Assembly (NCBI RefSeq): GCF_036226365.1
Contig: NZ_CP108462.1
Location: 4,400,501 to 4,464,500, forward strand
Source of the DNA: Streptomyces sp. NBC_01262
GTDB lineage: Bacteria > Actinomycetota > Actinomycetes > Streptomycetales > Streptomycetaceae
DNA: 64,000 nucleotides
Direction: 5' to 3'
Shown one piece after another: positions 1 through 64,000 of this stretch. Every line of letters begins with the position of its first letter. Position 1 is the first letter of the stretch. The translations under genes were made by a program, and so were the position numbers. The notes beneath the pieces were generated by a model. It did not search any database. It was not told where the DNA came from and worked only from the letters and a program-made list of their open reading frames with translations.

Positions 1-1351
1 CCTGCTGGGCGGCGTTGGCGGCGGCGTCGGCCTGGACGTCCGTCAGGGAGCGGGCGCCGGTGATCTTGGCGACCTCCTCGTCGAACGCGCCGGAGCCGCC
101 GATGATGTGGCGCGAGGCGTCGACGCCCGCGTCCTCCATCAGCCGGAAGATCTGCTTGCGCTGGTGCGGCAGGGCCAGTGAGACGACCGTGCCGGACTCA
201 CCGGCGCGGGCGGTACGGCCCGAGCGGTGCAGGTAGTCCTTGTGGTCGGCGGCCGGGTCGACGTTCAGCACCAGGCCGATGCCGTCCACGTGGATGCCAC
301 GGGCGGCGACGTCGGTGGCGACCAGGACGTTGACGTAACCGGACTTGAAGTCCTCAAGGGTCCGGGTGCGCGCGCCCTGGGTCATGCCGCCGTGCAGGGC
401 GTCGGACTTGACGCCCGCCTCGCGCAGCTGCTCGGCGACACGGTCGGCGCCCATCTGGGTGCGTACGAAGATGATCGTGCGGCCCTTGCGGGCGGCGATC
501 GCCGCGGTGACCGGGGCCTTGTCCTTGGGCTTAACGACCAGGACGTGGTGGGTCATCGTGGTGACGGCGCCCTGGGCGGCGTCGACCTCGTGGGTGATCG
601 GGTCCTTGAGGTACCGCTTGACCAGGGTGTCGATCTCGTTCTCCAGCGTGGCGGAGAACAGCAGACGCTGGCCGCCCTGCGGGATCTGGTCGAGGATCTC
701 GGTGACCTCGGGCAGGAAGCCCATGTCGGCCATCTGGTCGGCCTCGTCGAGGACCGCGATCTGGACCTGGTCCAGGTTGCAGGCCTTGCGGTCGATCAGG
801 TCGCGCAGCCGGCCCGGGGTGGCGACGAGGATGTCGACGCCACGCTCAAGGGCGTAGATCTGGTTGGACATCGAGGTGCCGCCGCAGACGACCTTCATCT
901 TCAGGCCGAGCACGTCGCCGTACGGCTGGAGCGCGTCCGCGACCTGCATCGCGAGCTCGCGGGTGGGGGTGAGGATGATGCCGCGGGGGCGCTTCTTCTC
1001 GGTGTGGCCACCGGAGAGCTTCGTCAGCAGCGGCAGACCGAAGGAGAGGGTCTTGCCGGAGCCGGTACGGCCGCGGCCGAGGATGTCGTGACCCGACAGG
1101 GCGTCCGGGATGGTCGCGGCCTGGATCGGGAAGGGGCTGGTGACGCCGTTCTGGGCCAGCTTGCGGACGATGGCGTCCGCGAGGCCGAGGTCGGCGAAGG
1201 TGACGCCGGGAGTGGTCTCCTCGGCGTCGGTGTCGGCCGTGATGTCGTCGATGACCTCGACGGACTCGACGGCGTCGATCGCATCGGCGATCTCGACGAC
1301 GACGGACTCGTCCATGGGCATGGCGGAACGGTCGGCAGTGTCAATAGACAT
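1..1351 (-). CDS. DEAD-box ATP-dependent RNA helicase (3' end outside window)
   Basis: The minus-strand reading frame opens with ATG at 1351 and runs off the left edge, so about 450 residues are visible and the C-terminus is missing. An acidic N-terminal extension of about 47 residues precedes the helicase core. Visible motifs in order are: Q-motif region (FPIQAATIP), motif I GRTGSGKT, PTRELA, TPGR, motif II DEADQMADMGF, motif III SAT, and motif VI HRSGRTARAG. This is the complete two-RecA-domain set of RhlE/DeaD-type helicases, which unwind RNA during ribosome assembly, mRNA decay and cold adaptation. A purine-rich GAGAGG lies just upstream of the ATG. The family call is secure; the exact subfamily is not, because the C-terminal tail that distinguishes subfamilies is outside the window. 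Confidence 0.93.
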   Translation of the reverse strand, partial: MSIDTADRSAMPMDESVVVEIADAIDAVESVEVIDDITADTDAEETTPGVTFADLGLADAIVRKLAQNGVTSPFPIQAATIPDALSGHDILGRGRTGSGKTLSFGLPLLTKLSGGHTEKKRPRGIILTPTRELAMQVADALQPYGDVLGLKMKVVCGGTSMSNQIYALERGVDILVATPGRLRDLIDRKACNLDQVQIAVLDEADQMADMGFLPEVTEILDQIPQGGQRLLFSATLENEIDTLVKRYLKDPITHEVDAAQGAVTTMTHHVLVVKPKDKAPVTAAIAARKGRTIIFVRTQMGADRVAEQLREAGVKSDALHGGMTQGARTRTLEDFKSGYVNVLVATDVAARGIHVDGIGLVLNVDPAADHKDYLHRSGRTARAGESGTVVSLALPHQRKQIFRLMEDAGVDASRHIIGGSGAFDEEVAKITGARSLTDVQADAAANAAQQ

Positions 1352-1579
1352 GCTGAAGCAAAACCTCTCGGAGACTCAGGCACGCGCCAGCTCCGTAGGT
1401 TGCATACAACCGCCTCAATGCGGTCAGCCAAGGAGTTAAAGGAACGCGCCAACGCGGCACTCTTCGGTTCGGTGCCGGGCGGTGGGATCAAACGATCTAC
1501 CAGCATACGCATCAATCCCCCTGCTGACCAATCGCCTCTCCCTCACCCTCCTGACCTGCTCCTTTACACGACCTCTAGT

Positions 1580-1666
1580 GCGGTGACCGGAGTGGCTCGC
1601 CGGGTTGCGCAGCCCGCCCGCTGCGCTTGTCACCGGACGGACCCGGTGAACCACTCCGGTCACCGC
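1580..1666 (-). terminator. Long-stem hairpin downstream of the lipoprotein gene
   Basis: A perfect 16-bp inverted repeat (arms 1580-1595 and 1651-1666, GCGGTGACCGGAGTGG and its complement) encloses a GC-rich 55-nt loop. The outer arm ends 2 bases from the lipoprotein stop codon. It probably ends that transcript. There is no T-run, which is common in Streptomyces. The remainder of the 316-base gap 1352-1667 holds the helicase leader; I see no further gene there. Confidence 0.6.
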
Positions 1667-1667
1667 G

Positions 1668-2150
1668 CTAAGCCGCCGCCGGAGGCGCGTTCGACGGCTC
1701 CGGGGTCGACGGCGTGGAGCTCGGCACCGGCGACGGGTCGACGTGGCTCGGCGAGACCGAGGCCGGCGGCTCGGCCGGCTGCGAGGGCCCCGACGAGGCC
1801 GACGGCGGAGCCGAGGAGCCCCCGGCCGAGGGCTTCCCCGAACCGCCGGGCCCCTGGGTCGGCCCCGGCACCGACTCCTGCGCGCTCGCCGACGGCGACC
1901 CGGACCCGGCGCCGGCCTTGCCCGTACCCGAGACCGACGGCGTCCCGCCCGCCGCCGCGTTCCGCCCGCCCGGCCAGGGCGCACCCCCGCCCGGCCCGCC
2001 CCCGCTCGTGCCGCCCGCTTCCCCCGCCCCGGCCGTCGTGCCGCCCTTGGACTTCGGGTCGTCGCCGCCCTGCCCCGCCACGCTCATACAGCCGGTGACG
2101 GCCAGTACGGGCAACAGCAGGGCAGCGGCTGTACGCATGCGTACGCTCAC
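1668..2150 (-). CDS. Putative lipoprotein with low-complexity Pro/Ser/Gly tail
   Basis: 160 residues from GTG 2150; a GAGG motif 8 bases upstream supports this start over the ATG at 2138. The N-terminus is a short Arg-containing region, a hydrophobic stretch ([11 protein letters not shown]) and a lipobox VTGC, so the mature protein should begin at the Cys and be lipid-anchored outside the cell. Everything after the lipobox is disordered-looking sequence dominated by Gly, Ser, Pro, Ala and Thr, with no recognisable domain. It is divergent from crcB. Nothing indicates an enzymatic role; it may act as a surface or wall-spanning spacer. The lipobox is directly visible; the function is unknown. 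Confidence 0.7.
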
Positions 2151-2256
2151 GGGGTACCTCAGCTCTTTTTCGGGCCTCAGAGGCCGCTTCGCGCTGCCCA
2201 ACGGGCCGCCGGGCCGCCAGGACACGGAGCGCGAGGCTCAGGTACCGTCCCGGATC

Positions 2257-2721
2257 ATGGGCAGCCCCGAATCACAGGTGATCGGCGACGGTCCCCCGCC
2301 CCCGCCGGTTCCCGCCCGCCACCCCGCCGTCCTGCGCGGGCAGGCCCCCGTCCTCGCCGTCATCGCGCTCGGCGGTGCGGCCGGCGCGTGCGCCCGCTAC
2401 GGCGCCGCCCTGCTGTGGCCCACCGCCCCCGGCGCGTTCCCGTGGACGACCCTGGCCGTCAACGCGCTGGGCTGCGCGGTCATCGGCGCGTTCATGGTCG
2501 TCATCACCGAACTGCTGTCGCCGCACCGCCTCGTACGGCCCTTCTTCGGCACCGGCGTCCTCGGCGGCTTCACCACCTTCTCGACGTACGCCGTCGACAT
2601 CCAGCGCCTCGCCGACGCCGGCCACGCCGCCCTCGCCCTGGCCTACCTCGCGGCCACTCTCCTGGCCGCCATGCTGTCCGTATGGGCCGCCGCCACCCTC
2701 ACCAGGAGACTGCTGACGTGA
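2257..2721 (+). CDS. crcB: Fluoride ion exporter, first Fluc/CrcB subunit
   Basis: 154 residues from ATG 2257. After a proline-rich cytoplasmic N-terminal tail (about residues 1-30) come four membrane segments. Family motifs are [11 protein letters not shown] in helix 1, the NALG turn with a conserved Asn in helix 2, and GGFTTFSTY in helix 3, which carries the Phe and Thr/Ser residues lining the fluoride pore. Fluc channels work as antiparallel dimers and export fluoride passively. The gene overlaps the DUF190 gene by 4 bases (GTGA) and is followed by a second crcB, so the pair probably forms a heterodimer. I looked for a crcB-type fluoride riboswitch in 2151-2256 and saw none. Confidence 0.93.
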
Positions 2722-3098
2722 CGAAACTCACCGGCCCGGCCCTGCGGGTCACGATCTTCATCGGCGAGAACGACACCTGGCACCACCGCCCCCTCCACAG
2801 CGAGATCGTCCACCGCGCCCACGCCGCCGGACTGGCCGGCGCCTCGGTCTTCCACGGCGTCGAGGGCTTCGGGGCCTCCTCGCGCATCCACACCTCCCGG
2901 CTGCTCTCGCTCAGCGAGGACCTGCCCGTCGCCATCGTCATCGTCGACCGCGAGGACCGCGTCCGCGCCTTCCTCCCCCAGCTCGAAAGGCTGGTCACCG
3001 GAGGCCTCGTCATGCTCGACGAGGTCGAGGTCATCCGGTACGCCAGCAGAAACGGCGGAAGCGGCGAGGACGGCCGAAACGACGGGGACGGCAAGTGA
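2718..3098 (+). CDS. DUF190 (PII-like) protein of the fluoride operon
   Basis: 126 residues from GTG 2718, overlapping both neighbours by 4 bases. The sequence has the DUF190 pattern: an early strand ([13 protein letters not shown]), [30 protein letters not shown], a central Ser/Leu segment and VAIVIVDRE near the end. The C-terminal tail is charged and probably disordered. DUF190 proteins have a ferredoxin-like fold related to PII signal proteins and are often encoded beside crcB genes, where a regulatory role is suspected but unproven. Translation is coupled to both CrcB halves, so a stoichiometric or regulatory link to the channel is plausible. Family assignment is strong; function is inference. 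Confidence 0.9.
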
Positions 3099-3451
3099 AC
3101 TGGCTGCTCGTCATCGCCGGCGCCTCGGTCGGGGCCCCGCTGCGCTATCTGACCGACCGTACGATCCAGTCCCGCCACGACTCCGTACTCCCCTGGGGCA
3201 CCTTCGCCGTCAACGTCACCGGCTGCCTGATCCTCGGCCTCCTCACCGGCGCGGCGCTCTCCCCGCACCTCCAACTGCTCCTCGGCACCGGCCTGTGCGG
3301 CGCGCTGACCACCTACTCGACCTTCTCCTACGAGACCCTGCGGCTCGCCGAGCAGGGCGCCCGTCTCTACTCGCTGCTCAACGTCGTCGTGAGCGTCGTC
3401 GCCGGTCTCGGCGCGGCCTTCGCGGGAGTGGCGATCGCACACGCACTCTGA
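3095..3451 (+). CDS. crcB: Fluoride ion exporter, second Fluc/CrcB subunit
   Basis: 118 residues from GTG 3095, overlapping the DUF190 stop by 4 bases. Four hydrophobic segments are present with the Fluc motifs GAPLRY (helix 1), NVTGCLILG (helix 2) and [11 protein letters not shown] (helix 3). Unlike the first copy it has no long N-terminal tail. With the upstream CrcB it should make an inverted-topology heterodimer in the cytoplasmic membrane that lets fluoride out. The three genes are a tightly coupled operon, and no terminator is evident in the 31 bases before the next gene. Confidence 0.93.
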
Positions 3452-3482
3452 AAACCGGGCCGGGACAGCGGACAATGGCCCT

Positions 3483-3833
3483 GTGCTGGAGATGTCGCGC
3501 GACGCGTTCGAGGAACTGGTGAGCGATGCCCTGGACCAGATCCCGCCGGAGCTTGCCCGGGTGATGGACAACGTGGCGGTGTTCGTCGAGGACGAGCCCG
3601 CCCCGACCGACCCGACCCTGCTCGGGCTGTACGAGGGGACGCCGCTGACCGAGCGCGGCGAGTGGTACGCCGGGGTGCTGCCGGACCGGATCACGATCTA
3701 CATGGGCCCGATACTGCGGATGGTCGACACCGCGGACGAGGCCGTGGACGAGATCACCACCACCGTCGTCCACGAGATCGCCCACCACTTCGGCATCGAG
3801 GACGAGCGGCTGCACGAGCTGGGCTGGGGCTGA
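3483..3833 (+). CDS. Minimal zincin-like metallopeptidase family protein (DUF1025 type)
   Basis: 116 residues from GTG 3483; ATG 3492 is an alternative start. The only catalytic-looking motif is HEIAHHFGIED near residue 100, an HExxH zinc-binding helix with a following acidic residue, as in the short family of minigluzincins conserved in actinobacteria. There is no signal peptide or membrane segment, so it is cytoplasmic. It lies 31 bases after crcB on the same strand and may be co-transcribed. Small size and the single HExxH are family-typical. The substrate is unknown, and peptidase activity is often not demonstrable for such minimal proteins. Confidence 0.85.
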   Translation: MLEMSRDAFEELVSDALDQIPPELARVMDNVAVFVEDEPAPTDPTLLGLYEGTPLTERGEWYAGVLPDRITIYMGPILRMVDTADEAVDEITTTVVHEIAHHFGIEDERLHELGWG

Positions 3834-3892
3834 GGCACGGGCTGAGGCGGGAGCTGAGGCATAGCGACGCCGTGCGCGGGCATACGTCGGCA

Positions 3893-5359
3893 ATGGCCGG
3901 AGATCCACCGAACCGCGTCCGCCGCCTTCCTTCCGCCCTGGGGCCCGCCCTCGCCCTGATCGCCGTGACTCTGGTCGGCGGCTGGCTCGGCCTCGTCGTG
4001 CTCGGCAGCATCAGCGAGCCGGTGGGCCCCATGAACACCCGGATGTCGCTGCACCCCTCCTGGACCGGCGACACGAAGGTGAACGTGTCCCCGCTCGGCG
4101 CCCTGGAGTTGGACAGCCACGACGGCCCCCTGGCCCTCCAGGTCGATGTCAGCGCCCTCGACCCCGAGCGTGCCCAGGCCCTGGTCAAGCATCCCGAGCG
4201 GATCAGCGGCCTGCAGGACGAGGTCGCCCGTGACGTCCAGCACAGCACCGTCCAGCTCGCCGTCCAGTCCGCCGCCGCGGTCCTCGTCGGCGCCACCTCC
4301 CTCGGCCTCGCCGTCTACCGCAGGCCCCGCCGGGCGATGGCCGCCGGCGGGCTGGCCTTCGTCGTCCTCCTGGCCTGCGGCGGGACCGCGTACGCGACCT
4401 GGAACCCCAAATCCGTCCTGGAGCCCCGCTACTCAGGCCTGCTCAGCAGCGCCCCCTCGGTCGTCGGCAACGCGCGCAGCATCGTCAGCGACTTCGACGT
4501 CTACCAGCAGGAGCTGGCCCGCCTCGTCACCAACATGACCAAGCTCTACGACGCGGCCTCCACCCTCCCCGCGTACAACCCGGACCCCACCACCCTGCGC
4601 GTGCTGCATGTCTCGGACATCCACCTCAACCCCGCGGCCTGGCAGATCATCGAGTCCATCGTCACCGAGTACAAGATCGACGTGATCATCGACACCGGCG
4701 ACCTCATGGACCACGGCACCACCGCCGAGAACGGCTTCACCTCCGCCATCCCGGACCTGGGCGCCCCCTATGTCTTCGTACGCGGCAACCACGACTCGCT
4801 GAGCAGCCAGCAGTCCGTGGCCTCCCGCAAGGGTGCCCACGTCGTCGACAACGGCGAATCCATCCAGGTCAAGGGCCTGCGCATCGCCGGCATCGGCGAC
4901 CCCCAGTTCACCCCCGACCGCTCCGTCGCCGCCGAGGGCGACCCCGCCGAGCGCGCGGCCGGCCAGGAGCTGGCCGCCGCGATCCGCCGCCAGAACACCG
5001 CCGGCGACCAGGTCGACATCGCCATCGCCCACAACCCCGTGGCAGCGGCGGAGGCCGACGGCACCGTCCCGCTGATCCTCAGCGGCCACCTCCACCACCG
5101 CGACATCAGCGTCCTGAAGCAGGGCAGCCGCATGATGATCGAGGGCTCCACGGGCGGCGGCGGCCTGCGCGCCGTCGAGAACAGCACCCCGCAGAAGATC
5201 ATGGCCTCGGTCCTCTACCTGGACCGCGACACCAAGAAGCTCCAGGCCTGGGACGAGATCACCCTCGGCGGCCTCGGACTCACCACGGCGGAGGTCAGCC
5301 GCCACCTCCCGGAGGACGTCAAACCGGGCGGATCGCCGACGCCCACCACCTCGCCTTAA
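3893..5359 (+). CDS. Membrane-anchored calcineurin-like metallophosphoesterase
   Basis: 488 residues from ATG 3893; GTG 3872 is an in-frame alternative. The N-terminal half has hydrophobic segments at about 18-39, 121-142 and 149-167, with an extracytoplasmic region between the first two. From about residue 235 a metallophosphoesterase domain follows: HVSDIHLNP, DTGDLMDH, VRGNHDS, AIAHNP and SGHLHHRD, the five metal-binding blocks of the calcineurin superfamily. Such enzymes hydrolyse phosphomonoesters, phosphodiesters or lipid pyrophosphates; the substrate here is not evident. It ends 50 bases before tRNA-Glu. The C-terminus is a Thr/Pro-rich tail. Family secure, substrate unknown. Confidence 0.88.
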   Translation: MAGDPPNRVRRLPSALGPALALIAVTLVGGWLGLVVLGSISEPVGPMNTRMSLHPSWTGDTKVNVSPLGALELDSHDGPLALQVDVSALDPERAQALVKHPERISGLQDEVARDVQHSTVQLAVQSAAAVLVGATSLGLAVYRRPRRAMAAGGLAFVVLLACGGTAYATWNPKSVLEPRYSGLLSSAPSVVGNARSIVSDFDVYQQELARLVTNMTKLYDAASTLPAYNPDPTTLRVLHVSDIHLNPAAWQIIESIVTEYKIDVIIDTGDLMDHGTTAENGFTSAIPDLGAPYVFVRGNHDSLSSQQSVASRKGAHVVDNGESIQVKGLRIAGIGDPQFTPDRSVAAEGDPAERAAGQELAAAIRRQNTAGDQVDIAIAHNPVAAAEADGTVPLILSGHLHHRDISVLKQGSRMMIEGSTGGGGLRAVENSTPQKIMASVLYLDRDTKKLQAWDEITLGGLGLTTAEVSRHLPEDVKPGGSPTPTTSP

Positions 5360-5409
5360 ACCGTTTTGGCGATACCGAACGGCATCCCATATGCTGCTCA
5401 GGCCATCCA

Positions 5410-5485
5410 GCCCTCATCGTCTAGTGGCCCAGGACGCCGCCCTTTCAAGGCGGTAGCACGGGTTCGAATCCCGTTGGGGGCACCA
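5410..5485 (+). tRNA. tRNA-Glu (UUC)
   Basis: Acceptor arms GCCCTCA and TGGGGGC pair, the anticodon loop reads CTTTCAA (anticodon TTC), and the T-arm has GGTTCGAATCC. Discriminator A is at 5482, and an encoded CCA follows at 5483-5485. Confidence 0.95.
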
Positions 5486-5523
5486 TGCCGCCTTGCGTTA
5501 TCGCAGCTCAGGCGGCATTTTTT
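5485..5523 (+). terminator. Rho-independent terminator after tRNA-Glu
   Basis: ATGCCGCC (5485-5492) and GGCGGCAT (5511-5518) form a stem directly followed by a T-run to 5523. It starts at the last base of the encoded CCA. Confidence 0.85.
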
Positions 5524-5587
5524 ACGTTCTCAGCGCGGCCGTTCTCAGCGCGGCGTCCCGCCTGAGCATCTTCCCCCCCTGAACGCC

Positions 5588-5622
5588 GAGCGGGCCCGCC
5601 CCACCATGGGACGGGCCCGCTC
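5588..5622 (-). terminator. Perfect 11-bp hairpin, terminator of the His-rich protein gene
   Basis: GAGCGGGCCCG (5588-5598) pairs with CGGGCCCGCTC (5612-5622) across a 13-base loop, 11 bases past the stop of the minus-strand gene. It could also back up the tRNA-Glu terminator on the other strand. Confidence 0.7.
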
Positions 5623-5633
5623 GATGTCAGTGA

Positions 5634-5984
5634 TCAGCCGCGGCGGTGCGGCTCGTGGCGGCAGTCACGGAAGCCGGGGTGCCACTGGCGCACCTGCACG
5701 CGGTGGTGGTTGCGCCAGGTCCAGTTCCACGTCCAGTGACCGGACCGCCAGTTGCAGTGCCGGTGGTCGTCGTGCCGGCCACCGCCGCGACCGTGGTCGT
5801 CGTGGCCCCGGCCGTGGTCGTCGCGACCGTGGTCGTCGTGGCCCCGGCCCGGCTGATGGTCGGCTGTCGTACTTGCCGGCGCCGGTGCGGCCTCGGCGAC
5901 CCCGGCAGCGCCCAGCATCGCGCCTCCGGCCAGCATGATGCTGGCGGCTCCAGTGGCCATTGCGCGCAGAAATGTCCTGCTCAT
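5634..5984 (-). CDS. Small secreted His/Asp/Arg-rich protein
   Basis: 116 residues from ATG 5984; GTG 5996 would add four residues. An N-terminal signal peptide is clear: Arg-containing start, hydrophobic core (ATGAASIMLAGGAMLGAAG) and AEAAPA cleavage region near residue 35. The mature part begins with tandem repeats built on GHDDHGR, followed by a Trp/His-rich segment (WRSGHWTWNWTW) with two cysteines about 35 residues apart. No domain is recognised. His/Asp density suggests divalent metal binding, and the two Cys could form a disulfide outside the cell; both are inference. It has its own terminator and no operon partner. Confidence 0.75.
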   Translation of the reverse strand: MSRTFLRAMATGAASIMLAGGAMLGAAGVAEAAPAPASTTADHQPGRGHDDHGRDDHGRGHDDHGRGGGRHDDHRHCNWRSGHWTWNWTWRNHHRVQVRQWHPGFRDCRHEPHRRG

Positions 5985-6286
5985 GAGTGCACCCACTTCT
6001 CTTGGACGGCTCTCTCGTGCAGAACCAACGATCTATCGACCCCCACTCACATGACCGGTATATCTGCCCTGTTCATCCTTTGTAGCTATAGATCACGTAA
6101 GTGCCCTATTCCCCACCCCGGCGAGTCGATGTTTGCGGGTCCGACGGCACGCCGGGCGACGGTCCAGGAGCGGTCCGGCCCTCTGATACGCTGATCCAGC
6201 GAGATCGGAGGCCGCAAAAGCGTTTAAAAGCGTTTAGGCCGACAGTCGCAGGTGTGCGAGACTAGGTCCCGCGCACGACACAGCAA
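5985..6286. other. Intergenic region between the His-rich gene and tRNA-Asp
   Basis: 302 bases without a supportable gene. It contains the promoter region of the minus-strand secreted protein and, near 6200-6286, the promoter of the tRNA-Asp/tRNA-Phe pair. A relatively AT-rich patch lies at about 6055-6110. No repeat or structured RNA is evident. Confidence 0.6.
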
Positions 6287-6361
6287 GGTCCTGTGGAGCA
6301 GTTTGGAGTGCTCGCCACCCTGTCAAGGTGGAGGCCGCGGGTTCAAATCCCGTCAGGACCG
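6287..6361 (+). tRNA. tRNA-Asp (GUC), copy 1
   Basis: Acceptor GGTCCTG pairs with CAGGACC, the anticodon loop is CTGTCAA (anticodon GTC), and the T-arm contains GGGTTCAAATCCC. It is identical to the copy at 10853-10927, so two identical tRNA-Asp genes flank hrpA. No CCA is encoded. Confidence 0.95.
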
Positions 6362-6365
6362 CTGC

Positions 6366-6439
6366 GGCTGGGTAGCTCAGTTGGTACGAGCGACCGCCTG
6401 AAAAGCGGTAGGTCGCCGGTTCGACCCCGGCCCCAGCCA
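6366..6439 (+). tRNA. tRNA-Phe (GAA)
   Basis: Acceptor GGCTGGG pairs with CCCAGCC, the anticodon loop CTGAAAA gives GAA, and the T-arm has CCGGTTCGACCCCGG. It starts 5 bases after tRNA-Asp, so the two are surely co-transcribed. Confidence 0.95.
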
Positions 6440-6444
6440 CCGCA

Positions 6445-6482
6445 CGACGAAGGCCCCGTCCTCTGGACGGGGCCTTCGTCGT
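6445..6482 (+). terminator. Terminator of the tRNA-Asp/Phe operon
   Basis: A near-perfect stem of about 17 bp (ACGACGAAGGCCCCGTCC with its complement) around a TCT loop begins 6 bases after tRNA-Phe and ends in CGTCGTT. Confidence 0.85.
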
Positions 6483-6564
6483 TCCGCCGGTTGTTCCGCC
6501 GGTGTTCCGCCGCGTGAAACACGTTCGCCCCATCGCCTCACCGGATGCGATCCTGGGCGGCGGT

Positions 6565-9500
6565 ATGTCTACGCACCCCCGCGGCGATGCCGCGCCCGCT
6601 CCCGCCCCCGGTTTCGCCGACCTCGGCGCCCGCCTCGCGTCGCTGACCCTGCGCGACGCCCAGTCGCTGGGGCGCCGCCTCGACGGCGCCCGCCGCATCC
6701 GCAAGCCCGAGGCCCGGGCCGCCGTGCTCGCCGAGCTGGACGGGGAGCTGGCCAAGGCCGAGGCCCGGGTCGAGCGGCGGCGGGCGGCCATACCCCGGAT
6801 CACGTATCCGGAACAGCTGCCGGTCAGCCAGAAGAAGGACGACATCCTGGCCGCCATCCGCGACCACCAGGTCGTGATCGTCGCGGGCGAGACCGGCTCG
6901 GGCAAGACCACCCAGATCCCCAAGATCTGCCTGGAGCTGGGACGCGGCGTACGCGGCCTGATCGGCCACACCCAGCCCCGCCGGATCGCGGCCCGCACGG
7001 TGGCCGAACGGGTAGCGGAGGAGCTGAACACACCGCTCGGCGGAGCCGTCGGCTGGAAGGTCCGCTTCACCGACCAGGTCGGCGACAGCACGCTGGTCAA
7101 GCTGATGACGGACGGCATCATGCTCGCCGAGATCCAGACCGACCGCGAGCTGCGCGCGTACGACACGATCATCATCGACGAGGCCCACGAGCGCAGCCTC
7201 AACATCGACTTCATCCTCGGCTACCTCGCCCAACTCCTCCCCCGCCGCCCCGACCTCAAGGTCGTCATCACCTCGGCGACCATCGACCCGGAGCGCTTCT
7301 CCCGGCACTTCGGCGACGCGCCGATCGTGGAGGTCAGCGGCCGTACGTACCCCGTCGAGGTCCGCTACCGCCCGCTCCTCGCGGAAGAGAAGGAGGACGA
7401 CGACCGCGACCAGATCACCGCGATCTGCGACGCCGTCGACGAACTCCAGTCCGCCGGCCCCGGCGACATCCTGGTCTTCCTCTCCGGCGAGCGTGAGATC
7501 CGCGACACGGCGGACGCGCTCAACAAGAAACAGCTGAGATTCACCGAGGTCCTTCCCCTCTACGCCCGCCTGTCCTCCGCCGAGCAGCACCGCGTCTTCC
7601 AGCAGCACACCGGCCGCCGCATCGTCCTGGCCACCAACGTCGCCGAGACCTCCCTCACCGTCCCCGGCATCCGGTACGTCATCGATCCCGGCACCGCCCG
7701 CATCTCCCGCTACAGCCACCGCACCAAGGTCCAGCGCCTCCCCATCGAGCCCGTCAGCCAGGCCAGCGCCAACCAGCGCAAGGGCCGCTGCGGCCGTACG
7801 TCCGACGGCATCTGCATCCGGCTGTACAGCGAGGAGGACTTCGAGTCCCGCCCCGAGTTCACCGACGCCGAGATCCTCCGTACGAACCTGGCCTCCGTCA
7901 TCCTCCAGATGACCGCCGCCGGCCTCGGCGACATCGCCCGCTTCCCCTTCCTCGACCCGCCGGACAGCCGCCACATCAAGGACGGCGTCCAGCTCCTCGA
8001 AGAGCTCGGCGCGCTCGACCCCACCCAGAAGGACCCCAAGAAGCGGCTCACCGAGACCGGCCGCAAGCTCGCCCAGCTGCCCGTCGACCCCCGCCTGGCC
8101 CGGATGGTGCTGGAGGCCGACCGCAACAACTGCGTACGCGAGGTCATGGTCATCGCCGCCGCCCTGTCCATCCAGGACCCGCGCGAGCGCCCCTCCGAGA
8201 AGCAGCAGGCCGCCGACGAGAAGCACCGCCGCTTCGCCGACGAGACCAGCGACTTCCTGGCCCTGCTCAACCTCTGGAACCACGTCCGCGATCAGCAGAA
8301 GGCCCTGTCCTCCTCCGCCTTCCGCCGCATGTGCCGCACCGAGTTCCTGAACTACCTGCGCATCCGCGAGTGGCAGGACATCTACAGCCAGCTCCGCTCG
8401 GTCGCCAAGACCATGGGCATCCACATCACCGAGAGCGCGGCCGGGAACGAGGACGCCGCTCCTCCACAGGCTGTGCATACGTCCCTGCTCGCTGGTCTGC
8501 TCTCCCACATCGGACTGAAGGACCCCGAGAAGAACAACGAGTTCATCGGCGCCCGCAACGCCAAGTTCGCGGTCTTCCCCGGCTCCTCCCTCTTCAAGAA
8601 GCCGCCGCGCTGGATCATGTCCGCCGAGCTGGTCGAGACCTCCCGCCTCTGGGCCCGGGTCAACGCGAGGATCGAGCCCGAGTGGGTCGAGCCGCTGGCC
8701 CAGCACCTGGTGAAGCGCACGTACAGCGAGCCGCACTGGGAACAGAAGATGGCCGCCGTCATGGCGACCGAGAAGGTGACGCTGTACGGCGTGCCGATCG
8801 TCGTCGACCGCAAGGTCAACTTCGGCCGCATCGACCCGGAGACCTCGCGCGACCTGTTCATCCGCAACGCGCTGGTCGAGGGCGACTGGCGTACGCACCA
8901 CCAGTTCTTCCACGACAACCGCAAGCTGCTCGCCGAGGTCGAGGACCTGGAGCACCGCGCCCGCCGCCGCGACATCCTGGTGGACGACGAGACGCTCTTC
9001 GACTTCTACGACCGCCTCATCCCCGAGCACATCGTCTCCGGCGCCCACTTCGACTCCTGGTGGAAGCACAAGCGCGCGGAGGAACCGGAGCTGCTCAACT
9101 TCGAGCACTCCATGCTGATCAACCAGAGCGCGGAAGCCGTCACCAAGGACGACTACCCCGACTCCTGGCGGCAGGGCGGCCTCAAGTTCCGCGTGACCTA
9201 CCAGTTCGAGCCCGGCGCGGACGCGGACGGCGTCACCGTCCACATCCCCCTGCAGGTGCTCAACCAGGTCTCGGCCGACGGTTTCGACTGGCAGATCCCG
9301 GGCCTTCGGGCCGAGGTCGTGACCGAGCTCATCCGCTCCCTCCCCAAGCCGGTCCGCCGGCACTACGTGCCCGCCCCGAACTACGCGAAGGCCTTCCTGG
9401 ACCGCGTCGTGCCGGTGCAGGACCCGCTGCCGCAGACGCTGGCGCGTGAGCTGCAGCGGATGGTCGGCGTGCCCGTCGCGGAGGAGGACTTCGACCTCGG

Positions 9501-10542
9501 CCGGATCCCCGACCACCTGAAGATCACCTTCCGGATCACCGACGAGCGCAAGCGCAAGCTCGCCGAGGACAAGGACCTGGAGGCGCTCAAGCTGCGCCTG
9601 CGGCCCAAGACCCAGGCCGCCATCACCAAGGCCTTCGAGGCCGCCGCCGACTCCCCCGTGGCCCGCGTCGAGCAGCGCACCGGCCTCAAGCAGTGGACGG
9701 TGGGCACCCTCACCCGCACCTTCGAGACCCGCCGCTCCGGCCAGCCCGTCAAGGCCTACCCGGCCCTCGTCGACGAGGGCGACTCGGTCTCCGTACGCCT
9801 CTTCGACACCGAGCCCGAGCAGGCCGAGGCGATGTGGCGCGGCACCCGGCGCCTCATCCTGCTCAACGTCCCGACCAACCCCTCCAAGTTCGCCCAGGAC
9901 CGGCTCAGCAACCAGGACAAGCTCGCCCTCGCCCGCAACCCCCACGGCTCCGTCGCCGCCCTCTTCGACGACTGCATGACCGCAGCCGCCGACCGGCTCA
10001 TCGCCGACCACGGCGGCCCCGCCTGGGACGAGGAGTCCTTCCGCAAGCTCTTCGACTCCGTACGCACCAGTCTCGTCGAGCTCACCGTCCAGACCGTCGC
10101 CCGCGTGCGCCAGATCCTGGTGGCCTGGCACGCCTGCGAACGCCGCCTCCAGGCCACCACCAGCCTCGTCCTGGTCGCCAACCTCGCCGACGCCAAGCAG
10201 CACCTCACCGCCCTCATCCACCCCGGCTTCGTCACCGACACCGGGCTGCGCCGCCTCCCCGACCTCCTGCGCTACCTCGTCGCCCTCGACCGCCGCCTCC
10301 AGCAGATGCCGACCGCTGTCCAGCGCGACACCACCCGCATGGAAAAGGTCCGCGAGATCCAGACCGAGTACGCCGAACTCCTCGCCGCCCAGCGGCCGGG
10401 ACGCCCGCTCCCCCAGCCCGTCCGCGACATCCGCTGGATGATCGAGGAACTCCGCGTCAGCTACTTCGCCCACGCCCTCGGCACCGCCCACCCCGTCTCC
10501 GACAAGCGCATCTTCAAAGCCCTCGACGAAGCCTGGGGCTGA
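6565..10542 (+). CDS. hrpA: ATP-dependent RNA helicase HrpA (DEAH box)
   Basis: 1325 residues from ATG 6565, close to the usual ~1300 residues of bacterial HrpA; GTG 6502 is an unlikely longer start. Motif I GETGSGKTTQ, DEAH box DEAHERSLN, motif III TSATID, and the DExH-type motif VI QRKGRCGR are all present in the first ~430 residues. Winged-helix and helicase-associated segments follow, then the OB-fold region, and a long C-terminal DUF3418 domain typical of HrpA. HrpA uses NTP to remodel RNA, and in E. coli it affects fimbrial mRNA processing and rescue of stalled ribosomes. The gene stands alone between two tRNA-Asp loci. Assignment is very firm; the cellular substrate in Streptomyces is unknown. 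Confidence 0.96.
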   Translation: MSTHPRGDAAPAPAPGFADLGARLASLTLRDAQSLGRRLDGARRIRKPEARAAVLAELDGELAKAEARVERRRAAIPRITYPEQLPVSQKKDDILAAIRDHQVVIVAGETGSGKTTQIPKICLELGRGVRGLIGHTQPRRIAARTVAERVAEELNTPLGGAVGWKVRFTDQVGDSTLVKLMTDGIMLAEIQTDRELRAYDTIIIDEAHERSLNIDFILGYLAQLLPRRPDLKVVITSATIDPERFSRHFGDAPIVEVSGRTYPVEVRYRPLLAEEKEDDDRDQITAICDAVDELQSAGPGDILVFLSGEREIRDTADALNKKQLRFTEVLPLYARLSSAEQHRVFQQHTGRRIVLATNVAETSLTVPGIRYVIDPGTARISRYSHRTKVQRLPIEPVSQASANQRKGRCGRTSDGICIRLYSEEDFESRPEFTDAEILRTNLASVILQMTAAGLGDIARFPFLDPPDSRHIKDGVQLLEELGALDPTQKDPKKRLTETGRKLAQLPVDPRLARMVLEADRNNCVREVMVIAAALSIQDPRERPSEKQQAADEKHRRFADETSDFLALLNLWNHVRDQQKALSSSAFRRMCRTEFLNYLRIREWQDIYSQLRSVAKTMGIHITESAAGNEDAAPPQAVHTSLLAGLLSHIGLKDPEKNNEFIGARNAKFAVFPGSSLFKKPPRWIMSAELVETSRLWARVNARIEPEWVEPLAQHLVKRTYSEPHWEQKMAAVMATEKVTLYGVPIVVDRKVNFGRIDPETSRDLFIRNALVEGDWRTHHQFFHDNRKLLAEVEDLEHRARRRDILVDDETLFDFYDRLIPEHIVSGAHFDSWWKHKRAEEPELLNFEHSMLINQSAEAVTKDDYPDSWRQGGLKFRVTYQFEPGADADGVTVHIPLQVLNQVSADGFDWQIPGLRAEVVTELIRSLPKPVRRHYVPAPNYAKAFLDRVVPVQDPLPQTLARELQRMVGVPVAEEDFDLGRIPDHLKITFRITDERKRKLAEDKDLEALKLRLRPKTQAAITKAFEAAADSPVARVEQRTGLKQWTVGTLTRTFETRRSGQPVKAYPALVDEGDSVSVRLFDTEPEQAEAMWRGTRRLILLNVPTNPSKFAQDRLSNQDKLALARNPHGSVAALFDDCMTAAADRLIADHGGPAWDEESFRKLFDSVRTSLVELTVQTVARVRQILVAWHACERRLQATTSLVLVANLADAKQHLTALIHPGFVTDTGLRRLPDLLRYLVALDRRLQQMPTAVQRDTTRMEKVREIQTEYAELLAAQRPGRPLPQPVRDIRWMIEELRVSYFAHALGTAHPVSDKRIFKALDEAWG

Positions 10543-10606
10543 CCGCCGGTCCCCCCGGGGGGCACCCCGGGCTTCGAGCCGCCGCGCCGAACCCCCGAGG
10601 TCCCGG

Positions 10607-10651
10607 CCCTGCGGATACGAGTTCGCCTGCACCCCCTGAGCTGCTGTAGAG
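10607..10651 (+). repeat. Direct repeat, copy 1 (tRNA-Asp promoter region duplicate)
   Basis: A 45-base segment is repeated exactly at 10770-10814. Similarity extends upstream as a diverged duplicate: the 16-mer CCCGGGCTTCGAGCCG is at 10566 and again at 10700. In this copy the promoter-like hexamer reads TAGAGA. The gap 10543-10852 (310 bases) between hrpA and tRNA-Asp is almost entirely made of these two units and holds no gene. Confidence 0.9.
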
Positions 10652-10769
10652 ACCCGATCCCCAACGCGCCCCTCGCACCGCTCGGCCCCGAGGGGGCCTC
10701 CCGGGCTTCGAGCCGCTGCGCCGGACTCCGTCCGCCGGACCCGGAACCGGCCGAACCCCAAGCTCCCGC

Positions 10770-10814
10770 CCCTGCGGATACGAGTTCGCCTGCACCCCCT
10801 GAGCTGCTGTAGAG
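10770..10814 (+). repeat. Direct repeat, copy 2, carrying a likely tRNA-Asp promoter
   Basis: Exact duplicate of 10607-10651. Here the sequence continues to TAGAGT at 10810-10815, a good Streptomyces -10 hexamer, about 38 bases before tRNA-Asp copy 2. The -35 is uncertain (TTCGCC, 19 bases upstream). It is probably the functional promoter, with the upstream copy a relic or a second weaker promoter. Confidence 0.7.
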
Positions 10815-10852
10815 TCTCTCTCGCAGCCAAGAAACACCGGCCGCGAAAACCT

Positions 10853-10927
10853 GGTCCTGTGGAGCAGTTTGGAGTGCTCGCCACCCTGTCAAGGTGGAGG
10901 CCGCGGGTTCAAATCCCGTCAGGACCG
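10853..10927 (+). tRNA. tRNA-Asp (GUC), copy 2
   Basis: Base-for-base identical to 6287-6361, with anticodon GTC in loop CTGTCAA. Its 3' end, from the T-loop on, is duplicated downstream at 11031. Confidence 0.95.
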
Positions 10928-10939
10928 CAGTAGATGTCA

Positions 10940-10969
10940 CGGCCCGCATCCCGCACAGGGAGCGGGCCG
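10940..10969 (+). terminator. Terminator of tRNA-Asp copy 2
   Basis: CGGCCCGC (10940-10947) pairs with GCGGGCCG (10962-10969), 12 bases after the tRNA. A near-identical hairpin recurs at 11059-11088 as part of the downstream duplication. Confidence 0.7.
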
Positions 10970-11030
10970 TAGCGCTGTCCGGGGCGGTAGACCGGAGGCC
11001 GCGCGGCGCCAGCCGCAGATGAGACGCAGT

Positions 11031-11088
11031 AAATCCCGTCAGGACCGCAGTAGATGTTCGGCCCGCATCCCGCATCGGGGGCGGGCCG
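11031..11088 (+). repeat. Duplicated 3' end of tRNA-Asp plus its terminator
   Basis: Bases 11031-11057 repeat exactly 10911-10937: 17 bases of the tRNA from its T-loop to the discriminator, plus 10 bases downstream. A second copy of the terminator hairpin follows (arms 11059-11066 and 11081-11088). No 5' part of a tRNA precedes it, so it is a fragment and not a gene. Duplication of exactly the tRNA 3' end is what tRNA-targeting integrases leave behind; only about 90 bases separate the copies. Confidence 0.9.
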
Positions 11089-11159
11089 TTGTGCTGTCCG
11101 CGACAGCGGCAGGCGCGACCGGAGGCGTGGTACCGGCGGGCGGGGGGTTCTACTACCGT

Positions 11160-11234
11160 ATGAAGCTGAGCAGGGACAAGAGCCACGCCTGTGACGGGTG
11201 TCACGCAAAGATTCTGGGCGAGGGCGGAACCTGA
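11160..11234 (+). CDS. Possible 24-residue CxxC micro-ORF
   Basis: An ATG at 11160 opens a 24-codon frame with CDGCH near the middle (two Cys two residues apart), preceded by GGCGGGGGG at a plausible RBS distance. GTG 11127 is an in-frame longer start. The Cys pair and Lys/Arg content are suggestive of a metal-binding peptide, but the length is too short for statistical support. The surrounding stretch 10970-11322 otherwise contains only the tRNA fragment and an AT-rich segment at 11245-11330. Confidence 0.2.
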   Translation: MKLSRDKSHACDGCHAKILGEGGT

Positions 11235-11322
11235 GACCCTCTGGGGACCTGTCAATTTAATATGTGCAATTGCACTTCACTGGGACAGGCACAGCAAACA
11301 CACAGGAACTAACCCCGGGCAC

Positions 11323-11363
11323 AAAAAAAGATCGCACCGGACCCGGCGGAGTCCGGTGCGATC
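11323..11363 (-). terminator. Rho-independent terminator of bldC
   Basis: A perfect 12-bp stem (GATCGCACCGGA at 11330-11341 with TCCGGTGCGATC at 11352-11363) is followed, in the minus direction, by a seven-T run. It is one of the few classical terminators with a U-tract in the window. It lies 97 bases past the bldC stop. Confidence 0.9.
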
Positions 11364-11459
11364 AACGCATCCGATGGGTTCCCCTGATGGGGGCAGAGGA
11401 CCCGGTGGAGCGGGTGGCCGACGGGGTGGGGGCCCCGGCAGAACACCCGTTAGAGCAGG

Positions 11460-11666
11460 TCAGACCTCGCTGCGCTGCTGCGGAATGCCGGCCAGAAGTG
11501 CGCGGACCTCCGCTTCGCGGTAGCGGCGGTGCCCGCCGAGCGTACGGATGGACGTGAGCTTGCCAGCCTTGGCCCAGCGCGTGACCGTCTTCGGGTCCAC
11601 CCGGAACATGGTGGCAACCTCAGCGGGGGTCAGCAGCGGCTCGGCATCAGGGGTGCGAGCGGTCAT
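11460..11666 (-). CDS. bldC: Developmental regulator BldC (MerR-like DNA-binding protein)
   Basis: 68 residues from ATG 11666 with a strong GAGGAGG ribosome-binding site. The length matches BldC exactly. The sequence is a single MerR-type winged-helix: TPAEVATMFRVDPKTVTRWAKAGKL followed by the wing (TLGGHRRYREAEV). There is no effector or dimerisation domain. BldC binds DNA as asymmetric head-to-tail oligomers and controls entry into development in Streptomyces. In the leader, GAACC/GGTTC arms (11689-11703) form a small inverted repeat 23 bases before the ATG. The gene is monocistronic, with its own terminator. Identification is essentially certain. Confidence 0.97.
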   Translation of the reverse strand: MTARTPDAEPLLTPAEVATMFRVDPKTVTRWAKAGKLTSIRTLGGHRRYREAEVRALLAGIPQQRSEV

Positions 11667-12142
11667 GAGCGGCCTCCTCGAGAGAACCGAACCAACACGG
11701 TTCTTTCCTCTAAATTCTGCACCTTGACCCGCGTTGCCCGAAATGGGGGACGCGAGTCGAGTCGGTAATAGGACGAACGGCTTGTCCTTGGCACTACAAC
11801 TACACCATCTGTCCAGCCGTGTCGGCCAAACCGATGGATTTGCCATCGCAGGTGTTCAAGCTCGACGGAAGCCGATGGACCATGCCATAACGGACAGTCA
11901 CCCGAGAGTAACGATCAGTCACAGCGAACCCATGAGCCCCAGCCCCACCTCAACGCGCGTAACGCCCAACAAGCCGCACATAGACGGACAGAAGGGGCCG
12001 TTCCGGACCCCTTGTCCCATATTGTCACGGGGGTGGGGTAGAACGGCAAGGCCCTCAAACGTGCTTTACGTCACCCTTAGGCCAACGGTCAGGATCTGGG
12101 AAAGTTCCCGACCGCCCGTCAACTTCCAACCGGGCTTACGAC
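11667..12142 (-). promoter_or_regulatory. Long upstream region of bldC
   Basis: 476 bases without a convincing gene between bldC and the next minus-strand gene. It presumably holds the bldC promoter and a long leader. An AT-rich stretch at 11695-11725 and a GAACC-N5-GGTTC inverted repeat at 11689-11703 are visible. I cannot fix the -10/-35 with confidence. Developmental regulators in Streptomyces commonly have long regulated upstream regions. Confidence 0.5.
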
Positions 12143-12988
12143 TCAGCTCGCGTACTGGAGCTCACGGACCCGCCGCCAGCGTTCGGTGAGCCGCTCGTAC
12201 GCCTCCCCCGCGCGGGCGCTGTCGCCGTCGCGCAGGGCCGACAGCCCCTCCGCCACGTCGGCGGCGGAACGGTCCTCGGCGAGGACGTCCACCCCGATGG
12301 CGTGGACGAGCCCTCCGTAGTCGAGTTCGACCATGGAGCGCGGGTGGAACTCCTCCAGCCAGCGGCCGACGTCAACCAGGCCCTCGATCATCGGGCCCTC
12401 TTCGAGTGAATCCTTGAGCACCCTCAGGCCCCGGGCCGTCCGCCGGCGGGCCTGGACCATCGGGGTCCGGTAGCGCAGCACGGGCTGCTTGGACTCGCCG
12501 TCGCCCGAGGGCTCGTACTGCCGCTCGGAGTCGTCGAACAGCGCGAACCAGCGCACCGGGACGTGCCACGTCGCCGACTTGATCCACGGGCGGGCGTCGG
12601 GGTTGTCCGCCCGCCACTCCTCGTAGTCCGCCTCGGCCTGAAGGCGGACGACGGGCGGCAGCACCGCGTCCAGGACGGGCGGCGGGAGCTGCTCGGAGAG
12701 CTCCTCCAGGGCCAGCCAGCCGCGCAGGCGGGTGCGCCAGGGGCAGATGTGGGTGACGCCGTCCACGACGGCCACGAAGGCGTCCCGGCTCTCGTGCACC
12801 GGAACCGCGACCGGCGGCACCGGCACCAGGTCGGCCAGGGACTGCCGCAGCTCGTCCTGTGCGGTCCTCTCGGCCCCCGCGGCGGCATACCGGTACCAGC
12901 GGGTGCGCTCGGGCTCGGGAAAGGCCGCCAGCGGCTCGTAGACACGCAGATACGCGGCGTACGGGACGAGCACCGATGACAAGCCCAC
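12143..12988 (-). CDS. Conserved protein of unknown function next to bldC/vdh
   Basis: 281 residues from GTG 12988, chosen because GGGAG lies 5 bases upstream; longer in-frame starts reach into the vdh leader. The sequence is soluble, with no signal or membrane segment, and rich in Trp, Arg and acidic residues (for example [27 protein letters not shown] and [29 protein letters not shown]). The last 60 residues look alpha-helical, like a TPR-ish tail. I do not recognise the family by function; similar proteins occupy this place in other Streptomyces. It is transcribed divergently from vdh with about 180 bases between starts. Confidence 0.8.
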
Positions 12989-13170
12989 ACCCGCTCCCTC
13001 AAGACGGCTTCTGCCCTGGTGATGCCCTCGCATCGTCCCACGGCGCTTCCCCCGCCGGGAGTGATCCACGACACTGGGAGCATGTCCTTGAGCAGGTGGC
13101 TCTACTCTTCTGCCAACCGGCCCTCCCCACCCGTATGGAGGGCGAACTATGGACTTCGGGAGTCACCACA

Positions 13171-14283
13171 GTGACCGACGTACGTCAGACCGACAGCATC
13201 GTCTCCCGCCTGTTCCGATCGGAACACGGAGGCCATGAGCAGGTCGTGCTCTGCCAGGACCGCGACAGCGGCCTCAAGGCCGTCATCGCGCTGCACTCCA
13301 CCGCCCTGGGCCCCGGCCTGGGCGGCACCCGCTTCTTCCCGTACGCGAACGAGGACGCGGCCGTCGAGGATGTGCTCAATCTCTCGCGCGGCATGTCCTA
13401 CAAGAACGCGCTGGCCGGACTCGACCACGGCGGCGGCAAGGCCGTCATCATCGGCGACCCCGACCTGCACAAGACCGAGGCTCTGCTCCTGGCCTACGGG
13501 CGCTTCGTCGCCTCGCTTGGCGGCCGCTACGTCACCGCGTGCGACGTCGGCACCTACGTCGCCGACATGGACGTGGTCTCCCGCACCAATCCCTGGACCA
13601 CCGGCCGCTCCCCCGAGAACGGCGGCGCCGGCGACTCCTCCGTCCTGACCGCCTGGGGCGTCTACCAGGGCATGCGCGCCGCCGCCCAGGTGAAGTGGGG
13701 CGACCCCACCCTGCGCGGCCGCCGGGTCGGCATCGCCGGCGTCGGCAAGGTCGGCCACCACCTCGTCGAGCACCTCCTCGACGACGGCGCCGAGGTCGTC
13801 GTGACCGATGTCCGCGCCGAGGCCGTCGACCGGGTCCGCGCCCGCCACCCCCAGGTCACCGCCGTCACCGACGCGGGCGTCCTGGTCCGCACCCCCCTGG
13901 ACGTCTACGCCCCCTGCGCACTGGGCGGCGCCCTCGACGACGACTCCGTCCCCGCCCTCACCGCCTCCGTCGTCTGCGGCGCCGCGAACAACCAGCTCGC
14001 CCACCCCGGCGTCGAGAAGGACCTCGCCGACCGCGGAATCCTGTACGCGCCCGACTACGTCGTCAACGCCGGCGGTGTGATCCAGGTCGCGGACGAACTC
14101 CACGGCTTCGACTTCGAGCGCGCCAAGGCCAAGGCCACGAAAATCTTCGACACCACCTTGGCGATCTTCGAGCGCGCGGCCGCTGACGGCATCCCTCCGG
14201 CCGCCGCGGCCGACCGCCTCGCCGAGCAGCGCATCGCCGACCGGACGCCCTCAGAACGCTGGTTGCGCCCCACCGCGGGGTAA
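13171..14283 (+). CDS. vdh: Valine (branched-chain amino acid) dehydrogenase
   Basis: 370 residues from GTG 13171, supported by GGGAG nine bases upstream and by the known ~364-residue length of Streptomyces Vdh. Motifs of the Glu/Leu/Phe/Val dehydrogenase family are present: substrate-binding [11 protein letters not shown] with the catalytic Lys, [12 protein letters not shown], the NAD-binding Rossmann turn GIAGVGKVG, and CGAANNQL. Vdh deaminates valine, leucine and isoleucine with NAD+ to 2-oxo acids, feeding acyl-CoA starter and extender units for fatty acids and polyketides. The last ~15 residues diverge from the usual end. A 142-base element of a large inverted repeat follows 36 bases after the stop. 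Confidence 0.95.
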
Positions 14284-14319
14284 CTGCGTATCGTTCGTCA
14301 CACTACCGACGGCTGCCCG

Positions 14320-14461
14320 GGATCTGCGGCCGACGGTCGGCGAGTGAGCCGAAGCGGAGCGGCCGCTGTCGAAAGGGAGAACGCGCGCAGTCCGCGAGGT
14401 ACGAGCGGGCGAGCACGATCGACCGTCGACAGGGGCTGAGCGCAGCGGAGGCGAACTCGCC
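14320..14461 (+). repeat. Large inverted repeat, left arm (IR-A)
   Basis: About 142 bases that recur in opposite orientation at 15061-15204 with roughly 85-90% identity by eye. There are two exact cores of about 36 bases (from AAGCGGAGCGGCCGCTGTCG) and 23 bases (from CGAGCACGATCGACCG). It sits just after vdh. The rest of the 446-base gap 14284-14729 holds the DUF3073 promoter region, with a -10-like TAAAAT near 14527, and no other gene. Confidence 0.9.
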
Positions 14462-14729
14462 GCCCCAAGAAAAATGGCAATCAGGCCGTTACCACGCCCC
14501 GCCCGCAAGACCGCACTGGAAGAAGGTAAAATCGCGACTGACCAGCCAGGAAGGGGCCCAGACGGGCACCCGCTCCGACGCGCGTCGTGCGGGCGACGTA
14601 CCGTGCGGCGTCGGAAGCAGGTACCGTTGAAGGCCTACGGACCGGACTCTCCCCCGAGAGGCCGTTCCCTATCGTGAACGCGTGTCAAGACTCGGGGCCG
14701 TCGAGCCCCGCCGTTAAGGGGGTCGAGCC

Positions 14730-14990
14730 ATGGGGCGCGGCCGGGCCAAGGCCAAGCAGACAAAGGTCGCCCGCCAGCTGAAGTACAACAGCGGCGGAAC
14801 CGACCTGTCACGTCTGGCCAACGAGCTGGGCGCATCGTCGACACAGCCGGTGAACGTTAATCCGGAGCCTGTGGAGGACGACGATGAGCATGACGACGAC
14901 CCGTACGCTCAGTACGCGGCGCTCTACAACGACGACGAGGACGAGGACGACGAAGAGTCGGAGCCATCCACGCAACGCCGTCGCGCTTGA
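14730..14990 (+). CDS. DUF3073 family protein
   Basis: 86 residues from ATG 14730 with AAGGGGG at RBS distance. The basic N-terminus MGRGRAKAKQTKVARQLKY and the TDLSRLANEL segment are the signature of DUF3073, a family found throughout actinobacteria. The C-terminal half is highly acidic (runs of Asp/Glu) and ends with RRRA. The basic-then-acidic layout suggests nucleic-acid or protein association, but no function is established. It is the only gene inside the loop of the large inverted repeat and has its own terminator. Confidence 0.92.
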   Translation: MGRGRAKAKQTKVARQLKYNSGGTDLSRLANELGASSTQPVNVNPEPVEDDDEHDDDPYAQYAALYNDDEDEDDEESEPSTQRRRA

Positions 14991-15009
14991 CGCAACAGCA
15001 GTCCCACTG

Positions 15010-15057
15010 ACCCGGTCCGGGCTCCGCCCCGGACCGGGTTTCGTGCTGCTCCTTTTT
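15010..15057 (+). terminator. Terminator of DUF3073 gene
   Basis: A perfect 12-bp stem (ACCCGGTCCGGG at 15010-15021 with CCCGGACCGGGT at 15028-15039) is followed by a six-T run at 15052-15057, immediately before IR-B. Confidence 0.85.
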
Positions 15058-15060
15058 TGA

Positions 15061-15204
15061 GGCGATTTCGCCTCCGCTTCGCTCAGCCACTGTCGACGGT
15101 CGATCGTGCTCGACTCGCTCGTTCCTCACGAGTCTCCGCGCGTTCTCCCTTTCGACAGCGGCCGCTCCGCTTTGGCTCAATCGCCTACCGTCGGCCGTGG
15201 ATCC
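15061..15204 (-). repeat. Large inverted repeat, right arm (IR-B)
   Basis: Reverse-complement partner of 14320-14461; the two arms enclose the DUF3073 gene and differ by scattered substitutions and two short indels. It lies between the DUF3073 terminator and the 3' end of purM. A transcript spanning both arms could fold into a hairpin of about 140 bp. It ends at a GGATCC at 15199-15204. Confidence 0.9.
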
Positions 15205-15237
15205 ATGGGCACCCGGCGACGCAAGGAGCGGGTGGCC

Positions 15238-16305
15238 CTACGCCGCATAGTCACCCGTCAGGGCGACCGCGTCCGCATGCGCACCGCGGTCGACGACCTC
15301 GCCCGCGACCCAGGCGCCGACGCCTCGGTCCTCCAGGACCGTGAGGGCGACGTCGACCGAGTCCTGGGGGACGACGGCGATCATGCCGACGCCCATGTTG
15401 AGCGTCTTCTCCAGCTCCAGCCGCTCGACGCCGCCGAGCTCGCCGACGGTGTGGAAGACCGCGCCCGGGGTCCAGGTCGAGCGGTCCACGGTGGCGTGCA
15501 GGTGGTCTGGGATGACCCGGGCCAGGTTGGCCGCCAGGCCGCCGCCCGTGACGTGGGAGAAGGCGTGCACGGGGGCCGTACGGGTGAGGGCGAGGCAGTC
15601 CAGGGAGTAGATGCGGGTGGGCTCCAGCAGCTCCTCGCCGAGGGTGCGGCCGAACTCGGGGACGTCTCGGTCCAGGGCCCAGCCGGCGCGGTCGAAGAGG
15701 ACATGCCGGACGAGGGAGTACCCGTTGGAGTGAAGTCCGGAGGACTCCATGGCGATGACGACGTCACCCTTACGGATACGATCCGCGCCGAGCACCGCAT
15801 CCGCCTCGACGACCCCCGTACCGGCACCGGCGACGTCGAAGTCGTCCGCGCCCAGCAGCCCGGGGTGCTCGGCGGTCTCGCCGCCGACGAGGGCGCAGCC
15901 GGCGAGGACGCAGCCCTCGGCGATGCCCTTGACGATGGCGGCGACGCGGTCGGGGTAGACCTTGCCGACGCAGATGTAGTCGGTCATGAAGAGCGGCTCG
16001 GCGCCGCAGACGACGAGGTCGTCCACGACCATGCCGACGAGGTCGTGGCCGATGGTGTCGTAGACGCCCATCCGGCGCGCGATGTCGACCTTCGTGCCGA
16101 CGCCGTCCGTCGCGGAGGCGAGCAGCGGGCGCTCGTAGCGCTTGAGCGCACTCGCGTCGAAGAGCCCGGCGAAGCCGCCGAGGCCGCCGACGACCTCGGG
16201 GCGGGTGGCCTTTCTCACCCACTCCTTCATCAGCTCGACGGCGCGGTCGCCCGCCTCGATGTCGACGCCTGCGGAGGCGTAGCTGGCACCGGTGGTTCCG
16301 GACAT
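15238..16305 (-). CDS. purM: Phosphoribosylformylglycinamidine cyclo-ligase (AIR synthetase)
   Basis: 355 residues from ATG 16305. PurM closes FGAM to aminoimidazole ribotide with ATP in step five of de novo purine synthesis. Family motifs are YASAGVDIEAGD near the start, the ATP-binding SATDGVGTKVDIA, DDLVVCGAEPLFMTDY, GCALVGGETAEHPG and SHVTGGGLAANLARV. Length is typical. It lies 34 bases downstream of purF on the same strand, so the two form an operon transcribed toward IR-B. Confidence 0.97.
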   Translation of the reverse strand: MSGTTGASYASAGVDIEAGDRAVELMKEWVRKATRPEVVGGLGGFAGLFDASALKRYERPLLASATDGVGTKVDIARRMGVYDTIGHDLVGMVVDDLVVCGAEPLFMTDYICVGKVYPDRVAAIVKGIAEGCVLAGCALVGGETAEHPGLLGADDFDVAGAGTGVVEADAVLGADRIRKGDVVIAMESSGLHSNGYSLVRHVLFDRAGWALDRDVPEFGRTLGEELLEPTRIYSLDCLALTRTAPVHAFSHVTGGGLAANLARVIPDHLHATVDRSTWTPGAVFHTVGELGGVERLELEKTLNMGVGMIAVVPQDSVDVALTVLEDRGVGAWVAGEVVDRGAHADAVALTGDYAA

Positions 16306-16339
16306 GTCCGTGGTCGTCCTTGCGTCGGGTCGATCGTGG

Positions 16340-17860
16340 TTACGGGCGACGGAGCGCGTCCGCGGCGTCCGCGCCGCCGGCCAGCTCGGTCTCCAGGAGC
16401 TGCTTGCCGAGCAGCTCGGGGTCGGGCAGCTCCATCGGGTACTCGCCGTCGAAGCAGGCCCGGCACAGGTCCGGCTTGGCGATGGTGGTCGCCTCGACCA
16501 TCGCGTCGATGGAGATGTACGCGAGCGAGTCGGCGCCCAGCGACTTGCCGATCTCGTCGATCGTCATGCCGTTGGCGATCAGCTCGGCGCGGGTGGCGAA
16601 ATCTATTCCGAAGAAGCACGGCCACTTCACCGGCGGCGAGCTGATCCGGATGTGGACTTCGAGCGCGCCCGCCTCGCGGAGCATCCGGACCAGCGCGCGC
16701 TGGGTGTTGCCGCGGACGATCGAGTCGTCCACGACCACCAGGCGCTTGCCCCGGATGACTTCCTTGAGCGGGTTGAGCTTCAGCCGGATGCCCAGCTGCC
16801 GGATGGTCTGCGAGGGCTGGATGAAGGTCCGGCCCACGTAGCTGTTCTTCACCAGGCCCGAGCCGTACGGGATCCCGCTGGCCTCGGCGTAGCCGACGGC
16901 GGCCGGCGTACCGGATTCCGGAGTCGGTATCACCAGGTCGGCGTCGACCGGGGCTTCCTTGGCGAGCCGGCGGCCCATCTCCACGCGGGAGAGGTACACG
17001 TTGCGGCCCGCGATGTCGGTGTCGGGGCGTGCGAGGTAGACGTACTCGAAGACGCAGCCCTTGGGGCGGGCCTCGGCGAAGCGGGAGGTGCGCAGGCCGT
17101 TCTCGTCGATCGCGACCAGCTCGCCGGCCTCGATCTCGCGGACGAAGGACGCGCCCACGATGTCCAGGGCGGCGGATTCGGAGGCCACCACCCAGCCGCG
17201 CTCCAGCCGGCCGAGCACCAGCGGGCGGATGCCCTGCGGGTCGCGGGCGGCGTAGAGGGTGTGCTCGTCCATGAAGACGAGGCTGAAGGCGCCCTTGACC
17301 TGCGGCAGGACGCGGGTGGCGGCCTGCTCGACGCTCAGCGGCTTGCCGTCCTCGTCCACCTGGCAGGCGAGCAGCGCGGTGACCAGGTCGGTGTCATTGG
17401 TCGCCGCGACCCGGGTCGACCGGCCGTTCCCCTGCGGGATCAGGTCGGCGACCAGTTCGGCGAGCTCGGCGGTGTTGACCAGGTTGCCGTTGTGGCCCAG
17501 CGCGATGGAGCCGTTGGCGGTGGCGCGGAAGGTGGGCTGGGCGTTCTCCCAGACCGAAGCGCCGGTCGTCGAGTAGCGGGCATGTCCCACCGCGATGTGA
17601 CCTTGGAGAGAGCCGAGGGAGGTCTCGTCGAACACCTGGGAGACCAGTCCCATGTCCTTGAAGACGAGGATTTGCGAGCCGTTGCTCACCGCGATGCCCG
17701 CGGACTCCTGTCCACGGTGCTGCAGCGCATACAGCCCGAAATAGGTGAGTTTGGCGACCTCTTCGCCGGGGGCCCAGACACCGAAGACGCCACAAGCGTC
17801 CTGGGGGCCCTTCTCGCCGGGGAGGAGGTCGTGGTTGAGGAGTCCATCACCACGAGGCAC
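16340..17860 (-). CDS. purF: Amidophosphoribosyltransferase
   Basis: 506 residues from GTG 17860. PurF transfers the glutamine amide to PRPP, the committed step of purine synthesis. The N-terminal nucleophile is Cys23 in QDACGVFGVWAPGEEVA, behind a 22-residue propeptide that must be removed, as in other actinobacterial PurF. The glutaminase continues with ALQHRGQESAGIAV and GHNGNLVN. The C-terminal phosphoribosyltransferase has the PRPP loop VVVDDSIVRGNTQ. Two Cys in DLCRACFDGEYP fit the Fe-S-containing class. First gene of the purF-purM operon; a palindrome-like site lies about 60 bases upstream. Confidence 0.97.
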   Translation of the reverse strand: MPRGDGLLNHDLLPGEKGPQDACGVFGVWAPGEEVAKLTYFGLYALQHRGQESAGIAVSNGSQILVFKDMGLVSQVFDETSLGSLQGHIAVGHARYSTTGASVWENAQPTFRATANGSIALGHNGNLVNTAELAELVADLIPQGNGRSTRVAATNDTDLVTALLACQVDEDGKPLSVEQAATRVLPQVKGAFSLVFMDEHTLYAARDPQGIRPLVLGRLERGWVVASESAALDIVGASFVREIEAGELVAIDENGLRTSRFAEARPKGCVFEYVYLARPDTDIAGRNVYLSRVEMGRRLAKEAPVDADLVIPTPESGTPAAVGYAEASGIPYGSGLVKNSYVGRTFIQPSQTIRQLGIRLKLNPLKEVIRGKRLVVVDDSIVRGNTQRALVRMLREAGALEVHIRISSPPVKWPCFFGIDFATRAELIANGMTIDEIGKSLGADSLAYISIDAMVEATTIAKPDLCRACFDGEYPMELPDPELLGKQLLETELAGGADAADALRRP

Positions 17861-17921
17861 GGCACCGAGTCTAGGGCAGGTTCGGCTGTCGTCCGAACGA
17901 GGGATCTTGGTGAATTGCGGG

Positions 17922-17933
17922 TCTATGCGCGTA
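17922..17933. promoter_or_regulatory. Possible operator upstream of purF
   Basis: TCTATGCGCGTA matches 10 of 12 positions of TCTACTCGCGTA in the palindrome before purS (25027-25042). It is embedded in a second dyad, GGGT...ACCC. It lies 62-73 bases upstream of the purF start. The shared motif suggests a common purine regulator; this is inference from two sites. Confidence 0.35.
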
Positions 17934-17972
17934 ACCCGTTGCGCTGTACGGGATGTGACGTACGCCGTCCGG

Positions 17973-19694
17973 TCAGGCAGATGGACGCAGGTCCGGCTCG
18001 CGGACCATGGCATTGATCTCGGCGGCGGCACGGGCGGCCCGGTTGCGCATCCCGAAGGCCCGCTCGGCCTGGGGGAAGCCGACCGATCCGAGCTTCACGT
18101 CGGCGCTGCCCTTGCAGGTGCGCACGGTCAGGTAGCCACCGTCGCCGTAGACGACCCGTTCGATGTCCTCCCAGGGGAGGTACCGGCTCCTGCCGACGCG
18201 ACGGATCCGCAGGCCGGAGGCGTCGGCGGTGATCCGCCAGACGAGACAGGCTGCGCAGGTCGTGGCGAACCAGTAGACGGCGAACAGCCCACCGGCCCAC
18301 TCCAGGAGGCCTTGGTGATCGTTGTCGTACAGCAGGCCCGCGAGCAGGGCGGCCGCGAAGCACAGCATCAGCACACCGAAGATCCGGATCACCGGGCCGC
18401 CGTTCCAGCGGAGCGGCCCCTTCACCGGTCCCATCGTCGAGGCCGCCCGGGAGATCTCGGCCTCCTCGTCCTCCCTGCGGCGCCGGGAATCGGCGGACCT
18501 TTCCCGTTGCGCCTGCTGTTCCCGGTCGGCCGACCGCTGGTGCTCCGGCCTTTCCTGCCGCGCCGGCAGGGCACTCGTCTCGACCGCGGGCGCGCCGGAC
18601 GTCCGGTGGCTCAGCAGCAACAGCTCGGCCCCCTCACGCGGAGCGCCGTACAGAACGGCCTCGCGGAGCGCGGCGCGGGTGTCGCCCTGGGGCTCGTACG
18701 AGAGGAGGGGGCGGCGGCCATCCGTGTCGTCGGCGGCGAATATCTGCGTACGGCCGCCGCTGCGGCGGGTCAGGACGCGCAGGGCGGGCGCCGGGGTGCG
18801 GGCGAGGGACCGGGCGCGGGTGGCGGCGAGAAGGCCGACCGCGAGGAGGGCGCTGCCGAGGGCCGCAGCGGCGAAGGGGTCGATCTGCCGGTCACTGAGG
18901 TCGTGGTAGGGCTCGGCCACGAGCCGCATCCAGCCGCCGTTCACCAGGACGGGGACGGTGCTGCCCATGTCGTAGAACTCCGGGTACATCGCGTCTATGC
19001 GGTGGCGACCGGCCGGCTCACCGCCCTCGAACCGCACCAGGAGCGCCTCGTCGGGCACGCTGCCGACGACCACGGCCCTGACATGGGCGGCGGTCGCGGC
19101 CTTCGCCTCGTCGGAGCGGAACGTCTGGACGGACAGGGCGCTGACGACGGCCGCGTAGGCGAGGAGCACCAGCCCGGTGGCCATGAGGGCCCGGCCCCGG
19201 CGGGACGGGGTCGGCAGTTCGGGGGCGGCGAAGGTCAGGCCCCCGCTCGCGTCGAGAGCCAGGGCGCGCTGCCGCCGCCGGACGAGCAGCCGCATGAACG
19301 CGCTCACCCAGCTCCAGCACACGACGGCGATCAGGGCGACGTCGGCGGCCTTCTCGCCGGTGCCGCCCGTCCACATGCGGCCGTCGGTCATGGCGGCGAG
19401 CACCAGCGGCGCCGACAGCAGTGCCAGTTCGGGCACCAGCCAGAGCCAGGCGAAGTGACAGAAGAAGAGCAGGGCCACCACGGCGTCGCCCCACTGCGGG
19501 CCGCAGGGCGCGGACACCGTGCACGGCCGGTCGGGCGACTGCACGAGCGCCGCGAACGCCACGACCGGAAGCGCCAGCGCGGGCCACCGGCGCCTCGCCC
19601 AGACCGGCAGACGGGCGGCAGCCCAGCGTTCCGCGTCGGCGGTCAGCCAGGGGCGGGCCGGAACGTCCTGCGGCCGCACGGGAGTCGTGGTCAC
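17973..19694 (-). CDS. Multi-pass membrane protein with C-terminal bacterial PH domain
   Basis: 573 residues from GTG 19694. Hydrophobic segments occur at about residues 35-50, 70-110, 120-140, 175-195 and 275-295, and two more near 425-475. A charged Gln/Arg/Glu-rich linker sits between them. The last ~90 residues (ITADASGLRIRRVGRSRYLPWEDIERVVY...) resemble the small bPH domains of actinobacterial surface antigens. The central segment LYGAPREGAELLLL is shared with the protein at 20831-21682, so they are paralogs. Not part of purine metabolism by sequence; co-location with purF may be chance. Function unknown. Confidence 0.8.
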   Translation of the reverse strand: MTTTPVRPQDVPARPWLTADAERWAAARLPVWARRRWPALALPVVAFAALVQSPDRPCTVSAPCGPQWGDAVVALLFFCHFAWLWLVPELALLSAPLVLAAMTDGRMWTGGTGEKAADVALIAVVCWSWVSAFMRLLVRRRQRALALDASGGLTFAAPELPTPSRRGRALMATGLVLLAYAAVVSALSVQTFRSDEAKAATAAHVRAVVVGSVPDEALLVRFEGGEPAGRHRIDAMYPEFYDMGSTVPVLVNGGWMRLVAEPYHDLSDRQIDPFAAAALGSALLAVGLLAATRARSLARTPAPALRVLTRRSGGRTQIFAADDTDGRRPLLSYEPQGDTRAALREAVLYGAPREGAELLLLSHRTSGAPAVETSALPARQERPEHQRSADREQQAQRERSADSRRRREDEEAEISRAASTMGPVKGPLRWNGGPVIRIFGVLMLCFAAALLAGLLYDNDHQGLLEWAGGLFAVYWFATTCAACLVWRITADASGLRIRRVGRSRYLPWEDIERVVYGDGGYLTVRTCKGSADVKLGSVGFPQAERAFGMRNRAARAAAEINAMVREPDLRPSA

Positions 19695-19717
19695 CGCCGC
19701 ATTATGCGGCTCGGGTC

Positions 19718-20506
19718 TCAGCCCAGAACAGGCAGGTAGGCCGTGAGATCGGCCCGCTCGCCGCTGGAGGAGACCGCGGCGGCGTCCAGGGCGGCGGCCC
19801 AGGTCGTGCGGCCGGTGGCGAGGCGGATCCAGGTGCGGGGGTCGGTCTCGACGACGTTGGGCGGGGTGCCGCGGGTGTGCCGGGGTCCGGGGACGCACTG
19901 GACGGCGGCGTAGGGCGGGACGCGGACCTCTACGGAGTTGCCGGGCGCCTGGTCGGCGAGGGCGTCGGCGAGGAGGCGGACGACGGCCGCGAGGGCGCCC
20001 TTGTCCAGGGGGATGGCCAGGCCGGTCGCGGTGGCCAGGTCGTCGGTGTGGACGACGAGTTCGACGAGCCGGGTGACCAGGAAGTCGGTGGAGCGCATGG
20101 TGCCCAGCGTGATCCGGATCAGCCGGTCGGGGTCGACGGCCGCGTCGAGTACGGTCGCGAGCCGCTCGGCGGCGTCCGCGATGCGCGCGGCGGCTTCCGT
20201 ACGCCCGGTCGCGGCGGCGGCCTCGCGGGTGTCCTCGTCGAGCCGGTCGGCGATGGTGACCGTGGACCGCGCCCAGGCGGAGAGGTCCAGGTCGGGCTTG
20301 CCCGGGACCTCCTCGGCGACCAGACGCGGTATGACCTCGATCTGCCGGGCGATGTGCACCAGCAGGTGGTGCACATCCCAGTTCGGCAGCCCGGACGGAC
20401 CCGCGAGCGCGTCCGCGCCCAGGGAGCGGGCCGCGTCCAGGACGTGGCCGACCTGGGCGACGAGCGCGGCGCGGGTCTTGGCGGGGGCGTAACTGCGGGG
20501 CGGCAT
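19718..20506 (-). CDS. Maleylpyruvate isomerase-family mycothiol-dependent enzyme
   Basis: 262 residues from ATG 20506. The N-terminal part has the DinB-like four-helix fold signature of MDMPI proteins: GLPNWDVHHLLVHIARQ with metal-ligand histidines, and later LVELVVHTDDLA. The C-terminal ~80 residues (VPPYAAVQCV..., WIRLATGRTTWAAAL) match the SCP2-like domain often fused to it. Such enzymes use mycothiol, the actinobacterial thiol, as cofactor for isomerisation or detoxification; the substrate here is unknown. It precedes the membrane protein gene by 23 bases and is probably co-transcribed with it. Confidence 0.85.
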   Translation of the reverse strand: MPPRSYAPAKTRAALVAQVGHVLDAARSLGADALAGPSGLPNWDVHHLLVHIARQIEVIPRLVAEEVPGKPDLDLSAWARSTVTIADRLDEDTREAAAATGRTEAAARIADAAERLATVLDAAVDPDRLIRITLGTMRSTDFLVTRLVELVVHTDDLATATGLAIPLDKGALAAVVRLLADALADQAPGNSVEVRVPPYAAVQCVPGPRHTRGTPPNVVETDPRTWIRLATGRTTWAAALDAAAVSSSGERADLTAYLPVLG

Positions 20507-20529
20507 ACGCCCGAGCGTAAAGCCTTGGA

Positions 20530-20733
20530 TCAGGCGGTGGGGCGCTCGAAGGTGAGCAGCAGGCCCTCGACGGCGCCGGGGCCGATGCGGCCCTTGACGT
20601 CGGCAGCGGTGATCGCCTTGAGCTGCCAGCCGTCCGCGGCCTGCTTGTTGAGGGTCTTCTCCAGCTTGTCGCTGTCGAGGGCGTCGCCGATCAGCGACTC
20701 GCGGAAGTTGACGACCTTGTACTCGAAGCTCAT
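20530..20733 (-). CDS. DUF4177-like small protein
   Basis: 67 residues from ATG 20733. The sequence MSFEYKVVNFRES...LNKQAADGWQLKAI matches the short DUF4177 family: a strand, a helix and the NxxAxxGWxL motif. It is cytoplasmic with no catalytic residues evident. The stop lies 24 bases before the MDMPI-family gene on the same strand, so a small operon with it is likely. Function unknown. Confidence 0.85.
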   Translation of the reverse strand: MSFEYKVVNFRESLIGDALDSDKLEKTLNKQAADGWQLKAITAADVKGRIGPGAVEGLLLTFERPTA

Positions 20734-20830
20734 GGGTCCGGGCCTTTCGGTTGGAAGGGAACGGCCCAAGCCAATCACCGTACGGCGTGCTCGCGCACCC
20801 CTAGGGGAGGAGATCAACAGCACGCCGTGA

Positions 20831-21682
20831 TCAACCGGCCGGATGTACCGGCCCCGCCCACCGGTCGACCAGCGGGCCGCCGTCCCGGTCGGCGCAGAGC
20901 AGCAGCAACTCGCCGCCCTCGTACGGCGCCCCGAACAGCACGGCGGGGCGCAGCCGGGTGCCCTCGGCGGGCGGCTGCGCGCGTTCGGGCTCGCCCGGCT
21001 CGGTCTCGGGCGTCACCGGGGTGGAGAAGAGCGGGCGGCGTCCCGCCGTGTCGTCCCCCGCGTACACCCAGAGCCTGCCGTCCTCGTCGTCGCGCGCCAG
21101 CGCCCTGAGCACGGGCACCTCGGCCCTGCGCAGGCGCACGGCCCGGTAGCGGGCCGCCGCCCCGGCCGAGGCGAGGGTCAGCGCCAGCGGTGCCAGCGCC
21201 GGCACCCAGACCGACGGCACCGCCAGGGCCGCGCCGAGCCCGATGCGTACCGACCCCGTCCACAGCGCCGGCACGGGCCTGGGGAGGGCGAGCCGGGTTC
21301 CGTCCGCCGCGTTGGCGGCGAGCAGCCGCTGACGGCGCCGGGTGCTCATACGGTGCCGGGCCGCCGCCCAGCCGAACGCGAGCGCGGTCAGCACGGGGGC
21401 GTACGCCGCCGGGGGCGCCGTGCAGATCAGCCACCCGGCCAGGGCGGGCCCGGCTATGAGGGTGAGCTCGGGAAGGCGGAGATACCAGTACAACTGCGCC
21501 GCCGCCAGGGCCACATGGACGGCGCCCCATTCGTGCGGCTCCAGGCCCACGGCGATCGCGGCCGCCACGACAAGCCCTGCCGCCGCCCACACGGGCCGTG
21601 CCCACGCCGCCGGACGGCAGGCCGCCCAGCGCGTGGCATCCCGCGTCAGCCAGACGGGCAGCGCCTTATCGCTTTCGGTCAC
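20831..21682 (-). CDS. Membrane protein, shorter paralog of the PH-domain protein
   Basis: 283 residues from GTG 21682. Layout: a short N-terminal region (PVWLTRDATRWAA, mirroring PWLTADAERWAA of the protein at 17973-19694), about five hydrophobic segments between residues 30 and 185, then a soluble part with AVLFGAPYEGGELLLL. The paralog has AVLYGAPREGAELLLL in the same place, then continues into two more helices and a PH domain that this one lacks. The two genes bracket the MDMPI/DUF4177 pair. No function is known. The pair looks like a duplication followed by loss or gain of the C-terminal module. Confidence 0.75.
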   Translation of the reverse strand: MTESDKALPVWLTRDATRWAACRPAAWARPVWAAAGLVVAAAIAVGLEPHEWGAVHVALAAAQLYWYLRLPELTLIAGPALAGWLICTAPPAAYAPVLTALAFGWAAARHRMSTRRRQRLLAANAADGTRLALPRPVPALWTGSVRIGLGAALAVPSVWVPALAPLALTLASAGAAARYRAVRLRRAEVPVLRALARDDEDGRLWVYAGDDTAGRRPLFSTPVTPETEPGEPERAQPPAEGTRLRPAVLFGAPYEGGELLLLCADRDGGPLVDRWAGPVHPAG

Positions 21683-21734
21683 GCCCGTGAGTATGGTGCC
21701 CGGCGCTGTGGGCCGGGGTTCCAGGCCGGTTACG

Positions 21735-21766
21735 GGACGGGGCGGAGAGAATCCCCCGCCCCGTCC
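21735..21766 (-). terminator. Terminator of the purS-purQ-purL operon
   Basis: GGACGGGGCGG (21735-21745) and CCGCCCCGTCC (21756-21766) form a perfect 11-bp stem 33 bases past the purL stop. There is no T-run. Confidence 0.7.
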
Positions 21767-21798
21767 TTCGTTACGCCGGGTTGGCCCGGATACTCCGG

Positions 21799-24724
<2,926 letters not shown>

Positions 24725-24728
<4 letters not shown>

Positions 24729-24970
24729 GAGTCCACCCGCACGGTGAAATCTTCGATCACGGTGTTGGCGAGGAAGGTCTCCGCCATCTCGTGGATACGG
24801 GCGAGGGCGGCATCGTCGACCGGCCCCTCGACTTCGAGTTCAAAGCGCTTGCCCTGCCGTACATCCGCGATTCCCTTGAACCCGAGACGCGGCAGCGCAC
24901 GCTGCACCGCCTGGCCCTGCGGGTCGAGGATCTCCGGCTTGAGCATGACGTCGACTACGACGCGTGCCAC
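24725..24970 (-). CDS. purS: Phosphoribosylformylglycinamidine synthase subunit PurS
   Basis: 81 residues from GTG 24970, preferred over GTG 24976 because GGGAG lies at good distance and homologs start (M/V)ARVVVDVML. PurS is a small alpha/beta dimer that bridges PurL and PurQ in the FGAM synthase complex. Signature: [29 protein letters not shown] and the terminal [10 protein letters not shown]. It is the first gene of purS-purQ-purL; a perfect palindrome lies 57-72 bases upstream. Confidence 0.95.
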
Positions 24971-25026
24971 GGTCACTCCCGGTGGTGGTGTTGCGTGAGA
25001 CGTGCCTCAGCGTACCCCGTTCGAAA

Positions 25027-25042
25027 ATCTACTCGCGTAGAT
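25027..25042. promoter_or_regulatory. Palindrome upstream of purS
   Basis: ATCTACTCGCGTAGAT is a perfect 6-4-6 dyad 57-72 bases before the purS start; a TACGCT resembling a -10 follows it. A related half (TCTATGCGCGTA) lies in front of purF. It is a good candidate repressor site for the purine operons; the regulator is not in this window, as far as I can tell. Confidence 0.5.
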
Positions 25043-25154
25043 ATGGGCGGAAATCGGAACGGAAATCCGGCGGTCCCGATTGCGGCCAGGACACGCTGGG
25101 GAAATATCCTGTGGCTTCGTTTGGCAATGTTTCCCGATGTACAAATGAAAAGTA

Positions 25155-25184
25155 TTGACCTCGGCCGGTCGGATTCGATACAAC
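25155..25184 (+). promoter_or_regulatory. Predicted promoter of lsr2
   Basis: TTGACC (25155-25160) and TACAAC (25179-25184) are separated by 18 bases and lie 52 bases upstream of the lsr2 ATG, in an unusually AT-rich stretch (about 25080-25190). This fits a vegetative-sigma promoter. Confidence 0.55.
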
Positions 25185-25236
25185 AACGCACGTCATCACA
25201 GGTGCGAACCTGTTCCGCACGAAAGGACCGATATCC

Positions 25237-25554
25237 ATGGCGCAGCGCGTAGTGGTCACCCTCTCCGACGACCTCGATGGCGGCCAGGCGGAGGAAACGA
25301 TCACTTTCGGCCTGGACGGGAAGTCCTACGAGATCGACCTTTCCTCCATCAATGCGGACAAACTGCGCGACGCGCTCTCGCCGTACGTCGAGGCCGGCCG
25401 CAAGCACGCACGCTCCGGCAAGACCTACAAGCGCACCTCCGTCGCCCCCGACCCGGCGGCGGTCCGGGCCTGGGCGCGCTCGAACGGCTTCGACGTGCCG
25501 CCGCGCGGCCGCATCCCGAAGAAGGTCTACGAGGCCTTCGCCGAGGCCAGTTGA
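25237..25554 (+). CDS. lsr2: Lsr2 family nucleoid-associated protein
   Basis: 105 residues from ATG 25237 with GAAAGGA upstream. The N-terminal dimerisation domain (AQRVVVTLSDDLDGGQAEETITFGLDG..., EIDLSS) and the C-terminal DNA-binding helices ending in RAWARSNGFDVPPRGRIPKKVYEAF are classic Lsr2. The RGR motif of Lsr2 inserts into the minor groove of AT-rich DNA; here it reads PPRGRIP. Lsr2 silences horizontally acquired and specialised-metabolite genes in actinobacteria. Streptomyces usually carry two lsr2-type genes, and I cannot tell which one this is. Its upstream region is itself AT-rich, so autoregulation is plausible. Confidence 0.93.
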   Translation: MAQRVVVTLSDDLDGGQAEETITFGLDGKSYEIDLSSINADKLRDALSPYVEAGRKHARSGKTYKRTSVAPDPAAVRAWARSNGFDVPPRGRIPKKVYEAFAEAS

Positions 25555-25661
25555 GCCGACCGGGCCTCGCCCCGAGTCGATTGGACAGCCACCCCCGCTG
25601 ATCCGCTAGAGTCTGAGGCACGCCGAGGGCAGGGCCGAAAGGCCAGGTCAGCGGAGGTCAC

Positions 25662-25733
25662 GCGGGTGTAGCTCAGTAGTAGAGCGCCCCCCTTCCAGGG
25701 GGGAGGCGCAGTGTGCAATTCCTGTCACCCGCT
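25662..25733 (+). tRNA. tRNA-Gly (UCC) with atypical T-arm and D-loop
   Basis: Acceptor GCGGGTG pairs with CACCCGC, the D-stem is GCTC/GAGC, and the anticodon stem is five C-G pairs around CTTCCAG (anticodon TCC), so it is clearly a glycine tRNA. The T-arm is abnormal: CAGTG-TGCAATT-CCTGT, where only two of five pairs can form. The loop reads TGCA in place of TTCG/TTCA, so the GTPsiC element is GTGC. The D-loop has AG where G18G19 should be. Either a decaying pseudogene or a tRNA that avoids the ribosome, as cell-wall glycyl-tRNAs of staphylococci do. The next two genes are normal tRNA-Gly(GCC). Confidence 0.8.
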
Positions 25734-25789
25734 CTGACTGCAGTACGTGTTCCGGTTGCTCGAAAGTGATCGGGTACAGTAGTCGCCGT

Positions 25790-25861
25790 GCGGACGTGGC
25801 TCAGTGGTAGAGCATCACCTTGCCAAGGTGAGGGTCGCGAGTTCGAATCTCGTCGTCCGCT
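25790..25861 (+). tRNA. tRNA-Gly (GCC), copy 1
   Basis: Acceptor GCGGACG pairs with CGTCCGC, the anticodon loop TTGCCAA gives GCC, and the T-arm GAGTTCGAATCTC is normal. TACAGT at 25775-25780 is a good -10 element just upstream. Confidence 0.95.
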
Positions 25862-25870
25862 CTGTGCTTC

Positions 25871-25906
25871 ACGAAGGCCCCGGATCATCCGATCCGGGGC
25901 CTTCGT
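25871..25906 (+). terminator. Terminator after tRNA-Gly copy 1
   Basis: A perfect 16-bp stem (ACGAAGGCCCCGGATC at 25871-25886 with its complement at 25891-25906) and loop ATCC, 9 bases after the tRNA. Confidence 0.85.
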
Positions 25907-25985
25907 CGTGTCTTCGTCGTGTCCGTGCCAATCGGGTTTGGCACTCGCGCGGGGCTCGGTTAGAGTAGGCCTCGCAACACCGCAA

Positions 25986-26058
25986 GCGGACGTAGCTCAG
26001 TTGGTAGAGCGCAACCTTGCCAAGGTTGAGGTCGCCAGTTCGAACCTGGTCGTCCGCT
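25986..26058 (+). tRNA. tRNA-Gly (GCC), copy 2
   Basis: The acceptor stem is identical to copy 1, the anticodon loop TTGCCAA gives GCC, and the T-arm CCAGTTCGAACCTGG is canonical. It differs from copy 1 in the D-arm and anticodon stem, so the two are not recent duplicates. Confidence 0.95.
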
Positions 26059-26064
26059 CAGAGC

Positions 26065-26100
26065 CCGAGGGCCCCGGATCGAATGATCCGGGGCCCTCGG
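26065..26100. terminator. Bidirectional terminator between tRNA-Gly and purC
   Basis: A perfect 16-bp stem (CCGAGGGCCCCGGATC at 26065-26080, complement 26085-26100) and loop GAAT, 6 bases after the tRNA and 12 bases after the convergent purC stop. Confidence 0.85.
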
Positions 26101-26111
26101 CATTTCCGCGA

Positions 26112-27011
26112 TTACCAGGAAGTCCCGGTCAGCCGCTCGTACGCCTCGATGTACTTGGCGCGGGTCTGCTCGACCACCTCGGCCGGCAGGGCCGGCGGCG
26201 GCTGCTCGCTCGCGCGGTCCCAGCCGGAGGCCGGGGAGGTCAGCCAGTCGCGCACGAACTGCTTGTCGTACGAGGGCTGGGAGCGGCCGGGCTCCCACTG
26301 CTCGGCGGGCCAGAAGCGGGACGAGTCGGGGGTGAGCACCTCGTCGGCGAGGGTGAGGACGTCACCGGCGTCGAAGCCGAACTCGAACTTCGTGTCGGCC
26401 AGGACGATCCCCCGCTCGCGGGCGATGTCACGGGCCCGGCCGTATACGGCGAGCGTGGCCTGACGCAGTTGCGCGGCGGTGTCCGCGCCGACCTGGCGGG
26501 CGACCTCCTCGTACGACACGTTCTCGTCGTGCTCACCGACCTCGGCCTTTGTGGCGGGGGTGAAGATCGGCGCGGGCAGCTCGGAGCCGTCGGCCAGTCC
26601 CTCCGGAAGGGCGACCCCGCACACCGTGCGGTCCTGGTTGTACTCGACGAGGCCGGAGCCGGTCAGATAGCCCCGGGCGACGCACTCGACCGGCACCATG
26701 CGCAGGGACTTGCAGACCGTGGTGCGGCCCGCCCAGTCGGCGGGGGCGCCGGCGGGCAGTTCGGTGGAGATGACGTGGTGCGGCACGAGGTCGGCGAGCT
26801 GGTCGAACCACCACAGCGAAAGCCGCGTCAGCACCCGGCCCTTGTCGGGGATCTCGGTGGGCAGCACCCAGTCGTAGGCGGAGATTCTGTCGCTGGCGAC
26901 CATCACCAGCTCCCCGGCCTCGTTCTGGTACAGGTCGCGCACCTTTCCGGTGTGCAGATGCACCAGGCCCGGCACCTGCACCGGCTCGGGCTTTTCGACG
27001 AATCCGGACAT
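26112..27011 (-). CDS. purC: Phosphoribosylaminoimidazole-succinocarboxamide synthase
   Basis: 299 residues from ATG 27011, the longer (~300-residue) actinobacterial/eukaryotic-type SAICAR synthase. Motifs: GKVRDLYQNEAGELVMVASDRISAYDWVL at the ATP site, VECVARGYLTGSG, TPATKAEVGEHDENVS and the late ADTKFEFGFD. It couples CAIR with aspartate using ATP. It appears monocistronic: the next minus-strand gene upstream ends 73 bases away, and the palindrome seen before purS and purF is not present here. Confidence 0.97.
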   Translation of the reverse strand: MSGFVEKPEPVQVPGLVHLHTGKVRDLYQNEAGELVMVASDRISAYDWVLPTEIPDKGRVLTRLSLWWFDQLADLVPHHVISTELPAGAPADWAGRTTVCKSLRMVPVECVARGYLTGSGLVEYNQDRTVCGVALPEGLADGSELPAPIFTPATKAEVGEHDENVSYEEVARQVGADTAAQLRQATLAVYGRARDIARERGIVLADTKFEFGFDAGDVLTLADEVLTPDSSRFWPAEQWEPGRSQPSYDKQFVRDWLTSPASGWDRASEQPPPALPAEVVEQTRAKYIEAYERLTGTSW

Positions 27012-27084
27012 GGGTCCTCCACGGTCGGCGGTTCAGCTCCCGATTCTTCCGTATGCGGTGGGTTCGGGCGCGAGCCGGGTCGCG

Positions 27085-28575
27085 TCAGCCGTGCTTGCTG
27101 ATCCGGTCGAGCAGGTTGGCCGTCGCCCGCTGGACGCGGGTGTCCACATGCCCGGGGCGGTCGAGCGCCGGGGACCAGGCGAAGGTGCCGGAGGCGAAGA
27201 CCAGGGCGCCGCTGGGCGCTTGGTAGAGGGAGGTCTCCTGGTGCCGCTGGCGGCCGGCGGCGTCCTCGTACGGGGAGTGGGCGAGGAGGATGCGCTCGGT
27301 GGAGTCGGGGAGCGGGGTGCGCGGGAAGTAGCGGTCGGCCTCGCCGGCGACGAGGCCGGGGAGCTGGTCGCCCTCGGCGGCGCCGGTGGCCTCCCAGAGC
27401 CAGTGGTCGGCGTTGCGCACGACCAGGGGGGAGGGCTCGGGGACGCGGCCGGCGTACTGGACACCGAGGACGAGCTGTTCGGGCTCGCCGAGGTCACGCC
27501 ACAGCGCGGTGCGCCCGCGCGGGTCGCGGCGGCGCTTGCGGCAGCTGAGGAGGCGGTCGGGCTCGCCGGCCGGGGAGGGGCTCAGCTCCACCTGCCAGTA
27601 CATGGAGTTGGCGGAGAGGAAGACCAGCGAGGTGCCCTGGTCGCGGGCGGCCTCGACGGCGCGGCGCATGGGGACGGACCAGTACTCGTCGTGGCCGGGG
27701 AAGACCATGCCCCGGTAGTGGGCGGGGTCGACGCGCCCGGCGTGCAGATCGCGGGCGTCGGCGTAGGCGAGGTCGTAGCCGTAGCGCTCGGCCCAGCGGA
27801 TGAAGTCGTAGGCGTGGCCCACATGGAGGGGGAGGCCGGCGCCCGCGTAGGGGCGGTCGAAGGAGACGGTGACGGCGGCGTCCGCCTCGCCGAGGAGGCG
27901 GCCCTGGCCGTCCCAGGCGTGGTAGAGGCTGGCGCCGGTGCGGCCGTCCTCGGGATAGAGGTTGTAGGCCTGCCAGGTGATGTCGGGAAGCAGCAGGAGC
28001 AGGTCGGCGACGGCGTGCGGGTCGCGGACGGTGAAGGGGACATGGCTGCGGTAGCCGTCGTCGGTGGTGAGGACGGCCACGTAGGCGCCGGTCTTCCAGT
28101 CGGCGGGGACCTGGAGCCGCCAGGACTGCCACCAGTGGTGGCAGGAGATGGTCCGGCCGGCGGCGAGCGGGGACGGCTGGACGATGCCGGACAGGCGCGG
28201 GCTGGTGGTGACCTGGGCGGCGCCGTCGCCGCCGTAGTGGCCGATGCGGTAGATGTCGATGCCGAACTGCTGGGGCGGGTCGACGGTCACGCGGAAGTCG
28301 ATGGCCTCGCCGGGGGCGACGGCTCCGGCGGAGGCGAAGCCCTTGATCTGGCGGCGTACGTCGTCCGAGGAGTGGGGGCCGGGGCTCCGGCGGGGGTGGG
28401 GCACGGTCTCACCGCTGCTGGCGGCGAGGTCCACGTACCAGGGGACGACCTGGCCGGTGTCGTCCAGATACTCGGTCGGGCCGCGCAGCCACGGCACCGG
28501 ACCCTGCCCGAAGGGGTCGGTGACCCCGTGCGCCAGCGCACCGGACTGCCACCGGCGGACCTGTTCCGTCCCCAC
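27085..28575 (-). CDS. N,N-dimethylformamidase large-subunit-like protein
   Basis: 496 residues from GTG 28575, with a strong GAGGAGGGG RBS seven bases upstream. The sequence resembles the C-terminal module of the dimethylformamidase beta subunit and its actinobacterial relatives: FRVTVDPPQQFGIDIYRIGHYGGDGA, LPDITWQAYNLY, the flavodoxin-like core GMVFPGHDEYWS, and NSMYWQVEL. A Cys/Arg-rich stretch (LLSCRKRRRDPRG) follows. No signal peptide is evident. In DMFase this domain takes part in amide hydrolysis; here the substrate is unknown, and no small subunit gene is nearby. It follows the M48-like gene by 142 bases. Confidence 0.7.
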   Translation of the reverse strand: MGTEQVRRWQSGALAHGVTDPFGQGPVPWLRGPTEYLDDTGQVVPWYVDLAASSGETVPHPRRSPGPHSSDDVRRQIKGFASAGAVAPGEAIDFRVTVDPPQQFGIDIYRIGHYGGDGAAQVTTSPRLSGIVQPSPLAAGRTISCHHWWQSWRLQVPADWKTGAYVAVLTTDDGYRSHVPFTVRDPHAVADLLLLLPDITWQAYNLYPEDGRTGASLYHAWDGQGRLLGEADAAVTVSFDRPYAGAGLPLHVGHAYDFIRWAERYGYDLAYADARDLHAGRVDPAHYRGMVFPGHDEYWSVPMRRAVEAARDQGTSLVFLSANSMYWQVELSPSPAGEPDRLLSCRKRRRDPRGRTALWRDLGEPEQLVLGVQYAGRVPEPSPLVVRNADHWLWEATGAAEGDQLPGLVAGEADRYFPRTPLPDSTERILLAHSPYEDAAGRQRHQETSLYQAPSGALVFASGTFAWSPALDRPGHVDTRVQRATANLLDRISKHG

Positions 28576-28717
28576 GTCGCGCCCCTCCTCGTCCCGCTCT
28601 CTCGCGTCCCCCGAGGTGGTGTTGCTCTGTACCGGATCCAGGACATCACATAAAGCACTCAGTCCGTTACCGTTAGTGGCGAATTGAAGCCAAATTCAGT
28701 CAGTACCGGCAACGCGG

Positions 28718-30448
28718 TCAGACGAGACGGACCGGCTTCTCCAGGCGTACGCCGACCGCCGCCAGCCAGGAGCGCAGCGGCGCCGCGTCGCCGTCCTCGA
28801 CGAGCCGGAGCACGGGCCAGCCGAGGTCGGCCCGGCGGGCGCCGTTGACCAGCAGCGTCGGGCCGTCGAGCCAGTCCAGGCCGGGGGCGGCGCCGGCGGT
28901 GTCCACGGCGGCGCAGCAGACCATCGCGGTGACATGGTCGGTGAGCAGCTCGCGGCCGGTACGGGGCGGAAGCAGCTGGTAGACCGGCGTGAGCCCCTCG
29001 GCGCCGTCCGTGGCGCCGTCCGCGCTGTCCGCGTCGGCCGATACGCGGGCCGTCTCGCGGGCCACCCGTCCGGTGATCCGGGCCGCCAGCTCCTCGCTGC
29101 CGCCCGCCTCCAGGCGGTCCAGCACCCGGGCGAGCGTGGCACGCCCCGGCTCGTCCACCCGCTCGGGCGCCGGTGGTACGGAGGCGCGCAGGGCCTTGCC
29201 GCCCATCAGCAGCTTCCCGGGGTGACCGGGGTGACCGGGGGCGGGCTCCGGGGCGGGTCCGGTTTCGGGAACGGCCACGGCGGTGCGCACCGGGCCGCGC
29301 ACCTCGTCCAGGACGGTGATCAGGCGGGCCGCGTCGGCACGCCAGATGCGGTCCACGACCTCCTCCGGATACGTGTCCCAGCCAACGGGAGACCAGTCGG
29401 GCCCCGACCGCCGCGGCCCGCCGTGGAACAACCGGGCGGCGAGCAGCGAGGCGGCCTCGTCCACCGTGCCGGGCTCTTCCAGCAGGTCGCAGGCCGGACG
29501 CTCGCCGAGCCGCGTCTCGAAGCCCTCCGCCAGGCGGTCCCGGCGGGACAGCTCGGTGAGCGCCGCCACGACCCCGGCGTCCAGCCGGTTCGGCCAGCGG
29601 CCCATCCGCCACGCGGGCAGGGCGACCCTGGTCAGCAGCCGGTCCCAGCCCGCGTAGGCCAGCCCCACCTGCTCCTGCGCCACGATCCGCAGTCCGTAGT
29701 CCACCGCCTGCGCCCGCTCGGACGCCGCGGCCGCCACCGCCCGCTCCATCTCCGCCGCGTGCGCCCGGCAGCCGCGCAGCAGCAGCCGCGCCACCCAGCC
29801 CAGGAACGCGTACGCCGGGCGCGCGAGACGGCGCGCACCCCGGCGCAGACCCTGTCCCGGCCCCGGCCCCTGCCTGGACGAGGGCTGGGCCGCGATGGCC
29901 ACCGCGGCGTCCAGGCCGCGTACGAAACGCCGGGCCGCCGCTATGTCCGGGTCGGCCGACGGGCCGGTGCCGGCCACCACGGGCGCCAGCAGCGCGCGCA
30001 GCTCGGCGACCCGCATCCACCACATGAAGGGCGAGCCGATGACGAGGACGGGGGCCGTGGGCTCCCCGCCGGCCGTCCGCCGGCGGCGCGTCCGGTGCGT
30101 ACGGTCCTCCAGCCAGCTGTCGCAGTCGGGCGTCAGCTCTATGCCGGAGGGCGCGGGGACCTGAAGGCGTACGGCGAGATCGCGGACCATGCGATACAGA
30201 TCCGGCGCGGCCGACTCGGCCACCGGGACGGTGGGGCTGACCGCGGGCCTGGCCCGAACGATCACGGCCGCGACGGCCGCGGCCAGCAGCAGCACGACGA
30301 GGGCGCCGCCGACCACAGACCAGCGGACCGTGTCCGAGGTCTCCCCCACGATGCGGCCCGTCGCGCCGCCCACCAGCAGGACGACGGCCACGGCGGCGGG
30401 CAGCAGCGCGACCGCCAGCGCGGTGCCGCGGATACGCAGCACCGACAT
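28718..30448 (-). CDS. Membrane protein resembling an M48 peptidase without its HExxH
   Basis: 576 residues from ATG 30448; the longer GTG start at 30505 is possible, and neither has a strong RBS. Two hydrophobic segments (about 10-30 and 44-65) are followed by a region laid out like M48 peptidases: LYRMVRDLAVRLQVPAPSGIELTPD and VLVIGSPFMWWMRVAELRALLAPVVAG. In active M48 enzymes the end of that strand-helix unit is (V/L)LAHELGH; here it reads LLAPVVAG (153-160), so both zinc histidines and the catalytic Glu are missing. The C-terminal half is a large soluble region with alternating Arg/Glu helices. Most likely a non-catalytic relative with a scaffolding or binding role. Confidence 0.65.
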   Translation of the reverse strand: MSVLRIRGTALAVALLPAAVAVVLLVGGATGRIVGETSDTVRWSVVGGALVVLLLAAAVAAVIVRARPAVSPTVPVAESAAPDLYRMVRDLAVRLQVPAPSGIELTPDCDSWLEDRTHRTRRRRTAGGEPTAPVLVIGSPFMWWMRVAELRALLAPVVAGTGPSADPDIAAARRFVRGLDAAVAIAAQPSSRQGPGPGQGLRRGARRLARPAYAFLGWVARLLLRGCRAHAAEMERAVAAAASERAQAVDYGLRIVAQEQVGLAYAGWDRLLTRVALPAWRMGRWPNRLDAGVVAALTELSRRDRLAEGFETRLGERPACDLLEEPGTVDEAASLLAARLFHGGPRRSGPDWSPVGWDTYPEEVVDRIWRADAARLITVLDEVRGPVRTAVAVPETGPAPEPAPGHPGHPGKLLMGGKALRASVPPAPERVDEPGRATLARVLDRLEAGGSEELAARITGRVARETARVSADADSADGATDGAEGLTPVYQLLPPRTGRELLTDHVTAMVCCAAVDTAGAAPGLDWLDGPTLLVNGARRADLGWPVLRLVEDGDAAPLRSWLAAVGVRLEKPVRLV

Positions 30449-30717
30449 CGCGCGGGCGCGCGCGAATCCCTCACCTGCTTCTCCGGCCAACGGGCTGCTC
30501 ACCCCCAAGCTGACGCGACTGACTGCATGCCTGCCATGCCCCCACTGTCGCACCGCCCACCGACACCGCAATGTGTGTGCGGCCAGTTGCCGCATCCGGC
30601 GGCGAATCCGGCAGCGCGCTTTCGGGGAACCCTAGTTGGGCTTCGGACGATAGTCAGCCATATGGCCGAGCCATCACCCCATGGAGTGGCTTTGGTCAAA
30701 GCCGGTCAGATGATCGG

Positions 30718-31995
30718 TTACCCTGCCGGGTTTTCGGCTGCCACTGCGGCCTCGGCGACCTTGGCCGCGATGTCCATGCGGTGGTGGGAGCCGTCCAGCG
30801 TGATCCGCTCCACCGCGCGGTACGCCCGCTCCCGGGCCTTGCCCAGGTGCGATCCGGTCGCCGTGACCGACAGCACCCGGCCGCCGGCGCTCACGACCCG
30901 CCCGTCCGCGTCCAGCTTCGTGCCCGCGTGCAGTACGTACGCGTGCTCGTCCTTCTCCGCCACCGTCTCCAGGCCCGTGATCGGGTCGCCGGTGCGGGGG
31001 GTGTCCGGGTAGTTGTGCGACGCGATCACCACGGTCACCGCCGCGCCCTCGCTCCAGCGCAGCGCCGGGAACGCGGCGAGCGTGCCGTTCGCCGCCGCCC
31101 GCAGCAGGCCCGCCAGCGGGGTCTTCAGCCGGGCGAGCACCACCTGCGTCTCCGGGTCGCCGAAGCGCGCGTTGAACTCGATCACGCGCACGCCGCGCGA
31201 GGTGATCGCCAGTCCCGCGTAAAGAAGGCCGGAAAACGGGGTCCCCCGGCGGCGCAGCTCGTCCACGGTCGGCTGAAGGACGGTCCTTTCGACCTCCTCC
31301 ACGAGCTTCGGGTCCGCCCAGGGCAGCGGGCTGTACGCGCCCATGCCGCCGGTGTTCGGGCCCTCGTCCGCGTCCAGCGCCCGCTTGAAGTCCTGTGCGG
31401 GCTGGAGCGGGACGACCGTCTCGCCGTCCGTCACAGCGAAGAGCGACACCTCGGGGCCGTCCAGGTACTCCTCGATCACCACGCGCTCGCACGCGTTCGC
31501 GTGCGCACGCGCCGCTTCGAGGTCATCCGTCACGACCACGCCCTTGCCCGCGGCCAGGCCGTCGTCCTTCACCACGTACGGGGCGCCGAACGCGTCCAGC
31601 GCCTCGTCCACCTCCGCGGGCGTGGTGCACACGTAGCTGCGGGCCGTCGGCACCCCGGCGGCCGCCATCACGTCCTTCGCGAACGCCTTCGACCCTTCCA
31701 GCTCCGCCGCCTCCCGCGACGGGCCGAAGCAGTCGATCCCGCGTGCGCGCACCGCGTCCGCCACGCCCGCCACGAGAGGGGCCTCCGGGCCGACGATGAC
31801 GAGGTCCGCCTCCAGGCGGACCGCCAGGTCCGCGACGGCCTCGCCGTCGAGCGCGTCGACGGCGTGCAGCTTGGCCGTGTCGGCGATTCCGGCGTTGCCG
31901 GGTGCGCAGTGCAGTGCGCTCACGTCGCTGTCGAGGGACAAGGCGCGGCACAGGGCGTGTTCGCGGGCTCCGCCGCCGATGACCAGAACGTTCAC
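30718..31995 (-). CDS. purD: Phosphoribosylamine-glycine ligase (GAR synthetase)
   Basis: 425 residues from GTG 31995. An ATP-grasp enzyme joining phosphoribosylamine and glycine, the second step of purine synthesis. Motifs: [13 protein letters not shown] at the N-terminus, [31 protein letters not shown] in the ATP-grasp fold, [12 protein letters not shown], and the Mg-binding [10 protein letters not shown]. Length is typical. It is about 270 bases from the M48-like gene and looks monocistronic. Confidence 0.97.
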
Positions 31996-32232
31996 GCGCC
32001 CAGCGTAACGGCAAGGCCCCATGTCGCCGTGCCTGCGGCTTCGCGCCGGAACCCATGGACGTGACGGGGGTCACTCTTTTGGGTGGGGCAGGTAAGGGCG
32101 TATACCTGATCACGGCCCACAAACGAGCGGAAATCTGCGGATCGGGCCTGCACGGTCAGCCGTTCGGCGGTAAGAAGAGGGGCCATCGGTCGGGAGGTCC
32201 GCCGGAGTGCCCGTAATGCGAGGGAGCGCGCA

Positions 32233-32961
32233 GTGAGCCAGCCGGACATGTACCCCGAGCCCGAGGAGGCTCCGCAGGAGACGCGGGGCGCACTGCCGCG
32301 CCGCGAGGACCTGCGGGCGCTGCCGTTCCCGCTGGGCGACTGGGGCGAGCCGGCGGAGCGGCTGGAAGAGCTGTACCGGTGGGCGGAGGAAGGCGCGCTG
32401 CGCACCACGGACTGGTATCTGGCGGACCGGGTGTGGAAGCGCCGCGGCGCCCGCGCCCTGCGGGGCGGGGCGGCCCTGGGCATGGCGACGGGCGCGGTGC
32501 TGGCGCTGACCGGCCCGTACCAGTGGGGCTATGTCGCGCTGCTCGGCGCGGTCGTGTGCGTGGGCCTGGACCGGGCGTTCGGGCTGACGTCCGGGTGGAT
32601 GCGGGATGTCGCGACCGCGCAGGCCGTGCAGCGGCGGCTGGACGCGCTGCGCTTCGACTGGGCGTCGGAGTCCGTACGCGAGGTGCTCGGCCCGACCGAG
32701 GGCACGGCGGCGGAGGCGGCGGAGCGCTGCCTGGGCGTGCTGCGCCGGTTCAGCGACGACGTGTCGGAGCTCGTACGGACCGAGACCGCCGACTGGATGG
32801 TGGACTTCCGGGCCGGGAGCGCGCCCCTGCGCACGCAGTCCTTGGCGGGCTGGGGGCAGCGCCAGGAGAGCGGCGCGCCCGTGGGGCGTTTTCCGCTGCT
32901 GCCGGGCGGGCGGCCGAACATGCCGAGGCAGCGCCCGCCGGAGGGACCCCGGGCCAGCTGA
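32233..32961 (+). CDS. SLATT-domain two-helix membrane protein
   Basis: 242 residues from GTG 32233, preceded by GAGGGAG. Pattern: LYRWAEEGALRTTDWYLADRVWKRRGARALRGGAALGMATGAVLAL and a second hydrophobic helix (YVALLGAVVCVGLDRAFG), followed by an alpha-helical region with a conserved Trp (WMRDVATAQAVQRRLDALRFDW). This is the SLATT architecture: two adjacent membrane helices with a cytosolic coiled region, predicted in the literature to form pores in nucleotide-triggered defence systems. Here no cyclase or NTPase effector partner is visible beside it, and it is widespread in Streptomyces as a single gene, so a housekeeping role is equally likely. The MITE lies 33 bases after its stop. Confidence 0.8.
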   Translation: MSQPDMYPEPEEAPQETRGALPRREDLRALPFPLGDWGEPAERLEELYRWAEEGALRTTDWYLADRVWKRRGARALRGGAALGMATGAVLALTGPYQWGYVALLGAVVCVGLDRAFGLTSGWMRDVATAQAVQRRLDALRFDWASESVREVLGPTEGTAAEAAERCLGVLRRFSDDVSELVRTETADWMVDFRAGSAPLRTQSLAGWGQRQESGAPVGRFPLLPGGRPNMPRQRPPEGPRAS

Positions 32962-32994
32962 TCGGCCCGGGGCGGGCGGCGTTCCCGGTTGGTC

Positions 32995-33188
32995 CTAGGC
33001 CCTGTCCGGGCGATCAGGGTCGGATAGGCCGCGGCGTCTGGTGCGGTGCATCGCAAGGCGCCGGAGTGCCCGCAGACTGGTTTGTCTGTGGGCATTCCGG
33101 CAACGCCGCGAGGTGCCGCCCGCCGCGCCAGCGGCTGATGTCACTGTGGCGTTGCGGACCCGGCCCTGATCGCCCGGACAGGGCCTAG
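32995..33188. mobile_element. MITE with 21-bp terminal inverted repeats and CTAG duplication
   Basis: A 186-bp non-coding element at 32999-33184 begins GCCCTGTCCGGGCGA and ends with its reverse complement; the perfect inverted termini are 21 bp. It is flanked by CTAG on both sides (32995-32998 and 33185-33188), the target duplication typical of some IS5-family transposases. It encodes no protein. The interior has weak dyads (around GCAGACTGGTTTGTCTGTGGGC at 33072-33092). The right-hand CTAG supplies the TAG stop codon of the gene at 33185-33841, so the insertion targeted that stop codon. A short end-like match recurs at 56406-56421. Confidence 0.88.
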
Positions 33189-33841
33189 CTGAAGACGATC
33201 ATCGAGCCCTGGCCGAGCGAGCGGGTCGCCGCCGTGTGCAGGCCCAGCCAGACGTGCCGTTCGCGCGCGAACGGGCTTTCCTCGACGAAGCCGTACGGCG
33301 GTGGCGCCGGCTCCTCCAGTTCCGTCGGGCGGGTGGGCGGCGCGGGCGGGGCCGGCGGGTTGAGCGGGTCGATGCCGATGACGGGGGCGACCAGGTCGAG
33401 TTCGCGCATGAGGCCGTGGGCGGAGCCCAAGGGGCCGCCGCCGTCGAGGAGTTCGTCACTGACGACGGGGTGCGGGAAGTCCAGGGGCACGTACGCGCCG
33501 GCGTGGTCGTAGTGCCAGACAAGGTGCGACTGCTGGGCGGTCGCCTCGAACATCTCCAGCAACTGCTCGTAGTCCCCGCCGAGTTCGTCGACCGGGGTGA
33601 CCTCCAGGCCCTGCAGGTGCAGCAGATACGCCCTGCGCAGGAAGTGCAGCGAGTCGTAGTCGAAGCCGGCGACCGGCGCCACGTCGCCGGACAGCCCCGG
33701 CATGTAGCTGTAGACGGGCACGGGCGGCAGCCCGGCCGCGCTCAAGGCCTTGTCGTAGCGGGCGATTTCCTCGGCGAAAGGGTTTTCCGGGCTGTGACAG
33801 AGCACATCCACGAGGGGAACCAGCCACAAGTCACAGGCCAC
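33185..33841 (-). CDS. Conserved Streptomyces protein of unknown function
   Basis: 218 residues from GTG 33841. Soluble, acidic protein with many aromatic and Pro residues; segments such as DLWLVPLVDVLCHSPENPFAEEIARYDKAL, FDYDSLHFLRRAYLLHLQGLEVTPVDEL and HLVWHYDHAGAYVPLDFPHPV are regular and conserved-looking. The centre is a proline-rich linker (NPPAPPAPPTRP) before GFVEESPFARERHVWLGLHTAATRSLGQGSMIVFS. I do not recognise a catalytic motif or named family. Its TAG stop lies in the CTAG target of the adjacent MITE. It is 73 bases downstream of the GntR gene and may be co-transcribed with it. Confidence 0.8.
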   Translation of the reverse strand: MACDLWLVPLVDVLCHSPENPFAEEIARYDKALSAAGLPPVPVYSYMPGLSGDVAPVAGFDYDSLHFLRRAYLLHLQGLEVTPVDELGGDYEQLLEMFEATAQQSHLVWHYDHAGAYVPLDFPHPVVSDELLDGGGPLGSAHGLMRELDLVAPVIGIDPLNPPAPPAPPTRPTELEEPAPPPYGFVEESPFARERHVWLGLHTAATRSLGQGSMIVFS

Positions 33842-33914
33842 AGGCGTCGCTCCAAGTCCGTCCGTCCAGTGCGGACAGCGTAGTGGGATGTGCGCGCTCC
33901 GTCAGGTGCGGGCG

Positions 33915-34589
33915 TCAGCTGCGGGCGAGCTTGTCCATGAGCGCGAGCGAGTGGGCGTGGTACTCCCCGATGATCCGGCGGACGGTGTGGGGATCGGGTT
34001 CGTCCATGGCCATGGCGAGCTCGACGTGGCCCGACCAGCACAGTCCGGCAACCGACGGCTGCCGGCGCAGTAAGGGCACGGAATAGACCCAGGTGTGGGC
34101 GCGGATGCGGTCCATGAATTCCACGACATGCGCATTGCCGCACAGCGCCGTGACCTCACGCCAGAAGCGCATGTCATGGCCGATCAGAATGTCCAGCTCC
34201 CCGGCGACCGCCGCGCGCGCGGCGGCCTCGGCCCGGCGGCGTACGGAGGCGAGCGCGGCGGGATCCTGCTCGCGCACGCCCTCGACGAGGGTGCGCTGGA
34301 AGATTCCGTCGGTGAGGAGGGTGCGGGCTTCCACCATCGACCGGAAGTCGTCGTGCGAGAAGCGGCGGACCTGGAAGCCCCGGTGCTGCTCCAGGTCGAG
34401 CAGGCCCTGCGCGGCGAGGTCGACCAGCGCCTCGCGGACGGGGGTCGCGGAGACCCCGTACAGCTCGGCGATCTCCTTGACGGTGAAGTGGCGGCCCGCC
34501 TGGAGCCTGCCGGTGAGCACCTCGTCGCGCAGCGCGTCGGCGATCTGCTGCCGCAGACTGCTTCGTCTGACCGGCGTGGCGTCCGGCAT
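33915..34589 (-). CDS. GntR-family transcriptional regulator (FadR/FCD type)
   Basis: 224 residues from ATG 34589, with AGGAGG seven bases upstream. N-terminal winged helix: LRQQIADALRDEVLTGRLQAG, ELYGVSATPVREALVDLAAQGLLDLEQHRGFQVRRF. C-terminal FCD helical domain with conserved Asp/His ligands (DDFRSMVEARTLL, HDMRFWREVTALCGN, HVELAMAMDEPD, EYHAHSL), which in this family bind a metal and a carboxylate effector. It is encoded 93 bases downstream of a class III aminotransferase and probably responds to an amino or oxo acid in that enzyme's pathway. Ligand unknown. Confidence 0.92.
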   Translation of the reverse strand: MPDATPVRRSSLRQQIADALRDEVLTGRLQAGRHFTVKEIAELYGVSATPVREALVDLAAQGLLDLEQHRGFQVRRFSHDDFRSMVEARTLLTDGIFQRTLVEGVREQDPAALASVRRRAEAAARAAVAGELDILIGHDMRFWREVTALCGNAHVVEFMDRIRAHTWVYSVPLLRRQPSVAGLCWSGHVELAMAMDEPDPHTVRRIIGEYHAHSLALMDKLARS

Positions 34590-34682
34590 GCCTGACCCTC
34601 CTGATGTAACCGCTTCCTGGCCCCCGCCCCACCTTAGGGCCTGTGCGGCGGGGGCCACGGCAAAGGGTTACGCCGGTGGAGA

Positions 34683-36041
34683 TCAGACGGTGTGCGCGTC
34701 CGCGACCGACAGTGCCTCGTCCAGGATCGCGAGGCCTTCCTTGGCCTCGGCCTCGGAGACGTTGCAGGCCGGGACGACGTGGGTGCGGTTCATGTTGATG
34801 AACGGCCACAGGCCGGCCCGCTTGCAGGCGGCGCCGAACTCGGCCATCGGCGCGTTGTCGGCGCCCGCCGCGTTGTAGGGGACCAGCGGCTCGCGGGTCT
34901 CCTTGTTCTTCACCAGGTCCAGGGCCCAGAACATGCCCAGGCCGCGCACCTCGCCGACGCTGGGGTGGCGGTCGGCGATCGCGCGCAGGGCGGGGCCGAT
35001 GATGTCCTCGCCGACGCGGGCGGCGTTGTCGACGACGCCCTCCTCCTCCATCACGTGGATCGTGGCGACGGCGGCGGCGCAGGCCAGCGGGTGGCCGGAG
35101 TAGGTGAGGCCGCCGGGGTAGGGGCGGGTGGCGAAGGTGGCCGCGATCTCCTCGCTGATGGCGAGGCCGCCGAGCGGGACGTAGCCGGAGTTGACGCCCT
35201 TGGCGAAGGTCAGCAGGTCGGGGACGACGTCGAAGTGCTCGGCGGCGAACCACTTGCCCGTGCGGCCGAAGCCGGCCATGACCTCGTCCAGGACGAGCAC
35301 GATGCCGTGGCGGTCGCAGATCTCCCGTACGCCCTTGAGGTAGCCGGGCGGCGGGGTCATGATCCCGGCGGTGCCGGGGACGGTCTCCAGGATGATCGCG
35401 GCGATGGTGGCCGGGCCCTCGAAGGCGATGGTCGCCTCCAGGTGCGCGAGCGCGCGCTCGCTCTCCTGCTCCTCGGTCTCGGAGTAGAAGGGCGAGCGGT
35501 ACAGGAACGGCGCCCAGAAGTGGACGACGCCCGCCGCGGCCTGGTCGGAGGGCCAGCGGCGCGGGTCGCCGGTCAGGTTGATCGCGGTGGAGGTGCCGCC
35601 GTGGTACGAGCGGTAGGCGCTCAGCGCCTTGTGGCGGCCGGTGTGCAGGCGCGCCATGCGGATGGCGTTCTCCACGGCCTCGGCGCCGCCGTTGGTGAAG
35701 AAGATCTTGTTCAGGTCGCCCGGGGTGCGCTCGGCGATCAGCCGGGCCGCCTCGGAACGGGCCTCGATCGCGAAGGCGGGAGCGAAGGTGGCGAGCTTGC
35801 CGGCCTGTTCCTGGATCGCGGCGACGACCTTGGGGTGCTGGTAGCCGATGTTCGTGTAGACCAGACCGCTGGAGAAGTCCAGGTACCGCTTGCCGTCGTA
35901 GTCCCAGAAGTACGAGCCTTCGGCGCCGGCGACGGCCAGCGGGTCGATGACCGCCTGCGCGGACCAGGAGTGGAAGACGTGGGCGCGGTCGGCGGCCTTC
36001 ACGGCGGCGCCGGTCTCGGGGTCAGCGTAAGGAGGGGTCAT
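34683..36041 (-). CDS. PLP-dependent class III aminotransferase (omega-amino acid:pyruvate type)
   Basis: 452 residues from ATG 36041. Fold-type I aminotransferase of subgroup III: AHVFHSWSAQ near the N-terminus, FFTNGGAEAVENAIRMAR, YRSYHGGTSTAINLTGD, the PLP-interacting DEVMAGFGRTGKWFA, and the Schiff-base Lys in LLTFAKGVNSGYVPLGG. Relatives transfer the amino group from beta-alanine, GABA, taurine or putrescine to pyruvate or 2-oxoglutarate. Adjacent GntR regulator suggests an inducible catabolic step. Exact substrate cannot be told from sequence. Confidence 0.92.
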   Translation of the reverse strand: MTPPYADPETGAAVKAADRAHVFHSWSAQAVIDPLAVAGAEGSYFWDYDGKRYLDFSSGLVYTNIGYQHPKVVAAIQEQAGKLATFAPAFAIEARSEAARLIAERTPGDLNKIFFTNGGAEAVENAIRMARLHTGRHKALSAYRSYHGGTSTAINLTGDPRRWPSDQAAAGVVHFWAPFLYRSPFYSETEEQESERALAHLEATIAFEGPATIAAIILETVPGTAGIMTPPPGYLKGVREICDRHGIVLVLDEVMAGFGRTGKWFAAEHFDVVPDLLTFAKGVNSGYVPLGGLAISEEIAATFATRPYPGGLTYSGHPLACAAAVATIHVMEEEGVVDNAARVGEDIIGPALRAIADRHPSVGEVRGLGMFWALDLVKNKETREPLVPYNAAGADNAPMAEFGAACKRAGLWPFINMNRTHVVPACNVSEAEAKEGLAILDEALSVADAHTV

Positions 36042-36094
36042 GCGCCCCAGGCTAAGGACTGGGTCCCTCCCGGAACACCGTCACCTTGTATGGC

Positions 36095-36137
36095 GCTCGC
36101 CACTTACGCCGACACTGTGTCGGTGTAAGTGGCGAGC
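36095..36137 (-). terminator. Long hairpin terminator between purA and the aminotransferase
   Basis: GCTCGCCACTTAC... (36095-36115) pairs with 36117-36137 over about 20 bp with one mismatch and almost no loop. It follows the purA stop and precedes the aminotransferase promoter. Just beside it, 36140-36178 holds a three-fold short repeat based on AGGCCTGCCTA. Confidence 0.85.
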
Positions 36138-36169
36138 TTTCCTGCCTACAGGCCTGCCTAGAGGCCTGC

Positions 36170-38937
<2,768 letters not shown>

Positions 38938-38996
38938 TCGGACTTTATATGTTTCGCCATCTTCACAAGTTCCTGAAAGTAGTGTACGTTCAAAAC

Positions 38997-39890
38997 ATGA
39001 CGAAGGCAATCAGTGTGGTGGGACTGCACAAGTCCTTCGGCCGCACACACGCGCTGGACGGCCTCGACCTCGTCGTGGAGAAAGGCGAGGTCCACGGCTT
39101 CCTGGGGCCCAACGGCGCCGGGAAGTCCACAACGATCCGGGTGCTGCTCGGCCTGCTGCGCGCCGACGCGGGCGCGGTGCGGCTGCTCGGCGGCGACCCC
39201 TGGCGGGACGCGGTGGAGCTGCACCGGCGGCTCGCGTATGTGCCGGGGGATGTGACGCTGTGGCGCAACCTGAGCGGCGGCGAGGTCATAGACCTGCTCG
39301 GGCGGCTGCGCGGAGGGCTGGATGCCGGGCGCCGGAAGGATCTGCTGGAGCGCTTCGAGCTCGACCCGACGAAAAAGGGCCGCGCCTACTCGAAGGGCAA
39401 CCGGCAGAAGGTCGCACTGGTCGCCGCCTTCGCCTCGGATGTCGACCTGCTCATCCTGGACGAGCCGACCTCCGGCCTCGACCCGCTCATGGAGGAGGTC
39501 TTCCGCGACTGCGTACGGGAGGAGCGCGACCGGGGCCGGACCGTGCTGCTGTCCAGCCACATCCTCAGCGAGGTCGAGGCGCTCTGCGACCGGGTCAGCA
39601 TCATCCGCAAGGGCCGGACGGTGGAGACCGGCACCCTCGCCGACATGCGCCATCTGACCCGCACCTCCGTCACCGCCGACCTGGCGGGTCCGCCGAACGG
39701 GCTGTCGGGGCTGCCCGGGGTGCACGACCTGGACATACAGGGCCGGCGCGTGAAGCTCCAGGTCGAGACCGACCAACTGGACGCGGTGCTGCGGCAGCTC
39801 GGCGAGTCGGGCGTGCGCAGCCTCACCAGCACCCCGCCGACCCTGGAGGAGCTCTTCCTCCGCCACTACGAACCGGAGGACGCCCGATGA
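38997..39890 (+). CDS. ABC transporter ATP-binding protein
   Basis: 297 residues from ATG 38997. A complete nucleotide-binding domain: Walker [11 protein letters not shown], a signature region [11 protein letters not shown] (the LSGGQ loop reads SKGNRQ), Walker [13 protein letters not shown] and the switch His in [15 protein letters not shown]-terminal ~80-residue extension ([28 protein letters not shown]) is typical of ABC-2 exporter ATPases of the DrrA/YhaQ class. Its stop overlaps the permease start (ATGA). Divergent GbsR-type regulator upstream. Likely exports a toxic or antibiotic-like small molecule. Confidence 0.93.
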
Positions 39891-41497
39891 GGGGGATGAG
39901 GGGGATGGGAGGGCTCAAGGGGCTGGCCGGCACCGGCACGCTGGTCCGGCTCGCCCTGCGGCGCGACCGGGTCATGATCCCGGCCTGGGTGGTGTCGATC
40001 ACGCTGCTGGTCGCGTCCACGGCCTCGGCGTTCGACAAGCTGTACGACACCGCCGCCAAGCGCGCCGATGTCGCTTCGAGCACCGCCGCCAACGGCTCGC
40101 TGCGGGCGCTGTACGGGCGGGTCTTCGACACGAGCGTCGGCGGGCTGACGGCCTGGCGGATGATGGCCTTCGGCGCCGCCCTGGCCGGGCTGATGGCCCT
40201 GCTGCTCGTCGTGCGGCACACCCGCGAGGAAGAGGAGGCCGGACGGCTCGAACTGGTCGGCGCGGGCGCTGTCGGCCGGCGGGCGCCGCTGGCCGCCGCC
40301 CTGGTCACCGGCTTCGGTGCCTCGCTCCTGCTCGGGCTGCTCGTCACCCTGGCCATGCTCGGACAGGGCGCCGCCGGGGCACTGGCCTTCGGGCTCTGCT
40401 TCGCGGGTGCGGGCTGCGCGTTCGCGGCGGTCGCGGCCGTCACCGCCCAGCTGACCGAGAGCGCCCGCGCCGCCAAGGGCATCGCGGGCGCCGTCCTAGG
40501 GCTCGCCTTCCTGCTCCGCGCGGCGGGCGACGCCGGCTCGGGCACCCTCGCCTGGCTCTCCCCGCTGGGCTGGGCCGAGAACATACGGCCCTACGCGGAC
40601 GAGCGCTGGTGGATCGCCGCGCTCTTCGCCGCCTGGGCGGCCGGGCTGGTCGCGGTGGCGTACGCCCTCGTGGACCGCCGCGACCTCGACGCCTCCCTGC
40701 TGCCCGCCCGCCCCGGCCCCGCCATGGCCGGGCCCCGGCTGCGCGGCCCCTACGGCCTCGCCTGGCGGCTCCAGCGCGGCTCCCTGTGGGGCTGGACTCT
40801 CGGCTTCGCCGTCGGCGGCGCCTGCCTCGGCGGCCTCGCCAACGGCGCGACCGACCTCGTCCACGACAACAAGCAACTGGCCGACGCCATCCGCGACATG
40901 GGCGGCTCCACCGCCCTCGTGGACTCCTACCTCGCCGCCATGACCGGCGTCATGGGCATGATCGCCGCCGTCTACGTCGTCCAGGCAGTCCTGCGCCTCC
41001 AGTCCGAGGAGACCTCCGGCCGCGCCGAACCCGTCCTCGCCGCCGCCGTCGGCCGCGTGCGCTGGGCCGGCAGCCACCTGGCGGTCGCCGTGTGCGGCTC
41101 GGTCCTCCTCATGCTCGTCTCCGGCCTCACCATGGGCCTCACTTACGGCGCGACCGCCGACGACACAGGCGGCCAGCTGTGGCGCCTGACCGGTGCCGCG
41201 CTCGTCCAGCTACCGGCGATCTGGCTGGTGGCGTCCGTGGCCGTGCTTGTGTACGGCCTGGTCCCCAGGCTCGCGGCGGCCGGCTGGAGCGTGGTGTCCC
41301 TGACCCTCGCCATCGGGCTCTACGGTCCCGTGCTCAAGCTCAACCACTGGGTCATGGACCTCTCCGCCTTCAGCCACCTCCCCAAGGCCCCGTCCGCCGA
41401 CGTCACCGCGGCGCCGCTGCTCCTGCTGACCGCCCTTGCCGTCGGCCTCGGCGGCGCGGGGCTGGCCGCCCTGCGCCGCCGGGACCTCATAGCGTGA
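39887..41497 (+). CDS. ABC-2 type exporter permease (fused double permease)
   Basis: 536 residues from ATG 39887, four bases inside the ATPase gene; GGAGG lies eight bases upstream. Twelve hydrophobic segments are distributed in two halves with recurring features ([14 protein letters not shown] ... [19 protein letters not shown] in the first half, [18 protein letters not shown] ... [17 protein letters not shown] in the second), so it looks like an internal duplication of a six-helix permease. The E(E)xxGRxE motif in each half is common in actinobacterial multidrug exporters of this type. It overlaps the convergent P450 gene by 11 bases. Confidence 0.9.
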
Positions 41498-42710
41498 CGT
41501 TCAGGGTCTTGAGCCCACGGATCACATAACCGGGATTCCACTCGGGCTCCTCGACCAGCCGCATCCCCGGCGCCCGGCGCAGCAGGGTCCCGAACGACGC
41601 TGCCAGCTCGATCCGGGCGAGCGGCGCCCCCAGGCAGAAGTGGATACCCGCGCCAAAGGTCACATGCGGGTTCTCCACCCGGGCCAGATCCAGCTCGTCC
41701 GGACGCCCGAACCGGGCCGGGTCGCGGTTCGCCGAGCCGAAGAGCAGCGCCACCTCGCTCCCGCGCGGGATGACCGTGCCACCGATCTCGATGTCGTCCA
41801 GCACCCACCGCTCGAACATCTGCAACGGCGTGTCGTACCGCATCAGCTCCTCGACCGCGCTCGCCAGCAGCGCGTCAGGCGACGCGCGTAGCGTTTGCAG
41901 CTGCGCAGGATTTCGGAACAGCGTCCACCAGCCGTTTCCGGTCGTGTTCACCGTCGCCTCATGCCCCGCGTTGAGCAGGAGAACGCAGGTCGAGATCATC
42001 TCCTGCTCGCTCAGCCGGTCGCCCTCGTCATGGGCCGCGATCAGCGCGCTGATCAGGTCCTCGCCCGGCTTCTTGCGCCGTTCGCCGATCAGGCCGCGCA
42101 AGTACGCCGTGAAGTCCACACTCGCCTGGACGGCGCGCCTCGCCGCCTCCTCCGTCGGGTTCAGCTCGAACATCCCCACGATGTCCGCCGACCACGGGCG
42201 CAGCATGTGCCGGTCCCCTTGCGGTATCCCCAGCATCTCCGCGATCACCGCCACCGGCAGCGGCTCCGCCACGGTGGCGATCAGGTCGCCCCCGCCCTCC
42301 GCGAGCAGTTCGTCGACCAGCTCGTCCGCCAGCCGCTGCACGGTCGGCGTCAGCCGCTCCACCGTGCGCGGCGTGAACGCCTTCGACACGAGCCGCCGAA
42401 TCCGGGTGTGATCCGGCGCCTCCAGGTCCAGCAGCCCGTTCCCGTTCAGCGTCGTGAACGGCTCGTGCTCCGGCGGCGGCGCCGTCCTGCCGAATTCCTC
42501 ATGCGTGAACCGATGCAGGTACGTCCGCCCCAGGCGCCGGTCCCGCAACAGCGCGCTCACATCCTCATAGTGCGGGATGAGCCACTGCCGGCTCGGCTCG
42601 AACCAATGCGCCCGGCCCGCTGCGCGCAGCGCGGCATACGCCGGGTAGGGGTTCGCCACGAAGTCCGAGGACCACGGGTCGAACGCGGGCTGCTGCTCTG
42701 CTGTGCTCAT
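41487..42710 (-). CDS. Cytochrome P450
   Basis: 407 residues from ATG 42710, the normal length of a soluble bacterial P450. Heme-binding loop FGAGIHFCLGAPLARIE with Cys359, ExxR motif EELMRYDTPLQMFER in the K-helix, I-helix LLLNAGHEATVNTTGN in which the usual acidic/alcohol pair AGxxT(T/S) reads AGHEATVN, and the N-terminal helix HTRIRRLVSKAFTPR. Substrate unknown; CYP107-like proteins often act in natural-product tailoring or xenobiotic oxidation. A ferredoxin with three Cys is encoded 5 kb away (47934-48224), but in a different operon. Confidence 0.95.
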   Translation of the reverse strand: MSTAEQQPAFDPWSSDFVANPYPAYAALRAAGRAHWFEPSRQWLIPHYEDVSALLRDRRLGRTYLHRFTHEEFGRTAPPPEHEPFTTLNGNGLLDLEAPDHTRIRRLVSKAFTPRTVERLTPTVQRLADELVDELLAEGGGDLIATVAEPLPVAVIAEMLGIPQGDRHMLRPWSADIVGMFELNPTEEAARRAVQASVDFTAYLRGLIGERRKKPGEDLISALIAAHDEGDRLSEQEMISTCVLLLNAGHEATVNTTGNGWWTLFRNPAQLQTLRASPDALLASAVEELMRYDTPLQMFERWVLDDIEIGGTVIPRGSEVALLFGSANRDPARFGRPDELDLARVENPHVTFGAGIHFCLGAPLARIELAASFGTLLRRAPGMRLVEEPEWNPGYVIRGLKTLNVTL

Positions 42711-42784
42711 GCCTCCGGAGGGTATCCGGCGTGCTTCTCATCTGCGCACGTACGCCCCCACTACGCCCCTCCCTCCAGGCGCCC

Positions 42785-43447
42785 TCACCCACCCGGCGTC
42801 ACCAGCCGGGCCTCATAGGCGAAGACCGCAGCCTGCGTCCTGTCCCGGAGTCCGAGCTTTACCAGGACGCGGCTTACGTGTGTCTTGACCGTCGACTCGG
42901 CGACGACCAGGTGAGAGGCGATCTCCGCGTTGGACAATCCCTGGGCGACGAGCACCAGCACCTCCGTCTCCCGTTCCGTGAGGTCTCCGACGCGGTCCTG
43001 GGCGGGGGGCCGGGGGGAACCGAGGCGGGAGAATTCGGCGATGAGGCGCTTGGTGACGGCGGGGGCGAGGAGCGCTTCGCCGGCGGCGACGATGCGGACG
43101 CCGTCGGCGAGTTGCTGGGCGGAGGCGTCCTTGAGGAGGAAGCCGGAGGCGCCGGCGCGGAGGGCTTGGTAGACGTATTCGTCGAGGTCGAAGGTGGTGA
43201 GGACGAGGACCTTGGCGGAGGCGTCGGCGGCGATGATCTCGCGGGTGGCTTCGAGGCCGTTGAGCTCGGGCATGCGGATGTCCATGAGGACGACGTCGGG
43301 GCGGAGGGCGGCGACCTGGGCGATGGCCTCGTGGCCGTTGACGGCCTCGCCGACGACCTCGATGCCGGGCTGGGCGTTGAGGAGGACGGAGAAGCCTTCG
43401 CGGACCATCATCTGGTCGTCGACGATGAGGACACGGATGGCAGTCAC
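42785..43447 (-). CDS. NarL/LuxR-type response regulator
   Basis: 220 residues from GTG 43447. Receiver domain with phospho-acceptor Asp56 (VVLMDIRMPELNG), acidic pocket VDDQ, and the conserved Thr/Lys (VLTTFD, FLLKDAS). C-terminal LuxR helix-turn-helix: LTERETEVLVLVAQGLSNAEIASHL and ESTVKTHVSRVLVKLGLRDR. The start overlaps the sensor kinase stop by 4 bases, so the pair is co-translated. Confidence 0.95.
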   Translation of the reverse strand: MTAIRVLIVDDQMMVREGFSVLLNAQPGIEVVGEAVNGHEAIAQVAALRPDVVLMDIRMPELNGLEATREIIAADASAKVLVLTTFDLDEYVYQALRAGASGFLLKDASAQQLADGVRIVAAGEALLAPAVTKRLIAEFSRLGSPRPPAQDRVGDLTERETEVLVLVAQGLSNAEIASHLVVAESTVKTHVSRVLVKLGLRDRTQAAVFAYEARLVTPGG

Positions 43448-44742
43448 GCGTCGCTCCCGACGGGGAGGAAGGCGACGACTTCGTAGCCGCCGTCGGGGGT
43501 CTGCTCGGCCGTGACCTCGCCGCCGAGTACGGCCGCGCGCTCCTGCATGCCGAGGAGGCCGTGGCCGGCGCCGGGTGAGGGCGGCGGGGCTGCCGTGGGA
43601 GGGCCGTTGAGGATGCGGAGGCCGAGGCCTACGGGGACGTAGGAGAGCTCGACGCGGGCGGGGGCGCCGGGGGCGTGGCGGAGGGTGTTGCTGAGGGCTT
43701 CCTGGATGATGCGGTAGGCGGAGAGCTCGACGCCCTGGGGGAGGTCACGGACGGCGCCGGTGACGACCTTGTCGACGGTGAGGCCGGCGTCGCGGACGTT
43801 GGCCAGGAGGGAATCCAGGACGGCAAGGGTGGGCTGCGGCGCTTGCGGCGCTTCGTAGTCCTCGGCCCGGACGACGCCCAGTACGCGGCGCAGCTCGGTC
43901 AGGGCGATGACGGCGTTCTCGCGGATGACTGCGAAGCTGCGGGTGAGCTCCTCGGGCGGGTTGTCGACGCGGTAGGGCGCGGCCTCGGCCTGGATGGCGA
44001 TCACGGACATGTGGTGGGCGACGACGTCGTGGAGCTCACGGGCGATGGTGGTGCGCTCCTCCAGGACCGTACGCCGCGAGCGCTCGACCTCGGTGACGGC
44101 GACCTGGACGGCGACCTCCTGCTTGGACTCGCGCAGGCCGCGTACGGCGAGGACGGCGAGGAGCAGGATGCCGGAGACGATGGCCATGGGGACGACGGAC
44201 GGCTTGCCCCAGCTGCTGGAAAGGTTGAAGACGAGGCCCAGCAACACGGTGAGCAGCCACATCTCGGCGGCGACACGCGGCCTGGAGCGGGTCGCGACAA
44301 ACGCCATCACGGCAATGTGGGAAACGAATCCGGTGGCGGTCCATGGCGAGGGAAAGTCGTCGCCCAGTGCCATGCCGGTGAAGGCGCTCGCCGCGAAGGA
44401 CAGCCACCAGCCGCCGAGCGGCCGGAAGAGCATGAAGAGCAGCGGTGCCCCGGTGAGCAGGGCGATGATGCCGCCGTCCAACCCGTCGTCGTCTGCCATG
44501 GCCCCCAGCATCAGGATGAGCGTGAAGGTGATGATCGCGGCCTGCGGAAGCCAGCGGACCTGCGGGCGGACGCGCTGCGGCAGCGCCCGGAGCAGGGCGT
44601 GGCCGTCGGGCAGCGGCGGCGCCGGACGGAAGGCGAAGGCGTCGGTCAACAGGTCCTGGCGAAAGGCGCCGAGTGCGTCGCGGGCTATGCGGAGCTCGGT
44701 GCGCAAGGAGGGCTGGGGGGTCGTCTGGCTGGTCTCGGTCAC
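43444..44742 (-). CDS. NarL-family sensor histidine kinase
   Basis: 432 residues from GTG 44742; ATG 44808 would add 22 residues. An N-terminal cytoplasmic stretch is followed by about five or six membrane helices between residues 70 and 195. A HisKA_3 dimerisation domain (ERTTIARELHDVVAHHMSVIAIQAEAA) carries the phospho-accepting His of ELHDVVAHH, and a HATPase domain has QEALSNTLRHAPGA and GHGLLGMQERAAVLGG. The sensor part has no periplasmic loop of size, so it probably senses within the membrane. Partner of the response regulator that overlaps it. Confidence 0.93.
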   Translation of the reverse strand: MTETSQTTPQPSLRTELRIARDALGAFRQDLLTDAFAFRPAPPLPDGHALLRALPQRVRPQVRWLPQAAIITFTLILMLGAMADDDGLDGGIIALLTGAPLLFMLFRPLGGWWLSFAASAFTGMALGDDFPSPWTATGFVSHIAVMAFVATRSRPRVAAEMWLLTVLLGLVFNLSSSWGKPSVVPMAIVSGILLLAVLAVRGLRESKQEVAVQVAVTEVERSRRTVLEERTTIARELHDVVAHHMSVIAIQAEAAPYRVDNPPEELTRSFAVIRENAVIALTELRRVLGVVRAEDYEAPQAPQPTLAVLDSLLANVRDAGLTVDKVVTGAVRDLPQGVELSAYRIIQEALSNTLRHAPGAPARVELSYVPVGLGLRILNGPPTAAPPPSPGAGHGLLGMQERAAVLGGEVTAEQTPDGGYEVVAFLPVGSDA

Positions 44743-44832
44743 GTTCTCAACAGTAGGCAGCGGCGAGGGCGCCGTCGTCACCTGCGGAGATGATGTCCGC
44801 GCGTACATCTCAGGTACTACGGGGCCGCTCCG

Positions 44833-45687
44833 CTACCAGGCGAGCTGCGTGATCTCCTCGGCCACGACGACGGCGGCGTGCGCTGAGGGGTCGATGAGCG
44901 GGAAGTGCCCGACACCGTCGAGGACGGTGAGCTGGATTTCCTGGCCCGCCTTGGCGGAGGCGTCCGCGAAGGCCTCCGCGACCTGCGGCGGAACGACAAT
45001 GTCAGTGGCACCCTGCACGATGGTGGTAGCGATACCGGTGGGGACGAGCACGGCGGGATCGGCGTGGGGAAGCCGCGCCTCGAAGTGCTCGGGCTCGGGT
45101 CCGCCGAGGAACTGGACTGCGGCGTCGGAGCACACGTCCAGCGCCCGCGCGGAGGTGAGGTCCGCGACGGGCGCGAGGGCGACGACGCCGCGCAACGGGG
45201 GAGGTGTGGTGCGGTGCCAGCGGGAATCGGACGGAAGTACGTGGCGGGCCGCGGCCCACAGGGCCAGGTGGCCGCCGGCGGAGTGCCCGGCGAGGACGAC
45301 GCGGCGCGGGTCGACGGCATCCTCGCCGAGCGCGGCCACGGCGAGGCCGGCCACGGCCTCGGTGGCGGCCGCGGCGTCGTCCAGGGTGTCGGGCCACCGG
45401 CCGGCGAGCGTGCCGCCATCGGCGGCGCCGCGCCGGTATTCGACGGAGGCGACGGCGAAGCCGTGCCGCCGGGCGAGGAAGGCCGCGAGCGGCGAGATGT
45501 GCGCGCGGTCGTAGGCCGAGCGCCACGCCCCGCCGTGGAAGAGCACGACCAGCGGCGCGGGCCGCCCTGCGATCAGGCGGCCCGGCCGGTAGAAGTCGAC
45601 CAGCTGGTCGGGCAGTTCGCCGTACGCGGCGGTCGCGTCCGGGGGTACGGGCGCGTGCGCGAAGGCCGACTCCTCCTCGTTGGGCAT
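44833..45687 (-). CDS. N-formylkynurenine formamidase (alpha/beta hydrolase)
   Basis: 284 residues from ATG 45687. An alpha/beta hydrolase with oxyanion motif HGGAW (51-55), nucleophile Ser136 in GHSAGGH, an Asp in GATDIVVP and catalytic His in VGHFPLIDP. This is the hydrolase family that eukaryotic arylformamidases belong to, not the cyclase-like bacterial KynB family. It is the last gene of the TDO-kynU operon, 3 bases from the kynU stop, and so should hydrolyse N-formylkynurenine to kynurenine. General esterase activity cannot be excluded, but the operon makes the pathway role likely. Confidence 0.88.
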   Translation of the reverse strand: MPNEEESAFAHAPVPPDATAAYGELPDQLVDFYRPGRLIAGRPAPLVVLFHGGAWRSAYDRAHISPLAAFLARRHGFAVASVEYRRGAADGGTLAGRWPDTLDDAAAATEAVAGLAVAALGEDAVDPRRVVLAGHSAGGHLALWAAARHVLPSDSRWHRTTPPPLRGVVALAPVADLTSARALDVCSDAAVQFLGGPEPEHFEARLPHADPAVLVPTGIATTIVQGATDIVVPPQVAEAFADASAKAGQEIQLTVLDGVGHFPLIDPSAHAAVVVAEEITQLAW

Positions 45688-45690
45688 GCC

Positions 45691-46908
45691 TTACGTGATT
45701 CCTTCCGATACGGATCCGAGTACGGACCCGAGCGTGCGCGCGGCGCGCAGGACGTCCGCGTGACTCGTGTAGAGCGGGGTGAAGCCGAAGCGGAGGATAT
45801 CCGGCGGCCGGAAGTCGCCGACCACGCCCCCGGCGATCAGCGCCCGCATCACCTCGTCCGCCCCCGCGCAGCGCAGCGCGATCTGGCTGCCGCGCTGTTC
45901 GTGAGCCACCGGGGTCACCGACTCGACGAGCCCTGCCGGGACGTACGCCGCGACGCACTCCAGGAAGAAGTCGGTGAGGGCGAGGCTCTTGGCCCGTACG
46001 GTCTCGATGGCGACCCCGTCCCAGACGTCCAGGGCGGCGTCCAGCGCGAGGAGGGAGAGGATGTCCGGCGTGCCGACCCGGCCGCGCGGGCTGCCCTCGG
46101 CCGCCCGGTAGGCGGCCTCCATGGCGAAGGGGTCGCGGTGGGAGTTCCAGCCGGGCAGCGGGGAGTCGAAGCGGGCCTGGAGATCGCGGCGTACGTAGAG
46201 ATAGGCCGGGGAGCCCGGTCCGCCGTTGAGGTACTTGTACGTGCAGCCGACGGCGAGGTCGACGCCGTGCTCGTCCAGGCCGACCGGGAGGGCGCCCGCG
46301 CTGTGGCACAGGTCCCACACGACCAGGGCGCCGGCGGCGTGGGCCGCGGCCGTGATGCCGGGGAGGTCGTGGAGGCGGCCGGTGCGGTAGTCGACGTGGT
46401 TGACCAGGGCCACGGCGGTGTTGGCGCCGATCTGCGCGGCCAGGTCGGCGGCGGCCACGGCCCGGATCCGGCAGCCGGTCATGCGGGCGGCGGACTCGGC
46501 TATGTAGCCGTCGGTGGGGAAGGTGGCCGCGTCGACCAGCACCTCGTCACGCCCGGGTCCGGCCATGCGTATCGCGGCGACGACCGCCTTGAAGACGTTC
46601 ACGCTGGTCGAGTCGCCGGTCACGACCTGGCCGGGCGCGGCTCCGATGATCGGGGCGATGCGGTCGCCGATCCGCTCGGGGGCGGTCCACCAGCCGCTCT
46701 CGTCCCAGGAGCGGATGCGCAGGCTGCCCCATTCGCGGGCGATGACGTCCTGGATGCGGGGGCCGACGGCGGCGGGGAGCGCGCCGAGCGAGTTGCCGTC
46801 GAGATAGACCGTTTCTTCCGGGTCGTCGAGCACGAAGCGGTCGCGGACCTTGGCGAGTTCGTCGGCGGCGTCGAGCCGCTCCGCCCTGAGGGCGAGGTCG
46901 TCAGACAT
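45691..46908 (-). CDS. kynU: Kynureninase
   Basis: 405 residues from ATG 46908, overlapping the TDO gene by 8 bases. A PLP enzyme of fold type I: DGNSLGALP near residue 40, SWDESGWWTAPERIGDRIAPIIGA, GDSTSVNVFKAVVAAI, and the Schiff-base Lys in VGCTYKYLNGGPGSPAYLYV. It cleaves kynurenine to anthranilate and alanine. The operon thus produces anthranilate, which can feed back to tryptophan or into specialised metabolites such as daptomycin-type kynurenine or actinomycin precursors; which, if any, is not shown here. Confidence 0.96.
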   Translation of the reverse strand: MSDDLALRAERLDAADELAKVRDRFVLDDPEETVYLDGNSLGALPAAVGPRIQDVIAREWGSLRIRSWDESGWWTAPERIGDRIAPIIGAAPGQVVTGDSTSVNVFKAVVAAIRMAGPGRDEVLVDAATFPTDGYIAESAARMTGCRIRAVAAADLAAQIGANTAVALVNHVDYRTGRLHDLPGITAAAHAAGALVVWDLCHSAGALPVGLDEHGVDLAVGCTYKYLNGGPGSPAYLYVRRDLQARFDSPLPGWNSHRDPFAMEAAYRAAEGSPRGRVGTPDILSLLALDAALDVWDGVAIETVRAKSLALTDFFLECVAAYVPAGLVESVTPVAHEQRGSQIALRCAGADEVMRALIAGGVVGDFRPPDILRFGFTPLYTSHADVLRAARTLGSVLGSVSEGIT

Positions 46909-47746
46909 GGCTGCGGGCCGTCCAGAGCTCGGGGAAGACGTTCTTGGCCGCGCGCTTCTCCAGCCAGGCCACGCCGGCGGAGCCGCCCGTGCCGGTCTTG
47001 GCGCCCATCGCGCGGCGGGTGGCGACCAGGTGGTCGTTGCGCCAGCGCCACACCAGTTCGGCGACCTCGGTCAGCGCCTCGCCGAGCCGGACCGCCACGC
47101 CGTCCTGGTCCGGGCCGGCGTATATCCGCTGCCAGACCTGCTCGACACCCGGGTCGGCGTCGTAGCGCTGCGCCAGGTCACGGGTGAGGACGGCCGCCGG
47201 CACCTCGTGGCCGCGCCGGGCGAGGAAGCCGAGCACCTCGTCGTAGAGGCTCGGCTCCTGCAGGGCCTTCTCCAGTTCGGCGTGGACGCGCGGCGCGCCG
47301 CGGTGCGGGACGAGCATCGACGCGGACTTGTCGCCGAGCAGGAACTCCATCCGCCGGTACATCGCGGACTGGAAGCCGGAGCCCTCGCCGAGGGCGCTGC
47401 GGTAGGCGTTGAACTGGCCGGGGGTGAGGTGGGCGAGCGGCTTCCAGGAGGCGTTGAGCGACTCCAGTTCGTACGTGCTGCGCTTCAGCGCGGCCATCGC
47501 GGTGGGCAGGTCGTCGCCGCGCAGGGCCTGCGCGGCGGTGCGCCACTCGTGGACGATGACGGTGAACCACAGCTCCATGACCTGGGTGGTGACCAGGAAG
47601 ACCATCTCGCCGGGATCGTCGGAGAGCGGGTGCTGGAGGTGGGTGAGGACGTCCGCCTGGACGTAGTCCTCGTACGGGGTGGTGCCCGCGAAGTCGAAGT
47701 TCGGGGGGCTGCTGAGCTCGTTCGGCTCGTGGTGGTGCTGGGACAC
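46901..47746 (-). CDS. Tryptophan 2,3-dioxygenase
   Basis: 281 residues from GTG 47746, with GGAGA six bases upstream. Heme enzyme that opens the indole ring of tryptophan to N-formylkynurenine. Recognisable blocks are YEDYVQADVLTHLQHP, VTTQVMELWFTVIVHEW, FNAYRSALGEGSGFQSAMYRRMEFLLG, and the heme-ligand His in VWRWRNDHLVATRRAMGAKTGTGGSAGVAWLEKRA. At the position of the active-site His of proteobacterial TDO (HQTSELW) this sequence has Thr (TQVMELW); the heme ligand is intact. It heads the three-gene kynurenine operon. Confidence 0.95.
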   Translation of the reverse strand: MSQHHHEPNELSSPPNFDFAGTTPYEDYVQADVLTHLQHPLSDDPGEMVFLVTTQVMELWFTVIVHEWRTAAQALRGDDLPTAMAALKRSTYELESLNASWKPLAHLTPGQFNAYRSALGEGSGFQSAMYRRMEFLLGDKSASMLVPHRGAPRVHAELEKALQEPSLYDEVLGFLARRGHEVPAAVLTRDLAQRYDADPGVEQVWQRIYAGPDQDGVAVRLGEALTEVAELVWRWRNDHLVATRRAMGAKTGTGGSAGVAWLEKRAAKNVFPELWTARSHV

Positions 47747-47933
47747 GGTTTCTCCGTCGAGAAGAGTTACCGGGTAGCGGTCCGTCCCGCGCCCGTCGGC
47801 TGCGGAACTCCGGTCCCCTCGGGCCCGCGCGCGACGTACGCGTCGCCGGGACCCACCGCGAATCATGCGCGATACACGGTGGGCCCTGCAAGGCGCAGTC
47901 CGGTGGAGATCCGGCCGCGGGTGTCGGCCGCGG

Positions 47934-48224
47934 TCAGTGGGATACCGCCCGGCGGGGTGCGGCTGTGGTGCGGCTCGGGAGCGAATCGGGCCGGGCCGCG
48001 GGCGGAGGAACGGGCGCGCGGTTCAGACGGAGCGCCATCACCGGACATGCGGCGACCGCGCGTCTGGCGTGGTGGAGCAGATCGGGCGGGACAGCGGGGC
48101 CATGGAGCACGGGGTAGCCCCATTCGTCCAGACCGACCAGTTCGGGCAACAGTTCGGCACAGAGTCCGTGGCCGTCGCAGGCGGCGAAATCGACGGCCAG
48201 TACGTGGTCCTGGGCGCGGGTCAT
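47934..48224 (-). CDS. Ferredoxin, three-cysteine type
   Basis: 96 residues from ATG 48224, which overlaps the upstream stop by 4 bases (ATGA) and has GGAGGA at the right distance; ATG 48230 is an alternative. Cysteines at 16, 22 and 60 in CDGHGLC...ACP define a single cluster. The C-x2-H-x2-C pattern has His where the fourth Cys would be, as in the [3Fe-4S] ferredoxins of actinobacterial P450 systems. The last 30 residues are a disordered Pro/Arg-rich tail. It is the last gene of the operon 47934-51667 and probably carries electrons to or from the NuoF-like protein. Confidence 0.88.
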   Translation of the reverse strand: MTRAQDHVLAVDFAACDGHGLCAELLPELVGLDEWGYPVLHGPAVPPDLLHHARRAVAACPVMALRLNRAPVPPPAARPDSLPSRTTAAPRRAVSH

Positions 48225-49537
48225 CGCCATTCCTCCTCCTCGGGGGGCCGGGCGGCGGGCACGGGCAGGACGAGGGGGGCGTACGCGGCGCGGCACGGTC
48301 CTGTGTGTACATGCCGGTGGACGTCGTCGGCGAAGACCCGCAGCGCCGAGGCGGCCAGCCGCGCCCCGCCGTCGGGATGACTGCACGCGCCGCGTCCCGG
48401 GAGCAGCCCCAGGCGCTTGTGCAGCCGGTCCAATAGCCGGGCGTCGGCGCTGCCCCGGGCCAGCGCGGCGAAGTCCTCGGCGACGGCCGGCAGGCCGAAC
48501 CGGCACGGCCCGCACTGCCGGGCGCTCTGCGCGGCCAGGTAGCCCAGCGCGGCTGCCGTCTCGGCGAGCCCGCAGGTGCCTTCGGGCAGCGCCACCAGGA
48601 CGCCCGCGCCCCGTTCCGGTGCCGCGGTGCTCAGCGGCACCGGCAGCCAGCTTCCGAAGAAGCCGCCCACGAGCACGGCGCCGAGCCGCCCCTGCGGGCC
48701 GCCGGCACGGCGTAGCGCCGCCGTCACCGGGCTGCCCGCCGGGATCTCGTACACGCCCGGGCACAGGACGGCGCCCGAGACCGTGACCAGCGTGGTGCCC
48801 GGTGCCCGGGGGCTGCCGCTCTCACGGAACCAGGCGGGGCCGTAGCGGGCGATCAGCGCGAGGTGGGCCAGGGTCTCCACGTTGCCGATCAGGGTGGGCC
48901 GTTTGCCGACGCCCTTCTCGAAGGGGCGCGGCGGGGTGGCCAGGGGGCGGGCGTCGCCGCCGTTCAGCCAGCTCACCAGGGATGTCTCCTCGCTGGAGAC
49001 GAAGTGGTGGGGCAGCGTGTGGACCTTCACCGGCACCGGGTCGAGCCCGGCGCGGCGCCGCTCGGCGACCGCCGCGGTGAGCTGGTCCACCTGAGTCGCC
49101 CTGGTGCGGGGCAGGCACAGGTGCACCGCGTTCGCGCCGACCGCGGCGGCGGCCAGCGCCGCGCCGTCCAGTACGAGGTGAGGGGCGAGGGAGAGCAGCA
49201 CCTCGTCCTTGTGGCTGGCCGGCTCGCTCTCCATGCCGTTGGCGACGACCGCGGTGGGCCCGCTCGCCCCGGCGACGGAGCGGAGCTTGCGGCCGGTGGG
49301 AAAGCCCCCGCCGCCCCGGCCGGTGAGCCCGGCCTCCTCCACGGCGCGCACCAGCGGCATGGCGCCCCGGCGGCCGCGTGCCGAGGACAGTGGGGCCGGG
49401 CCGTACCGGCCGAGGTGTTCCGCCAGGTCGGCGGCCCGGCCGGTGTCGTACCAGCCGTACAGAAGCCGCTCGCCGTACGGGCCGCAGGGGGCAGCCGGAT
49501 GTTCCCCGGCGAGGACGGTCCCGGTGTCGGAGTTCAT
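48221..49537 (-). CDS. NuoF-like flavin/iron-sulfur oxidoreductase subunit
   Basis: 438 residues from ATG 49537. Resembles the NADH- and FMN-binding 51-kDa subunit of complex I: GRGGGGFPTGRKL (73-84) for NAD(P)H/FMN, ANGMESEPASHKDEVLLSLAPHLVLDG, an SLBB-like middle, and an iron-sulfur region QSARQCGPCRFG with Cys342 and Cys345 plus Cys385. NuoF has four cluster Cys (CxxCxxC + C); here the first position is Ala, leaving three. Four-base overlaps link it to the ferredoxin and to the membrane protein. It likely oxidises a pyridine nucleotide and passes electrons to the ferredoxin or the membrane flavocytochrome-like subunit. Confidence 0.88.
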   Translation of the reverse strand: MNSDTGTVLAGEHPAAPCGPYGERLLYGWYDTGRAADLAEHLGRYGPAPLSSARGRRGAMPLVRAVEEAGLTGRGGGGFPTGRKLRSVAGASGPTAVVANGMESEPASHKDEVLLSLAPHLVLDGAALAAAAVGANAVHLCLPRTRATQVDQLTAAVAERRRAGLDPVPVKVHTLPHHFVSSEETSLVSWLNGGDARPLATPPRPFEKGVGKRPTLIGNVETLAHLALIARYGPAWFRESGSPRAPGTTLVTVSGAVLCPGVYEIPAGSPVTAALRRAGGPQGRLGAVLVGGFFGSWLPVPLSTAAPERGAGVLVALPEGTCGLAETAAALGYLAAQSARQCGPCRFGLPAVAEDFAALARGSADARLLDRLHKRLGLLPGRGACSHPDGGARLAASALRVFADDVHRHVHTGPCRAAYAPLVLPVPAARPPEEEEWR

Positions 49538-50340
49538 TCGGCGTCGTCTCCCTCGTGTCCCTCGTGTTCGTCTTCCTGGTAATGCTGCTGCTGCTGTGGG
49601 GTCGGCGACTGATGGGGGGCCGCCGGGGCGGTGGACGGCGCCGGGGCTTGTGGCGTGCCGCCCGCGCGATGGGCCCAGCCGGTCCGCAAGGGGCCGACGG
49701 CCAGGAACGCGACCAGCGTCACGGGCACCAGCATCAAGGCCGCCGCCGCCCACCGGCGTACCCGGATCGCCTGCGACCCGGCCCGGACCAGCCGCCACCA
49801 CACGGCGGCCACGACGGCCAGCAAACAGCCCGCGTACAGCGCCAGTTGCGGACCCAGGCGGGTGTCCGTGCCGGTGCCGGCCGCGTGGAAGAGCGCCACC
49901 GGCCATGCCGCGTACGCCAGCCAGTGCACCGCCTTCCACCGACGCCGGCCCAGACGCCCGCGGACCGCGCTGGTGACCGCGACCGCCAGCAGGAGGTCGA
50001 GGGCCACCGCACCCAGGCCCACCCACAGCGGACGGTACGTGGCCACGAACGGCACGAAGGCCGTCGGCCAGGTGAGGTGGGCGTAGCCGTCGGCGATGGC
50101 TGTGACGATGTGCATCCCCAGGAAGGCCAGGGCGAGCAGCGACAGGTTGCGGTGCAGCGCGGGCACCTCGAACCGGCCCAGGCGCGCGGGCGCGTACCGT
50201 CCCGCCGCCGCGATGCCGAGCGCGACCGTCGCGGTCAGCAGGACCAGTGAGACGGTGCCGCCGGCCCGGGTGGCGTACCAGAGCGGGCTCGGACCTGAGG
50301 CGCCCGAGGCGCCCGCCGCGAACAGGACGGCTCCGTTCAT
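49534..50340 (-). CDS. Ferric-reductase-like transmembrane protein
   Basis: 268 residues from ATG 50340, overlapping its neighbours by 4 bases each. Six hydrophobic segments. Histidines placed for heme b within helices occur in LHRNLSLLALAFLGMHIVTA and KAVHWLAYAAWPVALFHAAGTG, as in FRD/YedZ-type membrane reductases. The C-terminus is a cytosolic tail with QQQQHYQEDEHEGHEGDD, rich in Gln, His and acidic residues. There is no flavin or NAD domain on the same chain; the NuoF-like neighbour could supply it. Probably moves electrons across the membrane. Confidence 0.85.
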   Translation of the reverse strand: MNGAVLFAAGASGASGPSPLWYATRAGGTVSLVLLTATVALGIAAAGRYAPARLGRFEVPALHRNLSLLALAFLGMHIVTAIADGYAHLTWPTAFVPFVATYRPLWVGLGAVALDLLLAVAVTSAVRGRLGRRRWKAVHWLAYAAWPVALFHAAGTGTDTRLGPQLALYAGCLLAVVAAVWWRLVRAGSQAIRVRRWAAAALMLVPVTLVAFLAVGPLRTGWAHRAGGTPQAPAPSTAPAAPHQSPTPQQQQHYQEDEHEGHEGDDAE

Positions 50341-51314
50341 CGGTCGCCTCCGTCGGCAGGCCAGGCCCCCAGGCACAGCACGCTTCCGTCGGTGCGGACC
50401 AGACGGGCCGGCAGGGCGGTGCCGCGCAGCCAGCCGGGGGCGCTTTCGCCGAGGACCAGGGCGGCGGTGGTGGCGGTGTTGGCGTCCACGCAGCTGCCCG
50501 CGGCGACGCTTACGGTGCGCCAGACGGGCGGCGGGACGTCGCCGGTGACCGGGTCGACGATGTGGTGGAGTGTCCGGCCGCCGCGCCGCCAGGTCCGTAC
50601 GGCGGTACCGGACGTGGCGAGGCCGCCGTCGCGGATCGAGACGACCGGGCGTCCGGGGCCGGCGTCCGGGGCCGCGTGGTCATCGGCGATCGCGACCCGC
50701 CAGCCGCCGTCCGGTGGTTCGCCCGCCGCCGACAGGTCTCCGCCGAGGTTGACCAGGACACCGCAGCCCGCCGCCGCAGCCGCCCCGCGGGCCGCCCGGT
50801 CCGCGGCCAGTGCCTTGGCCGTGGCGCCGAGGTCGAGCGTCGTACCGGCGGGAAGGCGCAGCAGTCGCAGCACCGGGTCCCAGCAGACGGTCCCCCAGCC
50901 TGCGGCGGGCCGTGGCGCGGTCGCCGGCCCGGTCGACGGCGCGGTGTCCTCGGGCCGCCGCGCGGCCACCTGGGCGAAGGTGCGGTCGTAGCCGAGTGCC
51001 ACGACCGCCGGGCCCACCGTGGGGTCGACCGCCCCGTCGGTGAGCTCGGCGGCGCGCAGGGCCGCCTCCACGGCCTCGGCGAGCAGGGCGCTCACCGGTA
51101 CGGGCCCGGTGCCCGCGGTGGCGTTCGCGCGGGACAGTTCGGAGTCGGGGCGGAACCTGCTGCACGCCGCGTCGATGGCGGCCAGTTCGGCTCGCAGGAT
51201 CAGGAGCGCGTCGTCGGCGCGGGCCGGGTCCGCGGTGAGCAGCACGGCCGTGGTGCCCAGCGCGGAGAAGACCGCGGTGGCGGGCTCCGCGCGGGCCGGG
51301 AGCGTGGCGCTCAT
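50337..51314 (-). CDS. apbE: FAD:protein FMN transferase
   Basis: 325 residues from ATG 51314, with CCGGAGG upstream. Family features: MSATLPARAEPATAVFSALGTTAVLL, the DAACSRFRPDSELSRAN segment with conserved SRF and SELS, GWGTVCWDPVLRLLRLPAGTTLDLGATAKALAADRA, LVNLGGDLSAAG, and TSGTAVRTW. ApbE flavinylates a Thr in a [ST]GAT-type motif of FMN-binding domains, using FAD and Mg. No signal peptide or lipobox is obvious, so it may act inside the cell. Overlaps the ferric-reductase-like gene by 4 bases. No protein in this operon carries a recognisable acceptor motif. Confidence 0.93.
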   Translation of the reverse strand: MSATLPARAEPATAVFSALGTTAVLLTADPARADDALLILRAELAAIDAACSRFRPDSELSRANATAGTGPVPVSALLAEAVEAALRAAELTDGAVDPTVGPAVVALGYDRTFAQVAARRPEDTAPSTGPATAPRPAAGWGTVCWDPVLRLLRLPAGTTLDLGATAKALAADRAARGAAAAAGCGVLVNLGGDLSAAGEPPDGGWRVAIADDHAAPDAGPGRPVVSIRDGGLATSGTAVRTWRRGGRTLHHIVDPVTGDVPPPVWRTVSVAAGSCVDANTATTAALVLGESAPGWLRGTALPARLVRTDGSVLCLGAWPADGGDR

Positions 51315-51355
51315 GTTGCCTCCGGCTCGGCCGGGTGCGCCCGCCGACGTGGCGT

Positions 51356-51667
51356 TCACGACGCACCCGACTGGGTCTGCGGCGCCTGCGTGGTCGGAGC
51401 GGGCGCCTGCCCGGCGGGCTGGAGGCCGCCGCTCGTGCCCGTCCCGGTGCCGTTGCCGTTGCCGTTGCCGTGGGTGGCGGACCCGGCGGGCAGGGCGATA
51501 CCGGGGAGTGCGTGCGCGTAACCGGCGCCCAGTACGGCGGTACCCGCGACGGCCGCGGCCGTCACCCATCGGGTCGTGGTGCTCACGCGCCGCAGCCCTC
51601 GTTCGCGGCGCCGGACGGCTTCTTGCACGGATCGGTCGGCGGCTGCGGGCTGCTCGGGAAGAGGCAT
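51356..51667 (-). CDS. Small membrane-anchored protein, resembling the N-terminus of an FMN-binding protein
   Basis: 103 residues from ATG 51667 with GAGGAG seven bases upstream. A short charged cytoplasmic start, one membrane helix (TRWVTAAAVAGTAVLGAGYAHAL) and then an exported low-complexity tail of Gly-Asn, Gly-Thr and Pro/Gln/Thr. In comparable actinobacterial apbE operons the first gene encodes such an anchor and linker followed by an FMN-binding domain; here the reading frame ends where that domain would begin. The gap to apbE is only 41 bases, with no room for it. First gene of the operon. Confidence 0.75.
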   Translation of the reverse strand: MPLPEQPAAADRSVQEAVRRRERGLRRVSTTTRWVTAAAVAGTAVLGAGYAHALPGIALPAGSATHGNGNGNGTGTGTSGGLQPAGQAPAPTTQAPQTQSGAS

Positions 51668-51757
51668 GGATGAACTCCTCACCAGGAGGCGGGTTGTCCC
51701 ACTCCCAGGCTGCCTGGCGGCCCGTCGGGATCCCGTTCAGGAGTTCTTCAGAAGCGG

Positions 51758-53161
51758 TTAAGATCCCGCCCGCAGGCCGCGCGGCGGCCCCTGCGACGGC
51801 GGCGCGGGAAGTTCCAGCACGACGGTCAGCCCCCCGCCGGCCGTGTCCTCCAGCCGTACGGTGCCGCCGTTGGCGGTGGCCAGCCGGTGCACGATGGCCA
51901 GCCCCAGGCCGCTGCCGGACGCCTCGGGGTTGCCGAACCTCCGGAAGGCCGCCTGGCGCGCCGCCGCGCTCATCCCGGGACCGTCGTCCACCACCCGCAG
52001 CAGCACCCGTTCGCGCGTTGCCTCCCCCTCGACGCGTACGGCCGCGCCCGCACCCACCGCGTCCAGGGCATTGGCCACCAAGTTGTCGATCACCTGCTCC
52101 AGATCCCCCGCTCCCAAGTACGCCGTCAGCCCGGCGCCGCAGCGGCCGGTGAGCGACACCCGCCGCTCCCGTGCCACTGGTTCCCATGCGGTGACCCGGT
52201 CATCCACCACCTCGTCCACCCGGACCGGAACCGGCCTGGGCACCGCGTTCTCCGCGCGGGACACCGCGAGCAGCCCGTCCACCAGCCGGGACAGCCGGGC
52301 GATCTCCTCCTGCGCGCCGGCGAACTCCCCCGCCGTGGCATCGTCGGCGCCCGCCGCCAGCAGATCGAGCCGCAGCCGCAACGCCGTCAACGGCGTACGC
52401 AGCTGGTGCGAGACGTCGGCGACGACCGCCCGGTGCCCGTGGATCAGGGCCTCCATGCGCGCGGCCATGGTGTTGAAGGTCGAGGCGAGCCTGCGCACCT
52501 CCTGCGGACCGTGCCCGCCCGGCGCCCGTACGTCCAGTGCGCCCTCGCCGAGCCGCAGCGCGGCGGCGTCCACAGCCCGCAGCGGGCGCCCGACCCAGCG
52601 GGCCAGCGCCACCGACAGCAGCACGCCCGCCACCAGCCCGCCGGCGCCGATCAGCGCCAGCCGCCCCCACATCGCGCTGATCCGGTCGTTCATGCCCTCC
52701 GCCGACCGGGACAGCACGGCCACCCCGACCGGATGCGTGGTGTCGCCGATCGGCGCCGCGGCAATCAGCCGGTCGTCGCGCTCACGCGTGGCCGTCTTTG
52801 GGTGGACGAGCACCTGGTGCGCCAAGTCGCCCCAGCTGTCGGCGGCCTCGTCCTCCTCATCGCCTTCACCTGTCCGTCCGGGGCACCCGGTGGCCGCCAC
52901 GGTCCGCCCCGCCGCGTCGAAGACCGCGGCGCAGTCCCCTGCCCGCTCCGCCTGCTCCAGGAGCCGTCGCATGGAGGCAGGGGAGCGATGGTCCGACAGG
53001 TGTTCCTCGGCTGCGGCGGCGATCGTCCGGTCCGCCGCCTCGGTCGTGTCCCGAAAGGACGTGCGCTCGCGCTGCGTCATGGACAGCCCCAGCGGCACCA
53101 CCGCCAACACCAGCAGCGTGACGATCAGCGCCATGAAGGTCAGTGCGATACGCCGGGTCAT
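51758..53161 (-). CDS. OmpR-type two-component sensor histidine kinase
   Basis: 467 residues from ATG 53161. First membrane helix at about 7-27, an extracytoplasmic sensor region of about 135 residues with two Cys (GDCAAVFDAAGRTVAATGCPG), a second helix near 170-190, a HAMP linker, H-box VADVSHQLRTPLTALRLRLD, N-box NLVANALDAV, DDGPGMS and GSGLGLAIVHRL. The pair of Cys about 17 residues apart could form a redox-sensitive disulfide, which would fit the neighbouring electron-transfer operon; this is inference. The start overlaps the response regulator stop by 4 bases. Confidence 0.94.
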   Translation of the reverse strand: MTRRIALTFMALIVTLLVLAVVPLGLSMTQRERTSFRDTTEAADRTIAAAAEEHLSDHRSPASMRRLLEQAERAGDCAAVFDAAGRTVAATGCPGRTGEGDEEDEAADSWGDLAHQVLVHPKTATRERDDRLIAAAPIGDTTHPVGVAVLSRSAEGMNDRISAMWGRLALIGAGGLVAGVLLSVALARWVGRPLRAVDAAALRLGEGALDVRAPGGHGPQEVRRLASTFNTMAARMEALIHGHRAVVADVSHQLRTPLTALRLRLDLLAAGADDATAGEFAGAQEEIARLSRLVDGLLAVSRAENAVPRPVPVRVDEVVDDRVTAWEPVARERRVSLTGRCGAGLTAYLGAGDLEQVIDNLVANALDAVGAGAAVRVEGEATRERVLLRVVDDGPGMSAAARQAAFRRFGNPEASGSGLGLAIVHRLATANGGTVRLEDTAGGGLTVVLELPAPPSQGPPRGLRAGS

Positions 53162-53844
53162 CGCGCACCGGTGTTCGGGTCCTGGCCCTGGTCCGGTACG
53201 CCGAGGCGGAATCCCCGGCCGTACACGGTCTCCACCAGCCCGGGTACGCCGAGTTTGCGGCGCAGCGCCGCGATGTGCACGTCCAGCACCTTGGTGGGGC
53301 CGTACCAGTGCGCGTCCCAGGCGCGCTCCAGGACCTCCTGCCGGGTGACCACTCGCCCAGGGTCGGCGGCCAGGCACTCCAGGATGTCGAACTCCTTCGG
53401 TGTGAGCGCGACTTCGCGGCCATCGACGGTCACTTTGCGGGTCCGCAGATCCACCGCGAGGGGGCCGTGCCGCAGCAGCTCGGCGTCGGACGGCTGGACG
53501 CGGCGCAGCACGGCCCGGATCCGCGCCAGCAGCTCCGCCAGGCCGAACGGCTTGACCAGGTAGTCGTCGGCTCCCTCGTCCAGGGCCGCGACCCGGTCGG
53601 CTTCCTCTCCGCGCGCCGTCACCACGATGATCGCCGCGCGGGAGCGGCTCCGCATCCGGCGGCAGACCTCGACACCGTCCAGGTCGGGCAGACCCAGGTC
53701 CAGCAACACCACACCGGGCTCCGGGTCCGCCGCCAGCGCTTCCCGCCCGGTGCCGACGCTGCGCGCCTGGTACCCGGCCCGCTCAAGACCCAGTACCAGG
53801 GAAGCGGCGATCCCCCTGTCGTCCTCGACCACCAGCACACGCAC
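53158..53844 (-). CDS. OmpR-family response regulator
   Basis: 228 residues from GTG 53844. Receiver domain with Asp49 (VVLLDLGLPDLDGVEVC), VVTARG and DDYLVKPF; C-terminal winged helix with VALTPKEFDILECLAADPGRVVTRQEVLERAW and VLDVHIAALRRKLG. Together with the overlapping kinase it forms a two-component pair upstream of the electron-transfer operon on the same strand (91 bases between kinase stop and operon start), so it is the obvious candidate regulator of that operon. Confidence 0.95.
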   Translation of the reverse strand: MRVLVVEDDRGIAASLVLGLERAGYQARSVGTGREALAADPEPGVVLLDLGLPDLDGVEVCRRMRSRSRAAIIVVTARGEEADRVAALDEGADDYLVKPFGLAELLARIRAVLRRVQPSDAELLRHGPLAVDLRTRKVTVDGREVALTPKEFDILECLAADPGRVVTRQEVLERAWDAHWYGPTKVLDVHIAALRRKLGVPGLVETVYGRGFRLGVPDQGQDPNTGAR

Positions 53845-54151
53845 ACCGACATCCTACGATTCAGCAGCCCGTGACCGGATTGGCCGGTAGGTCCGTCGCT
53901 GTGGACCGTTCGGCCCTGCCGTGCGGCGCGGTGCGCGCGATTGCATGGGCCAGTGAGCCTGATGAGGCTCAGAGGAAACTGAGAAGTCCCTGTGAAAAAG
54001 TGCCGAGGCGCCCGCCCTGCCCACATCACGTCCTCTGGATGACCGGACGACCCCGATCCGGTCCGGGTCCAACCCCGCGTTGCCCCTCCGTGCCGCCCGG
54101 ATATCGAGTCCACGCGCATACGGTCCGGCCCCCCACCTGGAGAAAGCCCTT
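53845..54151. promoter_or_regulatory. Divergent promoter region, response regulator / DUF2231 gene
   Basis: 307 bases without a gene between two divergent starts. It must hold both promoters, but I cannot fix them confidently. No strong repeat or hairpin is visible. Confidence 0.5.
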
Positions 54152-54667
54152 ATGAGTCTCACCGTTGTCAACGGACTGCCTGCGCACGTCCTGTTCGTGC
54201 ACTTCGTCATCGTGCTCGTGCCCCTGAGCGCCCTGGCACTCGTGGTGTGCGCCGCCTGGCCCGGCGGCGCCCGGCGCCTCGGCCTGCTGCTGCCGGTCCT
54301 CGCGCTCGTGACGCTGGTGAGCGTGCCGGTGGCCACACAGGCGGGAGAATGGCTGGAAGACCACGTCGGCAGCGACCCGCTGGTGCGCAAGCACGCCGAA
54401 CTCGGCGACGGCCTGCTGCCGTGGGCTCTCGGCCTCTTCGTGATATCGGCCGTCGTCTGGTGGACGGCCCGACGCTCGGCGCCCGCCCCGGACGGCACGT
54501 CGGGTGCCTCCTGGTCGCCCCCGGTACTGCTTCGGGGCGCGGTCGTGGTCCTTTCCCTCGCTGTCGCGGTCGGCGCCGTGGTGGACGTCTACCGGATCGG
54601 CGACTCGGGCGCCAAGGCCGCCTGGCAGGACAACTACTCCAAGACGGCCACGCAGCACGGCGGCTGA
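54152..54667 (+). CDS. DUF2231 membrane protein
   Basis: 171 residues from ATG 54152, with GGAGAAA eight bases upstream. Four hydrophobic segments. The early motif LPAHVLFVHFVIVLVPLSA (Pro, two His in the first helix), a GEWLEDHVGSDPLVRKHAELGDGLLPW loop with conserved His/Glu, and later VVDVYRIGDSGAKAAW are typical of the DUF2231 family. Members are often near redox or heme proteins and the conserved His suggest heme or metal binding, but this is not proven. Divergent from the two-component pair; possibly under the same control. Confidence 0.88.
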   Translation: MSLTVVNGLPAHVLFVHFVIVLVPLSALALVVCAAWPGGARRLGLLLPVLALVTLVSVPVATQAGEWLEDHVGSDPLVRKHAELGDGLLPWALGLFVISAVVWWTARRSAPAPDGTSGASWSPPVLLRGAVVVLSLAVAVGAVVDVYRIGDSGAKAAWQDNYSKTATQHGG

Positions 54668-54758
54668 CGGACAGGACCCGCGTCGGGCCCCCGTCGTGCC
54701 GCCCTGTGCCCGCTCGCGGGCATCCCGCGCACCTGGCCGCAAGTGACAGACTGCATCC

Positions 54759-55178
54759 ATGACGACTCACCAGAACCTTCTCGGCGGCCCGGAGCCGACG
54801 TACCTCCCGGAGAACGAAGCGGCCTACCGCCTGCTGGGCAAGGAGTCCGAGCCTCCGGCCGTTGTCGCCGCGAAGCACCCCACGTTCTCGCTCGCCTGGG
54901 CCGTGCTCGCCGACGACGCGTTCGCGGGCGGCCGGGTTGTGGAGTCGTACGCCTACGCGCGCACCGGCTATCACCGCGGTCTGGACGCGCTCCGCCGGGC
55001 CGGGTGGAAAGGACATGGCCCCATCCCCTGGGACCACCAGGCCAACCGAGGGTTCCTGCGATGCCTCGCCGCCCTCGCTCGCGCCGCCGGCGAGATCGAC
55101 GAGAAGGACGAGACGGAGCGTTGCTGGCAGTTCCTTCAGGACAGCAGCGCCGAGGCGTACGCCGAGCTGAAGCAGTAG
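54759..55178 (+). CDS. DUF3151 family protein
   Basis: 139 residues from ATG 54759. The conserved features LLGGPEPTYLPE, HPTFSLAWAVLADDAF, VESYAYARTGYHRGLDALRRAGWKGHGPIPWDHQANRGFLRCLAALARAAGEIDE and the Trp/Phe end identify DUF3151, which is universal in actinobacteria and usually lies beside fructose-bisphosphate aldolase, as here. Soluble, helical; no enzymatic motif. Function unknown. Confidence 0.93.
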   Translation: MTTHQNLLGGPEPTYLPENEAAYRLLGKESEPPAVVAAKHPTFSLAWAVLADDAFAGGRVVESYAYARTGYHRGLDALRRAGWKGHGPIPWDHQANRGFLRCLAALARAAGEIDEKDETERCWQFLQDSSAEAYAELKQ

Positions 55179-55200
55179 TCACCGCCGCCGGTCATGACGT

Positions 55201-55235
55201 CGGGCCCGGCACCTCGCGCTGAGGTGCCGGGCCCG
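55201..55235. terminator. Bidirectional terminator between DUF3151 and fbaA
   Basis: A perfect 15-bp stem (CGGGCCCGGCACCTC at 55201-55215, complement 55221-55235) and a five-base loop lies between convergent stops at 55178 and 55269. Confidence 0.88.
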
Positions 55236-55268
55236 TCGTGCTTCGCGCTTTGTCCTTCGTACGGGTGA

Positions 55269-56291
55269 CTACTTGAGCTTCGTGCCCGTGGAGCGCAGGT
55301 TCGCGCAGGCCTCGGTCACGCGCTTGGCCATGCTCGCCTCGGCGAGCTTGCCCCAGGTGCGCGGGTCGTAGGTGGACTTCTTGCCGACCTCGCCGTCGAC
55401 CTTCAGGACACCGTCGTAGTTGCGGAACATGTGGTCCGCGACCGGGCGGGTGAAGGCGTACTGGGTGTCGGTGTCGAGGTTCATCTTCACGACGCCGTTC
55501 TCCAGCGCGGTGGCGATCTCCTGCTCGGTGGAGCCGGAGCCGCCGTGGAAGACGAAGTCGAACGGCGAGCTCTTGCCGTACTTGGCGGCGACGCCCTCCT
55601 GCAGGTCCTTGAGCAGCTCGGGGCGCAGGACCACGTTGCCCGGCTTGTAGACGCCGTGGACGTTGCCGAAGGAGGCGGCCAGCAGGTAGCGGCCCTTCTC
55701 GCCCAGGCCGAGGGCCTCGGCGGTGCGGAGCGCGTCGTCGACGGTGGTGTACAGCTCGTCGTTGATCTCGTGGCTGACGCCGTCCTCCTCGCCGCCCGTC
55801 GGGGTGATCTCCACCTCAAGGATGATCCTGGCGGCGGCGGCCAGGGCCAGCAGCTCCTGGCCGATGGCCAGGTTGTCGGCCAGGGTCTCGGCCGAGCCGT
55901 CCCACATGTGCGACTGGAACAGCGGGTTACGGCCCTGGGCGACGCGCTCGGCGGAGACCGCGAGGAGCGGGCGTACGTAGCCGTCGAGCTTGTCCTTGGG
56001 GCAGTGGTCGGTGTGCAGCGCGACCGTGACCGGGTACTTCTCGGCGACGATGTGCGCGAACTCGGCGAGCGCGACCGAGCCGGTGACCATTTCCTTGCTG
56101 TACTGGCCGCCCAGGAACTCGGCGCCGCCGGTGGAGATCTGGACGATGCCGTCGCTCTCCGCCTCCGCGAAGCCGCGCAGCGCGGCGTGCAGGGTCTGGG
56201 TCGAGGTGACGTTGATGGCCGGGTAGGCGAACTTGCCTGCCTTCGCCCGGTCCAGCATCTCGTTGTAGACCTCAGGGGTTGCGATGGGCAT
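55269..56291 (-). CDS. fbaA: Fructose-bisphosphate aldolase, class II
   Basis: 340 residues from ATG 56291. Zinc-dependent aldolase cleaving fructose 1,6-bisphosphate into two triose phosphates. Zn ligands and phosphate-binding motifs are visible: HTDHCPKDKLDGYVRPLL, EVEITPTGGEEDGV, LAASFGNVHGVYKPGNVVLRPELL and FVFHGGSGSTEQEI, with NLDTDTQYAFTRP near the end. Length and motifs fit class IIA. Convergent with DUF3151, pyrE upstream with 147 bases between. Confidence 0.97.
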   Translation of the reverse strand: MPIATPEVYNEMLDRAKAGKFAYPAINVTSTQTLHAALRGFAEAESDGIVQISTGGAEFLGGQYSKEMVTGSVALAEFAHIVAEKYPVTVALHTDHCPKDKLDGYVRPLLAVSAERVAQGRNPLFQSHMWDGSAETLADNLAIGQELLALAAAARIILEVEITPTGGEEDGVSHEINDELYTTVDDALRTAEALGLGEKGRYLLAASFGNVHGVYKPGNVVLRPELLKDLQEGVAAKYGKSSPFDFVFHGGSGSTEQEIATALENGVVKMNLDTDTQYAFTRPVADHMFRNYDGVLKVDGEVGKKSTYDPRTWGKLAEASMAKRVTEACANLRSTGTKLK

Positions 56292-56405
56292 CTGTCCGCT
56301 CCTTGTGATCTGCGGGTTTTTGTGACCTTGGGTGACCCTGACCTGGGGTCGACGTCATCGTCGAGGGCATCTTCTCAGATGACCGGTTTCACGTGAAACG
56401 GGCCG

Positions 56406-56421
56406 CTAGGCCCTGTCCGGG
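56406..56421. repeat. Short match to the MITE terminus
   Basis: CTAGGCCCTGTCCGGG is identical to the target duplication plus first 12 bases of the MITE at 32995. No second end is seen within the following few hundred bases. It lies 18 bases past the pyrE stop. It is probably a leftover end of a related element. Confidence 0.55.
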
Positions 56422-56438
56422 GATGATTCAGTGCGGCT

Positions 56439-56987
56439 TTAGCCGAGGTCGAGATCCGCGAGGCCGTACACCTGGCGGTACGGGAGCCCGGCCGCCGCGA
56501 TCGCCGGGGCGGCCCCGCGCTCGACGATCACCGCGACGCCGACCACCTCGGCGCCGGCCTCGCGCAGCGCCTCGACGGCGGCGAGCGGCGAGCCGCCGGT
56601 GGTGGAGGTGTCGTCGACCGCGAGCACCCGGCGGCCCTTGACGTCGGGGCCCTCGACCTGGCGCTGCATGCCGTGGGCCTTGGCGGCCTTGCGTACGAAG
56701 AAGGCGTCGAGCCGCTTCCCGCGCGCGGCGGAGGCGTGCAGCATCGCGGTCGCGACGGGGTCGGCGCCGGCCGTCATGCCGCCCACGGCCTCGTAGTCGA
56801 GGTCGGCGGTGGCGTCCAGCATCAACTGGCCGACCAGCGGCGCGGCCTCGCCGTCCAGGGTGATCCGGCGCAGGTCGACGTAGTAGTCGGACTCCAGGCC
56901 GGAGGAGAGGATCACCTTGCCGTGGACCACGGCCTTGGCCTTGATCTGCTGGAGGAGGGCTTCGCGGGCGTCGTCGGCGTCAGTCAT
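56439..56987 (-). CDS. pyrE: Orotate phosphoribosyltransferase
   Basis: 182 residues from ATG 56987. Attaches the ribose phosphate of PRPP to orotate in pyrimidine synthesis. The PRPP loop VLAVDDTSTTGGSPLAAVEAL near residue 115 is diagnostic, with SGLESDYYVDLRRITLDG, VGGMTAGADPVATA and FFVRKAAKAHGMQRQVEG. The LRR-ITL region and length are normal. It lies upstream of fbaA on the same strand; other pyr genes are not in the window. Confidence 0.95.
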   Translation of the reverse strand: MTDADDAREALLQQIKAKAVVHGKVILSSGLESDYYVDLRRITLDGEAAPLVGQLMLDATADLDYEAVGGMTAGADPVATAMLHASAARGKRLDAFFVRKAAKAHGMQRQVEGPDVKGRRVLAVDDTSTTGGSPLAAVEALREAGAEVVGVAVIVERGAAPAIAAAGLPYRQVYGLADLDLG

Positions 56988-57041
56988 GGCTACGAGGTTA
57001 TCCCCCGCCCGGCCCCGGCCCGGCCCCCGCTCAGGCCCCGC

Positions 57042-57842
57042 TCAGCCGAGTCGTTCCCAGGTCCAGGTCGTGCCGATCTCCAGCGGCTCGATGGGCGTGA
57101 CCAGGTGGGGGAGGCTGTTCAGGCCGTTCGGCGGGCCCGACTGCGGCTCCACGCAGAACGCTTCGGGCTGCTCGTCGTACAGCACGACCCACTCGGCGGG
57201 GCTGGTGACGCGGAGCCTCAGCTCACCCGGCCAGGTGAGGGTGACGTCCACGCCGTCCGGCATGCCGAAGCAGTCGTCCCAGGGGCGCGGCTTCGGGTCG
57301 ATCCGGCGGCCGGTGGGGAGGTGGTTCTCGCCGCGCTCCTCCTGCCAGCCGGGGGTGAAGGACGGCTCCGCGTCCTGGCCGCCCTGTCCCAGGTTGCGCA
57401 GGAACCACGGGTGCCAGCCGGCCTGCGCCGGGAACGAGTCGCCGTACGTCTCCACACCGAGGGTGAGGGTGACGGCGTTCTCCCCGAGCTCGAAGAGCTG
57501 GGTCACCCGGCCGGGGTAGGGCCACGGCTCGGCGAGGTCGTAGTAGAAGCCGGCGGTGGTGTCGGTGGCCCCCGGCGCGGACTGCCACGCGGTGTTGCGG
57601 CCGGTGCCGTGGATCGCGTGCGGGCCGGCGTCCAACGGCATCTGGTGGACGGTGTCGCCGTTGCGGAAGCGGCCGTTCTCGGTCCGGCCGCACCACGGGA
57701 CCATCGGGAAGGCGCCGTAATGGCTGCCCTGGCGGAGGAGTTCGACGCCGTCCACGGTGAGCGAGCCGATCCGGCAGCCGTTCTCCGGAAGGACCGTCAG
57801 GGTCGCGCCGCCGGCGCTCAGTACGCGAGTTTGGTCAGCCAC
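57042..57842 (-). CDS. Aldose 1-epimerase-family protein
   Basis: 266 residues from ATG 57842. Beta-sandwich galactose mutarotase family: LTVLPENGCRIGSLTVDGVELL at the start, FPMVPWCGRTENGRF, DAGPHAIHGTGRNTAWQ with a catalytic His, a second His in AGWHPWFLR, and the late Glu in FCVEPQSGPPNGLN. It probably interconverts sugar anomers; the specific sugar is not evident. It sits between pyrE and the CoxG-like gene on the same strand, with 54 bases to pyrE. Confidence 0.85.
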   Translation of the reverse strand: MADQTRVLSAGGATLTVLPENGCRIGSLTVDGVELLRQGSHYGAFPMVPWCGRTENGRFRNGDTVHQMPLDAGPHAIHGTGRNTAWQSAPGATDTTAGFYYDLAEPWPYPGRVTQLFELGENAVTLTLGVETYGDSFPAQAGWHPWFLRNLGQGGQDAEPSFTPGWQEERGENHLPTGRRIDPKPRPWDDCFGMPDGVDVTLTWPGELRLRVTSPAEWVVLYDEQPEAFCVEPQSGPPNGLNSLPHLVTPIEPLEIGTTWTWERLG

Positions 57843-57864
57843 GGAACAAACCCTAGAGGACCGG

Positions 57865-58713
57865 TCACCGCCGGCGCCGCAGTACCCGCCCTACGACCAC
57901 GGCTCCCGCGATCAGTACGGCCGCCGCCGGGGCCGCCCAGCGCAGCGTCGCCGTCGCGGAGGCCGGCTCCGGCGCCGGTACGGGGGCGTAACGGCCGCGC
58001 GGCGGGGCGTGGTCGACCTCTTCGGCGCTGCGGCCGATCATCGTGCGGCGCGCGTGCGCGGCCTCGGCGGGCGGTTCCGAGCCCGGGTCGACGGGTTCGA
58101 GGTCGAGGGAGTCCAGGGGGTTGTCGAGCGAGTCGTCCAGGGGGTCCAGCTCCGCCGCGCTCTCCGGGACGGTGACGCCTTCGGGGAGCGCCTCGTCCTC
58201 GGCGTCGGCGTCGTCCCCGGCGTCCCCGGCGTCCCCGGCGTCCCCGGCGTCCGCGGCTTCCTCGGCCTCCGGAAGGTCCGTGGTCAGCGTGCCCACGAAT
58301 CGGTCCAGCAGCCGGTGGCCCGCGGCTTCCGCCGTACCCGGCTCGAACTCGGCCAGCCGTCCGCCGTCCGCCTGCACGGTGCCGCTGAAGGTGAGCAGGG
58401 TCCCGGTCCCGCCCTCGGCGGGCTCAAGGCCGATCTCGATCGCGAGCTTCACCGCGCCCGTGCCCCGGGCCTCGGTCGCCTCCGCCTCGGCCGTGAAGCG
58501 GTCGGTGCCGCCCGCCGCGAGGCGGAGCGTCCCGCGGTACGTGATCGTCGATCCGCCGATACGGAGGCGGAGCCGGCCGGTGATCGCGTCCTCCTCGGCC
58601 TCCGCGCCCGCCTCCTGCTGCAGGCCCGGTACGGACCGGGCGACCCGGGCGTGGTCGGCGAGGGCCTGCCGGATCGCTTCGGCGGGAAACGGAACGAACA
58701 CCTCATGGTCCAT
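57865..58713 (-). CDS. SRPBCC (CoxG-like) family protein with C-terminal membrane anchor
   Basis: 282 residues from ATG 58713. The N-terminal ~145 residues show the CoxG/START-like pattern FPAEAIRQALADHARVARSVPGLQQE, LRLRIGGSTITYRGTLRL, LTFSGTVQADGGRLAEFE and LLDRFVGTLTTDL. A low-complexity acidic spacer follows with an AGD repeat encoded by a four-fold 9-base repeat (58214-58250). A single membrane helix (AAPAAAVLIAGAVVVG) and Arg-rich end close the protein. It probably binds a lipid or hydrophobic ligand while anchored in the membrane. Ligand unknown. Confidence 0.8.
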   Translation of the reverse strand: MDHEVFVPFPAEAIRQALADHARVARSVPGLQQEAGAEAEEDAITGRLRLRIGGSTITYRGTLRLAAGGTDRFTAEAEATEARGTGAVKLAIEIGLEPAEGGTGTLLTFSGTVQADGGRLAEFEPGTAEAAGHRLLDRFVGTLTTDLPEAEEAADAGDAGDAGDAGDDADAEDEALPEGVTVPESAAELDPLDDSLDNPLDSLDLEPVDPGSEPPAEAAHARRTMIGRSAEEVDHAPPRGRYAPVPAPEPASATATLRWAAPAAAVLIAGAVVVGRVLRRRR

Positions 58714-58780
58714 GCCGAAGGAGCCTAATCGGCGGCGGCACGGTTCGGGGTCTTTTCGCGGTCGCCCTTCCCCACGCCCC

Positions 58781-60229
58781 CTAAAGGCGCGGCCGCATCA
58801 GCGTCGACGGCGGGAAGTCGCGCTCCGGAGCACGCAGCGGGCGGAACGTGACGCCGGGCAGGTGGAGGTGGGGCGGGGTGGCTGCGGCGAGGTCGAGGCC
58901 GCCGGGGGTGGGAGGGCCGCCGGGGGCGTAGGGGAGGGTGTGCAGGCCGGCGGCCCGAAGGGTGGCGTCGAGGGTCCACAGATCGCCCGGGGCGTGGACG
59001 GCGAGGCGGCCGCCGGGGGCGAGGGCGCGGGCGGCGAGGCCGAAGAACTCCTGGGAGTAGAGCTTGGCGCTGCGGGAGAGGCAGGGGTCGGGGAGGTCCA
59101 CCAGGACGACGTCGTACGGGCCACGATGGGCGCGGAGCCAGTCGAAGGGGTCGGCGGGGGCGGCGTGGACGCGCGGGTCGAGGAAGGAGTGACGGTTCAG
59201 CAGGGCGAGGCCGGGGTCCGTGCGGGCGATCCGCATCAGGCGGCCGTCGGAGTCGACGACGGTGGCGGAGCGCACGTCCCGGTAGCGCAGCACCTCGCCC
59301 AGGGCGATCCCGTCGCCGCCGGCGATGACCAGCACCCGCGCCCGGGGCCCGGCCATCGCGGGGTGGACGAGGGCCTCGTGGTAGCTCAGGCGCAGCCGGC
59401 CGTCGAGGTAGAGCCGGCGCGGGCCGCGGGTGACGACGACCTCCTGGACGGCGGTCTGGGCGGCCAGGGTGACGTCGCCGCCGTACAGCGCGTGGCGGGC
59501 GGCCCGCTCGAAGGGGCCGGAGGCCAGCGCGGCGGTGGCCAGCACGGCCAGCACAGCGAGGTTGACGAGCAGCACACGGACCCGGGCCCGCGGGGTGAGG
59601 TCGCTGCGGAACAGCCACAGGACGATGATCCCGCCGGCGGCGGCGTTGACCGCGCCGGTGACGAGGGCGCCGGTGAGCTGGCCCAGCAGCGGCAGCAGCA
59701 GGAAGGGGAAGGCGAGCCCGCCGGCCAGGGCGCCCACGTAGTCGGCGGCGAACAGGTCGGCGACCGCGCCACCCGCGTCCTGGCGGCGGATCCGCTGGAT
59801 GAGGGTCATGAGCAGCGGCACCTCGGCGCCGATGAGCACCCCGATCGCGAAGGCGAAGACGGTCATCGCGGGGCGCGACTGGCCGAGCCAGGCGAAGCTC
59901 GCGTACAGCGCCATGACCGACAGCCCGCCGATGAGTGCGAGGGCCGCCTCAAGGGTGGCGAAGGCGGCGGCCGCCACCAGGCGCAGCCGCTTGGCCAGCA
60001 GCGAGCCGACGCCCATTGCGAAGACCATGACGGACAGCACGACGGACGCCTGTGTGACGGTGTCGCCCACCAAGTAGGAGGCGAGGGCGATCAGTTCGAG
60101 CTCGTACACCAGCCCGCACGCCGCACACACGAACACCGTCACCAGCACCAGCGCACGGGCCGACCCGGCGGCGACCGGCAGGCGGAGCCGGCGGTCGCGA
60201 GCGGGGCGGATGTGGGACTGGTCGATCAC
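58781..60229 (-). CDS. Spermidine-synthase-like multipass membrane protein
   Basis: 482 residues from GTG 60229; GTG 60274 is an alternative. Seven or so hydrophobic segments fill residues 15-255 (including [27 protein letters not shown] and [23 protein letters not shown]). A soluble SAM-binding Rossmann domain follows: [41 protein letters not shown] and [21 protein letters not shown]. The GGDG and DxDP patterns are those of polyamine synthases. Membrane-fused versions are common in actinobacteria and their product is not established. It precedes the CoxG-like gene on the same strand. Confidence 0.88.
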
Positions 60230-60351
60230 CCCTGAACGGTATGTCAGGTTTGCGGCGTAACTCGTCACCCACAAGGGTGGGATACGCGCATTCGAGGGCG
60301 GATTCGGACGCGGGTGTGGAAGGCGCCGCGGAACGGCGTCACGGAACGGCT

Positions 60352-60876
60352 CTACTCACCGTATGGAAGTGCGCTGAGCCGCGAGCGAGTCGCCACGAGG
60401 CGGTTTTCCTGCGGATAGGCGTGCCAAGTGCGCCAATGGACGCTGCCGTTGCCGTATTGGACGAGCATCGCGGTGAACGCGTGCGGATCGCCCGGAAACG
60501 TTCCCGCCAGCCCGTTCGGGTGATCGGCGACCAGCGCCAGCAGTTCCTGGGCGCGTCCGGCGAAGGAGCCCCGGGACAGGGTTTCGATGCGCGCCGCGAA
60601 TTCGTAGTCCCAGCCGGCGACCCGCTTGGCCACCCCGAAGGGGAGCGGGGTCGTACTGCCCTTCATACAGGCCACGGTCTCCGAGCAACGGCCGCGCGGA
60701 GAGTCGAGAATCACCTGGTGGGAGGCGCCGAGCAGGCGCATCTGGACCTCTACGCCGTCGGTGGCGTCGAGACCCCGGTCAAGGACGGCGAGCGCGGGCA
60801 GCGCGTCCTTGCCCAGACACCAGGCCAGATCTCCGGCGCGGGTGTCGGTATAGGCGGTCTGGAGGGTGGTGAGCAT
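60352..60876 (-). CDS. DUF2617 family protein
   Basis: 174 residues from ATG 60876, with GGAG eight bases upstream. Features [84 protein letters not shown] and [15 protein letters not shown] are DUF2617. Conserved in Streptomyces; no activity is known. Its leader carries a long polypyrimidine tract. Similar genes commonly neighbour the spermidine-synthase-like membrane protein, as here. Confidence 0.9.
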
Positions 60877-61196
60877 GGGTCGGCTCCGCAAGCACGCAAT
60901 GAGGGCGAGGAGAGGTGAGGAGAGGAGAGATGACGAGAGATGTCGAGATGGTGAGGCGAGGTGATGGGTCGACCCGCACCTGTGGGGATCATCGTCCGTC
61001 GGCTCGTGCCCACGATGGTTCGGGGGTCGGTGAATACGCAATCATGAAATGCGCGGTGCCCTCAGCTCTTTTACCCATCTACGGCCGCTTTACATCCCCA
61101 AGGACGCGTAATGGTTCAGATGTTTGCGCTATGACGCCCGGCGAGTGAGTTGACCCGCCGGGCGCATATGCGAATAGGCATGGGCTGCTCGCAAAT
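60877..61196 (-). other. Leader region with polypyrimidine tract and a terminator
   Basis: 320 bases without a gene. On the minus strand 60900-60960 is nearly pure pyrimidine, a series of CTCTCCTC-type repeats, in the presumed DUF2617 leader. Further left of the next gene a 9-bp perfect stem (CGCCCGGCG at 61135-61143, complement 61156-61164) ends the minus-strand gene at 61197. The remainder is AT-richer and has no open frame of note. Confidence 0.55.
61135..61164 (-). terminator. Hairpin after the Gly/Cys-rich membrane protein gene
   Basis: CGCCCGGCG (61135-61143) and CGCCGGGCG (61156-61164) form a perfect 9-bp stem about 33 bases past the stop codon at 61197. No T-run. Confidence 0.6.
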
Positions 61197-61469
61197 TCAG
61201 CTGCTTCCGCAACCGCCTCCGCCACCACACGAGGACCCGCCCCCGCACGACGAGTGCCCCCCGCCGCAGGAGTGGCCTCCCCCGTGGCCTCCCCCGTGGT
61301 GGCCGCCTCCCCCGCCGTCCGACGAGCCGCCGCCGTCCCCGGCCCACCAACTGCCTGCCGACGCCGCGCCGCTGCCGTAACCCCGGCGGCTCCCCCGCAC
61401 CGCCCGGCGCACCGCCCGCAGCACCGACAGGACGATCAGTGCGGCAAAAACGATCAGGAATATCTCCAT
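61197..61469 (-). CDS. Small membrane protein with Gly/His/Cys-rich tail
   Basis: 90 residues from ATG 61469. An N-terminal hydrophobic helix (MEIFLIVFAALIVLSVL) is followed by a short Arg-rich region (RAVRRAVRGSRR). About 50 residues of almost only Gly, Ser, His and Cys follow: HHGGGHGGGHSCGGG, then spaced CGGG and SSCGGG units, ending CGSS. Four Cys and five His in that tail could bind several metal ions. Streptomyces carry similar Gly-rich one-helix proteins with no function assigned. It stands alone with its own terminator, divergent from the aminotransferase. Confidence 0.75.
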   Translation of the reverse strand: MEIFLIVFAALIVLSVLRAVRRAVRGSRRGYGSGAASAGSWWAGDGGGSSDGGGGGHHGGGHGGGHSCGGGHSSCGGGSSCGGGGGCGSS

Positions 61470-61635
61470 CTCCCGACCCCCCCTTTCCTTGCAGTTCTCG
61501 TACGTGGGACGGTCATGCCCCCGGCCGGTCCGGGCCAAAGCAGAGTTGAGGAAGTCCAGAGGTTCGGCGCTCATCGTCTACGGTTCAGGGAGAGCCGCGG
61601 GCGGCGCAGTAAGGGACACGTAGGGAGCACAAGCC

Positions 61636-62820
61636 ATGGAAGCAAGGCCGTATCTGAACCGCAGCCTCGCGGGCTTCGGGACGACGATCTTCGCGGAGAT
61701 GTCCGCGCTGGCCCTGAGCACGGGCTCCATCAACCTCGGCCAGGGCTTCCCCGACACCGACGGCCCCGCCGAGATCGCCGAAGCGGCCATCCGCGCCATC
61801 CGCGAGGGCAAGGGCAACCAGTACCCGCCCGGCCCCGGCATCCCCGAGCTCCGTACCGCCGTCGCCGAGCACCAGCAGCGGCGGTACGGGCTCACGTGGG
61901 ACCCGGACACCGAGGTGCTGGTCACCGCGGGCGCCACCGAGGCCATCGCGGCCGCCCTGCTCGCCCTGCTGGAGCCCGGCGACGAGGTCATCGCCCTGGA
62001 GCCGTACTACGACTCGTACGCGGCCTGCATCGCCATGGCCGGCGGCGTGCGCGTACCCGTCACGCTGCGCCCCGACGGGGACACCTTCGCCCTGGACCTG
62101 GACGAGCTGCGGGCCGCCGTCACGCCCCGCACCCGCCTCATCCTCCTCAACACCCCGCACAACCCCACCGGCACCGTGCTGAGCCGCGCCGAGCTCACGG
62201 CGGTCGCCGAGCTGGCCGTTGAGCGCGATCTCCTGGTCGTCACCGACGAGGTCTACGAGCACCTGGTCTTCGACGGCGAGCACATCCCGCTGGCCACCCT
62301 GCCCGGGATGCGCGGGCGCACCGTCACCATCGGCTCGGCCGGCAAGACCTTCTCCTTCACCGGCTGGAAGGTCGGCTGGGTCACCGCGATCCCGGAGCTA
62401 GTCGGCGCCGTCCGCTCGGCCAAGCAGTTCCTGACCTACGTGGCCTCCGGCCCCTTCCAGTACGCCGTCGCCGAGGCCCTGCGCCTGCCCGACTCCTACT
62501 TCGCGGACTTCCACGCCGACATGAAGGCCAAGCGCGACCTGCTGAGCGCGGGCCTGGCCGACGCGGGGTTCACCGTCTTCCGGCCCGCCGGCACCTACTT
62601 CGTCACCACCGACATCCGCCCCCTCGGCGAGACGGACGGCTTCGCCTTCTGCCGGACCCTGCCCGAGCGGGTCGGCGTCGTGGCCATCCCGAACGCGGTC
62701 TTCTACGACCACAAGGCGGCCGGGGCCCCGTATGTGCGCTTCGCCTTCTGCAAGCAGGAGTCCGTGCTGTCCGAAGCCGTCTCCCGGCTGGGGAAGCTGA
62801 GGGGCTCCGGCTCAGTCTGA
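61636..62820 (+). CDS. PLP-dependent class I/II aminotransferase
   Basis: 394 residues from ATG 61636. Fold-type I aminotransferase: INLGQGFPDTDGP, NQYPPGPGIPELRTAVAEH, TAGATEAIAAALLALLEPGDEVIALEPYYDSY, NTPHNPTGTVL, DEVYEHLVFDGEH, and Schiff-base Lys in GSAGKTFSFTGWKVGW. The GQGFPD start and the PYYDSY segment are shared by kynurenine aminotransferases and methionine/glutamine-type enzymes. A kynurenine role is tempting since a TDO operon lies 14 kb away, but sequence alone cannot decide. Convergent with the GH26 gene, overlapping by 9 bases. Confidence 0.92.
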   Translation: MEARPYLNRSLAGFGTTIFAEMSALALSTGSINLGQGFPDTDGPAEIAEAAIRAIREGKGNQYPPGPGIPELRTAVAEHQQRRYGLTWDPDTEVLVTAGATEAIAAALLALLEPGDEVIALEPYYDSYAACIAMAGGVRVPVTLRPDGDTFALDLDELRAAVTPRTRLILLNTPHNPTGTVLSRAELTAVAELAVERDLLVVTDEVYEHLVFDGEHIPLATLPGMRGRTVTIGSAGKTFSFTGWKVGWVTAIPELVGAVRSAKQFLTYVASGPFQYAVAEALRLPDSYFADFHADMKAKRDLLSAGLADAGFTVFRPAGTYFVTTDIRPLGETDGFAFCRTLPERVGVVAIPNAVFYDHKAAGAPYVRFAFCKQESVLSEAVSRLGKLRGSGSV

Positions 62821-63969
62821 GCGACCGTCCGGAACCTTGGTGAGCGTGAGGGTTTTGACGCCCTTACGGAAAGCGTGCCGGGCAGCAGACGTGGAGGTGA
62901 ACGTCCAGTCCGCGCCACCGCCCTGGGCACGGGTGTACTGGAACCAGACGAAGCCGATCACGTCCGGATGGCTCTTCAGCCAGGGGAACAGGCTGGCGGT
63001 CCACGCCGCCTTCTGGGCACCTGGCTGGGAGCCGGTCTCGGTGATGAGGAGCGGCCGCTCGGTGAAGGCGCGCATCCTGGTGAGCGTCGGGTCGAGCAGC
63101 TGCTTCGCCGTCCGCTCGCCGACGTCGTAGGCGGAGATGCCGAGCCAGTCGACGTAGGCATCGCCCGGGTAGAGGGACTTGAGGCTCACCGGGTCGGCGC
63201 CGCGCAAGGTGTTCGGGGACCAGATCCAGATCACGTTGTCCGCACCGGCCCGGCGGAAGATGTCGTGAATGTGCTTCCAGGCGGCCTTGTACTGGCCGGG
63301 CTTGTTGACGCCGTTGCGCTCGGCCCAGGGGTACCAGTGGCCGTTCATCTCGTGGCCGAAGCGCAGGCCCACGGGCCAGCCGTTCTCCTTGACCGCCTTG
63401 GCAAAGGTCTTGATGTAGGCGTCGTGTTTGCCGTCGATGATGGTGGCGAGGGAGTACTCGGGCTGCTGGGTGCCCTTGGCCCTGCCGGCCCAGGGTTCCC
63501 AGGAGATGACCGGTAGGGCGTTCTGACCGTAGGCGGCCCGGATGACTCCCGGGTCGAAGCCCTTCGTCCAGTTGACGAAGTACTGGACCATGTTGGGCGC
63601 GGTCCCGCCCGCGTCCTTGGTGATCCCGGAGAGCACCGAGGACCGCCACGGTGCGTCAGGGGCGGCGACCCCGAAGTACTTGGACCCCTTCGGCGGGGTG
63701 AGGAGCGCCGCCTTGCCGGGGATGGTGACCGTCGGGGTCGGCGAAGCAAGGGTCACGCTCGTGCCCGCGGGCTGGGCGGCACGGTTGTTCCCACCGCCGC
63801 CGAGCTCATACGCGCCCACACCGATCACCAGCGCGGCGACCAGGCCCAGGCCTGCGACGGCGAGCCTTGTACGCCCCGTCCCGCTGCCCGGATTCCGCCC
63901 GCCGTCATCGGTGTGCTCGGTGTGCTCGGTGTGCTCGTCGGCCTCGGCCTCATCGGTGGGGTCGGGCAT
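62812..63969 (-). CDS. Membrane-anchored GH26-type glycoside hydrolase (beta-mannanase-like)
   Basis: 385 residues from ATG 63969, with GGAGAGA upstream. An N-terminal cytoplasmic part containing a short EHTEHTEHT repeat and one membrane helix (about 34-55, GLGLVAALVIGVGAYEL) precede a short Thr/Ser/Pro linker. A (beta/alpha)8 domain of family GH26 follows: RFGHEMNGHWYPW with acid/base Glu207, DNVIWIWSPNT, WLGISAYD and ITETGSQPG with nucleophile Glu311. It should act on a beta-mannan or related glycan outside the cell while anchored. The 3' end overlaps the convergent aminotransferase by 9 bases. Substrate not certain. Confidence 0.88.
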   Translation of the reverse strand: MPDPTDEAEADEHTEHTEHTDDGGRNPGSGTGRTRLAVAGLGLVAALVIGVGAYELGGGGNNRAAQPAGTSVTLASPTPTVTIPGKAALLTPPKGSKYFGVAAPDAPWRSSVLSGITKDAGGTAPNMVQYFVNWTKGFDPGVIRAAYGQNALPVISWEPWAGRAKGTQQPEYSLATIIDGKHDAYIKTFAKAVKENGWPVGLRFGHEMNGHWYPWAERNGVNKPGQYKAAWKHIHDIFRRAGADNVIWIWSPNTLRGADPVSLKSLYPGDAYVDWLGISAYDVGERTAKQLLDPTLTRMRAFTERPLLITETGSQPGAQKAAWTASLFPWLKSHPDVIGFVWFQYTRAQGGGADWTFTSTSAARHAFRKGVKTLTLTKVPDGRSD

Positions 63970-64000
63970 CGATCTCTCCAACGTGACCTACTCCGCGCTC

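Follow-up and report, generated by a model that had tools for sequence, protein, structure and literature searches.

Downstream of lsr2 in the window analysed here, a 64,000-nucleotide stretch of Streptomyces DNA, lies a tRNA-Gly(UCC) gene with an atypical T-arm and D-loop, which raises the question of whether its product serves the ribosome, has been set aside for another use of glycine, or is no longer functional. An earlier note on the sequence had taken it for a possible cell-wall tRNA, with a decaying pseudogene as the alternative, and had sought the reason for ribosome avoidance in a lost tRNA elbow. The assignment as tRNA-Gly(UCC) stands, as ARAGORN and the Rfam tRNA model (53.7 bits, E 3.8e-10) agree on it, with the end at 25733/34 (Table 1).

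Table 1. Features of the atypical tRNA and its surroundings, in window coordinates
Feature	Position	Strand	Basis
lsr2, upstream neighbour	25237..25554	+	Pfam Lsr2; 30/30 same-genus loci
Possible promoter, TTGGACA (25581-25587) and TAGAGT (25607-25612)	25580..25612	+	Conserved in 30 genus loci
5' leader with GGCC-GAAA-GGCC hairpin	25613..25661	+	Conservation
Second tRNA-Gly(UCC), atypical; GCGGGTG acceptor stem, U73, anticodon UCC at 25694-25696	25662..25733	+	ARAGORN, Rfam
D-loop AGUAGUA; A18 (25678) replaces G18, G19 (25679) retained	25675..25681	+	Sequence, Infernal, comparison with L072
Anticodon loop CUUCCAG; Watson-Crick 32-38 pair, C-G, or U-A in some relatives	25692..25698	+	32-38 comparison, covariation
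T-arm GCAG-[U]-G / UGCAAUU / CCUGU; bulged U 25712, G55 25715, A51 (25710)-U63 (25723)	25708..25725	+	Infernal, T-stem parse
Canonical tRNA-Gly(GCC), neighbour	25790..25861	+	ARAGORN, Rfam
Canonical tRNA-Gly(GCC), neighbour	25986..26058	+	ARAGORN, Rfam
purC, downstream neighbour	26112..27011	-	NCBIfam; 21/30 same-genus loci

The acceptor, D and anticodon stems are intact, as the earlier note had described them, and GTGC indeed stands in place of GTTC, which none of the other tRNAs among the genome's 66 lacks. The T-stem, of which just two of five pairs had been thought to form, had been read in the wrong register: both Infernal and our own parse give a 4-nt variable loop (AGGC) followed by five pairs, one of them G.U (49-65), plus one bulged U, and the geometry is that of a 7-bp acceptor stem with five T-stem pairs and a bulge rather than 8/4. 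In the T-loop T54, C56, A57 and A58 are retained, G55 being the sole change. The supposed loss of G18G19 is half right, in that G18 is replaced by A18, but G19 is still there, as is C56 (25716), with which it pairs. Two further features had escaped notice, namely the A51-U63 pair in the T-stem and the Watson-Crick C32-G38 pair in the anticodon loop, the latter being found in three of the 66 tRNAs of the genome, the atypical tRNA and two identical tRNA-Pro(GGG) genes. GTTC, G18G19 and G-C or C-G at 51-63, the marks of an ordinary elongator tRNA-Gly, are thus all absent.

The 9.74-Mb, one-contig genome contains 66 Rfam tRNAs, and ARAGORN likewise named 66. Whether a canonical tRNA-Gly(UCC) exists alongside the atypical one, a point left as a question by the earlier note, can be answered in the affirmative, as one with GG and GTTC lies at 6547252-6547322 of the genome (L034), together with three Gly(GCC) and one Gly(CCC) elsewhere; it is also found in 35/35 same-genus genomes with 97-100% identity. 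In the 37 window ORFs of at least 150 codons and high GC3, GGA accounts for 96 of 1340 glycine codons (7.2%), hence codon use demands no second UCC tRNA.

A sequence of 73 nt matches over its full length, with 89-100% identity, in 34 of 35 genomes of the same genus (g1 in the sample, of which g17 is the largest genus), the lone miss being a genome that is 71% complete (G015). The T-arm conservation among relatives on which the earlier note had made its reading depend was found: the T-arm pattern, searched with up to three mismatches, is present in 40/40 family members and in 0/354 other genomes of the class, and the pattern for any Gly-tRNA with GTGC in 39/40 and 0/354, respectively. A stricter full-length pattern applied at the level of the order returned 85/182 family members and 0/15 others, where the former count reflects an over-strict pattern and the 40/40 of the T-arm search is the fair family count. 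The gene is single-copy in most relatives examined, with two or three copies in 3/40 family members (G080, G094 and G099). In 30 genus loci 90% of the columns within the tRNA are invariant, compared with 15% upstream and 1.7% downstream, and the adjacent Lsr2 proteins diverge by up to 27% from that of the window. Among 21 distinct atypical sequences, a set that takes in those of Intrasporangium and Propionibacteriaceae, 99.1% of cells pair and double-sided changes occur in 9/22 stem pairs (27 cells), most of them located in the anticodon stem and at 32-38, each of these three values being reached by 0/500 shuffles; pair types, by contrast, were no more numerous than in the shuffles (17 versus 17.2, with 367/500 shuffles reaching 17). 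Within the family the T-arm hardly varies, so that its pairing is supported by invariance rather than by covariation.

For a decaying pseudogene one could cite the covariance score, which at 53.7 bits is below the 72.6 and 70.1 bits of the two neighbouring tRNAs, yet the covariation, the near-invariance, the intact stems and the existence of relatives with two or three copies all speak against decay. Conservation and covariation rule the pseudogene out, and its probability is negligible. The gene is a real, selected second tRNA-Gly(UCC) whose T-stem is bulged and contains A51-U63, and whose elbow is A18/G55. Conservation seems to apply to the presence of an extra T-stem nucleotide and not to which nucleotide it is. 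In Mangrovactinospora (L110:6105-6176) and Streptomycetaceae MP113-05 (L123:5985-6056) the bulge persists, but it has shifted (U after position 51) or consists of a C. Carriage by phages or plasmids was considered and rejected, as a phage search gave no match to the atypical tRNA and a plasmid collection a single 78% match, in a 2.6-Mb Acetoanaerobium record.

The conserved TTGGACA...TAGAGT block and the leader hairpin suggest that the tRNA has a promoter of its own; a promoter scan did not list this block, the spacing of 19-20 being outside the scanner's range. Beyond the genus, lsr2 also precedes the atypical tRNA in Mangrovactinospora (L110) and Streptomycetaceae MP113-05 (L123), two named members on which the designation of the family as Streptomycetaceae is based. 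The conserved leader hairpin could favour a different role, in which the tRNA would donate glycine to, or act uncharged as a sensor in, some other process, such as a further ligase that depends on Gly-tRNA, the regulation of transcription or development, or the production of tRNA fragments. Precedents are provided by Streptomyces natural-product pathways that use aminoacyl-tRNAs, as described in an excerpt of one report (PMC12945691), and by a Bacillus pseudo-tRNA that affects cell wall morphology, according to an excerpt of another (PMC3399842). The presence of the tRNA in 40/40 family members argues rather for a housekeeping role, and Rfam finds nothing besides the three tRNAs within 24500-27000 (E <=1), so such a role appears quite improbable. 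A link to wall genes through gene neighbourhood was rejected as well: none is present among the ORFs scanned, and the tRNA adjoins lsr2 and purC. Around the similar tRNAs of Intrasporangium and Propionibacteriaceae (see below), no FemAB gene was found among the ten neighbouring ORFs scanned, nor was lsr2 found beside them.

Whether a changed elbow keeps a tRNA off the ribosome can be judged from its distribution. One family sequence, from genus g2 (L072), combines the bulge and A51-U63 with G18 and U55. A18 and G55 are found in every other family sequence read, so that positions 18 and 55 change together. A collection of 84,980 species genomes was scanned for Gly-tRNAs with GTGC by a pattern that on purpose barred a T before GTGC, so that the typical bulged form is absent from the result. 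The scan yielded 65 stretches with 72 sequences, from staphylococci, many Patescibacteria and similar metagenome-assembled genomes (MAGs), two Intrasporangium species, a Propionibacteriaceae MAG, Mangrovactinospora, Streptomycetaceae MP113-05 and three others. A18-G19 occurs in 33/33 sequences from Patescibacteria-like MAGs and 5/5 from actinobacteria, compared with 0/31 from staphylococci. In two small-genome MAGs, for which ARAGORN named 45/46 (G586) and 42/45 (G590) of the Rfam tRNA hits, A18/G55 is found in the sole Gly(GCC) recovered and in an initiator-like tRNA-Met (L193 and L202 in G586), and in G590, a Candidatus Parcubacteria, also in an Ile(UAU) (L227, L229 and L231 for its three); contigs of a UBA1400 MAG (L116, L119 and L124) carry it in Gly(GCC), Gly(UCC) and Gly(CCC). 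The A18/G55 tRNAs of G586 and G590 presumably take part in translation, hence the best view of A18-G55 is that of a functional substitute for G18-U55, one that would preserve the shape of the elbow. Elbow loss as a sufficient cause of ribosome avoidance, the mechanism put forward in the earlier note, is rejected on the strength of these MAG tRNAs, and of L072, in which the bulge accompanies a normal elbow. In small-genome bacteria A18/G55 may represent a different pairing at the tRNA elbow; a search of open-access full texts gave no paper on such a replacement.

If A18-G55 is compatible with translation, the atypical tRNA might itself be a specialised elongator that reads GGA and GGG on the ribosome with a working elbow and a tolerated bulge, perhaps under a certain condition or for a subset of genes. 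The presumed translation with A18/G55 in G586 and G590, the retention of G19 and C56, and the intact anticodon and acceptor stem are consistent with this. However, the GTGC Gly(GCC) tRNAs of the MAGs keep G51-C63 and the atypical tRNA does not, its bulge and A51-U63 are kept despite the normal elbow in L072, and the canonical Gly(UCC) already serves the codon that makes up 7.2% of glycine codons; an elongator of this kind is unlikely.

Attention is thereby drawn to pair 51-63, which is G-C or C-G in 41/41 canonical GTTC Gly-tRNAs parsed, all with G49.U65, and in 0/77 atypical UCC tRNAs, with the reservation that related sequences in this comparison are not independent. The canonical set consists of five from the genome itself, 12 from L162-L175, six from L076 and L078-L082, and 18 from L205-L224; L162-L175 and L205-L224 were chosen from hits to a canonical query, a choice that favours resemblance, and L173, L174, L217 and L222, being stretches without a tRNA, were dropped. 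Among the atypical UCC tRNAs, 51-63 is A-U in 43/43 Streptomycetaceae (L072 included), G.U in the two from Intrasporangium, UxC in the one from Propionibacteriaceae, and A-U in 30 and G.U in one of the 31 from staphylococci. G51-C63 was parsed in 33/34 non-staphylococcal GTGC Gly(GCC) sequences, the 34th (L105) being the same when read by eye. Pair 49-65 is G.U in 41/43 Streptomycetaceae and A-U in the remaining two (L073 and L110), which carry both staphylococcal T-stem changes. An exception to the rule that GTTC means G-C at 51-63, and outside the count of 41, is a second Gly(UCC) from another class member with FemAB (L077, G059:C209), with GTTC but U51-A63 and C32-G38; it could be a tRNA of the wall type whose elbow is normal. 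In S. aureus, the non-proteinogenic tRNAs are described as having G49-U65 and G51-C63 changed to A49-U65 and A51-U63, with weak EF-Tu binding, and the three of them as having UU or CU at 18-19 (excerpt of PMC4052509); a similar account is given in an excerpt of PMC9976931. Taken together, pair 51-63, and not the elbow, separates suspected wall tRNAs from elongators.

The tRNA-Gly(UCC) used for peptidoglycan in Staphylococcus shares with the atypical tRNA the status of an extra UCC isoacceptor, G55 (GTGC), A51-U63 and C32-G38 (S. aureus isoacceptor, excerpt of PMC4052509), the last being present in 31/31 staphylococcal sequences. It differs in positions 18-19, which are UU or CU in S. aureus whereas A18 and G19, or G18G19 in L072, are found in Streptomycetaceae; in A49-U65, where Streptomycetaceae mostly have G.U; in the T-stem bulge, which sets the Streptomycetaceae tRNA apart; and in copy number, with one as a rule versus three such isoacceptors in S. 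aureus, as given in the same excerpt (PMC4052509). The atypical tRNA would function in the manner of the staphylococcal wall tRNAs, but it is not classed as one of them, because it has neither the replacement of both G18 and G19 nor A49-U65. Closer in the elbow are the Gly(UCC) of two Intrasporangium species and a Propionibacteriaceae MAG, which share A18, G19, G55, the UCC anticodon, C32-G38 and similar D and anticodon arms, and whose genomes likewise carry a canonical Gly(UCC) and FemAB, but which have no T-stem bulge and G.U or UxC at 51-63. The Gly(GCC) of Patescibacteria-type MAGs share A18-G19 with G55 (31/31 GCC sequences) and differ in the GCC anticodon and G51-C63, and they are the sole Gly(GCC) found in the two genomes examined, where they presumably elongate. 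An extra T-stem nucleotide is also reported for selC* tRNA-Cys and a minor tRNA-Sec (excerpt of PMC7609411), which, however, have an 8/4 acceptor/T arrangement and carry other amino acids, in contrast to the 7/5 of the atypical tRNA.

The enzyme that could use such a tRNA is encoded in the genome. In Streptomyces the peptidoglycan contains one bridging glycine, added by FemX. The single FemAB gene (373 aa, Pfam FemAB 155.6 bits) has as its best solved match 6snr, 'Lipid II:glycine glycyltransferase' (3.3e-31), which we take to be S. aureus FemX; its 101.5 bits are far below the 500-bit NCBIfam cut-off for lysine alanyltransferase FemX. S. coelicolor FemX and VanK are named as ligases using aminoacyl-tRNAs in an excerpt of PMC4052509. 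FemAB was detected in 40/40 family members and 139/354 other genomes of the class (E <=0.001), with 177/394 genomes over the cut-off, and its occurrence in 139 outside genomes without the T-arm pattern means that FemAB ligases need no such tRNA in general. Of 13 tested genomes with GTGC Gly-tRNAs 12 have FemAB, namely 5/5 actinobacteria, each of which also has a canonical Gly(UCC), and 7/8 small-genome MAGs (hand-picked from the scan, six with Patescibacteria-type names and two named 'bacterium'), the latter not being counted as evidence, as this would require a base rate for comparison. Both Intrasporangium species with the similar tRNA are among those with a canonical Gly(UCC) and FemAB; they are species other than I. 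calvum, the type strain of which is stated in an excerpt of PMC3035309 to have a wall of the A3-gamma type, bridged by triglycine. Immediately after the FemAB gene of the genome comes an alanine-racemase-like ORF (L070:74-1510, minus strand; Pfam Ala_racemase_N).

A wall role for the atypical tRNA is plausible, because a FemAB ligase is present, A51-U63, C32-G38 and G55 are shared with staphylococci, and a similar tRNA occurs in Intrasporangium, the genus of the triglycine-bridged I. calvum. On balance, comparison of sequences makes it probable that the tRNA is a dedicated second tRNA-Gly(UCC) of Streptomycetaceae supplying glycine for non-ribosomal use, most likely for the single-glycine peptidoglycan bridge formed by a FemX-type ligase. 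Several observations run against the wall-donor reading: FemAB occurs without the T-arm pattern outside the family, no wall genes are neighbours, 49-65 is mostly unchanged, A18/G55 is present in presumably translating tRNAs, C32-G38 is found in tRNA-Pro(GGG), L077 is an exception, the genome's own FemX falls below the NCBIfam cut-off, and the pair-type count is not above shuffles.

As for how a wall donor would work, the tRNA may be transcribed from its own promoter behind lsr2, as the conserved upstream block would indicate. GlyRS recognises G1-C72, C2-G71, G3-C70, C35, C36 and U73, and with all of these intact the tRNA would be charged by the ordinary enzyme. Its handover to EF-Tu would be weakened by A-U instead of G-C or C-G at 51-63 and by a bulged nucleotide near the EF-Tu contact region, where the effect of A51-U63 is taken from an excerpt of the S. 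aureus report (PMC4052509) and that of the bulge is inferred. The free Gly-tRNA could then be used by FemX on the peptidoglycan precursor, and the A18/G55 elbow would stand in structurally for G18-U55 without being what keeps the tRNA off the ribosome. Charging, weak EF-Tu use and delivery to FemX are thus predicted steps. A more far-reaching version is tentative and rather doubtful: the tRNA would act off the ribosome only, its bulge would be both an EF-Tu anti-determinant and a FemX recognition element, a recurrent, elbow-independent 'EF-Tu-escape code' (second UCC, non-G-C 51-63 and C32-G38) would be shared with Intrasporangium, Propionibacteriaceae and Staphylococcus, and A18-G55 would be a second translation-competent elbow closure.

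Should the wall-donor reading hold, the T-stem pair 51-63 rather than the elbow would be indicated as the key change, and another bulged T-stem would join the known tRNA architectures. As a conserved, mostly single-copy gene in Streptomyces-type bacteria, it would make the question directly testable. In open-access full texts, no paper describing the atypical tRNA in its title or at the start of its abstract was found.

Two minor observations concern tRNA genes found in clusters. Where the atypical tRNA is repeated side by side, the copies show compensated differences in the anticodon stem in G099 (L087), G094 (L088) and G080, and are alike in G181. At 2695646-2696114 of the Streptomyces genome itself (L031) lies a low-scoring cluster (55-59 bits) of five tRNAs, two Gln(CUG) and three Glu(CUC).
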